NCBI GenBank assembly: GCA_903926385.1
Contig: CAIYIS010000049.1
Location: forward strand, 1-52,716
Direction: 5' to 3'
DNA from: an uncultured Bacteroidota bacterium
GTDB taxonomy: Bacteria > Bacteroidota > Bacteroidia > 2-12-FULL-35-15
Length of the DNA stretch: 52,716 bases
Shown: positions 1-52,716 of the stretch, one piece after another
Layout: the number at the start of each line of letters is the position of its first letter
Position numbering within the stretch: position 1 is the first letter of the stretch
Made by a program: the position numbers and the translations under genes
Notes under the pieces: generated by a model
What the model was told of the DNA's origin: nothing
The model's database searches: none
The model's input: only the letters and a program-made list of their open reading frames with translations

Positions 1-4
1 CACA

Positions 5-118
5 CCTTGTGGCGAGGGCTCACCCGCTTTCCATTCCAATCTTTTGCCGATGAACTATCGGCAAAAGGATTTCCATTACAATCGGGTTTAGATAGTAAGT
101 TATCTGCTTTGGCTAACC
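5..118. repeat. 114-bp direct repeat with hairpin, copy A
   Basis: Bases 5-118 are repeated without a mismatch at 593-706 (constant offset of 588). Inside lies an 11-bp perfect stem, 41-51 paired with 57-67 around a 5-base loop, with arms reading CTTTTGCCGAT. Flanks of the stem (CCCGCTTTCC to the left, AAAGGATTTCC and AATCGGG to the right) also occur, more diverged, near 29.7 kb and 47.2 kb. This is a dispersed non-coding hairpin repeat of the kind common between genes in Bacteroidota; no reading frame in it looks real. Confidence 0.9.
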
Positions 119-429
119 CGTAGTGACCGTAAAATCTGCATGTTTAATATCTGCATCATTCTTTTGCCTGATATTGAACACCTAATTTAGGTATAAGCGA
201 AACTTACGAAACCTGCTATCTAAATGGGATACAACTATTTTTAGCTGTTTTTTCGTGGTATGCCTTTCTAAGGCAAAACCTCCGAAACGATTATTAAGCC
301 TATTCAGAGCGAGGCGATGAATCTTTAAATAATCAGTAGCCAAAAGCCAATAATTAATAGGCAATAGATAGTTCGCACTAGAATAGGCAGTAATAGACCT
401 GCATTTCCTTAAGTCAATATTCGTTTGAA
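119..429. other. Non-coding stretch, nothing recognised
   Basis: AT-rich sequence between the first hairpin repeat and the double-hairpin element. A 60-codon frame on the minus strand (182-364) has no start context, domain or neighbour support. No promoter, RNA gene or known element was recognised here. Confidence 0.5.
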
Positions 430-542
430 CGCCTCACCCCCGGCCCCTCTCCAAAGGAGAGGGGTGTAAAAGCCCAACTTATATTTACGTTTCACCAAGC
501 TTCTCCCCCTCTCCTTTGGAGAGGGGATAAAGGGGTGAGGCG
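430..542. repeat. Paired-hairpin element with inverted ends
   Basis: The ends are an 11-bp perfect inverted repeat (CGCCTCACCCC at 430-440, its complement at 532-542). Within it are two hairpins with 9-bp stems and 3-base loops: 444-452/456-464 and 506-514/518-526, both with arm CCCCTCTCC. Elements of the same plan lie at 8375-8482 and 35079-35212. It codes for nothing and resembles a small non-autonomous element; mobility is an inference. Confidence 0.85.
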
Positions 543-592
543 ATTATAAGGAAATAATATTAGCCAATATTCATTAGTAAACCATCCTCACG

Positions 593-706
593 CCTTGTGG
601 CGAGGGCTCACCCGCTTTCCATTCCAATCTTTTGCCGATGAACTATCGGCAAAAGGATTTCCATTACAATCGGGTTTAGATAGTAAGTTATCTGCTTTGG
701 CTAACC
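593..706. repeat. 114-bp direct repeat with hairpin, copy B
   Basis: Perfect copy of 5-118, with its hairpin at 629-639/645-655. The absence of any mismatch implies recent duplication or gene conversion. Confidence 0.9.
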
Positions 707-713
707 TAATGAA

Positions 714-752
714 ACAAAAAAAATCCCACCCTTTATTCAAGAGCAGGATTTG
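714..752 (-). terminator. Intrinsic terminator of the 795-1724 gene
   Basis: On the minus strand an AAATCC...GGATTT stem with a G/C-rich extension is followed by a run of T (the A run at 715-723). It lies about 45 bases past the stop codon of the minus-strand gene. A similar hairpin (arm AATCCTGCTC) follows the unrelated orphan gene at 30402-31118. Confidence 0.65.
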
Positions 753-794
753 TTTTACTTCGTCCGAAATCTAGAATCCGAATTCCGAAATTAG

Positions 795-1724
795 TTACGG
801 CAGCGGCACCATACTAATATCCACCGTGGCGTTTTGGCCTTCCACAAGCGTTACATCCACACTAAAATCGGTAAAGAGCGGATGAGTAGCTATTAATTTT
901 TGCACATCCATAAGGGTTGTAGTAAATTTATAACCGCTTGCATCGCTTATGCCATTGTTGTTTCCGTTTTCAAAATAAACATCAGCACCCAGTATCACAT
1001 CTCCCGTTACACTGTTTTTTACCGTACCACTTACTATTTTACTTACACCCACTCTTACATAAACAATGCCCCACAATCTGCCCTGCACCCTCAACGCAGC
1101 ATGAGGCAAATTACTAAAATGAGTTTCTACCTCGTTCCATACAAATAGTATCGTATCATCAGCCACAGCATTCAATCCATTTAACGTATTCGAAGCCGCA
1201 GTAAGAGCACTTACGCTTGAGCTTTTGGCATTTTTGGTGGCTGTAAACGTATTGTTAAGAGCTATTATTTTAGCAATAGCAGGCATAGACATGGCAGCCC
1301 CGCCTGCTGCCACACGCGCCACCTCTCCCGAAATAAGATTGGCCGCCACATCGGCTATTTGGCTGTACGTGTCCATTGCAGGCACATTGCCATTACTATC
1401 TAAATGATAAAACTGAAAATTACCTACCGGAAATTCTTCATCTTCTACAGCCAACGCAAATACTTTAATAAACCGGGCACAGGTTCTCTTTAATTTAGCT
1501 GCCGCCACTTCATGGGCTGCCGAATTAATTATATCTGTGTTCGATTTGGTAAACCAGTCGTTATACGCAGTTTTATAGAGTGGCTGATTGGTGGTAAGTT
1601 TGGTTTTGGTGTCGGCACTCAAAAAACTGGATGCCCCTAATAATGTGTATTGATCGAATGCATTATTTAAAGCTGTATTGCGTTTTACATTCGAATTTGG
1701 TATTTCTCTGCTTTCTGTTCCCAT
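795..1724 (-). CDS. Orphan protein with C-terminal carboxypeptidase-regulatory-like domain
   Basis: 309 residues, function unknown. There is no signal peptide, lipobox or membrane segment, so it is probably cytosolic. Residues 1-225 or so are mainly helical and alanine-rich, with no recognised family. The last 80 residues (from SGTVKNSVTGDVILGADVYF) look like the small beta-sandwich carboxypeptidase-regulatory-like fold: conversion of a G-x-V start, an internal NGxSDASG turn and a final alternating V/I strand are visible. The start codon is the ATG at 1724-1722. The gene stands alone, between hairpin repeats downstream and the 42-bp palindrome array upstream. The same plan (helical front, small beta domain at the end, no export signal) is seen in the gene at 47520-48455. 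It could be a structural or adhesion-like intracellular protein; nothing in the sequence decides this. Confidence 0.7.
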   Translation of the reverse strand: MGTESREIPNSNVKRNTALNNAFDQYTLLGASSFLSADTKTKLTTNQPLYKTAYNDWFTKSNTDIINSAAHEVAAAKLKRTCARFIKVFALAVEDEEFPVGNFQFYHLDSNGNVPAMDTYSQIADVAANLISGEVARVAAGGAAMSMPAIAKIIALNNTFTATKNAKSSSVSALTAASNTLNGLNAVADDTILFVWNEVETHFSNLPHAALRVQGRLWGIVYVRVGVSKIVSGTVKNSVTGDVILGADVYFENGNNNGISDASGYKFTTTLMDVQKLIATHPLFTDFSVDVTLVEGQNATVDISMVPLP

Positions 1725-1845
1725 AGTATTTAGTTTTTAAATGTTTTATTTAATTTATTTTGTTTGATTTCGTATTAAGATTTTTTTCACTGCTTTTATT
1801 TACTGTTTTTACTTTTTTGTACGTTCATTTTCTCCTCGGTTTACT

Positions 1846-2033
1846 TTTTCTAATATTAAAAGAACAGGTTTTGTCACTTTTTTACCCTATTCTAATATTA
1901 GAATAAATTGCCCGCCAACTAGAATTACTTCTTCTAATATTAAAATCTATTTTCCGAGAGCTCGACTACCCCATTTTAATATTAGAATGTATAATCCCGG
2001 AACCAATTTTACCCCTTCTAATATTAGAAGGTG
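1846..2033. repeat. Five palindromic sites at exact 42-bp spacing
   Basis: Five copies of a core close to TTCTAATATTAGAA have their central TAATATTA at 1851-1858, 1893-1900, 1935-1942, 1977-1984 and 2019-2026, so every centre is exactly 42 bp from the next. The conserved part extends leftwards to about TTTACCCC; the roughly 20-base spacers are unrelated. Copies 2 and 5 are perfect palindromes; copies 1 and 3 lose the right half-site, copy 4 the left. 42 bp is four turns of B-DNA, placing all sites on one face. The array lies between the divergent genes at 795-1724 and 2295-2564. A protein-binding array (operator or iteron-like) is the likeliest reading. A candidate minus-strand -7 element (TAGTTTTG) lies at 2158-2165. 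Confidence 0.85.
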
Positions 2034-2294
2034 TTCCCCCAGTACTCGGGAAGGTGTTGCTAAGTAAATGCTTTTCATCACTTTAACTAAAAACCCGCCA
2101 AAATGACAGTTTTTTGCCCCCTGTTATGCCAAAAAAACAGTTCCTCAAAACCGAGGGCAAAACTATGAAATAGAAATTTATTTACCCACCCCTATACAGG
2201 GGTAAAATGCTATCTGTTAACTCACCTATTGAAATTTTATTTATTTTTATGCCGTAATTTCAGAAGTTCAACTTAATTTTTAAACTACAAAAAG

Positions 2295-2564
2295 ATGAAT
2301 GAAAAAGCAATCGAATTATACAATCAATTGAAAGAGGGAAGAAAAAACATTGTCAAATTAATTGCCCTAGGCTATACTAGCGAAGAGATAGCCAAAAAGA
2401 CAGGTTACTCTTACCATACAATAGGCTCCTTCCGTAAAGAAATTTACAAATGCATACAAGTAAACACCGACCAGCAAGTAACAGCTTTTGCTATTTCTAT
2501 CGGAATAGTTACTGCCGAAGAAGTATTGATGGCAAAGGAAAACGACAAAGATTTATGGCCATAA
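2295..2564 (+). CDS. Small stand-alone LuxR/GerE-type helix-turn-helix protein
   Basis: 89 residues. Residues 15-60 match the LuxR/GerE DNA-binding fold: KLIALGYTSEEIAKKTGYS is the scaffold and first HTH helix, and YHTIGSFRKEIYKCI is the recognition helix, followed by the family's usual short closing helix region. There is no receiver, PAS or ligand domain, so it is a DNA-binding module alone; Bacteroidota carry many such short proteins. The ATG at 2295 is preceded by an A-rich leader, as usual in this phylum. It lies directly beside the five-site palindrome array, whose twofold symmetry would suit a dimer of a LuxR-type protein, so it is a candidate binder; this is inference from position only. 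A promoter for the next gene begins 34 bp past its stop. Confidence 0.8.
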   Translation: MNEKAIELYNQLKEGRKNIVKLIALGYTSEEIAKKTGYSYHTIGSFRKEIYKCIQVNTDQQVTAFAISIGIVTAEEVLMAKENDKDLWP

Positions 2565-2597
2565 AAAAATAATAGGCCATTGGCCTCGTTTATTTTT

Positions 2598-2605
2598 TAT
2601 CTTTG
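2598..2605 (+). promoter_or_regulatory. Bacteroidota -7 element before 2638
   Basis: TATCTTTG fits TAnnTTTG; it lies 33 bases before the ATG at 2638. Confidence 0.6.
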
Positions 2606-2637
2606 TAATATCAAATAGTTTAAAAACTCCTTTCGGT

Positions 2638-3531
2638 ATGAAAAAACAATTAACTCTCTTTGCTTTTTTATTACTTGTTATCATTTGTAATAATGCCTCG
2701 GCACAACTATTAACCACTTGTTCGGGAATTCCCTCAGCAGGTACTACCGCTGCAAGCTCCACTACCATTTGCCAAACTGGCTCCACTTCTTTATTGCTTG
2801 CCGGGGCATCCTTAGATCCGGGGCTTACATACCAATGGCAGCAAGATACCAATGGTGGCGGATTTGTTAATATTGCAGGAGCTACATCAGCAACCTATAA
2901 CACTCCTGTTTTATATTCACCTCTTGTATTACAATTCAGATGTGTAGTTACCTGCACTGCTAGCGGATTAAGTGCAACCTCCATTCCGGTTACTGTTAAT
3001 GTAAAAAATAACCCACCACCTCCCGGGGCGATAACAGGACCAGCAGCTATTTGTTCAGGGGCAACTGTAACCTTTGCTATACTTCCTGTAGCAGGTGCTG
3101 TATCTTATGACTGGGGTTATACTACTTCTCACCTTACTGGTTCTTCGACTACAAATTCTTTTACTGCAACCGCAAGTACATCCACAGGAGCTTTTGTTCT
3201 GACAGTTCGTACATTTGATGGGTTTTGCTATTCTGTTTACAGAAGTAAGAGTCTAGTAATTATGGTTTGCAATGGAATAAATGAAGAGGAAGAAGCTAAA
3301 GACATAATAATAGCACCCAATCCTACTGAATCCACTACTACCATTACCTTTTCGGAAGAACAAAAAAATACCACTGTTTTAATCTCTGATATTTTAGGTA
3401 ATACAATCCAACAACTAACAACCAACAACCAGCAACTAATCCTTGATATGAGTTCTCTTGCCAAAGGAATTTATTTCTTACAAATAAATAATGATAAAGG
3501 AAGAGTGAATAAGAAGTTGATTAAGCAATAA
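2638..3531 (+). CDS. T9SS cargo protein, Ig-like, with type A sorting domain
   Basis: 297 residues. A Sec signal peptide (about 1-23, ending ASA-Q) is followed by two Ig/PKD-like beta domains (about 30-120 and 130-210) with the TYQWQQDTNGG pattern typical of Bacteroidota surface proteins. The last 75 residues are a type A C-terminal sorting domain: APNPTESTTTITF start, LGNTIQQL middle, KGIYFLQI and a final KKLIKQ. The family rule is export through the outer membrane by the T9SS, cleavage of this domain by PorU and attachment to the surface. It is the first of three cargo genes in a row; the 3' end and leader are nearly identical to those at 4997-5231. The cargo's own role is unknown (adhesion is possible). 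Confidence 0.85.
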   Translation: MKKQLTLFAFLLLVIICNNASAQLLTTCSGIPSAGTTAASSTTICQTGSTSLLLAGASLDPGLTYQWQQDTNGGGFVNIAGATSATYNTPVLYSPLVLQFRCVVTCTASGLSATSIPVTVNVKNNPPPPGAITGPAAICSGATVTFAILPVAGAVSYDWGYTTSHLTGSSTTNSFTATASTSTGAFVLTVRTFDGFCYSVYRSKSLVIMVCNGINEEEEAKDIIIAPNPTESTTTITFSEEQKNTTVLISDILGNTIQQLTTNNQQLILDMSSLAKGIYFLQINNDKGRVNKKLIKQ

Positions 3532-3575
3532 AATATTAATGTGAAACGTATAAACTAAAACTACTGCATCATGAA
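3341..3575 (+). repeat. Sorting-domain plus leader cassette, copy 1
   Basis: Covers the end of one cargo gene, the 39-bp gap and the first codons of the next. It matches 4997-5231 at a fixed offset of 1656 with only scattered substitutions and no indel, including the untranslated gap. Duplication or gene conversion of the whole block is the simplest explanation. Confidence 0.85.
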
Positions 3576-5187
3576 AAAAGTTACTCTCCTTACTCTAGTG
3601 TTGAGTGCATTTATAAGTGCTAATGCACAAAATACATTTATGGAAACATTTGCCGGAAGTTCTGATGCAAAGTTTTCTTCAATAAGACAAACAAGCGATT
3701 CTGGTTTTGTATACGCTGCAGCTACAAATTCTTTTGGTGCGGGTAACAATGATGTTTATTTAGTAAAAACTAATTCCACAGGCAATATCATGTGGAGTAA
3801 AACCTATGGCGGCACAGGCAATGATTATGCCTATGCTGTGGAAAAAACAAACGATGGAGGTTTTATAATTGCCGGGAATACGAGTAGTTTTGGGGCAGGA
3901 AGTAATGATATATATATTATCAGAACCAATTCTTCGGGCGACACCATTTGGACTAAAACCTATGGCGGAAGTAATAATGATGGAATTGGAAGTGATAACA
4001 GTATTCAACGAACCTCTGATGGCAACTATATTTTCGTTGGTTCTACCAAAAGTTTTGGTCAGGGCGACTTTGATATTTACCTTGTTAAAATAAACGATTT
4101 GGGAGATACACTTTGGACAAGAACTTTTGGTAATAGCTCCAGTAATACCGGCAATTCTGTAAAACAAACAAGCGATGGCGGGTATATTATTGCCGGAACT
4201 ACAATGGTTGGTTCCAGAGAGGAGATGAACGTTGTAAAGACAGATTCTTTAGGCAATCTTGTATGGTCTAATCTTTACGTAATTCCGGTACAGGTAGATT
4301 ATACAACTCTAACAGGATTATCAATACTACAAACTAATAATGGAGGCTATACTATTGAAGGGCGAATGATTCACAATTATAATAGTTATTCCGATGCCTA
4401 TATAGATATTATTAGTTTAGACAATCTGGGAGCTATCAACACTTCCAATGTGTATTTACTTAATTACAATTCAATTATCGGTATGAGTGGTTACGGAACT
4501 TTAGCTGCCACCAATGATGGGGGGCACATTATTACTGGTTACCTTGGTATATTGGATACGTTTGGAGTAGTGTCATCTTATTTTCTTCTACTCAAAAAAG
4601 AAGGTGGTAGTGGTGCTTCGTGGACTAAAACATTTGGAGGTACTTCGATGCCCTTAATTGGAACAGGAGTAATACAAACCAATGATGGAGGATATGCTGT
4701 CTCGGGTATATCTTTTAATTCATCATTGTATATGATAATAAAAACTGACTCTTTAGGTAATGGTGGCTGTAATAGCAATTCAATTACCCTTTATGGTAGT
4801 TCTTCTGGATTTATACCGATAATAGGTCAATCACCTAATACAATTCAATCTGGAGGAGGTATAGTTCACTCAACTCCTACTCTAATAGGTACCGGAAGCA
4901 TTACTGTCAATAATCCATGTTCTGTTGGCATTTCCGAAATCAACAATCATCAATCATCAATAGAAGTTTATCCTAATCCTTTTACATCTACCGCTACCAT
5001 TACTTTTTCGGAAGAACAAAAAAACACTACTGTTTTAATCTCTGATATTTTAGGTAATACTGTTCAACAACTAACAACCAACAACCAGCAACTAATCCTT
5101 GATATGAGTTCTCTTGCCAAAGGAATTTATTTCTTACAAATAAATAACGATAAAGGAACAGTAAATAAGAAGTTGATTAAGCAATAA
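3571..5187 (+). CDS. T9SS cargo protein with repeated beta-propeller-like units
   Basis: 538 residues. Signal peptide about 1-19 (ending ANA-Q). Residues 25-400 hold about seven repeats of roughly 50 residues with the pattern TNDGGFIIAG...SFG...DIYIIRTNSSGD and W(T/S)KTYGG, the type of repeat seen in predicted beta-propellers of Bacteroidota surface proteins. The last 75 residues are a type A T9SS sorting domain, from YPNPFTSTATITF to KKLIKQ. The ATG at 3571 lies 39 bp after the previous stop, and no terminator separates the genes, so they are probably one operon. Known family behaviour is export and surface display; the ligand or partner of the propeller is unknown. Confidence 0.85.
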   Translation: MKKVTLLTLVLSAFISANAQNTFMETFAGSSDAKFSSIRQTSDSGFVYAAATNSFGAGNNDVYLVKTNSTGNIMWSKTYGGTGNDYAYAVEKTNDGGFIIAGNTSSFGAGSNDIYIIRTNSSGDTIWTKTYGGSNNDGIGSDNSIQRTSDGNYIFVGSTKSFGQGDFDIYLVKINDLGDTLWTRTFGNSSSNTGNSVKQTSDGGYIIAGTTMVGSREEMNVVKTDSLGNLVWSNLYVIPVQVDYTTLTGLSILQTNNGGYTIEGRMIHNYNSYSDAYIDIISLDNLGAINTSNVYLLNYNSIIGMSGYGTLAATNDGGHIITGYLGILDTFGVVSSYFLLLKKEGGSGASWTKTFGGTSMPLIGTGVIQTNDGGYAVSGISFNSSLYMIIKTDSLGNGGCNSNSITLYGSSSGFIPIIGQSPNTIQSGGGIVHSTPTLIGTGSITVNNPCSVGISEINNHQSSIEVYPNPFTSTATITFSEEQKNTTVLISDILGNTVQQLTTNNQQLILDMSSLAKGIYFLQINNDKGTVNKKLIKQ

Positions 5188-5231
5188 AATATTAATGTGA
5201 AACGTATAAACTAAAACTACTACATCATGAA
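4997..5231 (+). repeat. Sorting-domain plus leader cassette, copy 2
   Basis: Second copy of 3341-3575, same offset throughout. A third cargo gene shares only the start and end of its sorting-domain segment (about 5960-5998 and 6098-6162). Confidence 0.85.
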
Positions 5232-6162
5232 AACACTACTACTACCTCTTATTCTCTTCGTATTTTGTTCAGTTACTTCTAATGCTCAATGGGCTTACGA
5301 TTCGGTAACATTTGAGCAACCAACACCCAAAATAGTAATCAACCCATCTGCAAATAATTTATGGCAAATAGGAAGCCCTCAGAAAACATTTTTTAATAGT
5401 GCCCACACAGGAGCCAAAGCCATTGTAACCGATACCATAAATAATTATCCTCCTAACGATACTTCTTCGTTTACCTATATTATCCATCACGCTTACACCG
5501 GCAGTTGCGCCACTTGTTTAGAATTTTGGCATAAATACGATATGGATTCCATAGCCGATAAAGGACTTGTAGATGCTTCGTATGATGGAGGTAATTCCTG
5601 GATTACGGTTAAAGATACCTTTGTTGCTGGTGGAGGTTCAATTTTTCAGTGGGATTATGATTATCATGATGCCACAGGAATGTATTCACCACACAGCATT
5701 GTAACATCAGGCAAATCGGATGGGTGGATTAAATCGAGAATTTGCTGGCAATGGTGGATAGCGGTAGAACGAGATACCATAATTACTAATCCCGACAGCT
5801 TGATGATTCGTTTTACTTTTATTTCTGATACCATAACACACAATAAAGAAGGTTGGATGGTAGACGATATTTTAACATCTGCGGCCCAAGGATGCAGTGG
5901 CATAAATGAATATGATAAATCGGAGAACGTAACCATTTCGCCCAATCCACTTATCACCACCGCTACCATTACCTTTTCGGAAGAACAAAAAAACACCACT
6001 ATAAAAATAATGAACACACTTGGAGAATGTGTACTCACCTCTCCTTCCCTTCGGGGAGGCCGGGAGGGGCTTCTGGATTTAAGTACTCTATCAAAAGGAA
6101 TTTATTTTTTACAAATAAATAATGATAAAGGAACAGTGAATAAGAAGTTGATTAAGCAATAA
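5227..6162 (+). CDS. T9SS cargo protein with beta-sandwich body
   Basis: 311 residues. Signal peptide about 1-20 (SNA-Q). Residues 25-215 look like a jelly-roll beta-sandwich: FEQPTP start, CLEFWHKYDMDS, SYDGGNSW and EGWMVDDI motifs resemble the domain that accompanies secreted peptidases and choice-of-anchor proteins. Cysteines at about 95, 98 and 221 could form a disulphide. The last 75 residues are a type A sorting domain ending KKLIKQ. In its middle, SPSLRGGREGLL is encoded by a hairpin repeat inserted in frame (6033-6073); the two sister genes have a different, shorter stretch there. It follows the previous cargo gene after 39 bp and is probably in the same operon. No catalytic residues were recognised. 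Confidence 0.83.
   Translation: MKTLLLPLILFVFCSVTSNAQWAYDSVTFEQPTPKIVINPSANNLWQIGSPQKTFFNSAHTGAKAIVTDTINNYPPNDTSSFTYIIHHAYTGSCATCLEFWHKYDMDSIADKGLVDASYDGGNSWITVKDTFVAGGGSIFQWDYDYHDATGMYSPHSIVTSGKSDGWIKSRICWQWWIAVERDTIITNPDSLMIRFTFISDTITHNKEGWMVDDILTSAAQGCSGINEYDKSENVTISPNPLITTATITFSEEQKNTTIKIMNTLGECVLTSPSLRGGREGLLDLSTLSKGIYFLQINNDKGTVNKKLIKQ
6033..6073. repeat. Half of a double-hairpin repeat inside a coding region
   Basis: CTCACCTCTCC at the left, CCTTCCCTTCGGGGAGG as the hairpin core and GGGAGGGGC at the right are the motifs of the 430-542 family. It keeps the reading frame and adds about a dozen residues to a sorting domain. Confidence 0.7.
6137..6162 (+). repeat. 26-bp direct repeat left of the toxin-antitoxin pair
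   Basis: Perfect match to 6722-6747. It is the coding end of the T9SS cargo gene (residues NKKLIKQ and stop). Confidence 0.9.
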
Positions 6163-6206
6163 GGGCACTCAACACTATTGTCCATCATCAATAAATGAAA
6201 AAGAAT

Positions 6207-6214
6207 TATCTTTG
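6207..6214 (+). promoter_or_regulatory. -7 element of the toxin-antitoxin pair
   Basis: TATCTTTG fits TAnnTTTG, 18 bases before the antitoxin ATG, implying a very short leader. Confidence 0.6.
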
Positions 6215-6231
6215 TAAAAAATAAAAACCTT

Positions 6232-6414
6232 ATGCTGACCAAAAAGAAATTTATTAAATCAATGAAAGATTTGCCAGAAACATTTTCAGTTGATGAAATT
6301 ATAGACCGTGTAATCTTGCTTCAAAAAATCGAAATCGGTTTGGAGCAATCTATAGGAAACAAAGTGCATTCTACAGCCAATGCCAAAAAGAAACTTAAAA
6401 AATGGTTGAAGTAA
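6232..6414 (+). CDS. Small antitoxin candidate
   Basis: 60 residues, lysine-rich, with a central FSVDEIIDRVILLQKIEIGL segment resembling the short helical antitoxin partners of ParE/RelE toxins in Bacteroidota. It has its own promoter and its 3' end overlaps the toxin start by 13 bases, the usual antitoxin-toxin coupling. The assignment rests mostly on that arrangement, since the sequence itself is too short to place in a family with certainty. Confidence 0.75.
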   Translation: MLTKKKFIKSMKDLPETFSVDEIIDRVILLQKIEIGLEQSIGNKVHSTANAKKKLKKWLK

Positions 6415-6728
6415 ACTTTACAGACCAAGCGCTTACTGATATCGAAAACATAGCAGCCTTTATTGCCAAAGATTCTGAAAAATATGCAGGTATACAGGTA
6501 AAGCGTTTTTTCGACCGAGCTGAAATACTTGAAACAAATCCTTTGTTCGGTAAAATAGTACCTGAATTAAATGACAAATCTATCCGGGAATTGTTACTCG
6601 GGAATTATCGTATCATTTATCGCATTGTCACTACCAAACGAATTGATATTTTAACTATTCATAGTAGATTTATGTTGATTACTAATTCGCCTGCATTCAA
6701 AAAATATCGAAAAAAGAACATTGAATAA
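6402..6728 (+). CDS. ParE/RelE-family toxin
   Basis: 108 residues, the normal length for the ParE/RelE fold. Visible family features are VNFTDQALTDIENIAAFIA at the front, a basic middle with KIVPEL and IRELLLGNYRIIYRI, and HSRFM near the end (the conserved C-terminal basic strand, about 84-90). RelE members cut mRNA on the ribosome while ParE members poison gyrase; which applies cannot be read from the sequence, though the GNYRIIYRI strand is of the ParE-like type. Its last codon and stop lie at the start of a 26-bp sequence copied from the T9SS gene end. Expressed with the antitoxin at 6232. Confidence 0.85.
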   Translation: MVEVNFTDQALTDIENIAAFIAKDSEKYAGIQVKRFFDRAEILETNPLFGKIVPELNDKSIRELLLGNYRIIYRIVTTKRIDILTIHSRFMLITNSPAFKKYRKKNIE

Positions 6729-6747
6729 GAAGTTGATTAAGCAATAA
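6722..6747 (+). repeat. 26-bp direct repeat right of the toxin-antitoxin pair
   Basis: Perfect copy of 6137-6162. It begins inside the toxin's last codons and supplies the toxin's stop codon in a different frame from that used by the T9SS gene. Confidence 0.9.
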
Positions 6748-6770
6748 AAGAATAAAAGCAAAAATACAGA

Positions 6771-6808
6771 GAGCCGCTGAGTTAATTTTCAGTGGCTTTC
6801 TGCTTTAT
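6771..6808 (+). terminator. Intrinsic terminator after toxin gene
   Basis: AGCCGCTGA (6772-6780) pairs with TCAGTGGCT (6789-6797) over an 8-base loop, followed by a T-rich tail. Confidence 0.65.
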
Positions 6809-6888
6809 TATTCCTCAGAATGGGCGTTAAAAATTTACAAAAAAAATCTTTGCCTCCATGTCACGAATAAACCAATGGAGGAATGAAC

Positions 6889-6896
6889 TATATTTG
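6889..6896 (+). promoter_or_regulatory. -7 element of asnS
   Basis: TATATTTG fits TAnnTTTG, 26 bases before the asnS start. Confidence 0.7.
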
Positions 6897-6921
6897 CATC
6901 CTTAAAAATTAAGAACAGAGA

Positions 6922-8364
6922 ATGGAAACAGTAAAAAGAAGTAAAGTAAAAGACCTGCTGCAGTCGTCAGCCTATGGAACAGAAGTAATGGTAAAAGGAT
7001 GGGTGCGTACCTTTCGCAACAACCAGTTTATAGCAGTTAATGACGGTAGCACTATTAATAATATTCAGGCAGTAATAGCATTAAATTCTGCAGACGATGC
7101 ATTGCTCAAACGCCTTACCACAGGAGCTGCGGTATCGATAGTTGGCGAACTTATCGAGTCGCAGGGCAAAGGACAGAAGGTGGAAGTAAAAGTAAGCCAC
7201 TTCGAAATACTTGGCGACAGCGATGCCGAAAAATTTCCGCTTCAGCCTAAGAAACATAGTTTGGAATTTCTTCGCGAAATAGCACATCTTCGTTTCCGCA
7301 CCAACACGTTTAATGCGGTATTCAAAGTGCGCCATGCATTGGCTTATGCCATTCATAAATTTTTTAACGACAAAGGATTTGTTTATCTTCATACTCCTAT
7401 TATCACTGCCAGCGATGCCGAAGGTGCAGGAGAAATGTTTCGTGTAACTTGTCTTGATTTTGATAATCCTCCTCGCACCGAAAGTGGTGAGGTAGATTTT
7501 AAACAAGATTTCTTTGGCAAAAGCACCAACCTTACTGTATCGGGTCAGCTCGAAGCCGAACTGGCAGCTATGGCCTTTGGCGAAGTGTACACGTTTGGCC
7601 CTACTTTCAGAGCCGAAAATTCTAATACCACTCGCCATCTTGCCGAGTTCTGGATGATTGAGCCCGAAGTGGCCTTTAACGATTTGACCGATAATATGAA
7701 TCTGGCAGAGGATTTATTAAAGTATGTTATCAAACATGCTATGGATACTTGTGCTGATGAAATTGAATTTTTGAAAAACCGTTTGCTCGAGGAAGAAAAA
7801 TCGAAACCTCAGGACGAACGCTCTGAACTGGATTTAACAGCTAAATTAAATTTCTGTTTGAACAACGACTTCGAACGATTAACCTATACCGAGGCCATTG
7901 AGATTTTAAAGAACTCCACTCCGAACAAGAAAAAGAAATTCAAATACATTATTGATAACTGGGGTGCCGATTTACAAAGCGAACACGAACGCTTTTTAGT
8001 AGAAAAACATTTTAAGAAACCTGTTATTCTTACCGATTATCCTAAAGACATTAAAGCATTTTACATGCGTCAGAACGATGACGGAACCACCGTAAGAGCT
8101 ATGGATATTCTTTTTCCTGGCATAGGCGAAATAGTGGGAGGTTCTCAACGCGAAGAGAGATTAGAAAGACTGGAAAAACGCATGAGCGAAATGCATATCC
8201 CGGCCGAAGAACTGTATTGGTATCTCGACACACGTAAGTTTGGTACTGCTCCTCATGCAGGCTTTGGTTTAGGTTTCGAACGACTGGTATTATTTGTTAC
8301 AGGTATGACCAATATTCGTGATGTTATACCTTTCCCAAGAGCACCAAAGACAGCAGAGTTTTAA
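6922..8364 (+). CDS. asnS: Asparagine--tRNA ligase
   Basis: 480 residues, normal for class II AsnRS. Charges tRNA-Asn with asparagine using ATP, in the cytoplasm. An N-terminal OB-fold anticodon-binding domain (about 1-120, [18 protein letters not shown]) is followed by the class II catalytic core. Motif 2 is visible as [20 protein letters not shown] (about 213-232) and motif 3 as [15 protein letters not shown] (about 451-465). [16 protein letters not shown] is the family signature before motif 2. The presence of AsnRS suggests direct asparagine charging rather than only amidation. Its own promoter lies just upstream; a double-hairpin repeat follows it. Confidence 0.97.
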
Positions 8365-8374
8365 AGCACAACAG

Positions 8375-8482
8375 CCCTTCACCTTTATCCTCTCCCCAAA
8401 GGGGAGAGGGCGAAATTTATTGTAAGTAGCATCTTTATGCAATTCCCCCTCTCTTGTGGAGAGGGGAAGAAGGGGAGAGGTG
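8375..8482. repeat. Paired-hairpin element between asnS and rpoN
   Basis: Two hairpins with CCTCTCCCC/GGGGAGAGG and CCCCCTCTC/GAGAGGGG arms, bounded by CCCTTCACC and GGGGAGAGGTG, the same plan as 430-542. It fills the asnS-rpoN gap and may serve as a transcription terminator. Confidence 0.75.
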
Positions 8483-8502
8483 GTTAGATTTATTAAATTT
8501 AT

Positions 8503-8510
8503 TACTTTTG
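8503..8510 (+). promoter_or_regulatory. -7 element of rpoN
   Basis: TACTTTTG fits TAnnTTTG; it ends 7 bases before the ATG, so the transcript would be nearly leaderless. Confidence 0.6.
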
Positions 8511-8517
8511 CAACATT

Positions 8518-9972
8518 ATGTTAAGGCAAATACAAACACAAAAATTAAGTCAGAAACTATCTCCTCAGCAAATTCAGTTGATGAAGATGTTGCAGTTGCC
8601 CACCATAGCGCTTGAACAACGCATCAAAGAAGAGATGGAGATTAATCCGGCTCTGGAAGAAGGCCCGGAAACCGAAGATGAAATTTCGGAACTGGAAGAA
8701 GAAAATTATGATGATGCCCCTGCCGATCAGGACGAGCAGCGCGATGACTTTACGCTGAGCGATTATATGGACGATGACGAAGGTGTGTCGTACAAAGAAA
8801 AAGCAAATAACATCAGTCCGGACGAGGAACGAAAAGAAATTCCATTTTCCGTAGGACAAACTGCACAAGACCTTCTGGAAAGCCAGCTGGGCATGAAAGA
8901 ACTGAACAATCATCAATTTCAGGTTGCATTGTTTTTAATAGGCAATTTGGATGATGACGGATATTTAAGAAGAAAACTCGATGCCATTGTTGATGACATG
9001 GCGTTTACACAAAATATCACCACCACCGAAAAAGAACTGGAAGACTTATTAAAAGTAATTCAGGAATTCGACCCTGCTGGTGTGGGTGCCCGCGACCTTC
9101 AGGAATGTTTACTGATTCAGCTTCGCAAAAAAGAAGTGCAAACTATGGTGGTGGAATTGGCTACCGAGGTAGTAGAAAAACACATGGAAGAGTTTTCGCG
9201 CAAGCACTACGATAAAATTGCTAAACGACTGGAGATAGATGATGATTTGCTGAAAGATGTTATTCATGAAATATTGAAGTTAAATCCTCGCCCAGGCAAT
9301 TCTATGGCAGACGGGCAGAAAAGCATGCAGCAAATTATTCCCGACTTTACCATCACCAACGAAGACGGCATATTGAATCTTACTCTCAATGGCCGTAACT
9401 TTCCTGATTTAAAGGTAAGCAAGGAGTATATCGAAATGCAGAAGGAATATGCCAAGAACAAAAAGAAGGAAGGGAAAGAAGCCTCTGCATTTGTAAAACA
9501 AAAACTGGACGATGCTCGTTGGTTTATTGATGCATTGCAGCAACGTGGACAAACATTGCTTTACACCATGAATGCTATCATGGAGTTTCAGCGTGATTAT
9601 TTCCTGACCGGTGACGAAACTCAATTGAGACCAATGATTCTGAAAGATATTGCAGAGCAAATAGGTTTAGACATTTCCACCGTTTCGCGTGTATCTAACA
9701 GTAAATATGTAAACACTCCTTTTGGTACATTCTTACTAAAATCATTTTTCAGCGAGTCGCTTACCAATGACGAAGGCGAAGAAGTATCGACCAGAGAAGT
9801 GAAAAAAATACTGGAAGAGTGTGTGGCCTCCGAAAACAAAAAGAAACCCATAACCGATGATAAAATGGTAAAGATTCTGAAGGAAAAGGGATATATCATT
9901 GCCCGCAGAACCATTGCCAAATACCGCGAACAGCTCGAAATTCCTGTTGCCCGATTACGAAAGGAACTGTAA
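8518..9972 (+). CDS. rpoN: RNA polymerase sigma-54 factor
   Basis: 484 residues, full length. Sigma-54 directs RNA polymerase to -24/-12 promoters and needs AAA+ activators. Region I is the Gln/Leu-rich start (LSQKLSPQQIQLMKMLQLP), region II is the acidic linker about 45-110, the core-binding domain is about 115-310, the HTH with DISTVSRVSNSKYV is about 383-398, and the RpoN box ARRTIAKYREQLEIP lies near the C-terminus (about 462-476). All parts needed for function are present. The next gene begins directly after its stop codon. No sigma-54 activator is encoded in the window. Confidence 0.96.
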   Translation: MLRQIQTQKLSQKLSPQQIQLMKMLQLPTIALEQRIKEEMEINPALEEGPETEDEISELEEENYDDAPADQDEQRDDFTLSDYMDDDEGVSYKEKANNISPDEERKEIPFSVGQTAQDLLESQLGMKELNNHQFQVALFLIGNLDDDGYLRRKLDAIVDDMAFTQNITTTEKELEDLLKVIQEFDPAGVGARDLQECLLIQLRKKEVQTMVVELATEVVEKHMEEFSRKHYDKIAKRLEIDDDLLKDVIHEILKLNPRPGNSMADGQKSMQQIIPDFTITNEDGILNLTLNGRNFPDLKVSKEYIEMQKEYAKNKKKEGKEASAFVKQKLDDARWFIDALQQRGQTLLYTMNAIMEFQRDYFLTGDETQLRPMILKDIAEQIGLDISTVSRVSNSKYVNTPFGTFLLKSFFSESLTNDEGEEVSTREVKKILEECVASENKKKPITDDKMVKILKEKGYIIARRTIAKYREQLEIPVARLRKEL

Positions 9973-10620
9973 ATGGAACTGGAATCAGGTGTATTGGCTA
10001 ATAAAAGTGGAGGAGAAATGCCGGCAAAGCTGATTTCGGTTTTGCTACATCCCTTACTAATGCCCACTTATGGATTTGCTTTAATCTTCTACACCCGAAA
10101 TTACATTTCACTATTTACTCCTGCTGATGCCAAACTAATTATTATTGGTATTACTTTCCTTTTTACATTTATTCTACCTGCCCTCAATGCTCTTTTGTTA
10201 TTAAAAATTGGACGAATAAACAGTTTGGAAATGGAAACCACTTCCGAACGCACGATGCCATATGGAAGCACGGCTATGTATTATTTTGCTTTGTTTTATT
10301 TATTTCACAACAAAGAATTACCGGGAGTGTTTAAAGTTCTCATTTTGGGCGCTGCTATTTCCATCACACTTTCATTTATTATCAATTTCAAATGGAAAAT
10401 CAGTGCGCACACCGTTGGTATAGGAGGTATAGCCGGAGCTGCATTGGGAATAATATACCGCCTTCAGTTGGATTTACATGTTATATTGATGCTAGCTCTT
10501 TTGCTGGCCGGCATTTTGGCCAGTGCCCGCCTGAAATTAAAGGCACATACACCCGCACAAGTTTACACAGGTTTCTTACTTGGATTTATGGTAGAACTGC
10601 TGTTGATGTGGGTTTATTAA
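9973..10620 (+). CDS. PAP2-like integral membrane protein
   Basis: 215 residues with about five or six membrane segments. The pattern KWKISAHTVGIGGIAGAALG (about 139-158) and a later KLKAHTPAQVYTGFLLG (about 188-204) resemble the histidine-bearing motifs of PAP2/phosphatidic acid phosphatase-type proteins, though the full KxxxxxxRP-PSGH-SRxxxxxH set is not kept, so enzyme activity is doubtful. The first ATG (9973) directly follows the rpoN stop; an ATG at 10018 has a good GGAGGA ribosome site 5 bases ahead and may be the true start, giving 200 residues. Cotranscription with rpoN is likely. Confidence 0.75.
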   Translation: MELESGVLANKSGGEMPAKLISVLLHPLLMPTYGFALIFYTRNYISLFTPADAKLIIIGITFLFTFILPALNALLLLKIGRINSLEMETTSERTMPYGSTAMYYFALFYLFHNKELPGVFKVLILGAAISITLSFIINFKWKISAHTVGIGGIAGAALGIIYRLQLDLHVILMLALLLAGILASARLKLKAHTPAQVYTGFLLGFMVELLLMWVY

Positions 10621-10672
10621 GAAACAATACTATACTGTTTCGATACTAATAGGTCCGTAACGACCGTGGTAG

Positions 10673-10746
10673 TGGAGAATATCGGATTCGAACCGACCAC
10701 CTCTTGCCTGCCAGGCAAGCGCTCTAGCCAAATGAGCTAATCCCCC
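10673..10746 (-). tRNA. tRNA-Ala (anticodon GGC)
   Basis: The minus strand folds into a cloverleaf of 74 bases: acceptor GGGGGAT with ATTCTCC, D arm GCTC/GAGC, anticodon arm CTTGC with loop CTGGCAG, T arm with GGTTCGAATCC. The anticodon GGC reads GCC alanine codons, and the G3:U70 pair that marks alanine tRNAs is present. The CCA end is not encoded. Confidence 0.95.
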
Positions 10747-10865
10747 GTTTTGTAAATCGGGTGCAAAAATATCAAATAATGCACACTAAATACCAAAATC
10801 ATTAAAATGATTTTAATTAAACTGAATGAAGATGCAATTCTTTTGTCATTCTCCCCTTATACTTC

Positions 10866-10873
10866 TATATTTG
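10866..10873 (+). promoter_or_regulatory. -7 element of the RidA gene
   Basis: TATATTTG fits TAnnTTTG, 20 bases before the ATG at 10893. Confidence 0.65.
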
Positions 10874-10892
10874 CCAATCTAAAATAAGAACA

Positions 10893-11309
10893 ATGTCAGA
10901 CGATAGAATAGATTCAAGTAAAGCTCCCGAACCTGTTGGGGCGTATCCTCACGCTCGCAGAGTGGGCAATTTATTATTTCTTTCAGGTGTCGGACCCCGA
11001 CAACGTGGCACCAAGAAAATTCCGGGTGTGGACTTAGATGAAAATGGAAATATTATTTCTTACGATATCGAAGTGCAATGCAATGCCGTGTTCCAAAACA
11101 TAAAATACATTTTAGAAGATGCCGGAAGCAGTTGGGAACAAATGGTGGATGTTCAGGTATTTCTTACCAATATGAAAGATGATTTTGCAACCTACAACCG
11201 AGTATATGCTGAATGGTTTAAAGACAATCAACCCTGCAGAACCACTGTGGAGATAAATTGTTTGCCTACTCCTATTGCTATCGAATTGAAAGTTATTGCT
11301 ACTGTTTAA
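10893..11309 (+). CDS. RidA/YjgF-family deaminase
   Basis: 138 residues, typical for the trimeric RidA fold. Members hydrolyse reactive enamine/imine intermediates; canonical ones have a conserved arginine, here R116 in the PCRTTVEI strand. The opening APEPVGAYPHARRVGNLLFLSG and the GPRQ stretch are more like the 2-aminomuconate deaminase subgroup than like RidA proper, so a role in aromatic or tryptophan breakdown is possible, but no other gene of such a pathway is near. It has its own promoter and a strong terminator, so it is a single-gene unit. Confidence 0.88.
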   Translation: MSDDRIDSSKAPEPVGAYPHARRVGNLLFLSGVGPRQRGTKKIPGVDLDENGNIISYDIEVQCNAVFQNIKYILEDAGSSWEQMVDVQVFLTNMKDDFATYNRVYAEWFKDNQPCRTTVEINCLPTPIAIELKVIATV

Positions 11310-11323
11310 TATTCTTTTACATC

Positions 11324-11362
11324 AGCCCCTTTTATCCTGTTGGATGAAAGGGGCTTTTTTTT
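11324..11362 (+). terminator. Intrinsic terminator of the RidA gene
   Basis: AGCCCCTTT (from 11324) pairs with AAAGGGGCT (ending 11354) and eight T follow. Confidence 0.9.
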
Positions 11363-11369
11363 ATCTTTG
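11362..11369 (+). promoter_or_regulatory. -7 element of ileS
   Basis: TATCTTTG fits TAnnTTTG and begins within the T run of the preceding terminator; the ATG follows 34 bases later. Confidence 0.6.
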
Positions 11370-11403
11370 CCATCCTTAATTTTTGGATAAAAATAAATCT
11401 CAG

Positions 11404-14400
11404 ATGAGTAAAACATATAAAACATACACCAGTCTTAATCTTTCGCAAACGGCAAAAGATGTGCAGAAGACGTGGGATGAAAACAAAACTTTCGAAAAAT
11501 CCATCACTTCGCGCGAAGGAAAAACACCATTTGTGTTTTACGAAGGGCCTCCAAGCGCCAATGGTTTACCGGGTATTCACCACGTGATGAGCCGTTCCAT
11601 TAAAGATATTTTTTGCAGATACAAAACACAAAAAGGCTTTCAGGTAAAACGAAAAGCTGGTTGGGACACGCATGGTTTGCCAATCGAACTAAGTGTGGAG
11701 AAGGCTTTGGGAATTACCAAAGAAGATATCGGAAAGAAAATTTCGGTGGAACAATACAACATCGAATGCCGGAAAGATGTAATGAAATATACTGATGTAT
11801 GGGCTGATGTTACCGCAAAGATGGGCTATTGGGTCGACATGGAACACCCTTACATAACCTACGACAATCGCTACATCGAATCCGTTTGGTGGTTGCTGAA
11901 CAATCTTTATTCTAAGGGAGCAATTTATAAAGGTTTCACGATTCAGCCCTATTCGCCAGCTGCAGGTACAGGGCTTTCTACACATGAGTTAAATCAACCG
12001 GGATGCTACAGAGATGTAAAGGATAGAACGGCTGTGGCAATGTTTAAAGCTGTTTCAAGTTCAACGTTCGAAAGTTTAAAGCTGACAGGTGATGTTTATT
12101 TCCTTGCCTGGACAACTACACCTTGGACCTTGCCTTCCAATACTGCTTTGGCCGTAGGGAAGAATATTGATTATGTTTTGGTCGAAACCTTTAATCAATT
12201 TACTTTAGAAAAAACATTTGTTATTTTGGCTGAGAGTCTAATGCAAAAATATTTTATTGGTGCTGGGGTAAAAGAATTAACATTGAACGGTGTCACTGGA
12301 CCATTTAAAATTAATTCAAAAAATACTACAGATGATGGTAATCTTGCTAAACCTGATTCCAAAAAGCCTTACGATAATTGGAAAATAATATCTGAATTCA
12401 AAGGTTCTGATTTAGCAGGCTTAAAATACGAACAACTTCTCCCTTTTGCTCAGCCAACTGATGGCGATGCTTTCAAGGTAATCGTTGGCGATTTTGTAAC
12501 CACTGAAGATGGTACTGGTATTGTTCACATTGCTCCTAGCTTTGGTGCAGACGATTTTCGTGTAGCTAAACAAAACGGAATTGGTTCATTAACATTGGTG
12601 GACAGACGAGGTAAGTTTTTGCCGGAAGTTAAAGACGGTGTGTTTTTGTATGGTGATGAATATGTAAAAGAAGCCTATTTGACAGACGATGAAAAAGAAC
12701 ATGAGTTCAGGTTTCAGAAAAAAATTTTAGAAGATAACGAAAAAATAAAGGAGCTGAAAGCCTATCTGAGTGTGGACGAACGTATCGTGTTGAAACTTCA
12801 GGAAGAAGGCAAACTCTTTAAAAAAGAATCCTACGAACACAGCTATCCTCACTGTTGGCGCACCGATAAGCCGGTATTGTATTATCCTTTGGATTCATGG
12901 TTTATTAAAACTACCGACTACAAAGAACGAATGATTGAACTGAACAAAACCATCAACTGGAAACCGGAATCTACGGGTACAGGGCGTTTTGGCAACTGGC
13001 TCGAAAATTTGAACGACTGGAATTTGTCGCGTTCCCGCTTCTGGGGCATTCCTATTCCTATCTGGACAAGCGAAGATAAATCAGAACAAATTTGTATTGG
13101 CTCGGCAGAGCAACTAAAAACTGAAATAGAAAATTCTGTTTCTAAGGGTGTGATGCAAATCAATCCGCTTGCTGCATTTACAGCAGGAAACAATAGTACT
13201 GAAAATTACAACACCTTCGATTTGCATAAACCTTATGCCGATGCAATCGTGTTGGAGCGCAATGGTAAAAAGCTTTTCCGCGAACCTGATTTAATTGATG
13301 TATGGTTCGATTCGGGTTCTATGCCTTATGCACAGTTGCATTATCCTTTTGAGAACAAAGAATTAATTGACAATAAAAAATATTACCCAGCCGATTTTAT
13401 TGCCGAAGGTGTTGACCAAACTCGTGGTTGGTTCTTTACACTTCATGCCATAGGCACCATGTGCTTCGATTCTGTTGCTTTCAAAAATGTGGTGAGTAAT
13501 GGTTTGGTGCTCGATAAAAACGGGCAAAAAATGAGCAAGCGTTTAGGCAATGCCGTTAACCCTTTCGAAACAATTGAGAAATACGGACCTGACGCCACCC
13601 GCTGGTACATGATTACCAATGCTGCTCCCTGGGACAATCTTAAATTCGACTTGGAAGGTATTACAGAGGTTCAGCGTAAGTTTTTCGGAACATTACATAA
13701 CACCTATTCATTCTTTGCATTGTATGCAAATGTGGATGGGTTCAGTTATTCAGAAGCAGAAATACCAATGAAAGACCGTGCGGAAATAGACCGTTGGATT
13801 ATTTCGGAATTGAATACATTGATTAAAAAAGTGGACGAAGCCTACAGCGATTACGAACCTCACCGTGCTGGCCGATACATCGAGTCGTTTGTTGACGAAC
13901 ATTTGAGCAATTGGTACGTACGTTTGTGCAGAAGACGTTTCTGGAAAGGTGATTATTCTCAGGACAAAATAGCTGCTTATCAAACCTTATATACTTGCTT
14001 GGAAACAATAGCAAAGCTTTCAGCGCCTATCGCGCCATTCTTTATGGACAGATTATTCACCGATTTGAATGCGGTTACCGGCCGCGATTCGTTCGAGTCT
14101 ATTCATTTAAGCGACTTCCCGGTGACCAACGAAACGGACATTGACAAAAACTTAGAAGAACGCATGGAGCTTGCTCAAAAAATTTCTTCCATGGTATTGT
14201 CTATTCGTAAAAAAGAAAATATCCGTGTTCGCCAACCGTTAAATAGAATTCAAATTCCGGTTTTAGACGATTCTTATAAATCAAAAATAGAAGCAGTAAA
14301 AGATTTAATTTTATCCGAGGTAAACGTAAAACACCTCGACCTGGTTGACGAATCGCAAACTCAAATTGTAAAGAATTTGAAATTGAATTTCAAAACCCTT

Positions 14401-14901
14401 GGCAAAAAATGTGGCAAGAACATGAAAGCGGTTCAAACTTTTGCCACCGAAAATGCTCAGGCAGTTATTTCAGGAATTGAAAAAACAGGCAACTTTACCA
14501 TGAATTTTGGAGAAGAAACCATTGTACTCGATACCGAAGATGTAGAAATTATTCCTGTTGATATTCCCGGATGGAAAGTCTCTAATTCGGGTCAGTTAAC
14601 CGTAGCCCTCGATGTTACCATCACTCCCGAATTGAGAGAAGAAGGTTTGGCTCGTGAGTTGGTTAATCGCATTCAAAATCTGAGAAAAGACGGCAATCTT
14701 GATGTTACAGATAAGATTGTTGTCAAAATCCAAAGAAATTCTGCAATAAATTCAGCCATAAATAATAATTTGGACTATATTTGCGCGGAAATTTTGGCTT
14801 CTTCTCTCGAGTTAGTAGATACTCTTGAGTCGGTAAACGGTTCAGAGATTGAATTAGAAGAAGAAATTAAAACGTTAATCACCATTACTAAATTAAATTA
14901 A
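11404..14901 (+). CDS. ileS: Isoleucine--tRNA ligase
   Basis: About 1165 residues, a long class I synthetase of the type usual in Bacteroidota. Attaches isoleucine to tRNA-Ile and edits misactivated valine. The HIGH-region sequence GLPGIHHVMS lies at about 54-63, the CP1 editing domain follows (TTTPWTLPSNTALAVG, and GTGIVHIAPSFG with the conserved Asp), KMSKR is at 709-713, and the anticodon-binding domain follows (HRAGRYIESFVDEHLSNWYV, about 825-845). The frame can be extended to a TTG at 11383, but the ATG at 11404 begins the normal MSKTYK sequence and is chosen. A DksA-like gene and lspA follow on the same strand, an order often kept in this phylum. Confidence 0.97.
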   Translation: MSKTYKTYTSLNLSQTAKDVQKTWDENKTFEKSITSREGKTPFVFYEGPPSANGLPGIHHVMSRSIKDIFCRYKTQKGFQVKRKAGWDTHGLPIELSVEKALGITKEDIGKKISVEQYNIECRKDVMKYTDVWADVTAKMGYWVDMEHPYITYDNRYIESVWWLLNNLYSKGAIYKGFTIQPYSPAAGTGLSTHELNQPGCYRDVKDRTAVAMFKAVSSSTFESLKLTGDVYFLAWTTTPWTLPSNTALAVGKNIDYVLVETFNQFTLEKTFVILAESLMQKYFIGAGVKELTLNGVTGPFKINSKNTTDDGNLAKPDSKKPYDNWKIISEFKGSDLAGLKYEQLLPFAQPTDGDAFKVIVGDFVTTEDGTGIVHIAPSFGADDFRVAKQNGIGSLTLVDRRGKFLPEVKDGVFLYGDEYVKEAYLTDDEKEHEFRFQKKILEDNEKIKELKAYLSVDERIVLKLQEEGKLFKKESYEHSYPHCWRTDKPVLYYPLDSWFIKTTDYKERMIELNKTINWKPESTGTGRFGNWLENLNDWNLSRSRFWGIPIPIWTSEDKSEQICIGSAEQLKTEIENSVSKGVMQINPLAAFTAGNNSTENYNTFDLHKPYADAIVLERNGKKLFREPDLIDVWFDSGSMPYAQLHYPFENKELIDNKKYYPADFIAEGVDQTRGWFFTLHAIGTMCFDSVAFKNVVSNGLVLDKNGQKMSKRLGNAVNPFETIEKYGPDATRWYMITNAAPWDNLKFDLEGITEVQRKFFGTLHNTYSFFALYANVDGFSYSEAEIPMKDRAEIDRWIISELNTLIKKVDEAYSDYEPHRAGRYIESFVDEHLSNWYVRLCRRRFWKGDYSQDKIAAYQTLYTCLETIAKLSAPIAPFFMDRLFTDLNAVTGRDSFESIHLSDFPVTNETDIDKNLEERMELAQKISSMVLSIRKKENIRVRQPLNRIQIPVLDDSYKSKIEAVKDLILSEVNVKHLDLVDESQTQIVKNLKLNFKTLGKKCGKNMKAVQTFATENAQAVISGIEKTGNFTMNFGEETIVLDTEDVEIIPVDIPGWKVSNSGQLTVALDVTITPELREEGLARELVNRIQNLRKDGNLDVTDKIVVKIQRNSAINSAINNNLDYICAEILASSLELVDTLESVNGSEIELEEEIKTLITITKLN

Positions 14902-14913
14902 CATTTGTAACAC

Positions 14914-15897
14914 ATGGCTAAAAAAGTAACAAAAGGTAAACCAGTTAAGAAATCTGCAAAACCTGTAAAGAAAGCGGTAGCAAAAAAGCCTGCAAAAAAA
15001 GCTCCTGCAAAAAAAGCTGCGAAACCAGTTAAAAAAGCAGCCCCTAAAAAAGTTGTAAAAAAGGCAGCAGCTCCTAAAAAAGCAGCTAAACCTGTTAAAA
15101 AGGTAGTGGCCAAAAAGCCCATTAAAAAAGCAGTGGTAAAAAAAGTAGTAGCTAAAAAAGTTGCTCCTAAAAAGGCAGCTAAACCTGCTCCAAAACCTGT
15201 TGCTAAAAAAGTAGTAAAAAAGATAGAAGTAAAAAAAGCTGTTAAACCTGCTAAAAAAGTAGTAGCTCCTAAAAAACCTGTTGCTCCTGCTAAAAAAGAA
15301 GTTGCAAAAAAGGTGGTAAAAGAAGTGGTGAAAGAAGTAAAAGTGGCTAAACCCATTCCTGCTCCTGCCAAAAAACCAACTGCTGCGGCTAAGAAAAAGC
15401 AAGAAGAAGCTATGGAAGCTGAAGAGGATAACCATACTTTTGGCGAATTGCCTCATGTGGAATATAAAACTCCTGCCATTCGCAGACCTCAGGGGCCAAC
15501 TCCAAAACCATTTATCAATACCGATAAACGTACACGTTATACCGATCCTGAATTGAAAGAGTTCAAACAATTAATTCTTAAAAAACTTGGCGAAGCTCAA
15601 AAAGATTATGAATTGCTAAAAAGCACTCTTTCTCACAGAGACGACCACGGTACAGATGATACTTCTCCTACCTTCAAACTTTTGGAAGATGGTTCAGATG
15701 TGTTATCAAAAGAAGAAACAGCTCACTTAGCGGGTCGTCAGGAAAAATTCATTCAGAATTTACAAAACGCTCTTATTCGTATCGAAAACAAAACTTACGG
15801 TATTTGCCGTCAAACTGGTAAACTAATTTCCAAAGAACGTTTGAGAAGTGTACCTCACGCTACTCTTGCTATCGAAGCTAAGTTAGATAGAAAATAA
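14914..15897 (+). CDS. DksA/TraR-type protein with histone H1-like Lys/Ala/Pro tail
   Basis: 327 residues in two parts. Residues 1-165 are a low-complexity stretch of KKAxxPVKKA-type repeats, very basic and like histone H1 tails or the bacterial Hc1 group, and likely to bind nucleic acid. Residues 200-327 match the DksA/TraR fold: a coiled-coil with LTLSHRDDHGTDDTSP-like tip (about 245-255) and the region YGICRQTGKLISKERLRSVP near the end. DksA normally binds zinc with four cysteines; only one cysteine is left here, so the zinc site is lost. Known DksA-type proteins enter the RNA polymerase secondary channel and act with ppGpp. It lies 12 bp after ileS and is probably cotranscribed. Confidence 0.88.
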   Translation: MAKKVTKGKPVKKSAKPVKKAVAKKPAKKAPAKKAAKPVKKAAPKKVVKKAAAPKKAAKPVKKVVAKKPIKKAVVKKVVAKKVAPKKAAKPAPKPVAKKVVKKIEVKKAVKPAKKVVAPKKPVAPAKKEVAKKVVKEVVKEVKVAKPIPAPAKKPTAAAKKKQEEAMEAEEDNHTFGELPHVEYKTPAIRRPQGPTPKPFINTDKRTRYTDPELKEFKQLILKKLGEAQKDYELLKSTLSHRDDHGTDDTSPTFKLLEDGSDVLSKEETAHLAGRQEKFIQNLQNALIRIENKTYGICRQTGKLISKERLRSVPHATLAIEAKLDRK

Positions 15898-15929
15898 TAC
15901 GTATAGTTCAAACATAATTTTCAATGATA

Positions 15930-15966
15930 GAAAGGTTACCCTCGTGTAGCCTTTCTTTATTTTTAT
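15930..15966 (+). terminator. Intrinsic terminator after the DksA-like gene
   Basis: GAAAGGTTAC (from 15930) pairs with GTAGCCTTTC (ending 15955), one G-T pair, followed by a T-rich tail. Confidence 0.8.
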
Positions 15967-15990
15967 AATCAAATCAAACACTACCTTTCG

Positions 15991-16668
15991 GTGAAAAAGC
16001 CTTTAATCGTTGTCTTTCTTATTCTGCTGATCGATCAGTTTATTAAAATCTACATCAAGACTCATTTTTTCTTGGGAGAAGAAATTCACGTGGCCGGCAA
16101 TTGGTTTATTCTTCATTTTACCGAAAACAACGGTATGGCTTATGGTATGGAGTTTGGCGGACAGTTCGGAAAGATATTCCTCAGCTCATTCCGTATTGTG
16201 GCGGTAGCTGGTATTGGTTATTATTTGTGGACATTAACCAAAAAGCAAGAAGATAAACTTTACATCTTTTGTATATCCCTCATTTTTGCAGGTGCCCTTG
16301 GCAATATTCTCGATAGCGCATTCTATGGAGTATTATATAGTGAAAGTTTTTACGGTGATTTTGGGGTTGCTCGTTTTATGCCTCCCGAAGGCGGTTACGC
16401 TAGCTTTTTGCATGGCAAAGTAGTCGATATGTTTTATTTCCCCGTTATGGAAGGCCATTTCCCTACTTGGTTTCCACTATGGGGTGGCGAAGACTTTGTC
16501 TTCTTCCGTCCGGTATTCAATTTTGCCGATGCTTCCATCAGTGTTGGGGTAGCCATCATCATTCTGTATCAAAAACGTTTCTTCGGTAAAAAATCCGTGC
16601 CGGTAGAACAAGCGCCTCCTGTTATTAACACCGAACAAGAACCTTCTCAGCAGCAAACTTCTTTTTAG
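15991..16668 (+). CDS. lspA: Lipoprotein signal peptidase (signal peptidase II)
   Basis: 225 residues, longer than the roughly 165 of proteobacterial LspA but usual for Bacteroidota, with an insertion about 115-155 (FMPPEGGYASFLHGKVVDMF). Removes the signal peptide from diacylglyceryl-modified prolipoproteins in the inner membrane. Four membrane segments are visible. The aspartic protease pair is in GNILDSAFYG (about 106-115) and FNFADASISVG (about 174-184). The start is a GTG; no in-frame ATG fits before the first membrane segment. The tail after 200 is a low-complexity Pro/Gln stretch. GldJ, encoded in this window, is among its expected substrates. Confidence 0.95.
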   Translation: MKKPLIVVFLILLIDQFIKIYIKTHFFLGEEIHVAGNWFILHFTENNGMAYGMEFGGQFGKIFLSSFRIVAVAGIGYYLWTLTKKQEDKLYIFCISLIFAGALGNILDSAFYGVLYSESFYGDFGVARFMPPEGGYASFLHGKVVDMFYFPVMEGHFPTWFPLWGGEDFVFFRPVFNFADASISVGVAIIILYQKRFFGKKSVPVEQAPPVINTEQEPSQQQTSF

Positions 16669-16700
16669 AAGTCCTGCATCTTTCTCATAAGCGAGAGTAG

Positions 16701-17690
16701 TTAACACAATTTATTTTTCACCAACCATTCTGCTATCTGCACCGCATTGGTGGCAGCTCCCTTGCGTAAATTATCAGCCACTATAAACATGTTCAGCGTC
16801 CTTGCCTGACTTTCATCTCTTCTCAATCGCCCTACAAACACTTCATCCCGGTTCTCTGCATCCATCGGCATTGGGTAAACCAGTTGTTTCACATCATCTC
16901 TCAATACCACTCCTTCCGCATTACTCAACACATCCCTCACCTCATCCATCTCAAACTCTCTTTCAAACTCCACATTAACACTCTCCGAATGTCCTCCCAT
17001 CACAGGTATACGCACAGTAGTAGCCGTAACCCCTATTGTATCGTCCCTCAATATCTTTCTCGTTTCGTTTACCATCTTCATCTCCTCTTTGGTGTATCCG
17101 TTGTCTGTAAACAAATCTATCTGCGGAATCACATTCATATCTATTCGGTAGGCATACGCCATTTCCCCTTTCACACCGGCCCTTTCGTTCATCATCTGAT
17201 TCACCGCCTTCACTCCCGTACCCGTCACCGACTGATACGTTGACACCACTATTCTCCTGATCTTATATCGCTCATGAAGCCCCTTCAGCACCATCACCAT
17301 CTGTATGGTGGAACAGTTCGGATTCGCTATTATCCAGTCATCCACACCCAGCACATCCCCGTTTATTTCCGGAACCACCAGTTTTTTGCTTACATCCATT
17401 CTCCAGGCCGATGAATTATCAATCACCCGTATTCCTGCCTCCGCAAACTTTGGTGCCCATTCCAGCGATGTACTGCCCCCTGCCGAAAACAGGGCTATCT
17501 GAGGCTTCATACTTATGGCAGTTTGCATACCAACCACCTTATACAGCTTGCCCCCATACTCCACCTGCTTGCCTACCGATTTTTCGGATGCCACAGCTAT
17601 CAGCTCCGTAACCGGAAAATTACGTTCGGCCAATACCTCCAGCATTTTTGTTCCTACCAAACCTGTAGCTCCCACCACCGCTATTTTCAT
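16701..17690 (-). CDS. asd: Aspartate-semialdehyde dehydrogenase
   Basis: 329 residues, full length. Reduces aspartyl phosphate to aspartate semialdehyde with NADPH, on the path to lysine, diaminopimelate, threonine and methionine. The Rossmann start is VVGATGLVG (about 5-13), the catalytic cysteine is C126 in NPNCSTIQ, the substrate-binding arginine region is AYRIDMNVIPQID, and the catalytic histidine is in GGHSESVNVEF (about 244). It is convergent with lspA, with 32 bp between the stops. A long non-coding region lies upstream. Confidence 0.96.
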   Translation of the reverse strand: MKIAVVGATGLVGTKMLEVLAERNFPVTELIAVASEKSVGKQVEYGGKLYKVVGMQTAISMKPQIALFSAGGSTSLEWAPKFAEAGIRVIDNSSAWRMDVSKKLVVPEINGDVLGVDDWIIANPNCSTIQMVMVLKGLHERYKIRRIVVSTYQSVTGTGVKAVNQMMNERAGVKGEMAYAYRIDMNVIPQIDLFTDNGYTKEEMKMVNETRKILRDDTIGVTATTVRIPVMGGHSESVNVEFEREFEMDEVRDVLSNAEGVVLRDDVKQLVYPMPMDAENRDEVFVGRLRRDESQARTLNMFIVADNLRKGAATNAVQIAEWLVKNKLC

Positions 17691-17855
17691 ATCCTTTAAG
17701 TTTTTTACTATTAATCCGTATGCTATTTGGTTGCAAAAATAATTGAATTTATGCTTTGAAGAGAATTAATTATTTGGGTAGGGGGTTTATGACTTTTTTG
17801 ATTATGAAGAGAAGGCTAAAGGGGGTATCTTTTTTTTCTTCTCCATGAGCGTCCT

Positions 17856-17990
17856 CGTCACCCTAAGCTTGTCGAAGGACGTATTTCTTAGGTCAATCCC
17901 AAATCTGAAATTTGAAATCCTAAATTTCCAATTCCTAAATCCTACCTTCATTCGTACATTCGTACCGTCACCCTGAGCTTGTCGAAGGGC
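17856..17990. repeat. Two copies of a short dispersed repeat
   Basis: CACCCTRAGCTTGTCGAAG occurs at about 17858-17878 and again at about 17968-17988, in the same direction. This palindromic short repeat (its hairpin centre is AGCTT) is widespread between genes in many bacteria. Confidence 0.7.
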
Positions 17991-18096
17991 ATTTTTCGTA
18001 AAGTTTCTCCAAAATTAACCTAACTTTATATATTTCAATAAAATACCACCATTTCACCCACCCATTTTCCCTATAAAAACACCCTTTACCCATATT

Positions 18097-18401
18097 TCTC
18101 CACTCCAAACCCACATTCATCCACCCAAAATCCACATAAGCACCACCCGAAATCCACATAAGCACCACCCGAAATCCATATACATCCACTCCAAAACCAC
18201 ATTCCTCCACTCCAAATTCATATATCACCGCTCCAAAACCACATACGCACCACCCGAAATCCACATAAGCACCACCCGAAATTCACATACGCACCACCCG
18301 AAATTCACATAAGCACCGCCCGAAATTCACATAAGCACCGCCCGAGATTCATATACGCACTGCCCGAGATTGGCATACATCCGCTCCAAATCGACATTTT
18401 T
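18097..18401. repeat. Degenerate 22-bp tandem array (about 14 copies)
   Basis: Units such as CACCACCCGAAATCCACATA start at 18141, 18163, 18248, 18270, 18292, 18314, 18336 and 18358, exactly 22 bp apart in each run; between 18185 and 18248 two units are one or two bases short. A second unit type with CCACTCCAAA is mixed in at the edges and in the middle. As 22 is not a multiple of 3, the minus-strand frame through it (17968-18264) is not a gene. Function unknown. Confidence 0.85.
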
Positions 18402-18620
18402 TTGCCACTTTGTCGAAAATCGCCCTTTAACGCCCTTTTGCCTCCCTTTTACCCATTTTTACTTTTTCTCCCCAATTTCCCCCCCGCTTCCCACCCATAT
18501 AATATAGTATAAAACCAAAAAAGCCCCTCTCGGGGATTCGTCAACATTTCCGAATCGAATAATCGTACAGGGCACAAACACCCAATGAAAAGTAATAAAT
18601 AGAGAAGTTGGAAAAATGAA
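18402..18620. other. Non-coding stretch downstream of the oxidase-assembly operon
   Basis: C/T-rich sequence. Apart from the terminator at 18511-18537, nothing was recognised. Confidence 0.5.
18511..18537 (-). terminator. Intrinsic terminator of the SCO operon
   Basis: On the minus strand TCCCCGAGAGGGGC forms a short GC-rich hairpin followed by TTTTTTGG. It lies about 85 bases past the last stop codon of the operon. Confidence 0.6.
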
Positions 18621-18896
18621 CTAGCGAACCTGACGTGGGAAAAATTTATTCTTCCAATCTTTTACCTTGGCGTTTATTTGTTTCCTGAAAAAGAAATATC
18701 CTCCCGATATTATCACCACATAAGGCAAAGCCATTAAATAAAGTATACCCGTATTCAGGCTCGTTCCTATCGAACCACCAGTATTCAAATCGCTCTCCAC
18801 AGTGGTTTTACACATAGCGCACTGAGCATAACTGCCGCTTTGTACAACTGCGAATAGAATTAGAAAGAAGAATAAGTTGAGTTTATTTATTTTCAT
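18621..18896 (-). CDS. Small CxxC membrane protein of the SCO operon
   Basis: 91 residues. A signal peptide or first membrane helix (about 5-23) is followed by AQCAMCKTTVES, a CxxC pair at about 26-29 placed just outside the membrane, then a second membrane helix (about 50-71) and a basic tail. Short proteins of this build often end Bacteroidota clusters that carry SCO and DUF420 genes. A role in copper or thiol handling for cytochrome oxidase is an inference from the pair and the neighbours. It starts 19 bases after the DUF420 stop. Confidence 0.75.
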   Translation of the reverse strand: MKINKLNLFFFLILFAVVQSGSYAQCAMCKTTVESDLNTGGSIGTSLNTGILYLMALPYVVIISGGYFFFRKQINAKVKDWKNKFFPRQVR

Positions 18897-18915
18897 TTAT
18901 CGAGCAAAAATACTA

Positions 18916-19467
18916 TTAAAATGGATAGTATGGCGAAATCATTAAATACACCACCACTCCCGTAATCGTAACATAAAGCCAAATCGGAAAACTCCACCGA
19001 GTTAATTTTTTGTGCTTTTGAATGTACATTGCCGAATCTGCTTGCTGAATTTTTAATCCATAATAAAACGAAAGTAAGATAAGTGGCAATACCAATCCCG
19101 CCAATACAATATGACTGATTAGAATCACCAGATAAACCGGTCGCAGCGAATTGCCTGCCGGAAACATGGTTTCCTGTGCCAACCAATGAAAGGTAATATA
19201 AGAAACCAAAAATACAGCCGACAAACAAAAGGTAATGATGTTAAGTTTTTTGTGTAAAGCAATGTTTTTTTGCTTAATCATGTACAGCGACAGCAGAAGT
19301 AATAAGCTGCACGTACCATTTATCATGGCATTCAATTTTGGTAGTTTGAAAACAAAATCAGGAATAACTTCGGGCACAGGCAGTATTTTTTTATTCAGAA
19401 TTATTACTGCAATGAATACAAAAATGGAAACGCCCATCACAATTCTAAAAACTAATTTATCACTCAT
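18916..19467 (-). CDS. DUF420 (YozB/CtaM-like) membrane protein
   Basis: 183 residues with five membrane helices. The family is DUF420; its Staphylococcus aureus member CtaM is needed to mature haem-copper oxidase. Visible conserved positions are the histidines of ALHKKLNIITF (about 71), VSYITFHWLAQET (about 95) and ILISHIVLA (about 118), in line with a haem-contacting membrane protein. The start overlaps the end of the SCO gene by 8 bases, so the two are translationally coupled. No oxidase subunit gene is in the window. Confidence 0.85.
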   Translation of the reverse strand: MSDKLVFRIVMGVSIFVFIAVIILNKKILPVPEVIPDFVFKLPKLNAMINGTCSLLLLLSLYMIKQKNIALHKKLNIITFCLSAVFLVSYITFHWLAQETMFPAGNSLRPVYLVILISHIVLAGLVLPLILLSFYYGLKIQQADSAMYIQKHKKLTRWSFPIWLYVTITGVVVYLMISPYYPF

Positions 19468-20149
19468 TCTTTTTGGTTTGTTTTTCTTGTTTATCTTTTA
19501 TAGCACCATCCGAAATAAAATATTCAGCAATCAGAACTTTTATATCATCCAGCAGATTGTTTATCTCTTTAATATTATTGGCATCATAATAACCTCTAAT
19601 GTGTTTTTCTTTATCCACCAGCACTAGTCGCTCACTTTGCACAAAATCTTCAGTTTCGTTCGCGTTGAGTAAATATCCGGTTCGTGCCAAATCATAAATT
19701 TGTTTTTTGTCACCAGTGGCAAAGTTCCACATTTTTCCATCAGCATGCACCATTTTAGAAAATGCCATTAATGCTCCCACAGAGTCTTCACTTGGTTTCA
19801 TACTTACAGAAAGCAACTTCACATTTTCGAATGTGTACATAAATTTTTCCTGCACCCTCAGCATTTCAGCAATCACTTTTTTTGATGGTATGGTATTACA
19901 GGAAGTGTAAAAATAATGCACAACATATATTTTTCCATCATAATTTTTGTTGGTAATGGTGTCGCCATTTTCATTCACTAATTTAAAAGGTTGAACAGAA
20001 TGGTGAATGGTATCTTTTCCATTAGGCGCTAATTTTTTTTCACCAAAATAATTCAGGTGAATAAAATTGGTTTTACCCGTAGTCAGTATTACATAAAACA
20101 CAGAAGGAAATGTAAGCAGGGCAAGAAGAATGATAATTTTTTTGGTCAC
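19460..20149 (-). CDS. SCO1/SenC-family protein lacking its copper ligands
   Basis: 229 residues with one N-terminal membrane anchor (about 4-24) and a thioredoxin-like domain outside the membrane. SCO proteins deliver copper to the CuA centre of cytochrome oxidase with a CxxxC pair and a later histidine. Here the motif region is YTSCNTIPSKK: C84 is kept but the second cysteine position is Pro88. The histidine position before LVLVD is Q171 (FVQSERLVLVD). Both changes are read directly from the DNA (20149 minus 3 per residue). The fold looks intact, so the protein may have changed function or act with another SCO. First gene of a three-gene operon. Confidence 0.85.
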   Translation of the reverse strand: MTKKIIILLALLTFPSVFYVILTTGKTNFIHLNYFGEKKLAPNGKDTIHHSVQPFKLVNENGDTITNKNYDGKIYVVHYFYTSCNTIPSKKVIAEMLRVQEKFMYTFENVKLLSVSMKPSEDSVGALMAFSKMVHADGKMWNFATGDKKQIYDLARTGYLLNANETEDFVQSERLVLVDKEKHIRGYYDANNIKEINNLLDDIKVLIAEYFISDGAIKDKQEKQTKKNE

Positions 20150-20167
20150 CTTGTTATTTTAGGAATG

Positions 20168-20175
20168 CAAAAGTA
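20168..20175 (-). promoter_or_regulatory. -7 element of the SCO operon
   Basis: The minus strand reads TACTTTTG, fitting TAnnTTTG, 18 bases before the SCO start. Confidence 0.6.
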
Positions 20176-20181
20176 CAAACA

Positions 20182-20216
20182 AAAAACGCCTCACCGTTAA
20201 GTGAAGCGTTTTTTGT
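20182..20216 (-). terminator. Terminator of gldJ
   Basis: On the minus strand AACGCTTCAC pairs with GTGAGGCGTT around a 6-base loop, with T runs on both sides. It lies 20 bases past the gldJ stop. Confidence 0.85.
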
Positions 20217-20235
20217 TAATATAATTAATTGTAAA

Positions 20236-21783
20236 TTATCTTGGGCCTAATCCCTGAGGACTACCCACACGAGTCATCGCACAACGGAAACCAATCCAAT
20301 CAGTAGATTGACGCTGGTCTAAGAAACGTCTTGTTCCGGGTACCATCCAGTAAGCACGGTCTCTCCATGAGCCACCTTTAATAACACGAGCTTTATCGTT
20401 AATAAGTGATGAGAAAGTTCCACCCGATCCCAATGTAGGAGGGTAATCATACATTCCACTACTTTCAGGTTTACCTGATGCCGGATCATAATTTTCAGTC
20501 CATCCACCACCTGTTTGCGATTTAACATCACCATCTAAGTAGTTAATATTATCAGCATATTTATAGTTTCTTCTTTCATCCAAATTGTCATCCGGAACAG
20601 CAATACTAACATCTCTCCAACGCACCATTCCAGGTATACTTATAATATTACTGTCAGCATCGTATCTTATAGTATCATTAATCATAATTCCATCCACATC
20701 GCGTAATTGGGTTTTAAATACATTTCCACGGAAAGGTCTGAAATCTGCTTTATCTTCAGCAGATAACGGACGATACACATCCATAACCCATTCGGTAACG
20801 TTACCAGCCATATTATACAAACCATAATCGTTAGGCCAATAAGAGAAAACTGGAGTGGTAACATCTCCTGCATCATTCAATGCACCAGCAATTCCCATCA
20901 TATCACCATTACTGCGTTGGAAGTTAGCCATTATTTTGCCTAAATATTTTTCGTCAGGGTTACGAACACCATGGGTATTCCAAGGGTAAAGTCTTCTTTC
21001 GCTAATTTTTTCTCCTTCTGAATTTCCAATTAAGCCATAAGCAGCAAATTCCCATTCAGCTTCTGTTGGTAGGCGGTAACGAGGTAAGAAGATACCATCT
21101 TCCATTCTAACTAAACGATCACCACCATTAGGATCTTTTGATGGAATAGGAGCAACAACGGTTCCTTGCCATTTTCCAGCTAAATATTGGTCGGTGTTAA
21201 AGTAGTCATTTTCAGTAGGTGTTGGTGCATTACCAAGAATACCTTCACGAATAAGGATAAACTCATTTACTCGGTCGGTACGCCAAGCGCAAAAATCGGA
21301 AGCTTGCAACCAATTAACACCTACAACTGGATAATCTCTGTAAGAAGGGTGACGTAAGTAATATTCAACATAAGGTTCGTTGAACGCTAACTTGTCTCTC
21401 CAAACAAGAGTGTCAGGCAAAGCTTTTTTCACAACATCGTAAAAATTGGCAGAAAACACACGTGCTGTCCAGTGTAAGTATTCCAAATAATCCAAATTAC
21501 GAACTTCTGTTTGGTCAATATAAAAAGAAGAAACCGAAACTCTGCGAGGAATAGCATTCCACTCATATGTTACGTCTTGTTCAGCGCGCCCCATTGTAAA
21601 TGTTCCGCCCTCAATTAATACCAGACCAGGACCTGTTTCTTGTTCTTCATAAGCAGGTACATCAAACCCTCCGTTTTTAGGTTCGTTGTATTCCCATGCC
21701 GTTACCGGAGATCGTTCTTTACTACAAGCAGCAAAGGACAAAATAGCAGAAAACAAGATTACATTTTTTGATACTCTTTTCAT
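20236..21783 (-). CDS. gldJ: Gliding motility/T9SS lipoprotein GldJ
   Basis: 515 residues. A lipoprotein signal ending FAAC (cysteine about 20) is followed by a formylglycine-generating-enzyme (SUMF1)-type fold: GLVLIEGGTFTMGR (about 54-67), RLPTEAEWEFAAYG (about 239-252), MAGNVTEWVMDVYR (about 322-335), VIKGGSWRDRAYW (about 468-480) and WIGFRCAM near the end. The opening of the domain (QETGPGLVLIEGGTFTMGR and the WRTDRVNE stretch) is that of GldJ rather than GldK. GldJ sits at the outer membrane and is needed for gliding and T9SS assembly in Flavobacterium. In F. johnsoniae gldJ neighbours porU and porV; here porP/sprF sits between them. It follows porP by 81 bp on the same strand. Confidence 0.88.
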   Translation of the reverse strand: MKRVSKNVILFSAILSFAACSKERSPVTAWEYNEPKNGGFDVPAYEEQETGPGLVLIEGGTFTMGRAEQDVTYEWNAIPRRVSVSSFYIDQTEVRNLDYLEYLHWTARVFSANFYDVVKKALPDTLVWRDKLAFNEPYVEYYLRHPSYRDYPVVGVNWLQASDFCAWRTDRVNEFILIREGILGNAPTPTENDYFNTDQYLAGKWQGTVVAPIPSKDPNGGDRLVRMEDGIFLPRYRLPTEAEWEFAAYGLIGNSEGEKISERRLYPWNTHGVRNPDEKYLGKIMANFQRSNGDMMGIAGALNDAGDVTTPVFSYWPNDYGLYNMAGNVTEWVMDVYRPLSAEDKADFRPFRGNVFKTQLRDVDGIMINDTIRYDADSNIISIPGMVRWRDVSIAVPDDNLDERRNYKYADNINYLDGDVKSQTGGGWTENYDPASGKPESSGMYDYPPTLGSGGTFSSLINDKARVIKGGSWRDRAYWMVPGTRRFLDQRQSTDWIGFRCAMTRVGSPQGLGPR

Positions 21784-21864
21784 TGTTTTGATTTTGGTTA
21801 ATACTTTTACTTAATTGTTATAATGGTAAAATTCAAAAAAGATACAATAATTAATAAAATAATT

Positions 21865-22824
21865 TTAGAAGGCCGGACAGTTTACAGTTCTTAGTTTTTT
21901 CTTTTTAGGTTTACAAGACATAATTAAACCTGCTGAAATTTCGTGAGAACCTGCTGTGGCGTTAGTAAGTTTGGATATGGTAATATCATAGCTATAACCA
22001 ACTTTCCATTTATGCTGTTGTAAACCAACCAAAGCAATAAATGAATCCTGATTACGATACCATAATCCTCCAACTACAATTCCTTTAGTGAAGTAAACAC
22101 CCAAATTAAGTTGCTGAAAATCTTTCTGCATTTGATACAATATATTTGGAGAAATAGTCACTTCACTTTTTTTGTCACCAATTGCAAAAATAGCTCCAAA
22201 ATGTCCTGTAATTTTCATAGGTAGCTTACTTGAAGTAATCAATCCCTCTTCAGGTTGCGTTAAGTGATTCGCTGCAAAACCAAAATAAAACCTTTTTGTG
22301 TAACCCAAAACACCTGCCGAAAAATCAACATTCGATCTTTTTGACCTTCCTGGAATTTCTCTTGTGTTATAAACAAATCCCATCCGTTCATCAATCATAT
22401 CCCCAAAAGTAAGTTTACTCCAATCAATGCTTTTTTCAAAATATGTGGCTTGAAAACCGACTTTAATAGAAAATTTGCGGCTAACATTTAATAAATAAGA
22501 ATAAATCCCACTAGCACTGAATGTAGTCAATGTGCCCTGTCCTGCTCTGTCATCGTAAATGAGAATGCCTAAACCTCCTTTTATTGCATTAAAATGTTGG
22601 TCGTAAGAAGCAGAATATGTAACGTAAGTTCCCGAAATAGCTGGCCATTGATTCCTATAATTTAATGAAAATCGGGGACAGTTTGCTGTACCTGCAAAAG
22701 CAGGATTTAAGTATAGAGGGTTAGCATAAAACTGCGTGAACTCAGGATCCTGAGCGTAAACAGACTTCCCAAATCCTATCGAAAACAACGCAATAAAAAT
22801 TAAAACAATACGTTTTAAGGTCAT
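21865..22824 (-). CDS. PorP/SprF-family type IX secretion outer-membrane protein
   Basis: 319 residues. Signal peptide about 1-24 (VYA-Q), then the family opening DPEFTQFYANPLYLNPAFAG with NYRNQWP, and alternating beta strands to the end (a predicted membrane barrel of 14 or so strands). PorP/SprF-type proteins bind PorE/SprE-like partners or help display giant adhesins such as SprB. The frame extends to a TTG at 22848, but the ATG at 22824 begins directly at a normal signal peptide and is chosen. The C-terminus KPKKKKLRTVNCPAF is unusually basic. Probably transcribed together with gldJ; which paralogue of the family this is cannot be told. Confidence 0.87.
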   Translation of the reverse strand: MTLKRIVLIFIALFSIGFGKSVYAQDPEFTQFYANPLYLNPAFAGTANCPRFSLNYRNQWPAISGTYVTYSASYDQHFNAIKGGLGILIYDDRAGQGTLTTFSASGIYSYLLNVSRKFSIKVGFQATYFEKSIDWSKLTFGDMIDERMGFVYNTREIPGRSKRSNVDFSAGVLGYTKRFYFGFAANHLTQPEEGLITSSKLPMKITGHFGAIFAIGDKKSEVTISPNILYQMQKDFQQLNLGVYFTKGIVVGGLWYRNQDSFIALVGLQQHKWKVGYSYDITISKLTNATAGSHEISAGLIMSCKPKKKKLRTVNCPAF

Positions 22825-23511
22825 AATTTTTTTTTTAGTAGAACGCAATTATACACAATTTTTCAATCAAGGTTCGTTTTACTCTTAAATATTTTTTTCT
22901 CTTTCCGATTACAGAAAACCATTTCAAATATTATTTGCACAGCACCTAATTGGGAGGCAAATCTAAAACAAATATCTGTTATAACCAAATATAGTACATT
23001 TCACCCCCTCCAGAACAAACACAAACAATTCACGAAAGCGTTGTGTTTGCTAACATCTTAAGAAAAAAAGCTTTCATATTTTTAGCAGCAAAATATTTCT
23101 GTAAAAGTTAAGAAAATGTGAATAAATCTTGTTTTCACAATTGGGTTTCGCGAAAATCAAGTCCTGTTTTTTTACTTGGATTTAAATAATAGTGGAAGAT
23201 GATTCAATAAAAAACCGACTCAAAAATGTAATCAAACTCAAAATATGAAACGATCAAAACTATCAGAATTTATTTTTCAAAGTAATGTCCCAAATTCTTC
23301 CAAGATAAATTCTAAATTCTATTAACCCTAAAGAAGTGCGAAATTTTGATAAGAGATATTTAATTTCAATTTTTTTTAAGAAATGCGAAATATTTTCAAA
23401 AAAAAAACGTTTATATATGACTTGAATATTAAATTAATTAAAAACAGATTTCAATAATTCCTTTATAAATCACAATTTTTAACTACATTTGAATCTTTAA
23501 AATAAAATAAC
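22825..23511. other. Long AT-rich divergent promoter region
   Basis: 687 bases between divergent porP/sprF and porU. Very AT-rich, with poly-T and poly-A tracts around 23360-23415. Except for the porU -7 element, no gene, hairpin or repeat was recognised. Confidence 0.6.
23484..23491 (+). promoter_or_regulatory. -7 element of porU
   Basis: TACATTTG fits TAnnTTTG, 21 bases before the ATG at 23512. Confidence 0.65.
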
Positions 23512-26500
23512 ATGAGAATTCGCATCATCATTTTTTTTATGCTCACAATAAGCATAGCTGCCATTGGTCAAACAAAAACAGCATCAAAATCTAGTTCGAA
23601 CACAACCGAATTCCAAATTCAATGGCAAAAACCGGTTACACAACACATGTCAAACTCAGAAATAAAAAAATATCTCTTCTTTACAGGAGCTGAATATACG
23701 TTTGACGATGAATTATTACCTAGTTTTACACATCTAGTGTCTTTATCTAATCAACAAACAGTATCCGCTACATTATTAAACACAACCTATGTTGCCTTGT
23801 CAGATGAAGAGGTGGCTCTAATCAAAAACCCAAAGAAAATATCGAATCAGATAGTAATTTCAACAACTATACAAATTGTAAAAAAGCAACCAAAGGGTAT
23901 TATCTCTTTTATTCCTATTCGAAAAAATAGTACCACAGGCAAATTCGAAAAACTAGTTTCTTTCGACCTTTCGATTGCAAAAAACAGAACAGAAAAATCG
24001 AATACACGTTCTCTGCATACATATGCTGCACATTCTGTGTTGCAAAGCGGGAAGTGGTACAAAATGGCGATTCCGACAGATGGTATCTATAAAATTTCAT
24101 ATCAGTTTTTACAGTCTTTAGGAATGGATGTAGCCTCTATCGACCCTCAAAATATTAGGATATACGGGAATGGAAAAGGAATGTTGGCTGAATTAGCGAG
24201 CATTGCACGTCCCGATGATTTAGTTGAAAATGCAATAGCATTTCAAGGGAACACTGACGCTACCTTTGATCCAAATGAGTATTTTCTGTTTTATGCAAAA
24301 GGACCTAACACTTGGTCATACAACAGTGCCACTTGCCCAAAATTTAAACACACCTTAAATCTTTATTCAGATTCATCTTATTATTTTATTACAAGCGATT
24401 TGGGTGCAGGTAAAAGAATGCAGACACAACCTACAGCTACAGCGACAGCTACAAACACAGTTACTACTTTTGACGATTACACTTTTCATGAAAAGGATGA
24501 TTTGAATTTCATTAAATCAGGAAGACAGTGGTTTGGTGAGTATTTTGAAAACAACCCTACTTATAATTTTTCGTTCTCATTTCCTAATATAGATAATAGT
24601 AGCACTTCAACTGTTAAAGCTAATATTGCTTCAAAGTACTCATCCAATTCGACCTACACCGTAAATGGAAACCCAGTTACTGTTGCCATGTCTTCGGGGG
24701 ATACCTATGCACAAACATCAAACACCTGTTTCTCCTTTAATCCTTCGAGTAGCTTAATAAATGTAAATGTAACAAAGGTAACAACCGATGCTATCGGGTG
24801 GCTTGATTATATAGAAGTAAATGTGAGACGACAATTAACTATGAGTGGAAATCAATTAATTTTCAGAGACGTTCAGTCTGTAGGGATAGGCAATGTAGCT
24901 CAATATAATTTGGCAAGCAGCAACCCCATTCAAATATGGGATGTTACTGACCCAACCAATGCATACTGGCAAAGCAATTCACTTACAGGAACAACATATC
25001 AATTCAGGTTACCTGCTGATACCTTAAAACAATTCGTTGCGTTTACAGGATTGGCTTATCTTACTCCAACGGCAATTGGAACAATTGCCAATCAGGATTT
25101 ACACGGATTGGCCAACAAGGATTTTATTATTGTGACTCATCCTGATTTTATTAATCAGGCATCGCAACTTGCAACTTTCCATGAAAATACTGACGGTCTC
25201 ACCACCAATGTAGTGACAACTCAACAAATCTTTAACGAATTTTCGTCAGGTGCACAGGATGCCACAGCAATTCGTGACTTTGTAAAAATGTTTTACGACA
25301 GGGCGGCCGATTCATCCCAAATTCCCAAATACCTTTTATTATTTGGCGATGGATCTTACGACAATAAACATCGTTTTACCAACAATACAAATTACATACC
25401 GACATACGAATCGGTAGAATCGCAAAGTCTTACGGGCTCTTATGTTTCAGACGATTTTTACGGATGTTTGGATAATAATGAAGGGTTAATGCAAGATCTT
25501 GTTGATGCGGTAGATTTAGGAGTAGGGCGTTTCCCGGTTAATTCATTAGCTCAGGCTAACGCAGCAATTAGTAAAGTGTTTGCATACAAGAGAACGGGTG
25601 TTCCTCCCACTACAGAAAACGTAACCAATTCATGCACTAGTCAGACCACTGGCTCTCCTTTTGGAGACTGGCGAAATACCGTTTGTTTTATTGCAGATGA
25701 TGAAGATGGAGGGTTGCACGAAGGGATTGGAGGACAAGGTGCAGATCAGCTGGCCAAAATGATTGATTCTACTGATTATAATATTGACAAAATATACTTT
25801 GATGCATATCAGCAAGTAGCTACACCGGGAGGAGACCGTTATCCGGATGCTTCTCTGGCAATAACCAAAAGAGTAGAAAAAGGAGCATTGATAATGAACT
25901 ATACCGGCCATGGTGGTGAAGTTGGACTGGCTCACGAAAGAGTGGTAGAAGTATCACAAATCAATGCATGGAAAAATATTAATAATATGCCTTTTTGGGT
26001 AACGGCTACTTGTGAGTTGAGCAGATATGACGACCCAGAACGCACTTCAGCAGGTGAGTATATTTTCTTAAATCCTACCGGTGCAGGAATAGGTTTGCTT
26101 ACTACCGTTCGTGAAGCGTTTGCAAGTCCTAATTTTGTCATAAACACTAATTTTTACAGATCCGTATTTACACCGGTTAATGGCAAAATGCCCGCACTGG
26201 GTGATGTATATGAATATGTAAAGAACCATCAGAACGGAAACAATGTATATGGAAGAAATTTCACTCTACTTGGCGACCCTGCACTTAGTTTAAATTATCC
26301 AAAATGGGACGTGTCTACAGACACTATTAATACTAATGTAGTAACTTCAACTAGCCTTGAAACATTAAATGCGCTTTCTCATGTTACCATTAGTGGATTT
26401 GTGAGAGATAAAAGTCATGCCATATTGAATACTTATAACGGAGTTCTTTATCCTACTGTTTATGATAAAACTCAAAACATCACAACACTTTCTAATGACG

Positions 26501-27393
26501 GAACAGTAGCTAGTCCGCCTTTTACATTCCAAATTCAAAAAAACATTCTATTTAAAGGAAAAGTGAGTGTAACCAATGGTTATTTTAGATTTTCATTTGT
26601 TGTGCCACGAGATATCGCTTATCAGAATGGTCCGGGGCGTATAACTTATTACGCAGAAAATGGTAACGAAGACGCGAACGGCTTTTATGAAAAGGTTATT
26701 ATCGGTGGGTCTTCCTCTTCGGCTCCAGCCGACCTTGTGGGTCCTGAAGTAAAATTGTATTTGAATGATGCCAAATTTGCTTTTGGTGGTTTGACCAACG
26801 AAAATCCTGATTTATACGCTACCATGAAAGATAACAACGGAATCAACACAGTTGGTAACGGAATTGGACACGATATTACAGCTGTGCTGGATGGAAACAC
26901 AGGCAATTCTATTGTCCTCAACGATTATTATCAGTCCGATTTGAATAGTTATAAATCTGGAATGGTTCGTTATCCGTTCAGTTCTTTAGGAGAAGGTAAG
27001 CACACGCTCAAACTAAAAGTATGGGATGTTTATAACAATTCTTCCGAATCGTATACTGAATTTGTAGTTTCTAAATCGGCCGAACTGGCTTTAGAACATG
27101 TTTTGAATTATCCAAATCCGTTTACCACACATACTCAGTTTTATTTTGAAGAAAACCAATGCTGCCAAACACTCGAAGTGCAAGTAATGGTATTTACTAT
27201 TTCCGGAAAGTTGGTAAAAACCATTGATCAGTTTATTGGTATGGAAGGTTTCCGTTCGGCACCTATTGATTGGGATGGGCGAGATGATTTTGGTGATAAG
27301 ATAGGCCGAGGCGTATATATATATAGGGTGAAAGTAAAAACAAATGATGGTTCATCAGCCGAGAAATACGAAAAATTGGTTATTCTAAATTAA
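23512..27393 (+). CDS. porU: Type IX secretion sortase PorU
   Basis: 1293 residues, the usual size. PorU is a gingipain-like (C25) cysteine peptidase on the cell surface that removes the sorting domain of T9SS cargo and links the protein to lipid. Signal peptide about 1-19 (AIGQ). The N-terminal half is beta-rich; the C25 domain is about 530-930. The catalytic pair is His800 in NYTGHGGEVGL and Cys834 in TATCELSRYDDPE. The C-terminal region (about 1190-1293) has the NYPNPFTTHTQF start and FGDKIGRGVYIYRVKV end of an uncleaved FlgD-like/CTD-like domain, as in other PorU proteins. Four cargo genes in this window would be substrates. porV follows after 309 bp. Confidence 0.95.
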   Translation: MRIRIIIFFMLTISIAAIGQTKTASKSSSNTTEFQIQWQKPVTQHMSNSEIKKYLFFTGAEYTFDDELLPSFTHLVSLSNQQTVSATLLNTTYVALSDEEVALIKNPKKISNQIVISTTIQIVKKQPKGIISFIPIRKNSTTGKFEKLVSFDLSIAKNRTEKSNTRSLHTYAAHSVLQSGKWYKMAIPTDGIYKISYQFLQSLGMDVASIDPQNIRIYGNGKGMLAELASIARPDDLVENAIAFQGNTDATFDPNEYFLFYAKGPNTWSYNSATCPKFKHTLNLYSDSSYYFITSDLGAGKRMQTQPTATATATNTVTTFDDYTFHEKDDLNFIKSGRQWFGEYFENNPTYNFSFSFPNIDNSSTSTVKANIASKYSSNSTYTVNGNPVTVAMSSGDTYAQTSNTCFSFNPSSSLINVNVTKVTTDAIGWLDYIEVNVRRQLTMSGNQLIFRDVQSVGIGNVAQYNLASSNPIQIWDVTDPTNAYWQSNSLTGTTYQFRLPADTLKQFVAFTGLAYLTPTAIGTIANQDLHGLANKDFIIVTHPDFINQASQLATFHENTDGLTTNVVTTQQIFNEFSSGAQDATAIRDFVKMFYDRAADSSQIPKYLLLFGDGSYDNKHRFTNNTNYIPTYESVESQSLTGSYVSDDFYGCLDNNEGLMQDLVDAVDLGVGRFPVNSLAQANAAISKVFAYKRTGVPPTTENVTNSCTSQTTGSPFGDWRNTVCFIADDEDGGLHEGIGGQGADQLAKMIDSTDYNIDKIYFDAYQQVATPGGDRYPDASLAITKRVEKGALIMNYTGHGGEVGLAHERVVEVSQINAWKNINNMPFWVTATCELSRYDDPERTSAGEYIFLNPTGAGIGLLTTVREAFASPNFVINTNFYRSVFTPVNGKMPALGDVYEYVKNHQNGNNVYGRNFTLLGDPALSLNYPKWDVSTDTINTNVVTSTSLETLNALSHVTISGFVRDKSHAILNTYNGVLYPTVYDKTQNITTLSNDGTVASPPFTFQIQKNILFKGKVSVTNGYFRFSFVVPRDIAYQNGPGRITYYAENGNEDANGFYEKVIIGGSSSSAPADLVGPEVKLYLNDAKFAFGGLTNENPDLYATMKDNNGINTVGNGIGHDITAVLDGNTGNSIVLNDYYQSDLNSYKSGMVRYPFSSLGEGKHTLKLKVWDVYNNSSESYTEFVVSKSAELALEHVLNYPNPFTTHTQFYFEENQCCQTLEVQVMVFTISGKLVKTIDQFIGMEGFRSAPIDWDGRDDFGDKIGRGVYIYRVKVKTNDGSSAEKYEKLVILN

Positions 27394-27406
27394 TATGAAC
27401 TTTTTT

Positions 27407-27441
27407 AGCGGGCATAGTCATCGCTCTGTGCTGTGCCCGCT
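27407..27441 (+). terminator. Possible terminator after porU
   Basis: AGCGGGCA (27407-27414) pairs with TGCCCGCT (27434-27441) across a 19-base loop; the T-run is delayed (CTATTTTT), so termination may be partial. Confidence 0.45.
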
Positions 27442-27594
27442 ATAACTATTTTTAACCTGAAACAAATTTTATAACTACATTTACACAAAAATTTTATTCA
27501 TTCATTCAATACTGCTAATATTTGATTCTACTTTACTCTTTAATTATTACAATTTAAAAACAATGTATTTTTACCGTTCTTCAGTTTTTCTGAA

Positions 27595-27620
27595 CTTGTA
27601 TAGGGATTATTCCCTGCAAG
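27595..27620 (+). promoter_or_regulatory. Hairpin in the porV leader
   Basis: CTTG-TAT-AGGGA and TCCCT-G-CAAG pair around a TTAT loop, about 80 bases before the porV ATG. Untested; could be a leader structure affecting porV or simply chance. The rest of the 309-base gap shows nothing else. Confidence 0.3.
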
Positions 27621-27702
27621 GCGGTTGCACTGTTTCTCAAATTCACTAAAAATTAAAAATAAGTCAGATTAATATTAATTGCTAAATTAGCGCCCCGAAA
27701 AA

Positions 27703-28977
27703 ATGAAAGGAATGAATTTATTGAAAAATGTAAAACCAATTTTTGCTGTCGCAGCAATTGTTATAGCAAGTCGCCACAGCGCCATAGCTCAAGCAAGCAT
27801 TAACTACAACCAAATAGCTGGCCAGCAAATAAACAAAGAATTAAACACAATAACCACAGCAGTTCCATTTTTGCTCATTACACCCGATTCGCGTGCAGGA
27901 GGCATGGGCGATGCTGGTGTAGCTTCTTCGCCTGATGTAAGTTCCATACACTGGAATCCATCCAAACTGGCTTTTGTGGATAAACAAATGGGTATCGGAG
28001 TGTCTTACACACCTTGGTTACGTAAGCTAGTGCCGGATATAAATTTGGCTTATTTATCCTTCTTTTACAAAACTAAAAAAAGAGGAACCATAGCTGCTTC
28101 ACTTCGTTATTTTTCGCTCGGAAGTATAACTTTTACAGATGTAAACGGAACTACCATCGGAAATTTTACTCCCAACGAATTTGCTGTGGATGTGGCTTAC
28201 GGAGTTAAATTATCAAAAACTTTTTCGGCAGGCGGTGCTGTGCGTTATATCAATTCTAACTTAACAGGAGGAACCACTGTTGACGGATCGGCTACGCGCC
28301 CGGGACGTGCTGTGGCTGTCGACATTTCGGCTAACTGGAGAAAAGACAAAATTAAACTCAATGGGTCCAAAAACTGTATTGCCGATGTGGGTTTAAATAT
28401 TTCTAACATGGGTAACAAAGTTACTTACTCCGACAGAGGAGGAAACGGCTCGTCCGACTTTTTGCCAATCAACATGCGCCTTGGAGCAGCTTTTACTTTC
28501 CAGATGGACGATTACAACGCCATTACTATAGAAGCTGATGCTAATAAATTATTAGTACCCACTCCACCTGTTTACAAAAGAGATAGTGCTGGTGGTGTGG
28601 TTTACAGAAATGGGTCGCCCGAAATTCTTTATGGTAAAGACCCTAATCGTGGTGTTACCGAAGGTATGTTTGGCTCGTTTAGCGATGCTCCGGGAGGAGG
28701 AACAGAAGAACTTCGTGAAATTAATTATGGATGTGGTTTAGAGTATTGGTACAACAAACTTTTTGCAGTTCGTGCAGGTTATTTTTACGAGCACCCGTTA
28801 AAAGGAAATCGTCAATTTTTTACACTCGGTGCAGGGGTTAAGTACAATGTATTCGGTTTGGATTTTGCTTACCTAATACCTACTCAGCAACGTAATCCAC
28901 TCGAAAACACCTTACGATTTACGCTTACCTTCGACTTTGATGCTTTTAAAGCTCAGAATGACGAAAAAACAGAGTAA
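27703..28977 (+). CDS. porV: T9SS outer-membrane protein PorV
   Basis: 424 residues. Signal peptide about 1-29 (AIAQ), then VPFLLITPDSRAGGMGDAGVA (first 20 shown by family opening) and HWNPSKLAF, both diagnostic for PorV/LptO of the FadL-like barrel family. PorV carries cargo from the translocon SprA/Sov to PorU and is part of the attachment complex. The order porU-porV is widely kept. Two ATGs (27703 and 27712) could start it; the second has AAAGGA just ahead. The last residues turn charged (DAFKAQNDEKTE). Confidence 0.94.
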   Translation: MKGMNLLKNVKPIFAVAAIVIASRHSAIAQASINYNQIAGQQINKELNTITTAVPFLLITPDSRAGGMGDAGVASSPDVSSIHWNPSKLAFVDKQMGIGVSYTPWLRKLVPDINLAYLSFFYKTKKRGTIAASLRYFSLGSITFTDVNGTTIGNFTPNEFAVDVAYGVKLSKTFSAGGAVRYINSNLTGGTTVDGSATRPGRAVAVDISANWRKDKIKLNGSKNCIADVGLNISNMGNKVTYSDRGGNGSSDFLPINMRLGAAFTFQMDDYNAITIEADANKLLVPTPPVYKRDSAGGVVYRNGSPEILYGKDPNRGVTEGMFGSFSDAPGGGTEELREINYGCGLEYWYNKLFAVRAGYFYEHPLKGNRQFFTLGAGVKYNVFGLDFAYLIPTQQRNPLENTLRFTLTFDFDAFKAQNDEKTE

Positions 28978-29004
28978 TACTATTCCTAATAGATAATTTA
29001 AAAT

Positions 29005-29478
29005 ATGCGTATTGGTTTTGGTTTTGATGTTCACCAACTGCAGGAAGGAAAAGACCTGTGGATTGGAGGCATCAAACTGCAACATACCAAAGGCGCTACC
29101 GGACACTCCGATGCCGATGTGCTTATACACGCCATTTGTGATGCATTATTGGGCGCAGCCGGAATGCGCGATATAGGGTATCATTTCCCTAACACCTCTT
29201 CCGAATTTAAAAACATCGACAGCAAAATACTTCTTGCACGAGTGATGGATTTATTAAAAAAAGAAAACTATTCTATTGGCAATATCGACTGCACTCTGGT
29301 GCTCGAAAATCCAAAAATAAATCCCCATATCGATAAGATGAAACTAGCCCTTACCCCTATTTTATCTATCCAACCTAGCGATATTTCGATTAAAGCCACC
29401 ACCAACGAAACTCTTGGCTATGTGGGCCGCGAAGAAGGCGTTTGTGCTTACGCTGTAGCCCTTATCAAAAAAGGATAG
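29005..29478 (+). CDS. ispF: 2-C-methyl-D-erythritol 2,4-cyclodiphosphate synthase
   Basis: 157 residues, full length for this trimeric zinc enzyme of the non-mevalonate isoprenoid pathway. It turns CDP-methylerythritol 2-phosphate into the cyclic diphosphate with release of CMP. The metal ligands are Asp8 and His10 in GFGFDVHQ and His42 in VLIHAICDALLG. GHSDADV (about 33-39), DIGYHFP (about 56-62) and TTNETLGYVGREEG (about 131-144) are all present. It lies 27 bp after porV, so it may share that transcript. Other pathway genes are not in the window. Confidence 0.96.
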   Translation: MRIGFGFDVHQLQEGKDLWIGGIKLQHTKGATGHSDADVLIHAICDALLGAAGMRDIGYHFPNTSSEFKNIDSKILLARVMDLLKKENYSIGNIDCTLVLENPKINPHIDKMKLALTPILSIQPSDISIKATTNETLGYVGREEGVCAYAVALIKKG

Positions 29479-29585
29479 GCTTTTAATTACTCTATTTCAG
29501 ATTTCAAATTAAGACAGGAAGGTTAGCTCAAGATATAGTTTCAAGTTGTCATTGCCAGCGAAGCGAAGCAATCTCTAAACTTCAA

Positions 29586-29800
29586 TCTCACAACACACAT
29601 CTCAATTCTCACATCTCAATTCTCACATCTAATATCTCAAATCTAATTTGGGCGTTTACCCTTACCTCTTCGTCCGCACCTGCTCACCCGCTTTGCCTTT
29701 CAATCTTTTTCTTTGCCCGAAAAGGTCAAAGAAAAAGGATTTCCAGTTCAATCGGGCGCAGTTAGTCAGCGCATCGCTTCTAATAACCTTTAAGTATATA
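29586..29800. repeat. Dispersed hairpin repeat, copy C, with a CTCACAT-type lead-in
   Basis: A run of near-repeats of CACATCTCAATTCT leads to ATCTCAAATCTAATTTGGGC, then the hairpin 29705-29715/29727-29737 (arm CTTTTTCTTTG), then AAGGATTTCC, ATCGGGCGCAGTTAGTCAGC and CCTTTAAGTA. The same order of blocks occurs at 47140-47320; the hairpin and its flanks resemble 5-118. Confidence 0.75.
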
Positions 29801-30084
29801 CTTAAATAAGCGTGACCTCCAACTCCCCCAAAAAATCCATTTTTTTCTTGTTTTTTATTTTCTGTTTTTGTTCCTTTGTTGCTGAAAAACAAATTACCAT
29901 GTTCTCAAAAATACGCTTACATACTACTAACCCTCCGAAACCCGCATTTCCGTATATATATATATATTACTTTTATTAGATAGTCTTTTTACATTACCTT
30001 ATATTTTAAAATCCGGCTGCGAAACTTTTCGTAACCGGATTTTTACTTTCCAACCTATTTTTAAAGTTTCACAATATATTACTT
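29801..30084. other. Non-coding stretch before the 21-bp array
   Basis: Contains a (TA) tract around 29953-29967 and AT-rich sequence; a weak hairpin with CCGG ends at about 30012-30043 could be a terminator of the ispF transcript. Nothing else recognised. Confidence 0.45.
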
Positions 30085-30086
30085 CG

Positions 30087-30330
30087 ACTATAATGATGTT
30101 CGGGGGAGTTGTTAGAATGATTCGGGCAGTTGTAAAAATGTTCGGGGGAGCTAAAAACACACTTCGGGGGAGTTGGTAAAATGATTTGGGGAGTTGTAAA
30201 ATAGTTCGGGGGAGTTGGTAAAAGGTTAGGGGAAGTTATAAGAAGGTTCGGGGGAGTTAAAAACAAGCTTCGGGGGAGTTGTAAAAAGGAATGGGGGAGT
30301 TGTAATAATGGTCGGGGAGTTGCCTCAAAA
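30087..30330. repeat. Degenerate 21-bp tandem array (about 11 copies)
   Basis: Units like TTCGGGGGAGTTGTAAAAAT follow each other at about 21 bp, shown by a seven-residue rhythm (TPPNLLI, TSPNLLP, TPPNYFT...) in the minus-strand translation. All units keep the GGGGGAGTT core. 21 bp is two helical turns. It lies just upstream of the orphan gene at 30402. No start, signal or family supports a protein from it. Confidence 0.85.
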
Positions 30331-30401
30331 AATATAACTGTCGTAAATTAAGTAAATTAACATAAATAAAACCGAGTATTAACTAAAAAACAAACAAAAA
30401 A

Positions 30402-31118
30402 ATGAAAAAAGCAATTATTTTAACAATGACCGTAACCACCGAAGATTTTGTGGTTAGAGACGATGCAGGATTTGCAGCACAGCTTACCAAATTTGCAAGC
30501 GAAGATGTAATTTTGGCAGGTTTAGGGTTTACACCCGCAGAAATTTCGGCAGCCAGCGATGATGCCAAGTACATGACTTTTTGTGCCAGCACTCAAACGG
30601 ATGCACAATCGTTTGCGTTGGGTATGACTAAGTATAAAAACCTAGCTAGGCACGGCAACGGCACGCAAGTATTAGGAACTTTTAATGCGTTTCCTGCCGA
30701 AACACCTCCGGCACTAGTGGATGCCAATATCGAAGCTCGCTTTCGCTTAAATGCCGCTAAGGCTAAAAGCTCGGCAGCTTATAATCCCACCAAAGGCTTG
30801 GCTTTGCAAATAGTTCCGGTATCTACTCCCTTCGACCCATCTACAGGCAAACCCACTTTCAAAGTTTTTATGGATAGCGGGCATCCGGTTATTAAATGGG
30901 TAAAAGGCGGGTTTGATGCTGTAGAAATATGGGTGGACAAGGGCAAAGGCTACGAAAAAGAAGAGAGAGCCATCAGTTCGCCATATTTAGACAATTCGGC
31001 TTTGCCGGCTGTGGGCGCAAGCGCTATCTGGAAATACAAAATGATTTATGTTATGCATAACAAAACCGTAGGCACCTGGAGCGATGAAGCTACCATTACC
31101 GTTTACGGTACTGTATAG
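30402..31118 (+). CDS. Orphan protein with C-terminal Fn3-like domain
   Basis: 238 residues, no signal peptide or membrane helix, so probably cytosolic. Residues 1-135 (opening MKKAIILTMTVTTEDFVVRD) are of no known family; residues 145-238, from FKVFMDSGHPVIKWVKGGFDAVEIWV to TITVYGTV, look like a fibronectin III-type beta-sandwich with WKY and GTWSDEATITV strands. It stands alone, between the 21-bp array and its own strong terminator. With 795-1724 and 47520-48455 it makes three unrelated-looking orphan genes that share no export signal, end in a small beta domain and sit amid repeats. Function unknown. Confidence 0.7.
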   Translation: MKKAIILTMTVTTEDFVVRDDAGFAAQLTKFASEDVILAGLGFTPAEISAASDDAKYMTFCASTQTDAQSFALGMTKYKNLARHGNGTQVLGTFNAFPAETPPALVDANIEARFRLNAAKAKSSAAYNPTKGLALQIVPVSTPFDPSTGKPTFKVFMDSGHPVIKWVKGGFDAVEIWVDKGKGYEKEERAISSPYLDNSALPAVGASAIWKYKMIYVMHNKTVGTWSDEATITVYGTV

Positions 31119-31165
31119 CATAAGGTGGTAAATAGATTTTTACGAAATTCGAATAAAACCAAAAA

Positions 31166-31203
31166 CAATCCTGCTCGAGCAGCTGAGCGGGATTGTTTTT
31201 TTT
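31166..31203 (+). terminator. Terminator of the 30402 gene
   Basis: CAATCCTGCTC (31166-31176) pairs with GAGCGGGATTG (31185-31195), one G-T pair, followed by eight T. Confidence 0.9.
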
Positions 31204-31261
31204 AGAGAAGAATATTAAAATAAATAATACATTTACAAATAATTTAAAACAAAAAAACAAT

Positions 31262-32863
31262 ATGAAAAAACTACTTTACACTGCATTACCAATATTATTA
31301 TTTAATGTTACTATTATTAATGCGCAATTGATTTCACCAACTCCTTACCTTACAGCAAAAGGAATAGGATTAACAAAATTTCATGACAGTTTAGTCTTTT
31401 ACGATTTTACTACTTGCAAATTATGGATTGACAATGGTAACTTTCAACGTATAATGCTTAAACAATTCCCAACATCTTATAATGCGGTTCAGGATTATGA
31501 TGCAAATAGTATTTTTTATTGCTTTGATGTAATTACAAGTAGTGCTACAAGTAATCAAGTATGGATTACAGATGGGTCTGTAACTGGTACTACTATGGTC
31601 ATGAGTGCTACCAATAATTCAGAATTAGGTAAGTATATTATTAACGTAATGGATACTATTTATTTTTCAGCCCCCGATAGTATTTATAGAATAAACCCAA
31701 ACGGAACCAAGAAAGGTATATATTATACCGGAGGTTCGAATTATCATGTTAATGGTCTTTATAAATATGGCAATTTTCTAGTTATTGAAACGGGTTCTAA
31801 TTCCAGTACCTATAAGTGTGTAGTTTATGATGTTAATACCAGGGCATCTCATATCTCATATTCAGGTGTACTGGGCGTGTCTAATGCATCAGAACAAAGT
31901 TATCTTTATCATGATACAATTTATAAAGCATTATACTCAAATATGTATTTAACCGAAATTAACCCGGATTATTCATATTCTGTTGTAGATTCAAATTATC
32001 AGGTTTGGCAAATATATGGAGTGGTTAATAATAAACTATTGTTTCATGCTAATCCAATTTCTTCTTCTACTGATATCGAATTATATGCATTCGATTTGAA
32101 CACAAGAACAGTTAGTCTTGTTAAAGATATAAATCCGGGCACTTCGGCTTCAACTCCTTTTGCAAAATTTGGTGCATACCAAACAGGAATAACTAAAGTT
32201 TTTTTCTTTGCAAATGATGGTACAAATGGGCAAGAATTATGGGTAACGAATGGAACTACGGCAGGTACTCATATGATATCTAATTTATCGACAGCATCAA
32301 CAAATTCAACAAACGATACTTATCCTTTTTATTCCGCACCCAGTGATAATAAAGGAAAAACAGCTAGTTCAATGATTTTTGGTGACACTTTACATACTAA
32401 TTTAGAATTTACTACCACTATTACAAAAGAAAGATATATATATACCGATGGTAACACGCTTTGGCAGTATAATTACAATTCTAATAATTCTCAAGAATCA
32501 AGATATTGGCAAAGGTTACATAATTATGTTTATTTTACAATATTTCTAAATTCAACCGTTATGATTCAGAGATTTTCCAGCGCAGATATTACAACATCTG
32601 TTCTTACATACGGCATAGATGGTATAAATAATAATATGGCTTTATATCCAAATCCTACCACAGGAAATGTTTCCGTAAATCTGATAAAAGAATATAAAAA
32701 CATAAAAATAGAAATTACAGATGTGCAGGGGAAAAGAATATATGCAAGCGAAGCAAAACAAACGAATTTAATAACCCTTGATTTTGAAGCACCAAAAGGA
32801 TTGTATTTTGTTTCGGTAACTACAGAAGACAATAAAACGAATTTTAAAGTAGTGAAGGAGTAA
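31262..32863 (+). CDS. T9SS cargo protein with ELWVTNGT-type repeat
   Basis: 533 residues. Signal peptide about 1-20 (INAQ). The body has weak repeats with NDGTNGQELWVTNGTTAGT (about 326-344) and an earlier QVWITDGSVTGTTMV, the ELWVTDGT motif of large secreted Bacteroidota proteins, probably propeller blades. The last 75 residues form a type A sorting domain (MALYPNPTTGNVSVNL to FVSVTTEDNKTNFKVVKE). This domain is not related at DNA level to the three near 3-6 kb. The frame extends upstream to a TTG at 31193 inside the preceding terminator; the ATG at 31262 is the sound start. Fate: export by the T9SS and cleavage by PorU. Confidence 0.83.
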   Translation: MKKLLYTALPILLFNVTIINAQLISPTPYLTAKGIGLTKFHDSLVFYDFTTCKLWIDNGNFQRIMLKQFPTSYNAVQDYDANSIFYCFDVITSSATSNQVWITDGSVTGTTMVMSATNNSELGKYIINVMDTIYFSAPDSIYRINPNGTKKGIYYTGGSNYHVNGLYKYGNFLVIETGSNSSTYKCVVYDVNTRASHISYSGVLGVSNASEQSYLYHDTIYKALYSNMYLTEINPDYSYSVVDSNYQVWQIYGVVNNKLLFHANPISSSTDIELYAFDLNTRTVSLVKDINPGTSASTPFAKFGAYQTGITKVFFFANDGTNGQELWVTNGTTAGTHMISNLSTASTNSTNDTYPFYSAPSDNKGKTASSMIFGDTLHTNLEFTTTITKERYIYTDGNTLWQYNYNSNNSQESRYWQRLHNYVYFTIFLNSTVMIQRFSSADITTSVLTYGIDGINNNMALYPNPTTGNVSVNLIKEYKNIKIEITDVQGKRIYASEAKQTNLITLDFEAPKGLYFVSVTTEDNKTNFKVVKE

Positions 32864-32941
32864 AGAACAACGAACCGATTTTAATGCATAATCCACTTTT
32901 AAGAACAATATAAAAACAATAATATTTACAAACAAAAAATT

Positions 32942-33514
32942 ATGAAAACAAAAAGCAGAAAAAATTTATTAAGTGCACTATTCATAGTGTTCAGCATTGT
33001 AACTTTTGGACAAACAGAAAACAGGTTTTACAAAACACTGGAAGATTATATAAATGATAAGCCGATTGCAGGTTTTGAAATCGTATCCAATAGTTATAAT
33101 TATGTCGCAGTTGTTGGGATTTCAACAGAATCTTTTAAAGTTCTGAAAAATGGACAAAAAGAAAAAATGGAATTATCAAAATTACCTTCAGAATTATATA
33201 CTTATGGACGTAGTTTATCCAGAACTTATGATGGAAGTACCTACATAGTTTTGGCAGTGGGGCACTATTGTTATTATATACAACAACACGATAATTCTAT
33301 TAAAAAATATTCCGAATCCATTAAAGGAGACCTGAAAAAATTTAAAGAAGGATGGCTTGAAGATGAACTCGAAAAAAATGGATTGTTAGAAGATTATAAA
33401 AAAGATAAACCGCACAGAGAGACACATGAAACAGAAAGCACCTGGTTAACAAAAATTGTATCGAGAGATGTAAAATATATTAATTTGCTAAATGAAAAAT
33501 TGAAAAAAGAATAG
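32942..33514 (+). CDS. Secreted hypothetical protein
   Basis: 190 residues. A signal peptide (about 1-23, ending TFGQ) is followed by a mixed alpha/beta body and a highly charged Lys/Glu-rich tail (about 120-190). No sorting domain, lipobox or known family was recognised, so it is likely periplasmic. It lies 78 bp after a T9SS cargo gene on the same strand and before a strong terminator, so the two may be cotranscribed. The region is AT-rich like its upstream neighbour. Confidence 0.65.
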   Translation: MKTKSRKNLLSALFIVFSIVTFGQTENRFYKTLEDYINDKPIAGFEIVSNSYNYVAVVGISTESFKVLKNGQKEKMELSKLPSELYTYGRSLSRTYDGSTYIVLAVGHYCYYIQQHDNSIKKYSESIKGDLKKFKEGWLEDELEKNGLLEDYKKDKPHRETHETESTWLTKIVSRDVKYINLLNEKLKKE

Positions 33515-33598
33515 TTATCCCCCGTTGGGCGTAGCGTCCCGCTAAGTCCTGTTTTTCGCCCTTGTTGGTGTTCCAAATAAAATAGCAGAAAGCGAGCC

Positions 33599-33624
33599 TT
33601 TGTAGGTGTTTTTTCACCTACAAA
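33599..33624. repeat. Perfect hairpin within a larger folded repeat
   Basis: TTTGTAGGTG (33599-33608) and CACCTACAAA (33615-33624) form a 10-bp stem with a T6 loop. TGTTCCAA just upstream (about 33569) and TTGGAACA just downstream (33627) could add an outer stem. Similar folded repeats are common between Bacteroidota genes. Confidence 0.7.
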
Positions 33625-33636
33625 CGTTGGAACAAA

Positions 33637-33671
33637 AAAAACTCCTCACATTGCTGTGAGGAGTTTTTTTA
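33637..33671. terminator. Strong terminator, probably bidirectional
   Basis: ACTCCTCACA (33641-33650) pairs perfectly with TGTGAGGAGT (33655-33664); A run on the left, T run on the right. Confidence 0.9.
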
Positions 33672-33787
33672 TTTCTCTGTGAAACTCATTTTTGCTTTGT
33701 GTACTCTGTGTTGAAAAAGAAAAGAATTATCTTTTAAAAAATCAAACCACTTACTCTCCTCTTAAACCCAACATCAAAAACAGCCCT

Positions 33788-33801
33788 ATGACTTAAGTCA
33801 T
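33788..33801. promoter_or_regulatory. Fnr-like operator before hemE
   Basis: ATGACTTAAGTCAT is a perfect 14-base palindrome, of the TGA-N6-TCA type bound by Crp/Fnr-family dimers. Its centre (33794.5) is 36.5 bp from the last G of a candidate -7 element at 33824-33831. The same distance is found at 37938. Confidence 0.65.
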
Positions 33802-33823
33802 TTGGGCAATGAATACATTACCT

Positions 33824-33831
33824 CACTTTTG
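33824..33831 (+). promoter_or_regulatory. Candidate -7 element of the hem genes
   Basis: CACTTTTG differs from TAnnTTTG at one base. A weaker candidate, TACTTTTA, is at 33952-33959. A start here would leave a leader of about 210 bases. Confidence 0.45.
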
Positions 33832-34048
33832 TGCCCCGAAAATGTAAACAGTAAGCAGCCTTGTCGAGTTAGCAGTTATTGAAGTACAAAACCTATCCGA
33901 CCGGAGAATTAACCGAAACAAAATAGTTTATCGGTGAGCAGAAATTTTAGATACTTTTACACCTCATTTATCCCCCGATAAAAAACGGAACTAGGGCTGA
34001 AAATGAAAATACAGAAACAAATAAAACAAACACTAAAAAATAAAACCA

Positions 34049-35077
34049 ATGAGTAACGAACACCTTTTTATTAAAGCCCTGAAAGGCGAAAAAGTGGAAA
34101 GACCACCCGTATGGATGATGCGTCAGGCAGGCCGGTATTTACCCGAATACATTGAATTGCGTAACAAGTACGATTTTTTTACCCGTGTACAAACCCCCGA
34201 ATTGGCTTGCGAAATCACCATTCAACCGATTGACCATATTGGTGTGGATGCTGCCATTTTGTTTTCCGATATATTGGTTATTCCCCAAGCTATGGGTGTG
34301 GAAGTGCAACTGATTGAATCGAGAGGTCCTATTTTGCCCCGCACCATCACCACTCAGAAAGATGTGGATGGATTGATTATGGGAGCCGAAGCCATAGGTT
34401 ATCTGGAGTATGTGCCCAAAGCCATTAAGCTGATTAAAAAAGAACTCAACAATCGTGTACCATTAATAGGATTTGCCGGTGCACCGTTTACTATTTTATG
34501 TTATCTGGTGGAAGGCAAAGGAAGCAAAACATGGGATAAAGCCAAACAATTTTGTTTTTCTCAACCCAAACTGGCTCATCAGTTATTACAGAAAATTACT
34601 GATGTAACCATCGATTATTTACATGCTCAGGTAGAAGCCGGAGCCGATGTGGTACAAGTGTTCGATAGCTGGAGTGGTATGCTGGGGCCAAACGATTTCA
34701 ACGAATTTTCGTTGCCTTACCTTACTAAAATTTCGGATAGTTTAAGTCCGAGAGTTCCGGTAATATTATTCCCTAAGGGAAGTTGGTATGCACTCGAAGC
34801 ATTAAGCAATACTTCTGCTTCGGCAATCGGCATCGATTGGTGTATCACTCCTCAACTGGCCAGAACAATGACACAAAACAAAAAAACTTTGCAAGGTAAT
34901 TTCGACCCTTGTCGTTTATTATTGCCAATACCTCAAATTCAGAAAGAGGTAAAAGAAATGATTGACGCATTTGGTGCAGATAAATATATTGCCAATTTGG
35001 GGCATGGTATTTTGCCGAACATTCCGGTAGATCATGCTAAGGCATTTGTGGATGCTGTAAAGAATTATAAAAAATAA
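34049..35077 (+). CDS. hemE: Uroporphyrinogen decarboxylase
   Basis: 342 residues, full length. Removes four carboxyl groups from uroporphyrinogen III to give coproporphyrinogen III. The signature [16 protein letters not shown] lies at about 19-34, the conserved [11 protein letters not shown] at about 75-85, and [16 protein letters not shown] at about 142-157; Asp and His residues of [12 protein letters not shown] and [11 protein letters not shown] are present. It begins a three-gene haem set (hemE, hemL, hemN) on one strand, with a double-hairpin repeat in the hemE-hemL gap that may weaken read-through. An Fnr-like palindrome lies upstream. Confidence 0.97.
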
Positions 35078-35078
35078 A

Positions 35079-35212
35079 GGCCTCACCCCTTCATCCCCTC
35101 TCCGAAAGAGAGGCGGCTAAAGGTGAGAAACGTAAAAAAACTATTAAAATAACATACTTCACACAAAGGCTCCCCTCCCCTTTTTTCAAGGGGAGGGGCC
35201 GGGGGTGAGGTC
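35079..35212. repeat. Paired-hairpin element between hemE and hemL
   Basis: Ends GGCCTCACCCC and GGGGGTGAGGTC are inverted; inside are CCCCTCTCCGAAAGAGAGG and a stem with CCCCTCCCCTT/AAGGGGAGGGG. Same plan as 430-542. It fills almost the whole gap and could act as a terminator or a transcript-processing site. Confidence 0.85.
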
Positions 35213-35227
35213 TTACTAACAACAATT

Positions 35228-36505
35228 ATGTACTCATATAAAGAAAGCGAAAAATTATTTAAAAGAGCTCAGGCCACCATTCCGGGAGGAGTAAACTCTC
35301 CGGTGAGAGCGTTTAAAAGTGTAGGCGGATCTCCTATTTTTATGAAATCGGCAAAAGGAGCTTACCTCTTTGATGTTGATGGAAACAAATACATTGATTA
35401 TATTGCATCATGGGGGCCAATGATATTAGGTCATTGTCACGAAGATGTTGTAAAAGCCGTTCAGCATCGCGTGAGCGAAGCCATTTCGTTTGGTACTCCC
35501 ACCGAACTGGAAATACAAATGGCCGAACTGATAACCGGTATGGCTCCTAATGTAGATTTGGTGCGTATGGTAAGCAGTGGTACCGAAGCTTGCATGAGCG
35601 CCATTCGTTTGGCAAGAGGCTTTACCGGTAAAAATAAAATTATAAAATTTGACGGATGTTATCATGGCCATGCCGATTCGTTTCTGGTAAAAGCAGGAAG
35701 CGGACTAGCTACTTTTAATATTCAAACGGTACCGGGTGTTACAGCCGGTGTTTCTGCCGATACACTGGTAGCACCTTTTAACGATTTGGAAGCAGTTAAA
35801 GCGTTGATTAAAGCTAACGAAGGTCAGATTGCCGCCATCATTACCGAACCGGTGGTGGGTAATATGGGTTGTATACTGCCTGAACCGGGCTTTATGGAAG
35901 GATTGAGAAAACTGTGTACTGACCATAAAATTATTTTTGTGTTTGACGAAGTGATGACAGGTTTCCGTCTCGCTCTGGGTGGTGCTCAGGAAAGATTGAA
36001 GATAGATGCTGACTTGGTGACATACGGAAAAGTGATTGGGGGAGGAATGCCTGTGGGAGCTTTCGGAGGCAAACGCGAAATAATGGAACACATCGCTCCA
36101 TTGGGAAGCGTGTATCAGGCAGGAACGTTGAGTGGGAATCCGGTGGCTACAGTTGCTGGTTTTACAACATTAAGTATTCTGAAAAACAATCCTAAAATTT
36201 ATGCTGACCTTGATGCTAAAACCAATTTGTTGAAAGATGGTTTACACAAATCGTTATCTGCAAAAGGAATTGCTCACACCATTAATCAAATGGGAAGTAT
36301 GATCAGCCTTCATTTTGGCGACCACAAAGTGAATAATTTTGAAACTGCATCTAAATGCGATATTGCATTCTTCAATAAATTTTTCCATCACATGCTTGCT
36401 CACGGCATTTACCTGCCGCCATCGGCCTACGAAAGTTGGTTCCTGAACAATGCATTGTCGGAAAACGACATTGAACAAACCATCGAAGCATTAAATAAAT
36501 TATAA
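35228..36505 (+). CDS. hemL: Glutamate-1-semialdehyde 2,1-aminomutase
   Basis: 425 residues, full length. A pyridoxal-phosphate class III aminotransferase-type enzyme that turns glutamate 1-semialdehyde into 5-aminolevulinate in the C5 route to haem. The opening PGGVNSPVRAF (about 19-29), SSGTEACMSAIRLARGFTG (about 117-135), DEVMTGFRL (about 240-248) and the PLP lysine, K268 in TYGKVIGGGMPVGAFGG, are all present. hemN follows after 8 bases, so the two are cotranscribed. Confidence 0.97.
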   Translation: MYSYKESEKLFKRAQATIPGGVNSPVRAFKSVGGSPIFMKSAKGAYLFDVDGNKYIDYIASWGPMILGHCHEDVVKAVQHRVSEAISFGTPTELEIQMAELITGMAPNVDLVRMVSSGTEACMSAIRLARGFTGKNKIIKFDGCYHGHADSFLVKAGSGLATFNIQTVPGVTAGVSADTLVAPFNDLEAVKALIKANEGQIAAIITEPVVGNMGCILPEPGFMEGLRKLCTDHKIIFVFDEVMTGFRLALGGAQERLKIDADLVTYGKVIGGGMPVGAFGGKREIMEHIAPLGSVYQAGTLSGNPVATVAGFTTLSILKNNPKIYADLDAKTNLLKDGLHKSLSAKGIAHTINQMGSMISLHFGDHKVNNFETASKCDIAFFNKFFHHMLAHGIYLPPSAYESWFLNNALSENDIEQTIEALNKL

Positions 36506-36513
36506 AAAACAAC

Positions 36514-37878
36514 ATGAAAGAAGATATTTTAACCCTGCTGAATAAATACGACCTTCCTTTACCAAGATATACTAGTTACCCTACTGTGCCTTATTGGGAG
36601 AAAGATACCATAACCAGTAAAAACTGGGCCGAATCGGTTGTAGAAACTTTCAAGAAAGAAAACGGGGAATTGTGCATTTACATTCATTTGCCTTTTTGCG
36701 AAAACCTATGCACTTTTTGTGCCTGCAACAAAAGGATAACTACCAATCATAAAGTGGAAGAGCCTTATCTGGTAACCGTTTTAAAAGAATGGGAAATGTA
36801 TCGTAACCTGTTACCAACTTCGCCTGTTATTCGCGAAATTCATCTCGGAGGAGGAACCCCTACATTTTTCAGCCCTGAAAATTTAGTAAAACTGATATCA
36901 GGAATTACAAAGGATGCTAAGGTGGTTGCCGATCATGAGTTCAGCATCGAAGTTCATCCTAACTATACCAGCGAAGCTCATTTGAAAGCACTTGCTTCAG
37001 TAGGCTTTAATCGTATCAGTTTGGGAGTACAGGATTTCGACCCGGCTGTACAATATGTTATCAATCGTGTTCAGTCGTTCGAAAAGACGAATGAAGTGGT
37101 ACAATGGGCCCGCAAACATGGTTATAACAGCATCAACGTTGATTTAATTTATGGACTGCCCAAACAAACTGTTGATAGTATTGATTTCACGATTAAAAAA
37201 ATAAAAGAATTAAAACCCGACCGGATTGCATTTTATTCCTACGCATTTGTTCCATGGAAAAGTAAAGGTCAAAGAAGATACACCAAAATGGATTTGCCTA
37301 AAGCAAACGAAAAATGGAAAATGTATCAGCTTGGGAAAACTTTGCTCACAGAGCAAGGATACAAAGCAATAGGCATGGATCACTTTGCATTGCCTAATGA
37401 TAAGTTATTTGACGCTGTGAATAACGGAACCATGCATCGTAATTTTATGGGATATACCACCACTCAATCCAAACTTATTATTGCGCTTGGAGCTTCCAGC
37501 ATTAGCGATGCATGGATAGCATTTGCGCAAAATGAAGATGAAGTGGAGGAGTATCAGGAGAAAATTGCTGAAGGATTATTCCCCATCAAAAACGGACATT
37601 TACTTACCCAGGAAGACCTTTCCATACGCAAAAACATTCTTGATTTGATGTGTCGCGGAAATACTGTATTGGATAGTAATACATTTGACGAAGCCTCGCT
37701 AAAAAGCATTATGGAAGAATTTTCTCTTCTGGAAAAAGACGGATTGTTAAAAACCGAGAAGAACAAAATTATCATTACAGAAAAAGGTAGCTTGTTCATT
37801 CGTAACATTTGTGCCTCCTTGGATGCCCGTATGCGCAGAAAAAAGACAGAAGGCAATATGTTCAGTAAGTCTATTTAG
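36514..37878 (+). CDS. hemN: Oxygen-independent coproporphyrinogen III oxidase
   Basis: 454 residues, the length of true HemN. A radical-SAM enzyme that makes protoporphyrinogen IX without oxygen. Cysteines C62, C66 and C69 (CENLCTFC) bind the 4Fe-4S cluster; YIHLPFC and GGGTPTFFSPENL (about 111-123) are typical, and the C-terminal extension with GYTT (about 310) that separates HemN from HemW is present. An oxygen-independent step fits an Fnr-like operator upstream of this gene set and a multihaem cytochrome downstream, both of which suggest growth at low oxygen. Confidence 0.93.
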   Translation: MKEDILTLLNKYDLPLPRYTSYPTVPYWEKDTITSKNWAESVVETFKKENGELCIYIHLPFCENLCTFCACNKRITTNHKVEEPYLVTVLKEWEMYRNLLPTSPVIREIHLGGGTPTFFSPENLVKLISGITKDAKVVADHEFSIEVHPNYTSEAHLKALASVGFNRISLGVQDFDPAVQYVINRVQSFEKTNEVVQWARKHGYNSINVDLIYGLPKQTVDSIDFTIKKIKELKPDRIAFYSYAFVPWKSKGQRRYTKMDLPKANEKWKMYQLGKTLLTEQGYKAIGMDHFALPNDKLFDAVNNGTMHRNFMGYTTTQSKLIIALGASSISDAWIAFAQNEDEVEEYQEKIAEGLFPIKNGHLLTQEDLSIRKNILDLMCRGNTVLDSNTFDEASLKSIMEEFSLLEKDGLLKTEKNKIIITEKGSLFIRNICASLDARMRRKKTEGNMFSKSI

Positions 37879-37937
37879 GCAGTTGCAGAGCAAAATGATA
37901 TTTTGTTCAATTGTAAAAACTTAAAACCGAATAATCA

Positions 37938-37951
37938 ATGATTTTTGTCAA
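37938..37951 (+). promoter_or_regulatory. Fnr-like operator before the NHL-cytochrome genes
   Basis: ATGATTTTTGTCAA has half-sites ATGAT and GTCAA around four bases, an imperfect version of the form at 33788. Centre 37944.5; the last G of the candidate -7 element at 37974-37981 is 36.5 bp away, the same spacing as before hemE. Confidence 0.55.
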
Positions 37952-37973
37952 CTTTTATTATTCAGTTTATTAC

Positions 37974-37981
37974 TATCATTG
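37974..37981 (+). promoter_or_regulatory. Candidate -7 element of the NHL-cytochrome genes
   Basis: TATCATTG differs from TAnnTTTG at one base; the ATG follows at 38008. Confidence 0.5.
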
Positions 37982-38007
37982 TACTGCGATAAAGTAGTTG
38001 AGTTTAC

Positions 38008-39030
38008 ATGCCGACACAAGTCAGAAATTTTTTTTTATTTATTTCGTTACAGATTTTAGTTTTCTGTAGTGTTAGGGGTATTGCCCAAACTCCCGTACAT
38101 ACCACTCCCCTTACTAAAGCAGAGCAATCAGGAGTTGTATGGATAGGAGAATGGCCCTCAGAGGAAATAAAAAACCAAAAGAAAGATGTGAAGAAACACA
38201 TCAAAGATTTTATTTTCGGGAAGGGAATTGAGAAACTAAAAAGACCTGTTTCGCTTGTTACCGTAGGTCAGGATAATTACTGGATACTGGATCAGGAGAA
38301 TAATGCAGTAATTAATGTTGACGGAAAAGAATTTTATGTTCCGCATTTTATTGAAAAGAAAAATAGCAACTTTGGTTCACTGGTGAGCATTTGCAAATTC
38401 AAAGGAAAAGAAATGTTGTTCACAGATTCCTATTCAAATAAAATCTTCGTGTTTAATCCGGATAAAAAGGAATGCGTTGTTTTAAATGATACCCTCAAAT
38501 TAATCAAACCCACAGGCATCGCTTATTCAGCCGCTAGCAATGAAATCTGGTTGACAGAAACAGGCAAACACCAGTTGATTGTTTTGAATGAGAAAGGCGA
38601 AATAAAGAAAAGAATTGGTATGAGAGGAAATCAAAACGGAGAGTTCAACTTCCCTACACATCTTTGTATAGATAAAAATGGAAATGTGTATGTAGTAGAT
38701 GCCATGAATTTCAGGATTCAGATTTTCAACAAAGACGGAATATTCCAAAGCACATTTGGAACAAACGGAGATGCAACAGGTTCTTTTGCCAGCCCCAAAG
38801 GAATAGCCACCGACTCATACGGCAATATATATGTTGTGGATGCCTTGTTTCATGCGGTACAAATATTTGATATCAAGGGAAACTTTCTTTATGCATTTGG
38901 TAGGCAAGGTCAAGGCCAGGGAGAATTCTGGATACCTTCCGGAATATACATTGATGAGAACAATAAAATATTTGTAGCCGATAGCTACAATTCCAGAATA
39001 CAAATTTTTCAATTAAAAAAAGGAGGATAA
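38008..39030 (+). CDS. Exported NHL-repeat beta-propeller protein
   Basis: 340 residues. A signal peptide (about 1-27, GIAQ) is followed by about six NHL blades: GEFNFPTHLCIDKNGNVYVV, DAMNFRIQIFN, GSFASPKGIATDSYGNIYVV, DALFHAVQIFD, GEFWIPSGIYIDENNKIFVA and DSYNSRIQIFQ. NHL propellers bind proteins or ligands; here no enzyme motif is seen. The next gene, a 12-haem cytochrome, starts 3 bases after its stop codon, so they are one operon and probably one exported complex. NHL proteins beside multihaem cytochromes are also known from metal-reducing bacteria such as Geobacter. Confidence 0.85.
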   Translation: MPTQVRNFFLFISLQILVFCSVRGIAQTPVHTTPLTKAEQSGVVWIGEWPSEEIKNQKKDVKKHIKDFIFGKGIEKLKRPVSLVTVGQDNYWILDQENNAVINVDGKEFYVPHFIEKKNSNFGSLVSICKFKGKEMLFTDSYSNKIFVFNPDKKECVVLNDTLKLIKPTGIAYSAASNEIWLTETGKHQLIVLNEKGEIKKRIGMRGNQNGEFNFPTHLCIDKNGNVYVVDAMNFRIQIFNKDGIFQSTFGTNGDATGSFASPKGIATDSYGNIYVVDALFHAVQIFDIKGNFLYAFGRQGQGQGEFWIPSGIYIDENNKIFVADSYNSRIQIFQLKKGG

Positions 39031-39033
39031 ACA

Positions 39034-40695
39034 ATGAAAAAACTAATTAATCTACTGCTTCTACTTTTGTTTTCAGTTACTATCAACGCTCAGTCGATAC
39101 TTACCACAAAGCATAACCTTTCAGTTGCCGGCCCCGGAACTGTTAAAGCTTCCTCTGAAACGGAGGTGTGCTTATTTTGTCACACTGTGCATAACAGTAA
39201 ACCTTCATCTCCTTTGTGGAATCGAAACGACCCTGGGAATACTTACAACTATTACACAAGTACAACCATGCATGCAACTCCCGGACAACCGAGTGGTTCA
39301 TCGCTTTTATGCCTTTCCTGTCATGACGGTACAGTTGCGTTGGGAAGTGTATTAAGCCGATCTTCCATAATCTCTTTTGGAAGTAATTTAAACATGCCTA
39401 TCGGAAATAGTAATTTGGGAACAGACCTAAGAAATGACCATCCATTATCATTTACTTATGATGTTGCTCTTTCTACAATACCTAACTCACAACTCAAGAA
39501 CCCTACCTCTCTAGTTCCTCAGATTAAACTCGAAAATAGCAAACTTCAGTGTACTTCTTGTCACGATCCTCACAAAGATGTTTACAGCAAATTTTTAGTT
39601 TTATCGCCACTGAATTCCAACTTATGTAAAGCTTGCCACGAAAAGACAGACTGGTTAACCAGCAGTCACAATACATCTACAAAAACTTGGAATAACAATG
39701 CACCCAACCCTTGGCCATACACTACCTATACAACCGTAGCTGATAACGCTTGTGAAAACTGCCACAATCCGCACAATTCAGGGTCTAACAAACATTTATT
39801 AAAACAAGCTGTCGAAGAAGACAATTGCCTAGATTGTCACAATGGAAATGCTGCCACTAAAAATGTTCAGGCAGATTTCTCAAAAACATATAGACATAAT
39901 GTGGCTGGGTATTTAAACGCTCATTATCCTACCGAGGATGGTGTTCCTCTTACCAAACATGTGGAATGTGTAGATTGTCATAATCCCCATGCAACCAAAG
40001 CTCAATCGGCAACAGCTCCTGCTGTAAAGGGACCTAATATCGATGCAGTTGGTGTAAACCAAAGTGGAGTGGTTGTAAACTCTGCTACCAACGAATACGA
40101 AATCTGCTACAGATGCCATTCAAATAATGCGGTAACCGGAGCAGCTTCGTTGAGAAAGATTATTCAAAATGATCTTCGTTTGGAATTCGACCCATCCAAT
40201 CCATCTTTCCATCCGGTAGCTGCTATTGGTAACAATACAACAATAACCGGATTGCTTTCGCCATACTCCCCTTCGAGTATGATATACTGTACGGATTGCC
40301 ATTCGAGCAACGATACAACGGTTAGGGGGCCTCATGGTTCTATCTATCCACAAATTTTGAAATATAATTACGACAGAGGTTCTATTTATGTCAATTCATA
40401 TTCAGCATACGAGTTATGTTACAAATGTCATGACCAAACCACGACTATTACAAAACATAACTTATTAAGTGTATCAGCCACGCATGGAACGATTACATCC
40501 TGCAACACTTGCCACGATCCGCATGGAATAAGCAGTACACAGGGAAATGCTCTAAACAACAGCCACCTGATTAACTTTACGAGTATCGTAACAAATAACA
40601 CAAATGGAATTCTGAATTGGACATACAGTTCACCGGGTCACGGAAGTTGTGATCTCTCATGTCACGGACATAATCACATTGGTTCATCCTATTGA
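39034..40695 (+). CDS. Exported multihaem (about 12-haem) cytochrome c
   Basis: 553 residues. Signal peptide about 1-19 (INAQ). Eleven CxxCH haem sites have first cysteines at 46, 93, 173, 198, 240, 265, 312, 358, 419, 462 and 490; a twelfth is CDLSCH at 539-544, a CxxxCH variant. Many are followed by DPH or NPH, typical of the doubled-CxxCH domain family, and extra histidines can supply second axial ligands. No T9SS sorting domain or lipobox was seen, so it is periplasmic or held by partners. It lies 3 bp after the NHL gene and 92 bp before an Fnr-like regulator. A role in electron transfer to an outer acceptor is an inference; no oxidoreductase domain or porin gene is adjacent. Confidence 0.93.
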   Translation: MKKLINLLLLLLFSVTINAQSILTTKHNLSVAGPGTVKASSETEVCLFCHTVHNSKPSSPLWNRNDPGNTYNYYTSTTMHATPGQPSGSSLLCLSCHDGTVALGSVLSRSSIISFGSNLNMPIGNSNLGTDLRNDHPLSFTYDVALSTIPNSQLKNPTSLVPQIKLENSKLQCTSCHDPHKDVYSKFLVLSPLNSNLCKACHEKTDWLTSSHNTSTKTWNNNAPNPWPYTTYTTVADNACENCHNPHNSGSNKHLLKQAVEEDNCLDCHNGNAATKNVQADFSKTYRHNVAGYLNAHYPTEDGVPLTKHVECVDCHNPHATKAQSATAPAVKGPNIDAVGVNQSGVVVNSATNEYEICYRCHSNNAVTGAASLRKIIQNDLRLEFDPSNPSFHPVAAIGNNTTITGLLSPYSPSSMIYCTDCHSSNDTTVRGPHGSIYPQILKYNYDRGSIYVNSYSAYELCYKCHDQTTTITKHNLLSVSATHGTITSCNTCHDPHGISSTQGNALNNSHLINFTSIVTNNTNGILNWTYSSPGHGSCDLSCHGHNHIGSSY

Positions 40696-40787
40696 TGCCT
40701 TAAACAAATTGATTTTGTTTTCTGATTTTGTTCTATTGCTTTGAATAAATTTATAACTGTTTTATGGTATTTAATATTTTTTAAACA

Positions 40788-41489
40788 ATGCATCAAAAAG
40801 TCGAGTGCCCAAGTTGTACAAGTATGAAGTGCTTTATCAAGAGACATTGTTCTCCTGATCAATTGGCTGTTATTTCTGAAAACAAAACCCAAACCACATA
40901 TTCTAAGGGTGATTTTATTTTCAGAGAAGGATATAGAATGCATGGTATCCATTTTACTAATATGGGAGGAATTAAAGTAGTAACTACTAATTCAAACGGG
41001 AATGAGCAAGTAGTAAGGCTTCTTTCTGATGGAAACATATTGGGTCATCGTGTGCTCGGAAACGATAAATACTATTTCAATGCAATAGCTCTTATGGACA
41101 GCAAGGTTTGCTTTGTCGAAACAAATGTTTTTCAGGATATCTGTTTGAACAATCCTGAATTCGCATACAACCTTATCCTTTTTTATGCCCTCGAATTAAG
41201 GCGAACAGAATTACGGGTTAAATATCTTGCCCAAATGAGTGTGAGAGAAAAAGTGGCAGAAGCTTTTGTGTATTTAAACGAAGTATTCGGAACGAATCCC
41301 AAAACAAAAACCTTAAACCTTAAACTTAGTAGGCAAGAAATTGCTGATGTTGCAGGTACCACACCCGAGCAGGTTACTCGTCAGTTAAAGGATTTTGATG
41401 ATGAAAAACTAATCGTGAGAAAGAAACGCGAAATACGACTTAACATTGCTGGGCTCGAAAAAATTGTCCTTGATTTCAAAATTGAATAA
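40788..41489 (+). CDS. Crp/Fnr-family regulator with N-terminal cysteine cluster
   Basis: 233 residues: a cyclic-nucleotide-type sensor domain (about 25-140), a dimer helix (about 125-160) and a winged HTH (about 170-225). N-terminal cysteines C7, C10, C15 and C21, with C108 or C119 further in, resemble the iron-sulphur ligands of Fnr, though spacing differs from E. coli (C-x2-C-x4-C rather than C-x2-C-x5-C). The recognition helix TTPEQVTRQLKDF carries E..(T)R, close to the ExxSR of Fnr that reads TGA half-sites. It is therefore a likely oxygen or redox sensor and the natural candidate for the palindromes at 33788 and 37938. Confidence 0.88.
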   Translation: MHQKVECPSCTSMKCFIKRHCSPDQLAVISENKTQTTYSKGDFIFREGYRMHGIHFTNMGGIKVVTTNSNGNEQVVRLLSDGNILGHRVLGNDKYYFNAIALMDSKVCFVETNVFQDICLNNPEFAYNLILFYALELRRTELRVKYLAQMSVREKVAEAFVYLNEVFGTNPKTKTLNLKLSRQEIADVAGTTPEQVTRQLKDFDDEKLIVRKKREIRLNIAGLEKIVLDFKIE

Positions 41490-41544
41490 CTATTTGTGTT
41501 CCGTCATATTCTTAAATTAAATCTTTTTACTTTTACAAAAAATT

Positions 41545-41581
41545 ACTTTTCAAGCACAAGATTCTTGAGAAGTTTTTTTTT
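41545..41581 (+). terminator. Terminator of the Fnr-like regulator gene
   Basis: ACTTTTCAAG (41545-41554) pairs with CTTGAGAAGT (41564-41573), one G-T pair, followed by nine T. Confidence 0.85.
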
Positions 41582-41599
41582 GCCTAACAAATTAATTTA

Positions 41600-43417
41600 A
41601 TGAGTCTGTCAAAAATAGTTCTCAGTAGTAAAAAACAATTATTGATATTGGTATTTATCGCACTTGCCATAAATGCTAATACTTTATTCCACCAGTACGT
41701 GCTGGATGATGTAATTGTAATGACTGAAAATAAATTTGTTTTAAAAGGGATTCATGGCATTCCCGAAATTCTTACCCAAAGTTACTTCAAAGGCTACGAA
41801 AAATTAGCCAATCTTGAATTTTCAGGTGGACGTTATCGCCCTCTTGCATTAGTCGTTTTTGCAATCGAGCATCAGTTTTTCGGTACCAACCCTTTCGTCT
41901 CTCACCTTATTAACGTTTTACTTTTCGCTCTGCTCGTTGCCCTCTTATTCATATTGCTCAACAAATATATATTCTTCAATACTTCTTCTGCCTCCCCGCT
42001 CCAAACGATAGGAAAAGGGGGAAAGCTAGCCTTTCTCACCTGTTTATTATTCGCTGTTCACCCCATACATAGCGAAGTAATTGCTAATGTAAAAAGCAGA
42101 GACGAACTTATAACTTTCATTTTACTTATTATTACTCTCATCTGTCTTTTAAAGCATGTAAACAAGAAGAACATCTGGTTACTGAGTTCAGCAATGTTCT
42201 GTTTCTTTATCGCTTTACTCACGCGCGAAAGTGCCGCTACTTTCGTTGCTGTAGTTCCATTAATTTTGTTCTTCTTTTATAATTATTCTATCAAAAAAAG
42301 CATTCTTAATTCTCTTCCCTTCCTTGCCATCTTTGTCGGATACCTCCTCCTTCGCTTCTCTATTGTAGGTTCCATACACAATCCGATATCCGACATTACA
42401 AACGCACCATATCTTTACGCAACAGCATCAGAAGCCTTTGCCACCAAAACATACATTATTTTAAAATATATCGGATTGCTATTTCTCCCTCATCCGCTTT
42501 CATTTGAATATGGCTACAATCAAATTCCTTACATCGAAATTACCTCCCTGCAATTTATCTTGTCCTCATTATTCATAATTGCTTTATTTGTCTTTTCAAT
42601 ATTTACATTGAAACGAAAATCAATCTTCTCATTTTCCATTCTGTATTTCTTCATCACGATTTCTTTGGTTGCAAATTTTATTGCCGACACAGGCACTCCC
42701 CTTTCGGAGCGCCTTCTGTTCCAACCTTCGCTTGCATTTTGTATTGGGGTTTCAGCTTTATATTTTATATTTGAGAAAAAATTCAACTTAATTTCATCGT
42801 TTATTTTATTTCTGATTTTAATTTTGTTCTCCGTGAAAACTGTATTACGAAACCAAGCATGGAAAGATTACGAAACACTCGTGATGACCGATATTAACGC
42901 TGCGCCAAACAGTGTCAGAATAAATCAATTTGCCACCAATATATTTTTACTGAAATCGAATAACGCAACTACAAAAGAACTCCGAAACGAATATCTGCTC
43001 AAAGGTGCTTTTTACGGAGAACGTATGCTTACAATTTGCCCTAAAGTGCCCGACACCTACATGACTTTGGGGTACACTTATTACAACCTGGGTGATTACA
43101 AAAAAGCAGCTGCATTGTGGAAACAAGGTTGCAAATATAAACCAACGCCAAAAGATGCTCAGGAAGCTGCCGAAGTATTAAGCACCGATTTGAACAAATT
43201 TGCAAACGAATTATACGAACAAGGAAAAGAAAACGAAGCCATCGATTGTTACAAAAAATCAATTGAAATAAATAATACAAGTGTGGATGCATGGTACAAT
43301 CTGGGTGGAGCCTATTATTCCATTCACGACACTGCAAATGCTGCAACAGCATGGGCTAAGGTAAAACAACTAGACCCGGGTCACAGGTTTAATAAAGATG
43401 AATTTATAAACAAATAA
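41600..43417 (+). CDS. TMTC-like membrane glycosyltransferase with TPR tail, paralogue 1
   Basis: 605 residues. About ten membrane helices (12-420) are followed by a soluble C-terminal part with TPR units (YMTLGYTYYNLGDYKKAAALW, about 479-499, and AWYNLGGAYYSIHDTANAATAW). Signature points match the TMTC family of GT-C protein O-mannosyltransferases: an Asp-Asp pair (D36-D37) in the first loop, HPIHSEVIANVKSRDE (about 154-169), LLTRESAAT, and a DUF1736-like stretch with LRFSIVG and PHPLSFEYGYNQIP. In animals TMTC proteins mannosylate cadherins from dolichol phosphate mannose; a sugar-transferring role on exported proteins is inferred here. First of three adjoining paralogues. A degenerate hairpin repeat (about 41985-42030) sits in the loop after LNKYIFF. 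Confidence 0.78.
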   Translation: MSLSKIVLSSKKQLLILVFIALAINANTLFHQYVLDDVIVMTENKFVLKGIHGIPEILTQSYFKGYEKLANLEFSGGRYRPLALVVFAIEHQFFGTNPFVSHLINVLLFALLVALLFILLNKYIFFNTSSASPLQTIGKGGKLAFLTCLLFAVHPIHSEVIANVKSRDELITFILLIITLICLLKHVNKKNIWLLSSAMFCFFIALLTRESAATFVAVVPLILFFFYNYSIKKSILNSLPFLAIFVGYLLLRFSIVGSIHNPISDITNAPYLYATASEAFATKTYIILKYIGLLFLPHPLSFEYGYNQIPYIEITSLQFILSSLFIIALFVFSIFTLKRKSIFSFSILYFFITISLVANFIADTGTPLSERLLFQPSLAFCIGVSALYFIFEKKFNLISSFILFLILILFSVKTVLRNQAWKDYETLVMTDINAAPNSVRINQFATNIFLLKSNNATTKELRNEYLLKGAFYGERMLTICPKVPDTYMTLGYTYYNLGDYKKAAALWKQGCKYKPTPKDAQEAAEVLSTDLNKFANELYEQGKENEAIDCYKKSIEINNTSVDAWYNLGGAYYSIHDTANAATAWAKVKQLDPGHRFNKDEFINK

Positions 43418-43435
43418 TATCCATTCAACTCCCCC

Positions 43436-45256
43436 ATGTTTGCAAGCATCAAAACCCTTTCTTCAAAACACCAGCTAATCATTCTAATTTTGCTGGTCAT
43501 CGGGCTAAATGCAAACACACTGTTTAATGAATATGCTGTGGATGATGCCGTAGTGCTTACATCAAATCAATTTGTTTTAAAAGGGGTAAAAGGAATTCCG
43601 CAAATCATCGTTCAGGATTACTTCAAAGGATTGGGAGGTCTTAAAGGAAACGAACTGTCGGGTGGCAGATGGAGGCCTTTCTCATTAATCATTTTTGCAA
43701 TAGAGTATCAGTTCTTCGGTGCAAACCCTATCGTTTCTCACTTGCTGAACATTTTACTTTTTGCTTTACTAATTGCACTGCTGTTCATCTTTCTCAACAA
43801 ATATATTTTCTTTGATAACAATTCTTCTTCACTCTCCCCTCCCTTTTGGAGAGCGGCCGGGGGAGAGGTTGCTTTCATCACTTGTCTGTTATTTGTATTT
43901 CATCCCATCCACACAGAAGTTATTGCCAATGTTAAAAGTCGGGACGAAATCATTGCATTTATTTTAATCATCCTTTCTCTCATTGCATTTCTAAAACACT
44001 TCCAAAAGAAAAATGTTGTCCTTTTTATTTCCGGACTGATAACATACTTCCTAGCGTTGCTCACTAAAGAAAGCTCATTAGCTCTCCTCGGCATATTTCC
44101 TCTTATCCTTTATTTTTTCTTTCGCACTCCTGTCAAAACAGCACTATTGCGTACCATTCCGCTTGCCATTGTATTTATAGTTTATTTCATCATCCGTTTA
44201 CTCATCATCGGATTCACCGTTTCAAAATCCGAGTTTGTTTTAAATTCCCCTTTCCTATATGCTACATCATCGCAGGCATTCGCAACCAAGGTTTTTATTT
44301 TTTTCAAATATATCGGACTGTTAATTTTTCCTCACCCTTTAGCATCCGATTATGCCTACAACCAGATACCTTATGTTAATCTGTTTTCAGCTCCGTTTAT
44401 TTTTTCGGCTATTCTCATTGTTACTTTGCTTTCATACGCTCTGTATCGTTTCAAATCCAAATCCGTTGTTTCCTTTTGCATTTTGTATTATTTCTTCTCC
44501 ATATTTTTAGTTACCAATTTTGTTGTAAACATAGGCGCACCAATGGCCGAACGCCTCCTGTTTCAACCTTCATTAGCCATTTGCATACTTGGTGCACTTT
44601 TGTATTTCTACTTTAAAAACAAATCAGCAATTATTGTTAACAGTGTTTTGGTAGTGGTTCTGCTTCTCTTCTCTTTCAAAACCATTACCCGAAATGCCGA
44701 ATGGAAAAACAACGACACCCTGTATTTTGCGGATGTAAAAACCTCGCCAAACAGTCTTCGAACCAATACCTATGCCTCCGAAAGCTACCTGAACAAAGCC
44801 AATGCAGAAACCGACATCAAACTAAAAACCGAATACCTTAATCAATCTGTTTTCTATGGCGAACATGCCATGAGCATTTATGCTGACGATGCTTTTATAT
44901 ACATGAATCTAGGCTCTGCTTATTTTGGCCTTGGCAATTATTTTAAATCGGCCGACCTTTGGCAAAAGGCTTATATTTTAGACCCCAAAGAGCCCGAAGC
45001 CACAAAAGCTAAAGAATTTATTTCTTCTTTTCTGTTAAAGAAAGGCAACGCTCTTTACGAACACGACAGCATTGCTCAGGCCACCATCCATTTTCAAAAA
45101 GCAGTAGAATTAAATAATAAAAACACCGAAGGCTGGTACAATTTAGGCGGAATGTATTATCTGCTCAACGATTCCGCTAAAGCCGACAGCGCATGGCAAA
45201 AGGTTAAATTACTAGATGCTGGCCATCGCTTCAACAAAAACGATTTTTCGAAATAA
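43436..45256 (+). CDS. TMTC-like membrane glycosyltransferase with TPR tail, paralogue 2
   Basis: 606 residues with the same plan as its neighbours: D36-D37 in NEYAVDDAVVLT, HPIHTEVIANVKSRDE (about 157-172), LLTKESSLAL, PHPLASDYAYNQIPY, then TPR units (FIYMNLGSAYFGLGNYFKSA and GWYNLGGMYYLLND). It starts 19 bp after paralogue 1. The loop after LNKYIFF contains LSPPFWRAAGGEV, encoded by a well-kept hairpin repeat at 43832-43869, so the repeat has been accepted in frame. Identity of the three proteins is spread over the whole length, so they arose by tandem duplication. The sugar donor and the acceptor are unknown. Confidence 0.78.
   Translation: MFASIKTLSSKHQLIILILLVIGLNANTLFNEYAVDDAVVLTSNQFVLKGVKGIPQIIVQDYFKGLGGLKGNELSGGRWRPFSLIIFAIEYQFFGANPIVSHLLNILLFALLIALLFIFLNKYIFFDNNSSSLSPPFWRAAGGEVAFITCLLFVFHPIHTEVIANVKSRDEIIAFILIILSLIAFLKHFQKKNVVLFISGLITYFLALLTKESSLALLGIFPLILYFFFRTPVKTALLRTIPLAIVFIVYFIIRLLIIGFTVSKSEFVLNSPFLYATSSQAFATKVFIFFKYIGLLIFPHPLASDYAYNQIPYVNLFSAPFIFSAILIVTLLSYALYRFKSKSVVSFCILYYFFSIFLVTNFVVNIGAPMAERLLFQPSLAICILGALLYFYFKNKSAIIVNSVLVVVLLLFSFKTITRNAEWKNNDTLYFADVKTSPNSLRTNTYASESYLNKANAETDIKLKTEYLNQSVFYGEHAMSIYADDAFIYMNLGSAYFGLGNYFKSADLWQKAYILDPKEPEATKAKEFISSFLLKKGNALYEHDSIAQATIHFQKAVELNNKNTEGWYNLGGMYYLLNDSAKADSAWQKVKLLDAGHRFNKNDFSK
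43832..43869. repeat. Hairpin repeat inside TMTC-like paralogue 2
   Basis: CTCTCCCCTCCCTTTTGGAG with GCGGCCGGGGGAGAGG matches half of the 430-542/35079-35212 family. It encodes a loop insertion in frame. Confidence 0.8.
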
Positions 45257-45261
45257 TAAAT

Positions 45262-47106
45262 ATGGGTGCCAAACATTTTACATTCGGATATCGTCAGCAA
45301 TTAATTCTCCTCATCTTGCTTGCCTTAGCTCTGCATGTAAACACTCTTTTTAATGATTATGTATTAGACGACATTGTGGTCATGTCTCAAAACACCTTTG
45401 TTCAAAAAGGTTTTAAAGGCATACCCGAAATCCTCACCACCGATTATGTAAAAGGATATTCCTCTTCGCCTAGTGTACTTTCGGGTGCGCGTTACCGCCC
45501 CCTCCTGCTCATTTCATTCGCTATCGAACATCAGTTCTTTGGGGCCAGTCCTTTTGTTTCCCATCTCATCAACATTTTACTTTTTGCTTTGCTCGTGGCC
45601 CTTTTATTCAACTTACTTAATAAATATATTTTTCATACTCATTACAATTCTCTTTCGCAAAACTCTTCCCCTCCCTCCTCCTCTTTCTTATTGGGCGTTT
45701 CCGGAGGTCAGGTGGCCTTCATCTCCTGTTTGTTATTCATCGTTCATCCCATCCACACCGAAGTTATTGCCAATGTCAAAAGTCGTGACGAAATACTCAC
45801 TTTCATTTTTCTAATTGTATCTTTAACTTCCTTTATCCATTACATCCAACATAAAAAAATAAGCGCACTAATCACCAGCTTAACGCTCTTTCTCTTTGCC
45901 CTCCTCACCAAAGAAACTGCCGTTACTTTTATTGCTGTCCTTCCTCTTGTCCTTTATTTTTTTCATTCCCAAACACTCAAAAAATCAATTCTCTTTGCCT
46001 CTCTTTTGCTCATTCCGTTTTTTATTTATTTTGCTTTACGTTATGCAGTAGTGGGCATTTCATCCGTCACTGTAACCGATGTCACCAATTCGCCTTATAT
46101 CTACGCCACATTTACTCAAGCCTTCGCCACCAAAATATTTGTTCTCTTTAAATACATTTCCCTTCTCTTTATTCCTCATCCCCTTTCTTCCGATTATGGA
46201 TATAACCAGATACCTTACATTTCCATCACTTCACTCCCTTTCATTCTCTCTTTCATTGTCACACTTGGCCTTTTTGTTTACAGTCTTATTTATTTCCAAT
46301 CCAAATCCATCTTGTCTTTCTGCATACTTTTCTTTTTTATCACCCTATCCCTCGGCACCAATCTAATTATCGACCTGGGCGCTCCTCTGGCCGAACGAAT
46401 GCTATTTCAACCTTCTCTGGCCTTTTGTATCATCACTGCCATCGCTTTTCTAAAGCTCCGCAGCCGTTCTGCACTCCTTTCTGTTTCCTTGCTCCTTACA
46501 GCTCTTCTGCTATTTTCGTTCAAAACCATTACCCGAAATGCCGAATGGAAAAACAACGAAACGCTTTTTTTTACCGATGTCGTCTCATCTCCCCAATGCT
46601 CTCGTTTAAACCTCTACACAGCTCAGCAATACCTCAGCAAAGCCAACCTCGCTGCCAATGCCGACCAAAATGGCCAATACCTGCGTAAGGCCGTTTACTA
46701 TGGCGAACAGTCGCTAAAGCTCCACTCCCGCTTTCCTTATGCCTATTTGCCTCTCGCGGCTGCTTATTTCTATGCCCAAAAACCTTTTAAAACCGCTGCT
46801 CTCCTCCAGCAAGCTCTTACCCTCGACACCGCCAATGCCGAAACCAAACTTCGCATGTCCGAACTCTCTTCCTTCTTTTACAATCAGGCTAACGGATATG
46901 CCGACCACAACCAACCCGACAGCGCCATTCTTTGCTATTCCTATTCCGTTCGCCTTCTCCCTTCTCACACCCAGGCTTGGTACAACCTCGGTGCTACTTA
47001 TTACCTCATTGGCGATACCACTCATGCTTCTCAGGCATGGCAACAAGTAAAACATCTCGACCCCACTCACCCTCTCAACAAAAACGAATTTTTGCCTACT
47101 AAGTAA
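45262..47106 (+). CDS. TMTC-like membrane glycosyltransferase with TPR tail, paralogue 3
   Basis: 614 residues. D36-D37 in NDYVLDDIVVMS, HPIHTEVIANVKSRDE (about 164-179), LLTKETAVTF, PHPLSSDYGYNQIPY and TPR units (PYAYLPLAAAYFYAQKPFKTA and AWYNLGATYYLIGDTTHAS) repeat the plan of paralogues 1 and 2. It starts 6 bp after paralogue 2. The loop after LNKYIF is the longest of the three (SLSQNSSPPSSSFLLGVSGGQV), with only traces of the hairpin repeat. The coding strand is far richer in C and T, with many C-ending codons, than paralogue 1, although the proteins are alike; reason unknown. This richness also creates a long antisense frame (46714-47226) that is not a gene. Confidence 0.78.
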   Translation: MGAKHFTFGYRQQLILLILLALALHVNTLFNDYVLDDIVVMSQNTFVQKGFKGIPEILTTDYVKGYSSSPSVLSGARYRPLLLISFAIEHQFFGASPFVSHLINILLFALLVALLFNLLNKYIFHTHYNSLSQNSSPPSSSFLLGVSGGQVAFISCLLFIVHPIHTEVIANVKSRDEILTFIFLIVSLTSFIHYIQHKKISALITSLTLFLFALLTKETAVTFIAVLPLVLYFFHSQTLKKSILFASLLLIPFFIYFALRYAVVGISSVTVTDVTNSPYIYATFTQAFATKIFVLFKYISLLFIPHPLSSDYGYNQIPYISITSLPFILSFIVTLGLFVYSLIYFQSKSILSFCILFFFITLSLGTNLIIDLGAPLAERMLFQPSLAFCIITAIAFLKLRSRSALLSVSLLLTALLLFSFKTITRNAEWKNNETLFFTDVVSSPQCSRLNLYTAQQYLSKANLAANADQNGQYLRKAVYYGEQSLKLHSRFPYAYLPLAAAYFYAQKPFKTAALLQQALTLDTANAETKLRMSELSSFFYNQANGYADHNQPDSAILCYSYSVRLLPSHTQAWYNLGATYYLIGDTTHASQAWQQVKHLDPTHPLNKNEFLPTK

Positions 47107-47139
47107 GTTGCCCCTCGGTTTGCATTTCGTAAGGCACAT

Positions 47140-47320
47140 CTCAATACTCAAATCTAATATCTCAAATCTAATTTGGGCACCATCCTTATCTCCCTTCGTT
47201 ATCCTCTCTCCCGCTATCCGTTCCAAGTCCGCCCACCCTTATGCCAACACACTTCGGGCTTTCCTCTTCTATCGGGTGCAGTTAGTCAGCGCCTCTCTCT
47301 TTGTTACCTTTAAGTAAGCT
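47140..47320. repeat. Dispersed hairpin repeat, copy D
   Basis: The block order of copy C recurs: ATCTCAAATCTAATTTGGGC, CCCGCTATCCGTTCC, ATCGGGTGCAGTTAGTCAGC and CCTTTAAGTAA. The central hairpin of copy C is lost or replaced. Confidence 0.7.
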
Positions 47321-47321
47321 C

Positions 47322-47353
47322 GAAAAAAAACTCCGAACATTTCTGAACGGAGT
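47322..47353 (-). terminator. Terminator-like hairpin 1 of the 47520 gene
   Basis: On the minus strand ACTCCG pairs with CGGAGT around CAGAAATGTT, followed by eight T. Its loop and arms are nearly the same as those at 47452. Confidence 0.65.
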
Positions 47354-47410
47354 CTAATTCATAATTTATAATTCATCATTCACAATTCCCTTTCCCCCCA
47401 ACCGTCACGT

Positions 47411-47449
47411 TTCTCCCCCTCTCTTGCGGAGAGGGGCAGGGGTGAGGTG
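47411..47449. repeat. Half paired-hairpin repeat
   Basis: CTCCCCCTCTCTTGCGGAGAGG followed by GGGGTGAGGTG: the right half of the 430-542 family, between the two terminator-like hairpins (first 20 bases given are the core). Confidence 0.7.
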
Positions 47450-47451
47450 AT

Positions 47452-47484
47452 AAAAAAAGCCCCGAACATTTCTGCTCGGAGCTT
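47452..47484 (-). terminator. Terminator-like hairpin 2 of the 47520 gene
   Basis: On the minus strand GCTCCGA pairs with TCGGGGC (one G-T pair) around a loop with AGAAATG, then seven T. It lies about 36 bases past the stop codon. Confidence 0.75.
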
Positions 47485-47519
47485 TTTCTCACATCTCACA
47501 TCTCAATACTCACATCTCC

Positions 47520-48455
47520 CTAAACCATCACCTTCATTCTCGCATTCACTCCTGTATTCACCTCTTTAGTTAAGTTCATATCAGGTTTTCCTGGAGCTTG
47601 CACCAACACCCTGTAATTAGCCGGGTCAAGATGCGTAAACTCTAATGTACCATCAGCCACACTCACTGCCACTTTCGCTATGCCTGTTGCACTTTGTATT
47701 GTTACTTTCACATTAGCCAAAGGCAAGTTTGAACCCACCTCTATAAAAGTCATTCCCAAACTAGCACTACCCGGAGGCGATACTAAGATTTTCACAACCG
47801 AAATCATAAACTCTCTCATTCCCGCAGCATCTCTTCTAAATGCCGAATGAGCATCATTCTGTATATCCTGCAATGCCGCATAAAGCACATTGTTCGCATT
47901 AATCTTAGCCGCTGTCACTGCCGCTGTCTCTCTCGAATTTTTAAAATCCGTGTATTTCAAATCAAATGCATCACTGTCACTTTGCACTTGCAGTGCAAAC
48001 CCGGCAGGCATATTTCCTGCTGCCAGTTCCACAGGGTAGTTTCCAATAAAATCAATCATCTTTGCGTTCATACTCACCACACTTTCCCAATTTCCGTGCG
48101 ATGCTTGCTCATAATCCACCATCCCTGCTTCATCATACTTCACTTTCCAATACTGTTTCGGCCATCCGTCATGGATGTACGTTTTCAAATCTTGCAAGTT
48201 ATCCTCACAAGAAATAGTTAGACTTTGCAAATCAAGTAAATTCGTTTCATGAATCGAACTCACTTGTACACTGTCAGGCATGTTCTTTGCCGTGTTCAGC
48301 GTTGCTTTCAACGTTAATAAAATCCCCGGCACATACTTCGCAGGCTTCTTTGCCGCGAATTTCGCAAGTTTAGCGGGGTCGCTCAAACTTGCAAACATGG
48401 AGTCAGCTACCGAATATAGCTCCCCTTGAGTCATGTCATAATCTGGTTTTGCCAT
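47520..48455 (-). CDS. Orphan protein with C-terminal carboxypeptidase-regulatory-like domain
   Basis: 311 residues, no export signal or membrane helix. Residues 1-225 are mainly helical (MTQGELYSVADSMFASLSDP, SDPAKLAKFAAKKPAKYV) with no known family. Residues 230-311 (from SLGMTFIEVGSNLPLANVKVTI, with ADGTLEFTHLDPANYRVLVQ) match the carboxypeptidase-regulatory-like beta-sandwich: the DG(T)-F-h-L-P-G/N-x-Y pattern is clear. The build parallels 795-1724. It is a single-gene unit between two terminator-like hairpins downstream and a palindrome-bearing region upstream. Two minus-strand -7 candidates exist: TAATTTTG (48541-48548) and TAAATTTG (48568-48575). Function unknown. Confidence 0.72.
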   Translation of the reverse strand: MAKPDYDMTQGELYSVADSMFASLSDPAKLAKFAAKKPAKYVPGILLTLKATLNTAKNMPDSVQVSSIHETNLLDLQSLTISCEDNLQDLKTYIHDGWPKQYWKVKYDEAGMVDYEQASHGNWESVVSMNAKMIDFIGNYPVELAAGNMPAGFALQVQSDSDAFDLKYTDFKNSRETAAVTAAKINANNVLYAALQDIQNDAHSAFRRDAAGMREFMISVVKILVSPPGSASLGMTFIEVGSNLPLANVKVTIQSATGIAKVAVSVADGTLEFTHLDPANYRVLVQAPGKPDMNLTKEVNTGVNARMKVMV

Positions 48456-48606
48456 TTTGTTTGTTGTTTAAAGATTAATAATTTATTTTTTTTAGTTCTG
48501 TCCTTTAATAAAAACTTTCGCCCTATTAAAACGACACGACAAAATTATTAAACCATTTCAAAAAAACAAATTTATTTTCCTCCTAACTACCTAGCCCTTT
48601 ACATTA

Positions 48607-48622
48607 TGTGATTTAAATCACA
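48607..48622. promoter_or_regulatory. Perfect Crp/Fnr-type palindrome
   Basis: TGTGATTTAAATCACA is a perfect palindrome and matches TGTGA-N6-TCACA exactly. It shares the TGAY-N4-RTCA form of the sites at 33788 and 37938. It lies 46.5 bp from the last G of the minus-strand -7 candidate at 48568-48575 and about 197 bp from that of the plus-strand gene, so its target is more likely the orphan gene. Confidence 0.65.
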
Positions 48623-48803
48623 TCCCCCATTCACCCCATTCTCTCAGTTTATTTATGCGCATTTCAGCCCTCCCAACATTCATTTTTTTATCCAAAATAC
48701 CCCCAAAAACCACCCCTAAAAAATTTTTTCAACACACACCTCTTTTTACCCACTTTTATCCCCTCTCGTCAGCAATTTATTTTTTCACTTATTCAATTTA
48801 TAT

Positions 48804-48811
48804 TACTTTTG
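48804..48811 (+). promoter_or_regulatory. -7 element of the restriction-modification gene
   Basis: TACTTTTG fits TAnnTTTG, 13 bases before the ATG at 48825. Confidence 0.65.
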
Positions 48812-48824
48812 AAAAAAAATCTCT

Positions 48825-51800
48825 ATGTCACTCTTTCAAAATACAGTCATTAAAAAACACCTCTCTTCCCTCAGTACTCAAGAGGTTAGTGTAGCATACT
48901 CAAAATTCAAAGCCCATTTTCACGATGCTCAAATTCAGCAAAACATTCGCGAATCCAAAGAAGAGCAATATCAAGGCGAGTTTCTGATTGATTTATTTGT
49001 TAATGTTCTTGGTTATACCAAAAACCCAACTCCTAATTTTAACCTCACTACAGAGTACAAAAATTTAAAAGATTCCAAAAAAGCAGACGGTGCAATTATT
49101 TTAGACAACAAGGCAATTGCTGTCATAGAGCTTAAAGGAACCGAAACCACCGACCTTAGTAAAATAGAATCACAGGCGTTCGGATATAAAAATAATCAGC
49201 CCGAATGTACTTACATCATCACTTCCAATTTCGAAAAACTTCGTTTTTATATTGATAATGCAATTGAGTTTTTAGAGTTTAATTTGTTTACACTTTCCGA
49301 ACAAGATTTTCAAATTCTCTATCTCTGCCTTGCTTTTCAAAGCATCAATAAAAATATTCCTAAAAAGATAAAAGACGAATCCATCAGTCAGGAAGATGTT
49401 ATTACCAAAAAACTCTACAACGATTATTCTCTTTTCAAACGCGAGTTACATCAAAATCTTGTTGCGCTCAATCCTCAGTTTCCTGCTGTGGAGCTTTTCA
49501 AAAAATCTCAAAAGCTTTTAGATAGGTTTCTTTTTCTTTTCTTTGCCGAAGACCGTCAGCTATTGCCTCCTAATTCTGTTCGTTTAATTCTTAACGATTG
49601 GCGCGATTTGCAGGAGCGCGATGAAGCCGTTCCGCTTTACAATCGTTTCAAAAAATATTTCGAATACCTCAACACTGGTTTCAAAGGCAAGCGTTATGAT
49701 GTTTTTGCCTACAATGGCGGATTGTTTAAGCATGATGAAATATTAGATTCTATTCTTATTGATGACGAATTACTTTTTCGTCACACTCAAAAACTTTCCG
49801 AATACGATTTTCAATCCGAAGTGGATGTCAATATTCTTGGACATATTTTCGAAAATTCGCTCAACGAGTTGGATGAAATAAAAGCGCAGCTCGAAGGAAA
49901 GGAAATTGATAAAACCAAAACAAAGCGTAAGAAAGATGGTGTGTTTTATACTCCCAAATACATTACCAAATATATTGTTGATAATACCATTGGTAAACTT
50001 TGCACCGAACAAAAACTGCTTTTAAATTTACAGGAGGACCAATACACCAATGATAAAAAGAAAACGGCTAAGGCAAAAAAAGAATTGCTCGAAATATTAA
50101 CTGCATACCGCAATTGGCTACTTCAACTTACCATCTGCGACCCAGCTTGTGGTTCTGGTGCTTTTCTCAATCAGGCGCTTAATTTTCTCATTGCCGAACA
50201 TCGTTATGTTGACGAGCTTCAGGCAAAACTTTTTGGCGATGCTCTTGTTCTTAGCGACATCGAAAATAGTATTCTCGAAAACAATCTTTTTGGTGTCGAC
50301 CTCAACGAGGAGTCTGTCGAGATTGCAAAGCTTTCGCTTTGGCTTCGCACAGCCCAACCCAATCGTAAGTTAAACGATTTAACCAACAATATTAAATGTG
50401 GCAACTCTCTTATTGACGACCCTGCTATTGCAGGCGATAAGGCTTTCAATTGGCAAAAAGAATTTCCTCAAATTTTCGGCACTGATATAATACCAGTCCC
50501 CGAACCCGTTGCCAAGCCCATCAAATCTAAGAAACCGAATACCGATGCCATTGCAGATGATTCAGAGGAAGTACATCCCACTTCTTCTCCAAAAGAAAGA
50601 ATTACCAACATCGACCACCGCATCACCAACATTGACGATAGAATCACCAATGTCGAAGAACCTAAATTAATTTATCAAAACAAAAAACGTGGCTTCGATG
50701 TCATAATTGGTAATCCGCCCTATGTTGCAGGAAAAGATATCGAAAAGAATTTAAAAAGTTATTACAAATCAAAATATGTACTCACATCTGGGAAATTTGA
50801 TTTGTATTTGCTCTTCATAGAACGAGTAATTTCTTTACTTAATAAAAAATATGCTTATGGTTTAATAATTCCAAATACATTTCTTGCTAATGAAAACGCT
50901 GCACTTGTTAGAAAAAGAATGATTGAGAACAATTCACTCGAATCAATAAGAACCTTTCGTGATGACGTTTTTGTGGATGCGAGTGTTGAAAGTGTAATAC
51001 CAATTTGCAATTCCAATATCAACGAAAAAATAAGTATTTTCAATAATGAAAATGAATTAGTTTCAAATTATAATTCAAAAGAAATAATAAACGCAGAGCT
51101 TTGCAGAATCCAAACTTCAATAAGTATTTCTGATAAAAAACTTTTAGATAAAATTGATTTAAATTCATTCAAATTAGGAACCATATCCGATATTTGTATT
51201 GGCATTCAAATTGGCGGTTCAAGCGGAGAAGGTAATACAAAAGAAGAATACATTTCAACGGAAAAGACAAGTGATAATTTTAAGAAATTTATAGACGGAA
51301 AAGATTTTGCCCAATATTACATTAATTGGCCTAGGAAATTTGTTTCATATGGAGATTGGCTGCACAGAAAAAGAGATGAAAAATACTTTATTAATCCTAA
51401 AATAATTATTCGTCAAATTGGTAATGTTCCAATTAGTGCAATTGATAAGGAAGGTTATTTTACTTTAAATACAATATATAATCTATTAATTACTGAAGCT
51501 AAATTCTCCTTAGAATTTATTTTTCTTCAATTAAATTCTAAACTTGTTAAATTTTATTGGACAAAGAAATTTAGTGATGCGAAATCTTTATTTCCTAAGA
51601 TTAAAAAATCTCAAATAACTGAAATACCAATTTCGAGTAATTATGATTTGGAAAAGCAAAGGCAAATGTCCTCGCTTTACGACCAAATGCTTTCTCTCAA
51701 TAAAGAATTGCTATTTTTATCTGGCAAATTCACAACGTATTTTTCGGGTAAGTATAATATACAAAAACTCTCTACTAAATTAGAAAATTGGTTCTTCCTC

Positions 51801-52028
51801 GATTTTTCTACATTTTCTAAAGAACTTAACAAAGCCATTAAAATTGACAATGGCTCCCCTCTTTCCAAAAAAGACGAAATTGAATGGATGGATGTTTTTA
51901 ATGAGTACAAACAAAAAGTGCTTTCATTAAAAGAAGAAATCCAAAAAACTGATGATTTAATTGATAACATGGTTTACGAACTCTATAACTTATCACCCGA
52001 AGAAATAGTAATTGTAGAAGGCAAATAA
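48825..52028 (+). CDS. Type IIG-like restriction-modification enzyme (Eco57I-type)
   Basis: 1067 residues in one chain. The N-terminal nuclease domain has the PD-(D/E)xK pattern: D88 in KADGAIILD and E102-L-K104 in AVIELKGTE. A linker domain (about 180-400, with FLFFAEDRQLLP and GVFYTPKYITKYIVD) leads to the N6-adenine methyltransferase: motif I DPACGSGAFLNQAL from D439, motif IV NPPY at 630-633. The target-recognition part is about 700-960, markedly more AT-rich (about 50.72-51.65 kb) than the flanks. Between motif I and NPPY is a three-unit 21-bp coding repeat. Such enzymes modify and cut at the same asymmetric site and guard against phage. All key residues are present, so it should be active; the target is unknown. 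Confidence 0.9.
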   Translation: MSLFQNTVIKKHLSSLSTQEVSVAYSKFKAHFHDAQIQQNIRESKEEQYQGEFLIDLFVNVLGYTKNPTPNFNLTTEYKNLKDSKKADGAIILDNKAIAVIELKGTETTDLSKIESQAFGYKNNQPECTYIITSNFEKLRFYIDNAIEFLEFNLFTLSEQDFQILYLCLAFQSINKNIPKKIKDESISQEDVITKKLYNDYSLFKRELHQNLVALNPQFPAVELFKKSQKLLDRFLFLFFAEDRQLLPPNSVRLILNDWRDLQERDEAVPLYNRFKKYFEYLNTGFKGKRYDVFAYNGGLFKHDEILDSILIDDELLFRHTQKLSEYDFQSEVDVNILGHIFENSLNELDEIKAQLEGKEIDKTKTKRKKDGVFYTPKYITKYIVDNTIGKLCTEQKLLLNLQEDQYTNDKKKTAKAKKELLEILTAYRNWLLQLTICDPACGSGAFLNQALNFLIAEHRYVDELQAKLFGDALVLSDIENSILENNLFGVDLNEESVEIAKLSLWLRTAQPNRKLNDLTNNIKCGNSLIDDPAIAGDKAFNWQKEFPQIFGTDIIPVPEPVAKPIKSKKPNTDAIADDSEEVHPTSSPKERITNIDHRITNIDDRITNVEEPKLIYQNKKRGFDVIIGNPPYVAGKDIEKNLKSYYKSKYVLTSGKFDLYLLFIERVISLLNKKYAYGLIIPNTFLANENAALVRKRMIENNSLESIRTFRDDVFVDASVESVIPICNSNINEKISIFNNENELVSNYNSKEIINAELCRIQTSISISDKKLLDKIDLNSFKLGTISDICIGIQIGGSSGEGNTKEEYISTEKTSDNFKKFIDGKDFAQYYINWPRKFVSYGDWLHRKRDEKYFINPKIIIRQIGNVPISAIDKEGYFTLNTIYNLLITEAKFSLEFIFLQLNSKLVKFYWTKKFSDAKSLFPKIKKSQITEIPISSNYDLEKQRQMSSLYDQMLSLNKELLFLSGKFTTYFSGKYNIQKLSTKLENWFFLDFSTFSKELNKAIKIDNGSPLSKKDEIEWMDVFNEYKQKVLSLKEEIQKTDDLIDNMVYELYNLSPEEIVIVEGK
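50598..50660 (+). repeat. Three 21-bp coding repeats in the restriction-modification gene
   Basis: Units 50598-50618, 50619-50639 and 50640-50660 encode RITNIDH, RITNIDD and RITNVEE. The seven-residue rhythm suggests an extended or coiled linker between methyltransferase motifs. Confidence 0.85.
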
Positions 52029-52547
52029 ATGGATAAAGCAACAATGGAATATATCACGCTCATAATTGGTTTAGCATCTCCTGTTATTTATGGTTTAACA
52101 CTTTTTTATTTTTTAAGAGAGCGCAAAAGCGCACTCCGTTCAGTTGTTTATGAAAAACAAATAGATGCTTGTTATGAAATAATGATGACCTTATATGAAT
52201 TGAATTTATTAATTGAAAGATGGGATGATAAAAGAGAAGAAGGCAACCACAATGAAACCGAAAAACGTTTAACCGAAATTTTAAAGACCTATAACGTATC
52301 TGCAAATATTGTGCGTAAATACAATTTTATTTTACCAGATGAATTGCAATACTCAATTGATTTTTTAATTGAGAATATGGAAACTGAAATAAATAATATG
52401 GCTAAAGATATGCAACATTACTATCAGCGTGAGATATTTTATGAGTATAAAGATTTAAAGAAGAACATTAAAAAGTTTTTTGGAATTGAAAAATTAAGTG
52501 AATCAAATAGAAAAGTAATTGAACATTTTGACGAAGAACCACAATAA
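52029..52547 (+). CDS. Membrane-anchored helical protein next to the restriction-modification gene
   Basis: 172 residues. One membrane helix (about 8-29) at the N-terminus is followed by a basic patch (RERKSALRSVV) and a long, charged, helical and probably coiled-coil cytoplasmic part. Its ATG directly follows the stop codon of the restriction-modification gene (TAA then ATG), so the two are translationally coupled. No family was recognised. A defence helper or effector is possible from the position, but it may be a passenger gene. It is as AT-rich as the recognition part of its neighbour. Confidence 0.7.
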   Translation: MDKATMEYITLIIGLASPVIYGLTLFYFLRERKSALRSVVYEKQIDACYEIMMTLYELNLLIERWDDKREEGNHNETEKRLTEILKTYNVSANIVRKYNFILPDELQYSIDFLIENMETEINNMAKDMQHYYQREIFYEYKDLKKNIKKFFGIEKLSESNRKVIEHFDEEPQ

Positions 52548-52638
52548 ATGTATTTAAAACACATCTTATATTCCACCCCCGTACGAGCTAAGCTGAAGCG
52601 TTGGCAAGTGTGTCAGGGCTTAGGTTGTAGTTAATTTT

Positions 52639-52653
52639 GTAAGCTTTGCTTAC
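52639..52653. repeat. Small hairpin at the window end
   Basis: GTAAGC pairs with GCTTAC over a TTT loop, 92 bases past the last gene. Without a T run it is a doubtful terminator. Confidence 0.4.
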
Positions 52654-52716
52654 ATACCTCAATCCTCCTTTCCACTCCCAATTCTAAAATTCTACAAATT
52701 TCACCTCTAAAATTAA

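Follow-up and report, generated by a model that had tools for sequence, protein, structure and literature searches.

A helically spaced array of palindromes in a Bacteroidota genome and its association with a divergent gene for a 309-amino acid protein

What does a row of short palindromes held at a fixed distance do, and to which neighboring gene does it belong? The question is raised by contig CAIYIS010000049.1 of an uncultured Bacteroidota bacterium (assembly GCA_903926385.1), of which we analyzed a stretch of 52,716 nucleotides, here called the window. The original prediction was of five palindromes locked at 42-bp spacing, with spacers that are unrelated and free to vary, and of a small helix-turn-helix (HTH) protein encoded next to them as the likely binder. 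We suggest, at a probability of about one in two, that the array is a helically phased, dimer-binding promoter platform governing a different gene (795-1724, minus strand), and that it belongs to a class of Bacteroidia arrays in which dyads lie on a 21- or 42-bp lattice.

The array in the window and its paralogous copies

Five TTYTAATATTARAA sites occupy positions 1848-2029 at a step of exactly 42 bp across all four gaps, which confirms the predicted spacing. Each site has at most one mismatch to TTCTAATATTAGAA: sites 2 (1890-1903) and 5 (2016-2029) have this sequence, sites 1 (1848-1861) and 3 (1932-1945) read TTCTAATATTAAAA, and site 4 (1974-1987) reads TTTTAATATTAGAA. There is also a half-period dyad, TCCCCCAGTACTCGGGAA (2035-2052), formed around AGTACT and centered at 2043.5, exactly 21 bp past site 5. 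A single TTCTAATATTAGAA motif is not unusual alone (9 observed at three or fewer mismatches versus 8.97 expected), and the two-site 42-bp pattern matches the genome 17 times forward and 15 times in reverse; the reversed control matches twice in each direction. Between units of the window array, identity is 93% in the 14-bp cores and 37.5% in the 28-bp spacers.

The spacers are thus unrelated between units, as had been noted, but they are not free, because each is conserved with its counterpart in two longer relatives of the array that lie elsewhere in this genome, on contigs C81 and C57 (80-85% identity). Both relatives carry the five units in the window order, and counterpart spacers are 71-85% identical versus ~41% between different units. 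The C57 copy equals the C81 copy plus exactly one 42-bp unit. In all three copies the phase-0 class of the 21-bp lattice has the top dyad score (permutation p <= 0.002).

The array block in the window (1834-2115) is homologous to the right-hand part of the long copies, which have inverted repeats of ~80-150 bp (alignment scores of 61-62 versus a shuffled maximum of 34). Terminal inverted repeats, a MITE criterion, are therefore present in the C81 and C57 copies and are not intact in the window copy; in a comparison of the flanks by eye, no target-site duplication was clear. The genome contains three copies of this block, and most of its other arrays are unrelated in sequence (58 singletons and 12 small families). 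Immediately outside the C81 copy lies a 53-bp segment (L006, 2000-2052) that recurs on contig C79 and in the genomes G004, G026, and G014.

The 309-amino acid protein gene as the constant partner

The gene at 795-1724 (minus strand) is separated from the array by a leader (1725-1833, minus strand) that ends at its start codon. It encodes a 309-amino acid protein with a helical N-terminal domain and a C-terminal carboxypeptidase-regulatory-like (transthyretin-type) domain. The AlphaFold model (pLDDT 91.7) has long helices at residues 12-217 followed by a transthyretin-like sandwich, and a fold search returned matches to the C-terminal domain only (5aq0 to residues 229-309, Z 12.1, rmsd 1.7 over 80 residues). 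Likewise, only the C-terminal domain matches families in Pfam, NCBIfam, or PHROG, with none found for residues 1-228. The gene has no match in the plasmid collection.

Members of this gene family are present in 24 of 395 Bacteroidia genomes. We surveyed the 600 bp 5′ of the homologues by a tandem-repeat search and a lag test against shuffles. Among 25 homologues, which represent the taxonomic families f1, f4, f10, f16, and f71, the strongest lag is exactly 42, 84, or 126 bp in 22 (z 5-53); L256, which has a wrong start, is counted among the 25 and not among the 22. In L273 and L274, a 42-bp array lies further up, at about -835 to -688. The lag test shows no array in six homologues from four other taxonomic families. 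Such lags precede 33 of 867 control genes from the same or related genomes (3.8%; Fisher p 5e-26, a value that overstates the strength because the homologues, from five families and with several near-identical orthologues, are not statistically independent) and occur in 1 of 23 downstream flanks. Across the other loci, the median distance from array end to ATG is ~90 bp.

The palindromes themselves differ between homologous loci (TTCTAATATTAGAA in the window, CCTTACCAGTTGGTAAGG in G014, TTCGCAATATTGCGAA in L247, and TTGTGTAACTACACAA in L259). Between most loci the array sequence is unrelated, and the 42-bp lattice, often with 21-bp dyads, is kept. The helical phasing and dyad symmetry to which the original prediction drew attention are no accident, although of the two features expected to be conserved in related genomes the spacing persists and the core does not. 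Spacing rather than sequence seems to matter, because the arrays of distant relatives share the one and differ in the other. Tested individually, dyads reach p<0.05 in 8 of 24 arrays, and where a second dyad lies within 18-24 bp it is offset by exactly 21 bp, with the same center type, in 6 of 9. The array makes up the 5′ flank of the divergent 309-amino acid protein gene and is associated only secondarily with the HTH gene.

Arrays with periods of 21n across genomes

We examined ~1.2 Mb of the source genome for 8-mer recurrence in intergenic DNA. Per 100 kb, recurrence at lags of 21, 42, 63, 84, 105, and 126 bp is 335, 303, 213, 204, 134, and 123, versus 8.9 at the median lag; off the lattice it is 4.9 at lag 20, 71 at 22, 25 at 41, and 20 at 43. 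Periods are multiples of 21 in 82 of the 140 arrays with units of at least 18 bp, and 58 of 85 unit sequences have no relative. Arrays of this type are few or absent in three genomes of the same genus (G009, G033, and G008) and many in G014, G026, and G027, as well as in G299 from another family (200 per Mb), in samples that were small (20-80 kb, and 400 kb for G009).

Genome-wide, 25 of 61 21n arrays score at least 4.5 of 7 for dyads, the threshold used, versus 7.4 expected; ~60% of those in the source genome have no strong dyad, and many precede ordinary genes. We claim dyad enrichment and not strong covariation inside the arrays, because the z score of the latter fell from 13.6 to ~3 when the null also included selection of the best phase.

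Two origins for the 21-bp period were rejected. A heptad origin is contradicted by the absence of 7-bp autocorrelation inside units. Coding repeats of 7 or 14 amino acids do not fit either: the window array is open in one frame, but the C81 paralogue has a stop in that frame, unit substitutions have no 3-periodicity (KS p 0.74), and 21n stands out while other multiples of 3 do not.

Genes of further families without known function directly follow 21n arrays. Most of their members are no test of the link because they were collected for having an array. Two members not chosen in this way (L213 and L147) do have one, with a lag of 21 and z of 7-8, and the genes that follow arrays detected by pattern in L098 and L005 belong to array-linked families. 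The A4 family has largely the same genome distribution as the window family. Profile comparison found no relation of A4-A7 to the window family; by hhalign, A4 and A8 as well as A5 and A6 look related (E 5e-5 and 8e-5, probability 61-68%). For the second array-linked family the structure model is poor (pLDDT 42), and no viral relative was found. Acidic or neutral sequences predominate among the linked proteins, in which no DNA-binding signature was found.

Several other repeats were observed. The window contains arrays at 18090-18367, 29582-29648, and 30091-30322, with periods of 21/22, 42, or 106 bp and sequences unrelated to the array above. An array with TTCTAATAATAAAA on contig C10 is a repeat of its own and no copy of the window array; the gene that follows it also belongs to an array-linked family. 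One Tannerellaceae MAG has a dispersed 42-bp unit family with the core TTGTAAYGTTACAA at four loci (L110, L111, L113, and L115); the flanking genes inspected at L110 and L113 look ordinary. Several long ORFs run across one 42-bp array in L118 (1551-2319), on both strands, and spurious ORFs of this kind may be annotated as repeat proteins.

Candidate roles and comparison with known repeats

The observed anatomy is an exact lattice with dyads on it, recurrent 5′ of the homologues with unrelated sequence and rare before other genes. In the promoter platform that we favor, the class would consist of short dyads on a lattice of 21 bp (two helical turns) or 42 bp, each array lying ~50-250 bp 5′ of its gene, and these genes would come from a small number of families without known function. 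Along one face of the helix, one or more dimeric proteins would occupy the dyads and stack cooperatively, with a strength set by how many 42-bp units there are, and the bound protein would control transcription of the linked gene. We infer from the dyads, the integer-turn spacing, and the 5′ position that protein is bound cooperatively and that it controls the linked gene. Because sequences differ between loci and spacing does not, each array may have its own cognate binder, or a binder that responds to shape and phase more than to sequence; a single global factor is unlikely because each array has its own sequence. Placement of the promoter failed (TAnnTTTG occurs 5 times versus 1.2 expected before the array and 2 versus 0.7 after it).

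More tentatively, the arrays and their genes may form a new and widespread kind of bacterial unit that is defined by the lattice of dyads rather than by sequence, with tens of pairs per genome, partner proteins without known function that belong to several unrelated families, and a recognition sequence that co-diverges with its cognate binder. This broader proposal has a modest chance of being right.

We consider it rather improbable that the arrays are functionless minisatellites, made by slippage or unequal crossing-over and in some cases carried in MITE-like elements, with the 21 bp set by the machinery that makes or corrects them. Such an origin would fit units that are unrelated between arrays, the dispersed multi-locus families, the copy-number step of one unit, the inverted repeats of C81 and C57 (61 versus 34), and the lack of an A-tract or 10.5-bp internal signal. 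It leaves unexplained why arrays lie on the 5′ side of 22 of 25 homologues versus 3.8% of control genes, and it does not account for the half-period dyads.

A precedent for minisatellites of this kind is known from Porphyromonas gingivalis, which has the BrickBuilt MITE with a 23-bp minisatellite and MITE464/PgRS with 41-nt repeats; promoter activity has been reported there (PMC4596501). These elements resemble the arrays here in being intergenic, multi-copy, head-to-tail repeats of Bacteroidia in elements with inverted ends and predicted stem-loops (PMC4596501). They have units of 23 and 41 nt and one shared sequence per element family (PMC4596501), whereas the units here are exactly 21n, have locus-specific sequence, and are linked to specific gene families by lying on their 5′ side. 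Our search of open-licence papers found no description of such arrays, BrickBuilt being the closest (PMC4596501); the exact 21n lattice with free sequence and the gene link are not in its description. REP/BIME elements are also dispersed intergenic palindromes, with REPs of 20-40 bp that have a common tagged sequence (PMC3733652); the arrays here share spacing and not sequence and lie 5′ of linked genes.

The HTH gene (2295-2564, plus strand) diverges from the 309-amino acid protein gene and encodes an 89-amino acid GerE/LuxR-type protein, a possible local binder whose GerE-like domain falls just under the cut-off (E 5e-5). That the array is an operator of this protein alone, which would bind the five 6-2-6 dyads cooperatively and control both divergent genes, is unlikely. 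The homogeneous cores of the window array (93%) are consistent with it, as is the recurrence of the three-part layout in G014, where an HTH homologue (31% identity) and a homologue of the window 309-amino acid protein diverge from a CCTTACCAGTTGGTAAGG array with 42-bp steps and a different palindrome. No HTH gene adjoins the C81 or C57 copies, however, and one lies next to an array in two species only, at two of ~25 homologous loci; other loci have the array and the 309-amino acid protein gene, and a search of G026 and G034 found no close HTH homologue. An operator of this kind would also leave the array class unexplained. Array and HTH gene co-occur in two species, the role of general partner is unsupported for the HTH gene, and the constant partner is instead the gene at 795-1724. 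The HTH protein may bind the window array and serve as cognate factor just at this locus and at the one in G014.

In phased multi-operator promoters (e.g., of NarL or AraC type), a divergent regulator gene adjoins dyad sites that are spaced by whole helical turns. The window array shares the whole-turn dyads and has a divergent candidate regulator gene next to it, whereas the arrays as a class have no recognition sequence common to loci, usually lack the regulator gene, and have up to ~10 units.

It is still less probable that the array acts as RNA, forming a row of hairpins within the linked gene's 5′ leader transcript for attenuation, stability, or translation control. The array sits between the start codon and possible upstream promoters, its palindromes are able to form hairpins, and the blocks fold better than shuffles (z -3.4 to -5.2), but they do so on both strands, mismatched arm pairs have no excess of G-U over A-C (6 versus 12), a lattice of integer turns of B-DNA has no rationale in RNA, and no Rfam family matches the array above the gathering cut-off. 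DNA is weakly favored over RNA because of the lack of G-U bias in mismatched arms and the integer-turn metric.

Intrinsically curved or stiff DNA, with two-turn units that sum to planar curvature for supercoil or nucleoid placement, is very unlikely: it would suit 21 bp as the smallest integer multiple of 10.5 and the free unit sequence, but A-tracts in 21n arrays are near the shuffled level and below other intergenic DNA (3.07, 2.8, and 5.8 per 100 bp), and units have no internal 10-11-bp periodicity.

Two known systems were rejected. The array is not a CRISPR array, which would have identical repeats and unique spacers taken from invaders, since its spacers are conserved between paralogous copies and its repeat core is only 14 bp. 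Iterons and plasmid or chromosomal centromeres also have direct repeats of ~20-22 bp on one helical face; unlike them, the arrays here have no adjacent rep or par gene (the flanks encode the 309-amino acid protein, the HTH protein, and a T9SS-sorted protein), occur at many loci per chromosome instead of one or a few per replicon, and have no plasmid match.

Conservation is mostly judged by sequence letters; in these arrays, the letters are completely replaced and the helix-turn metric of two or four turns is kept beside the same genes across several Bacteroidia families. If the arrays are protein-binding platforms, they would be a natural test set for selection on helical phase alone and a handle on several protein families that have no annotation in the databases searched. 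If instead a repeat-generating process with a 21-bp ruler produces them, the literature searched contains no description of it.

The window contains a few other features. A Flavo-1 RNA is predicted at 604-681 (minus strand; 65 bits versus a gathering score of 42). Positions 1-120 and ~590-715 are a near-identical direct duplicate (cttgtggcgagggctcacccgctttcc...) that flanks the left side of the region. A ParE-type toxin gene lies at 6402-6728, and a 60-amino acid ORF just upstream may encode its antitoxin.
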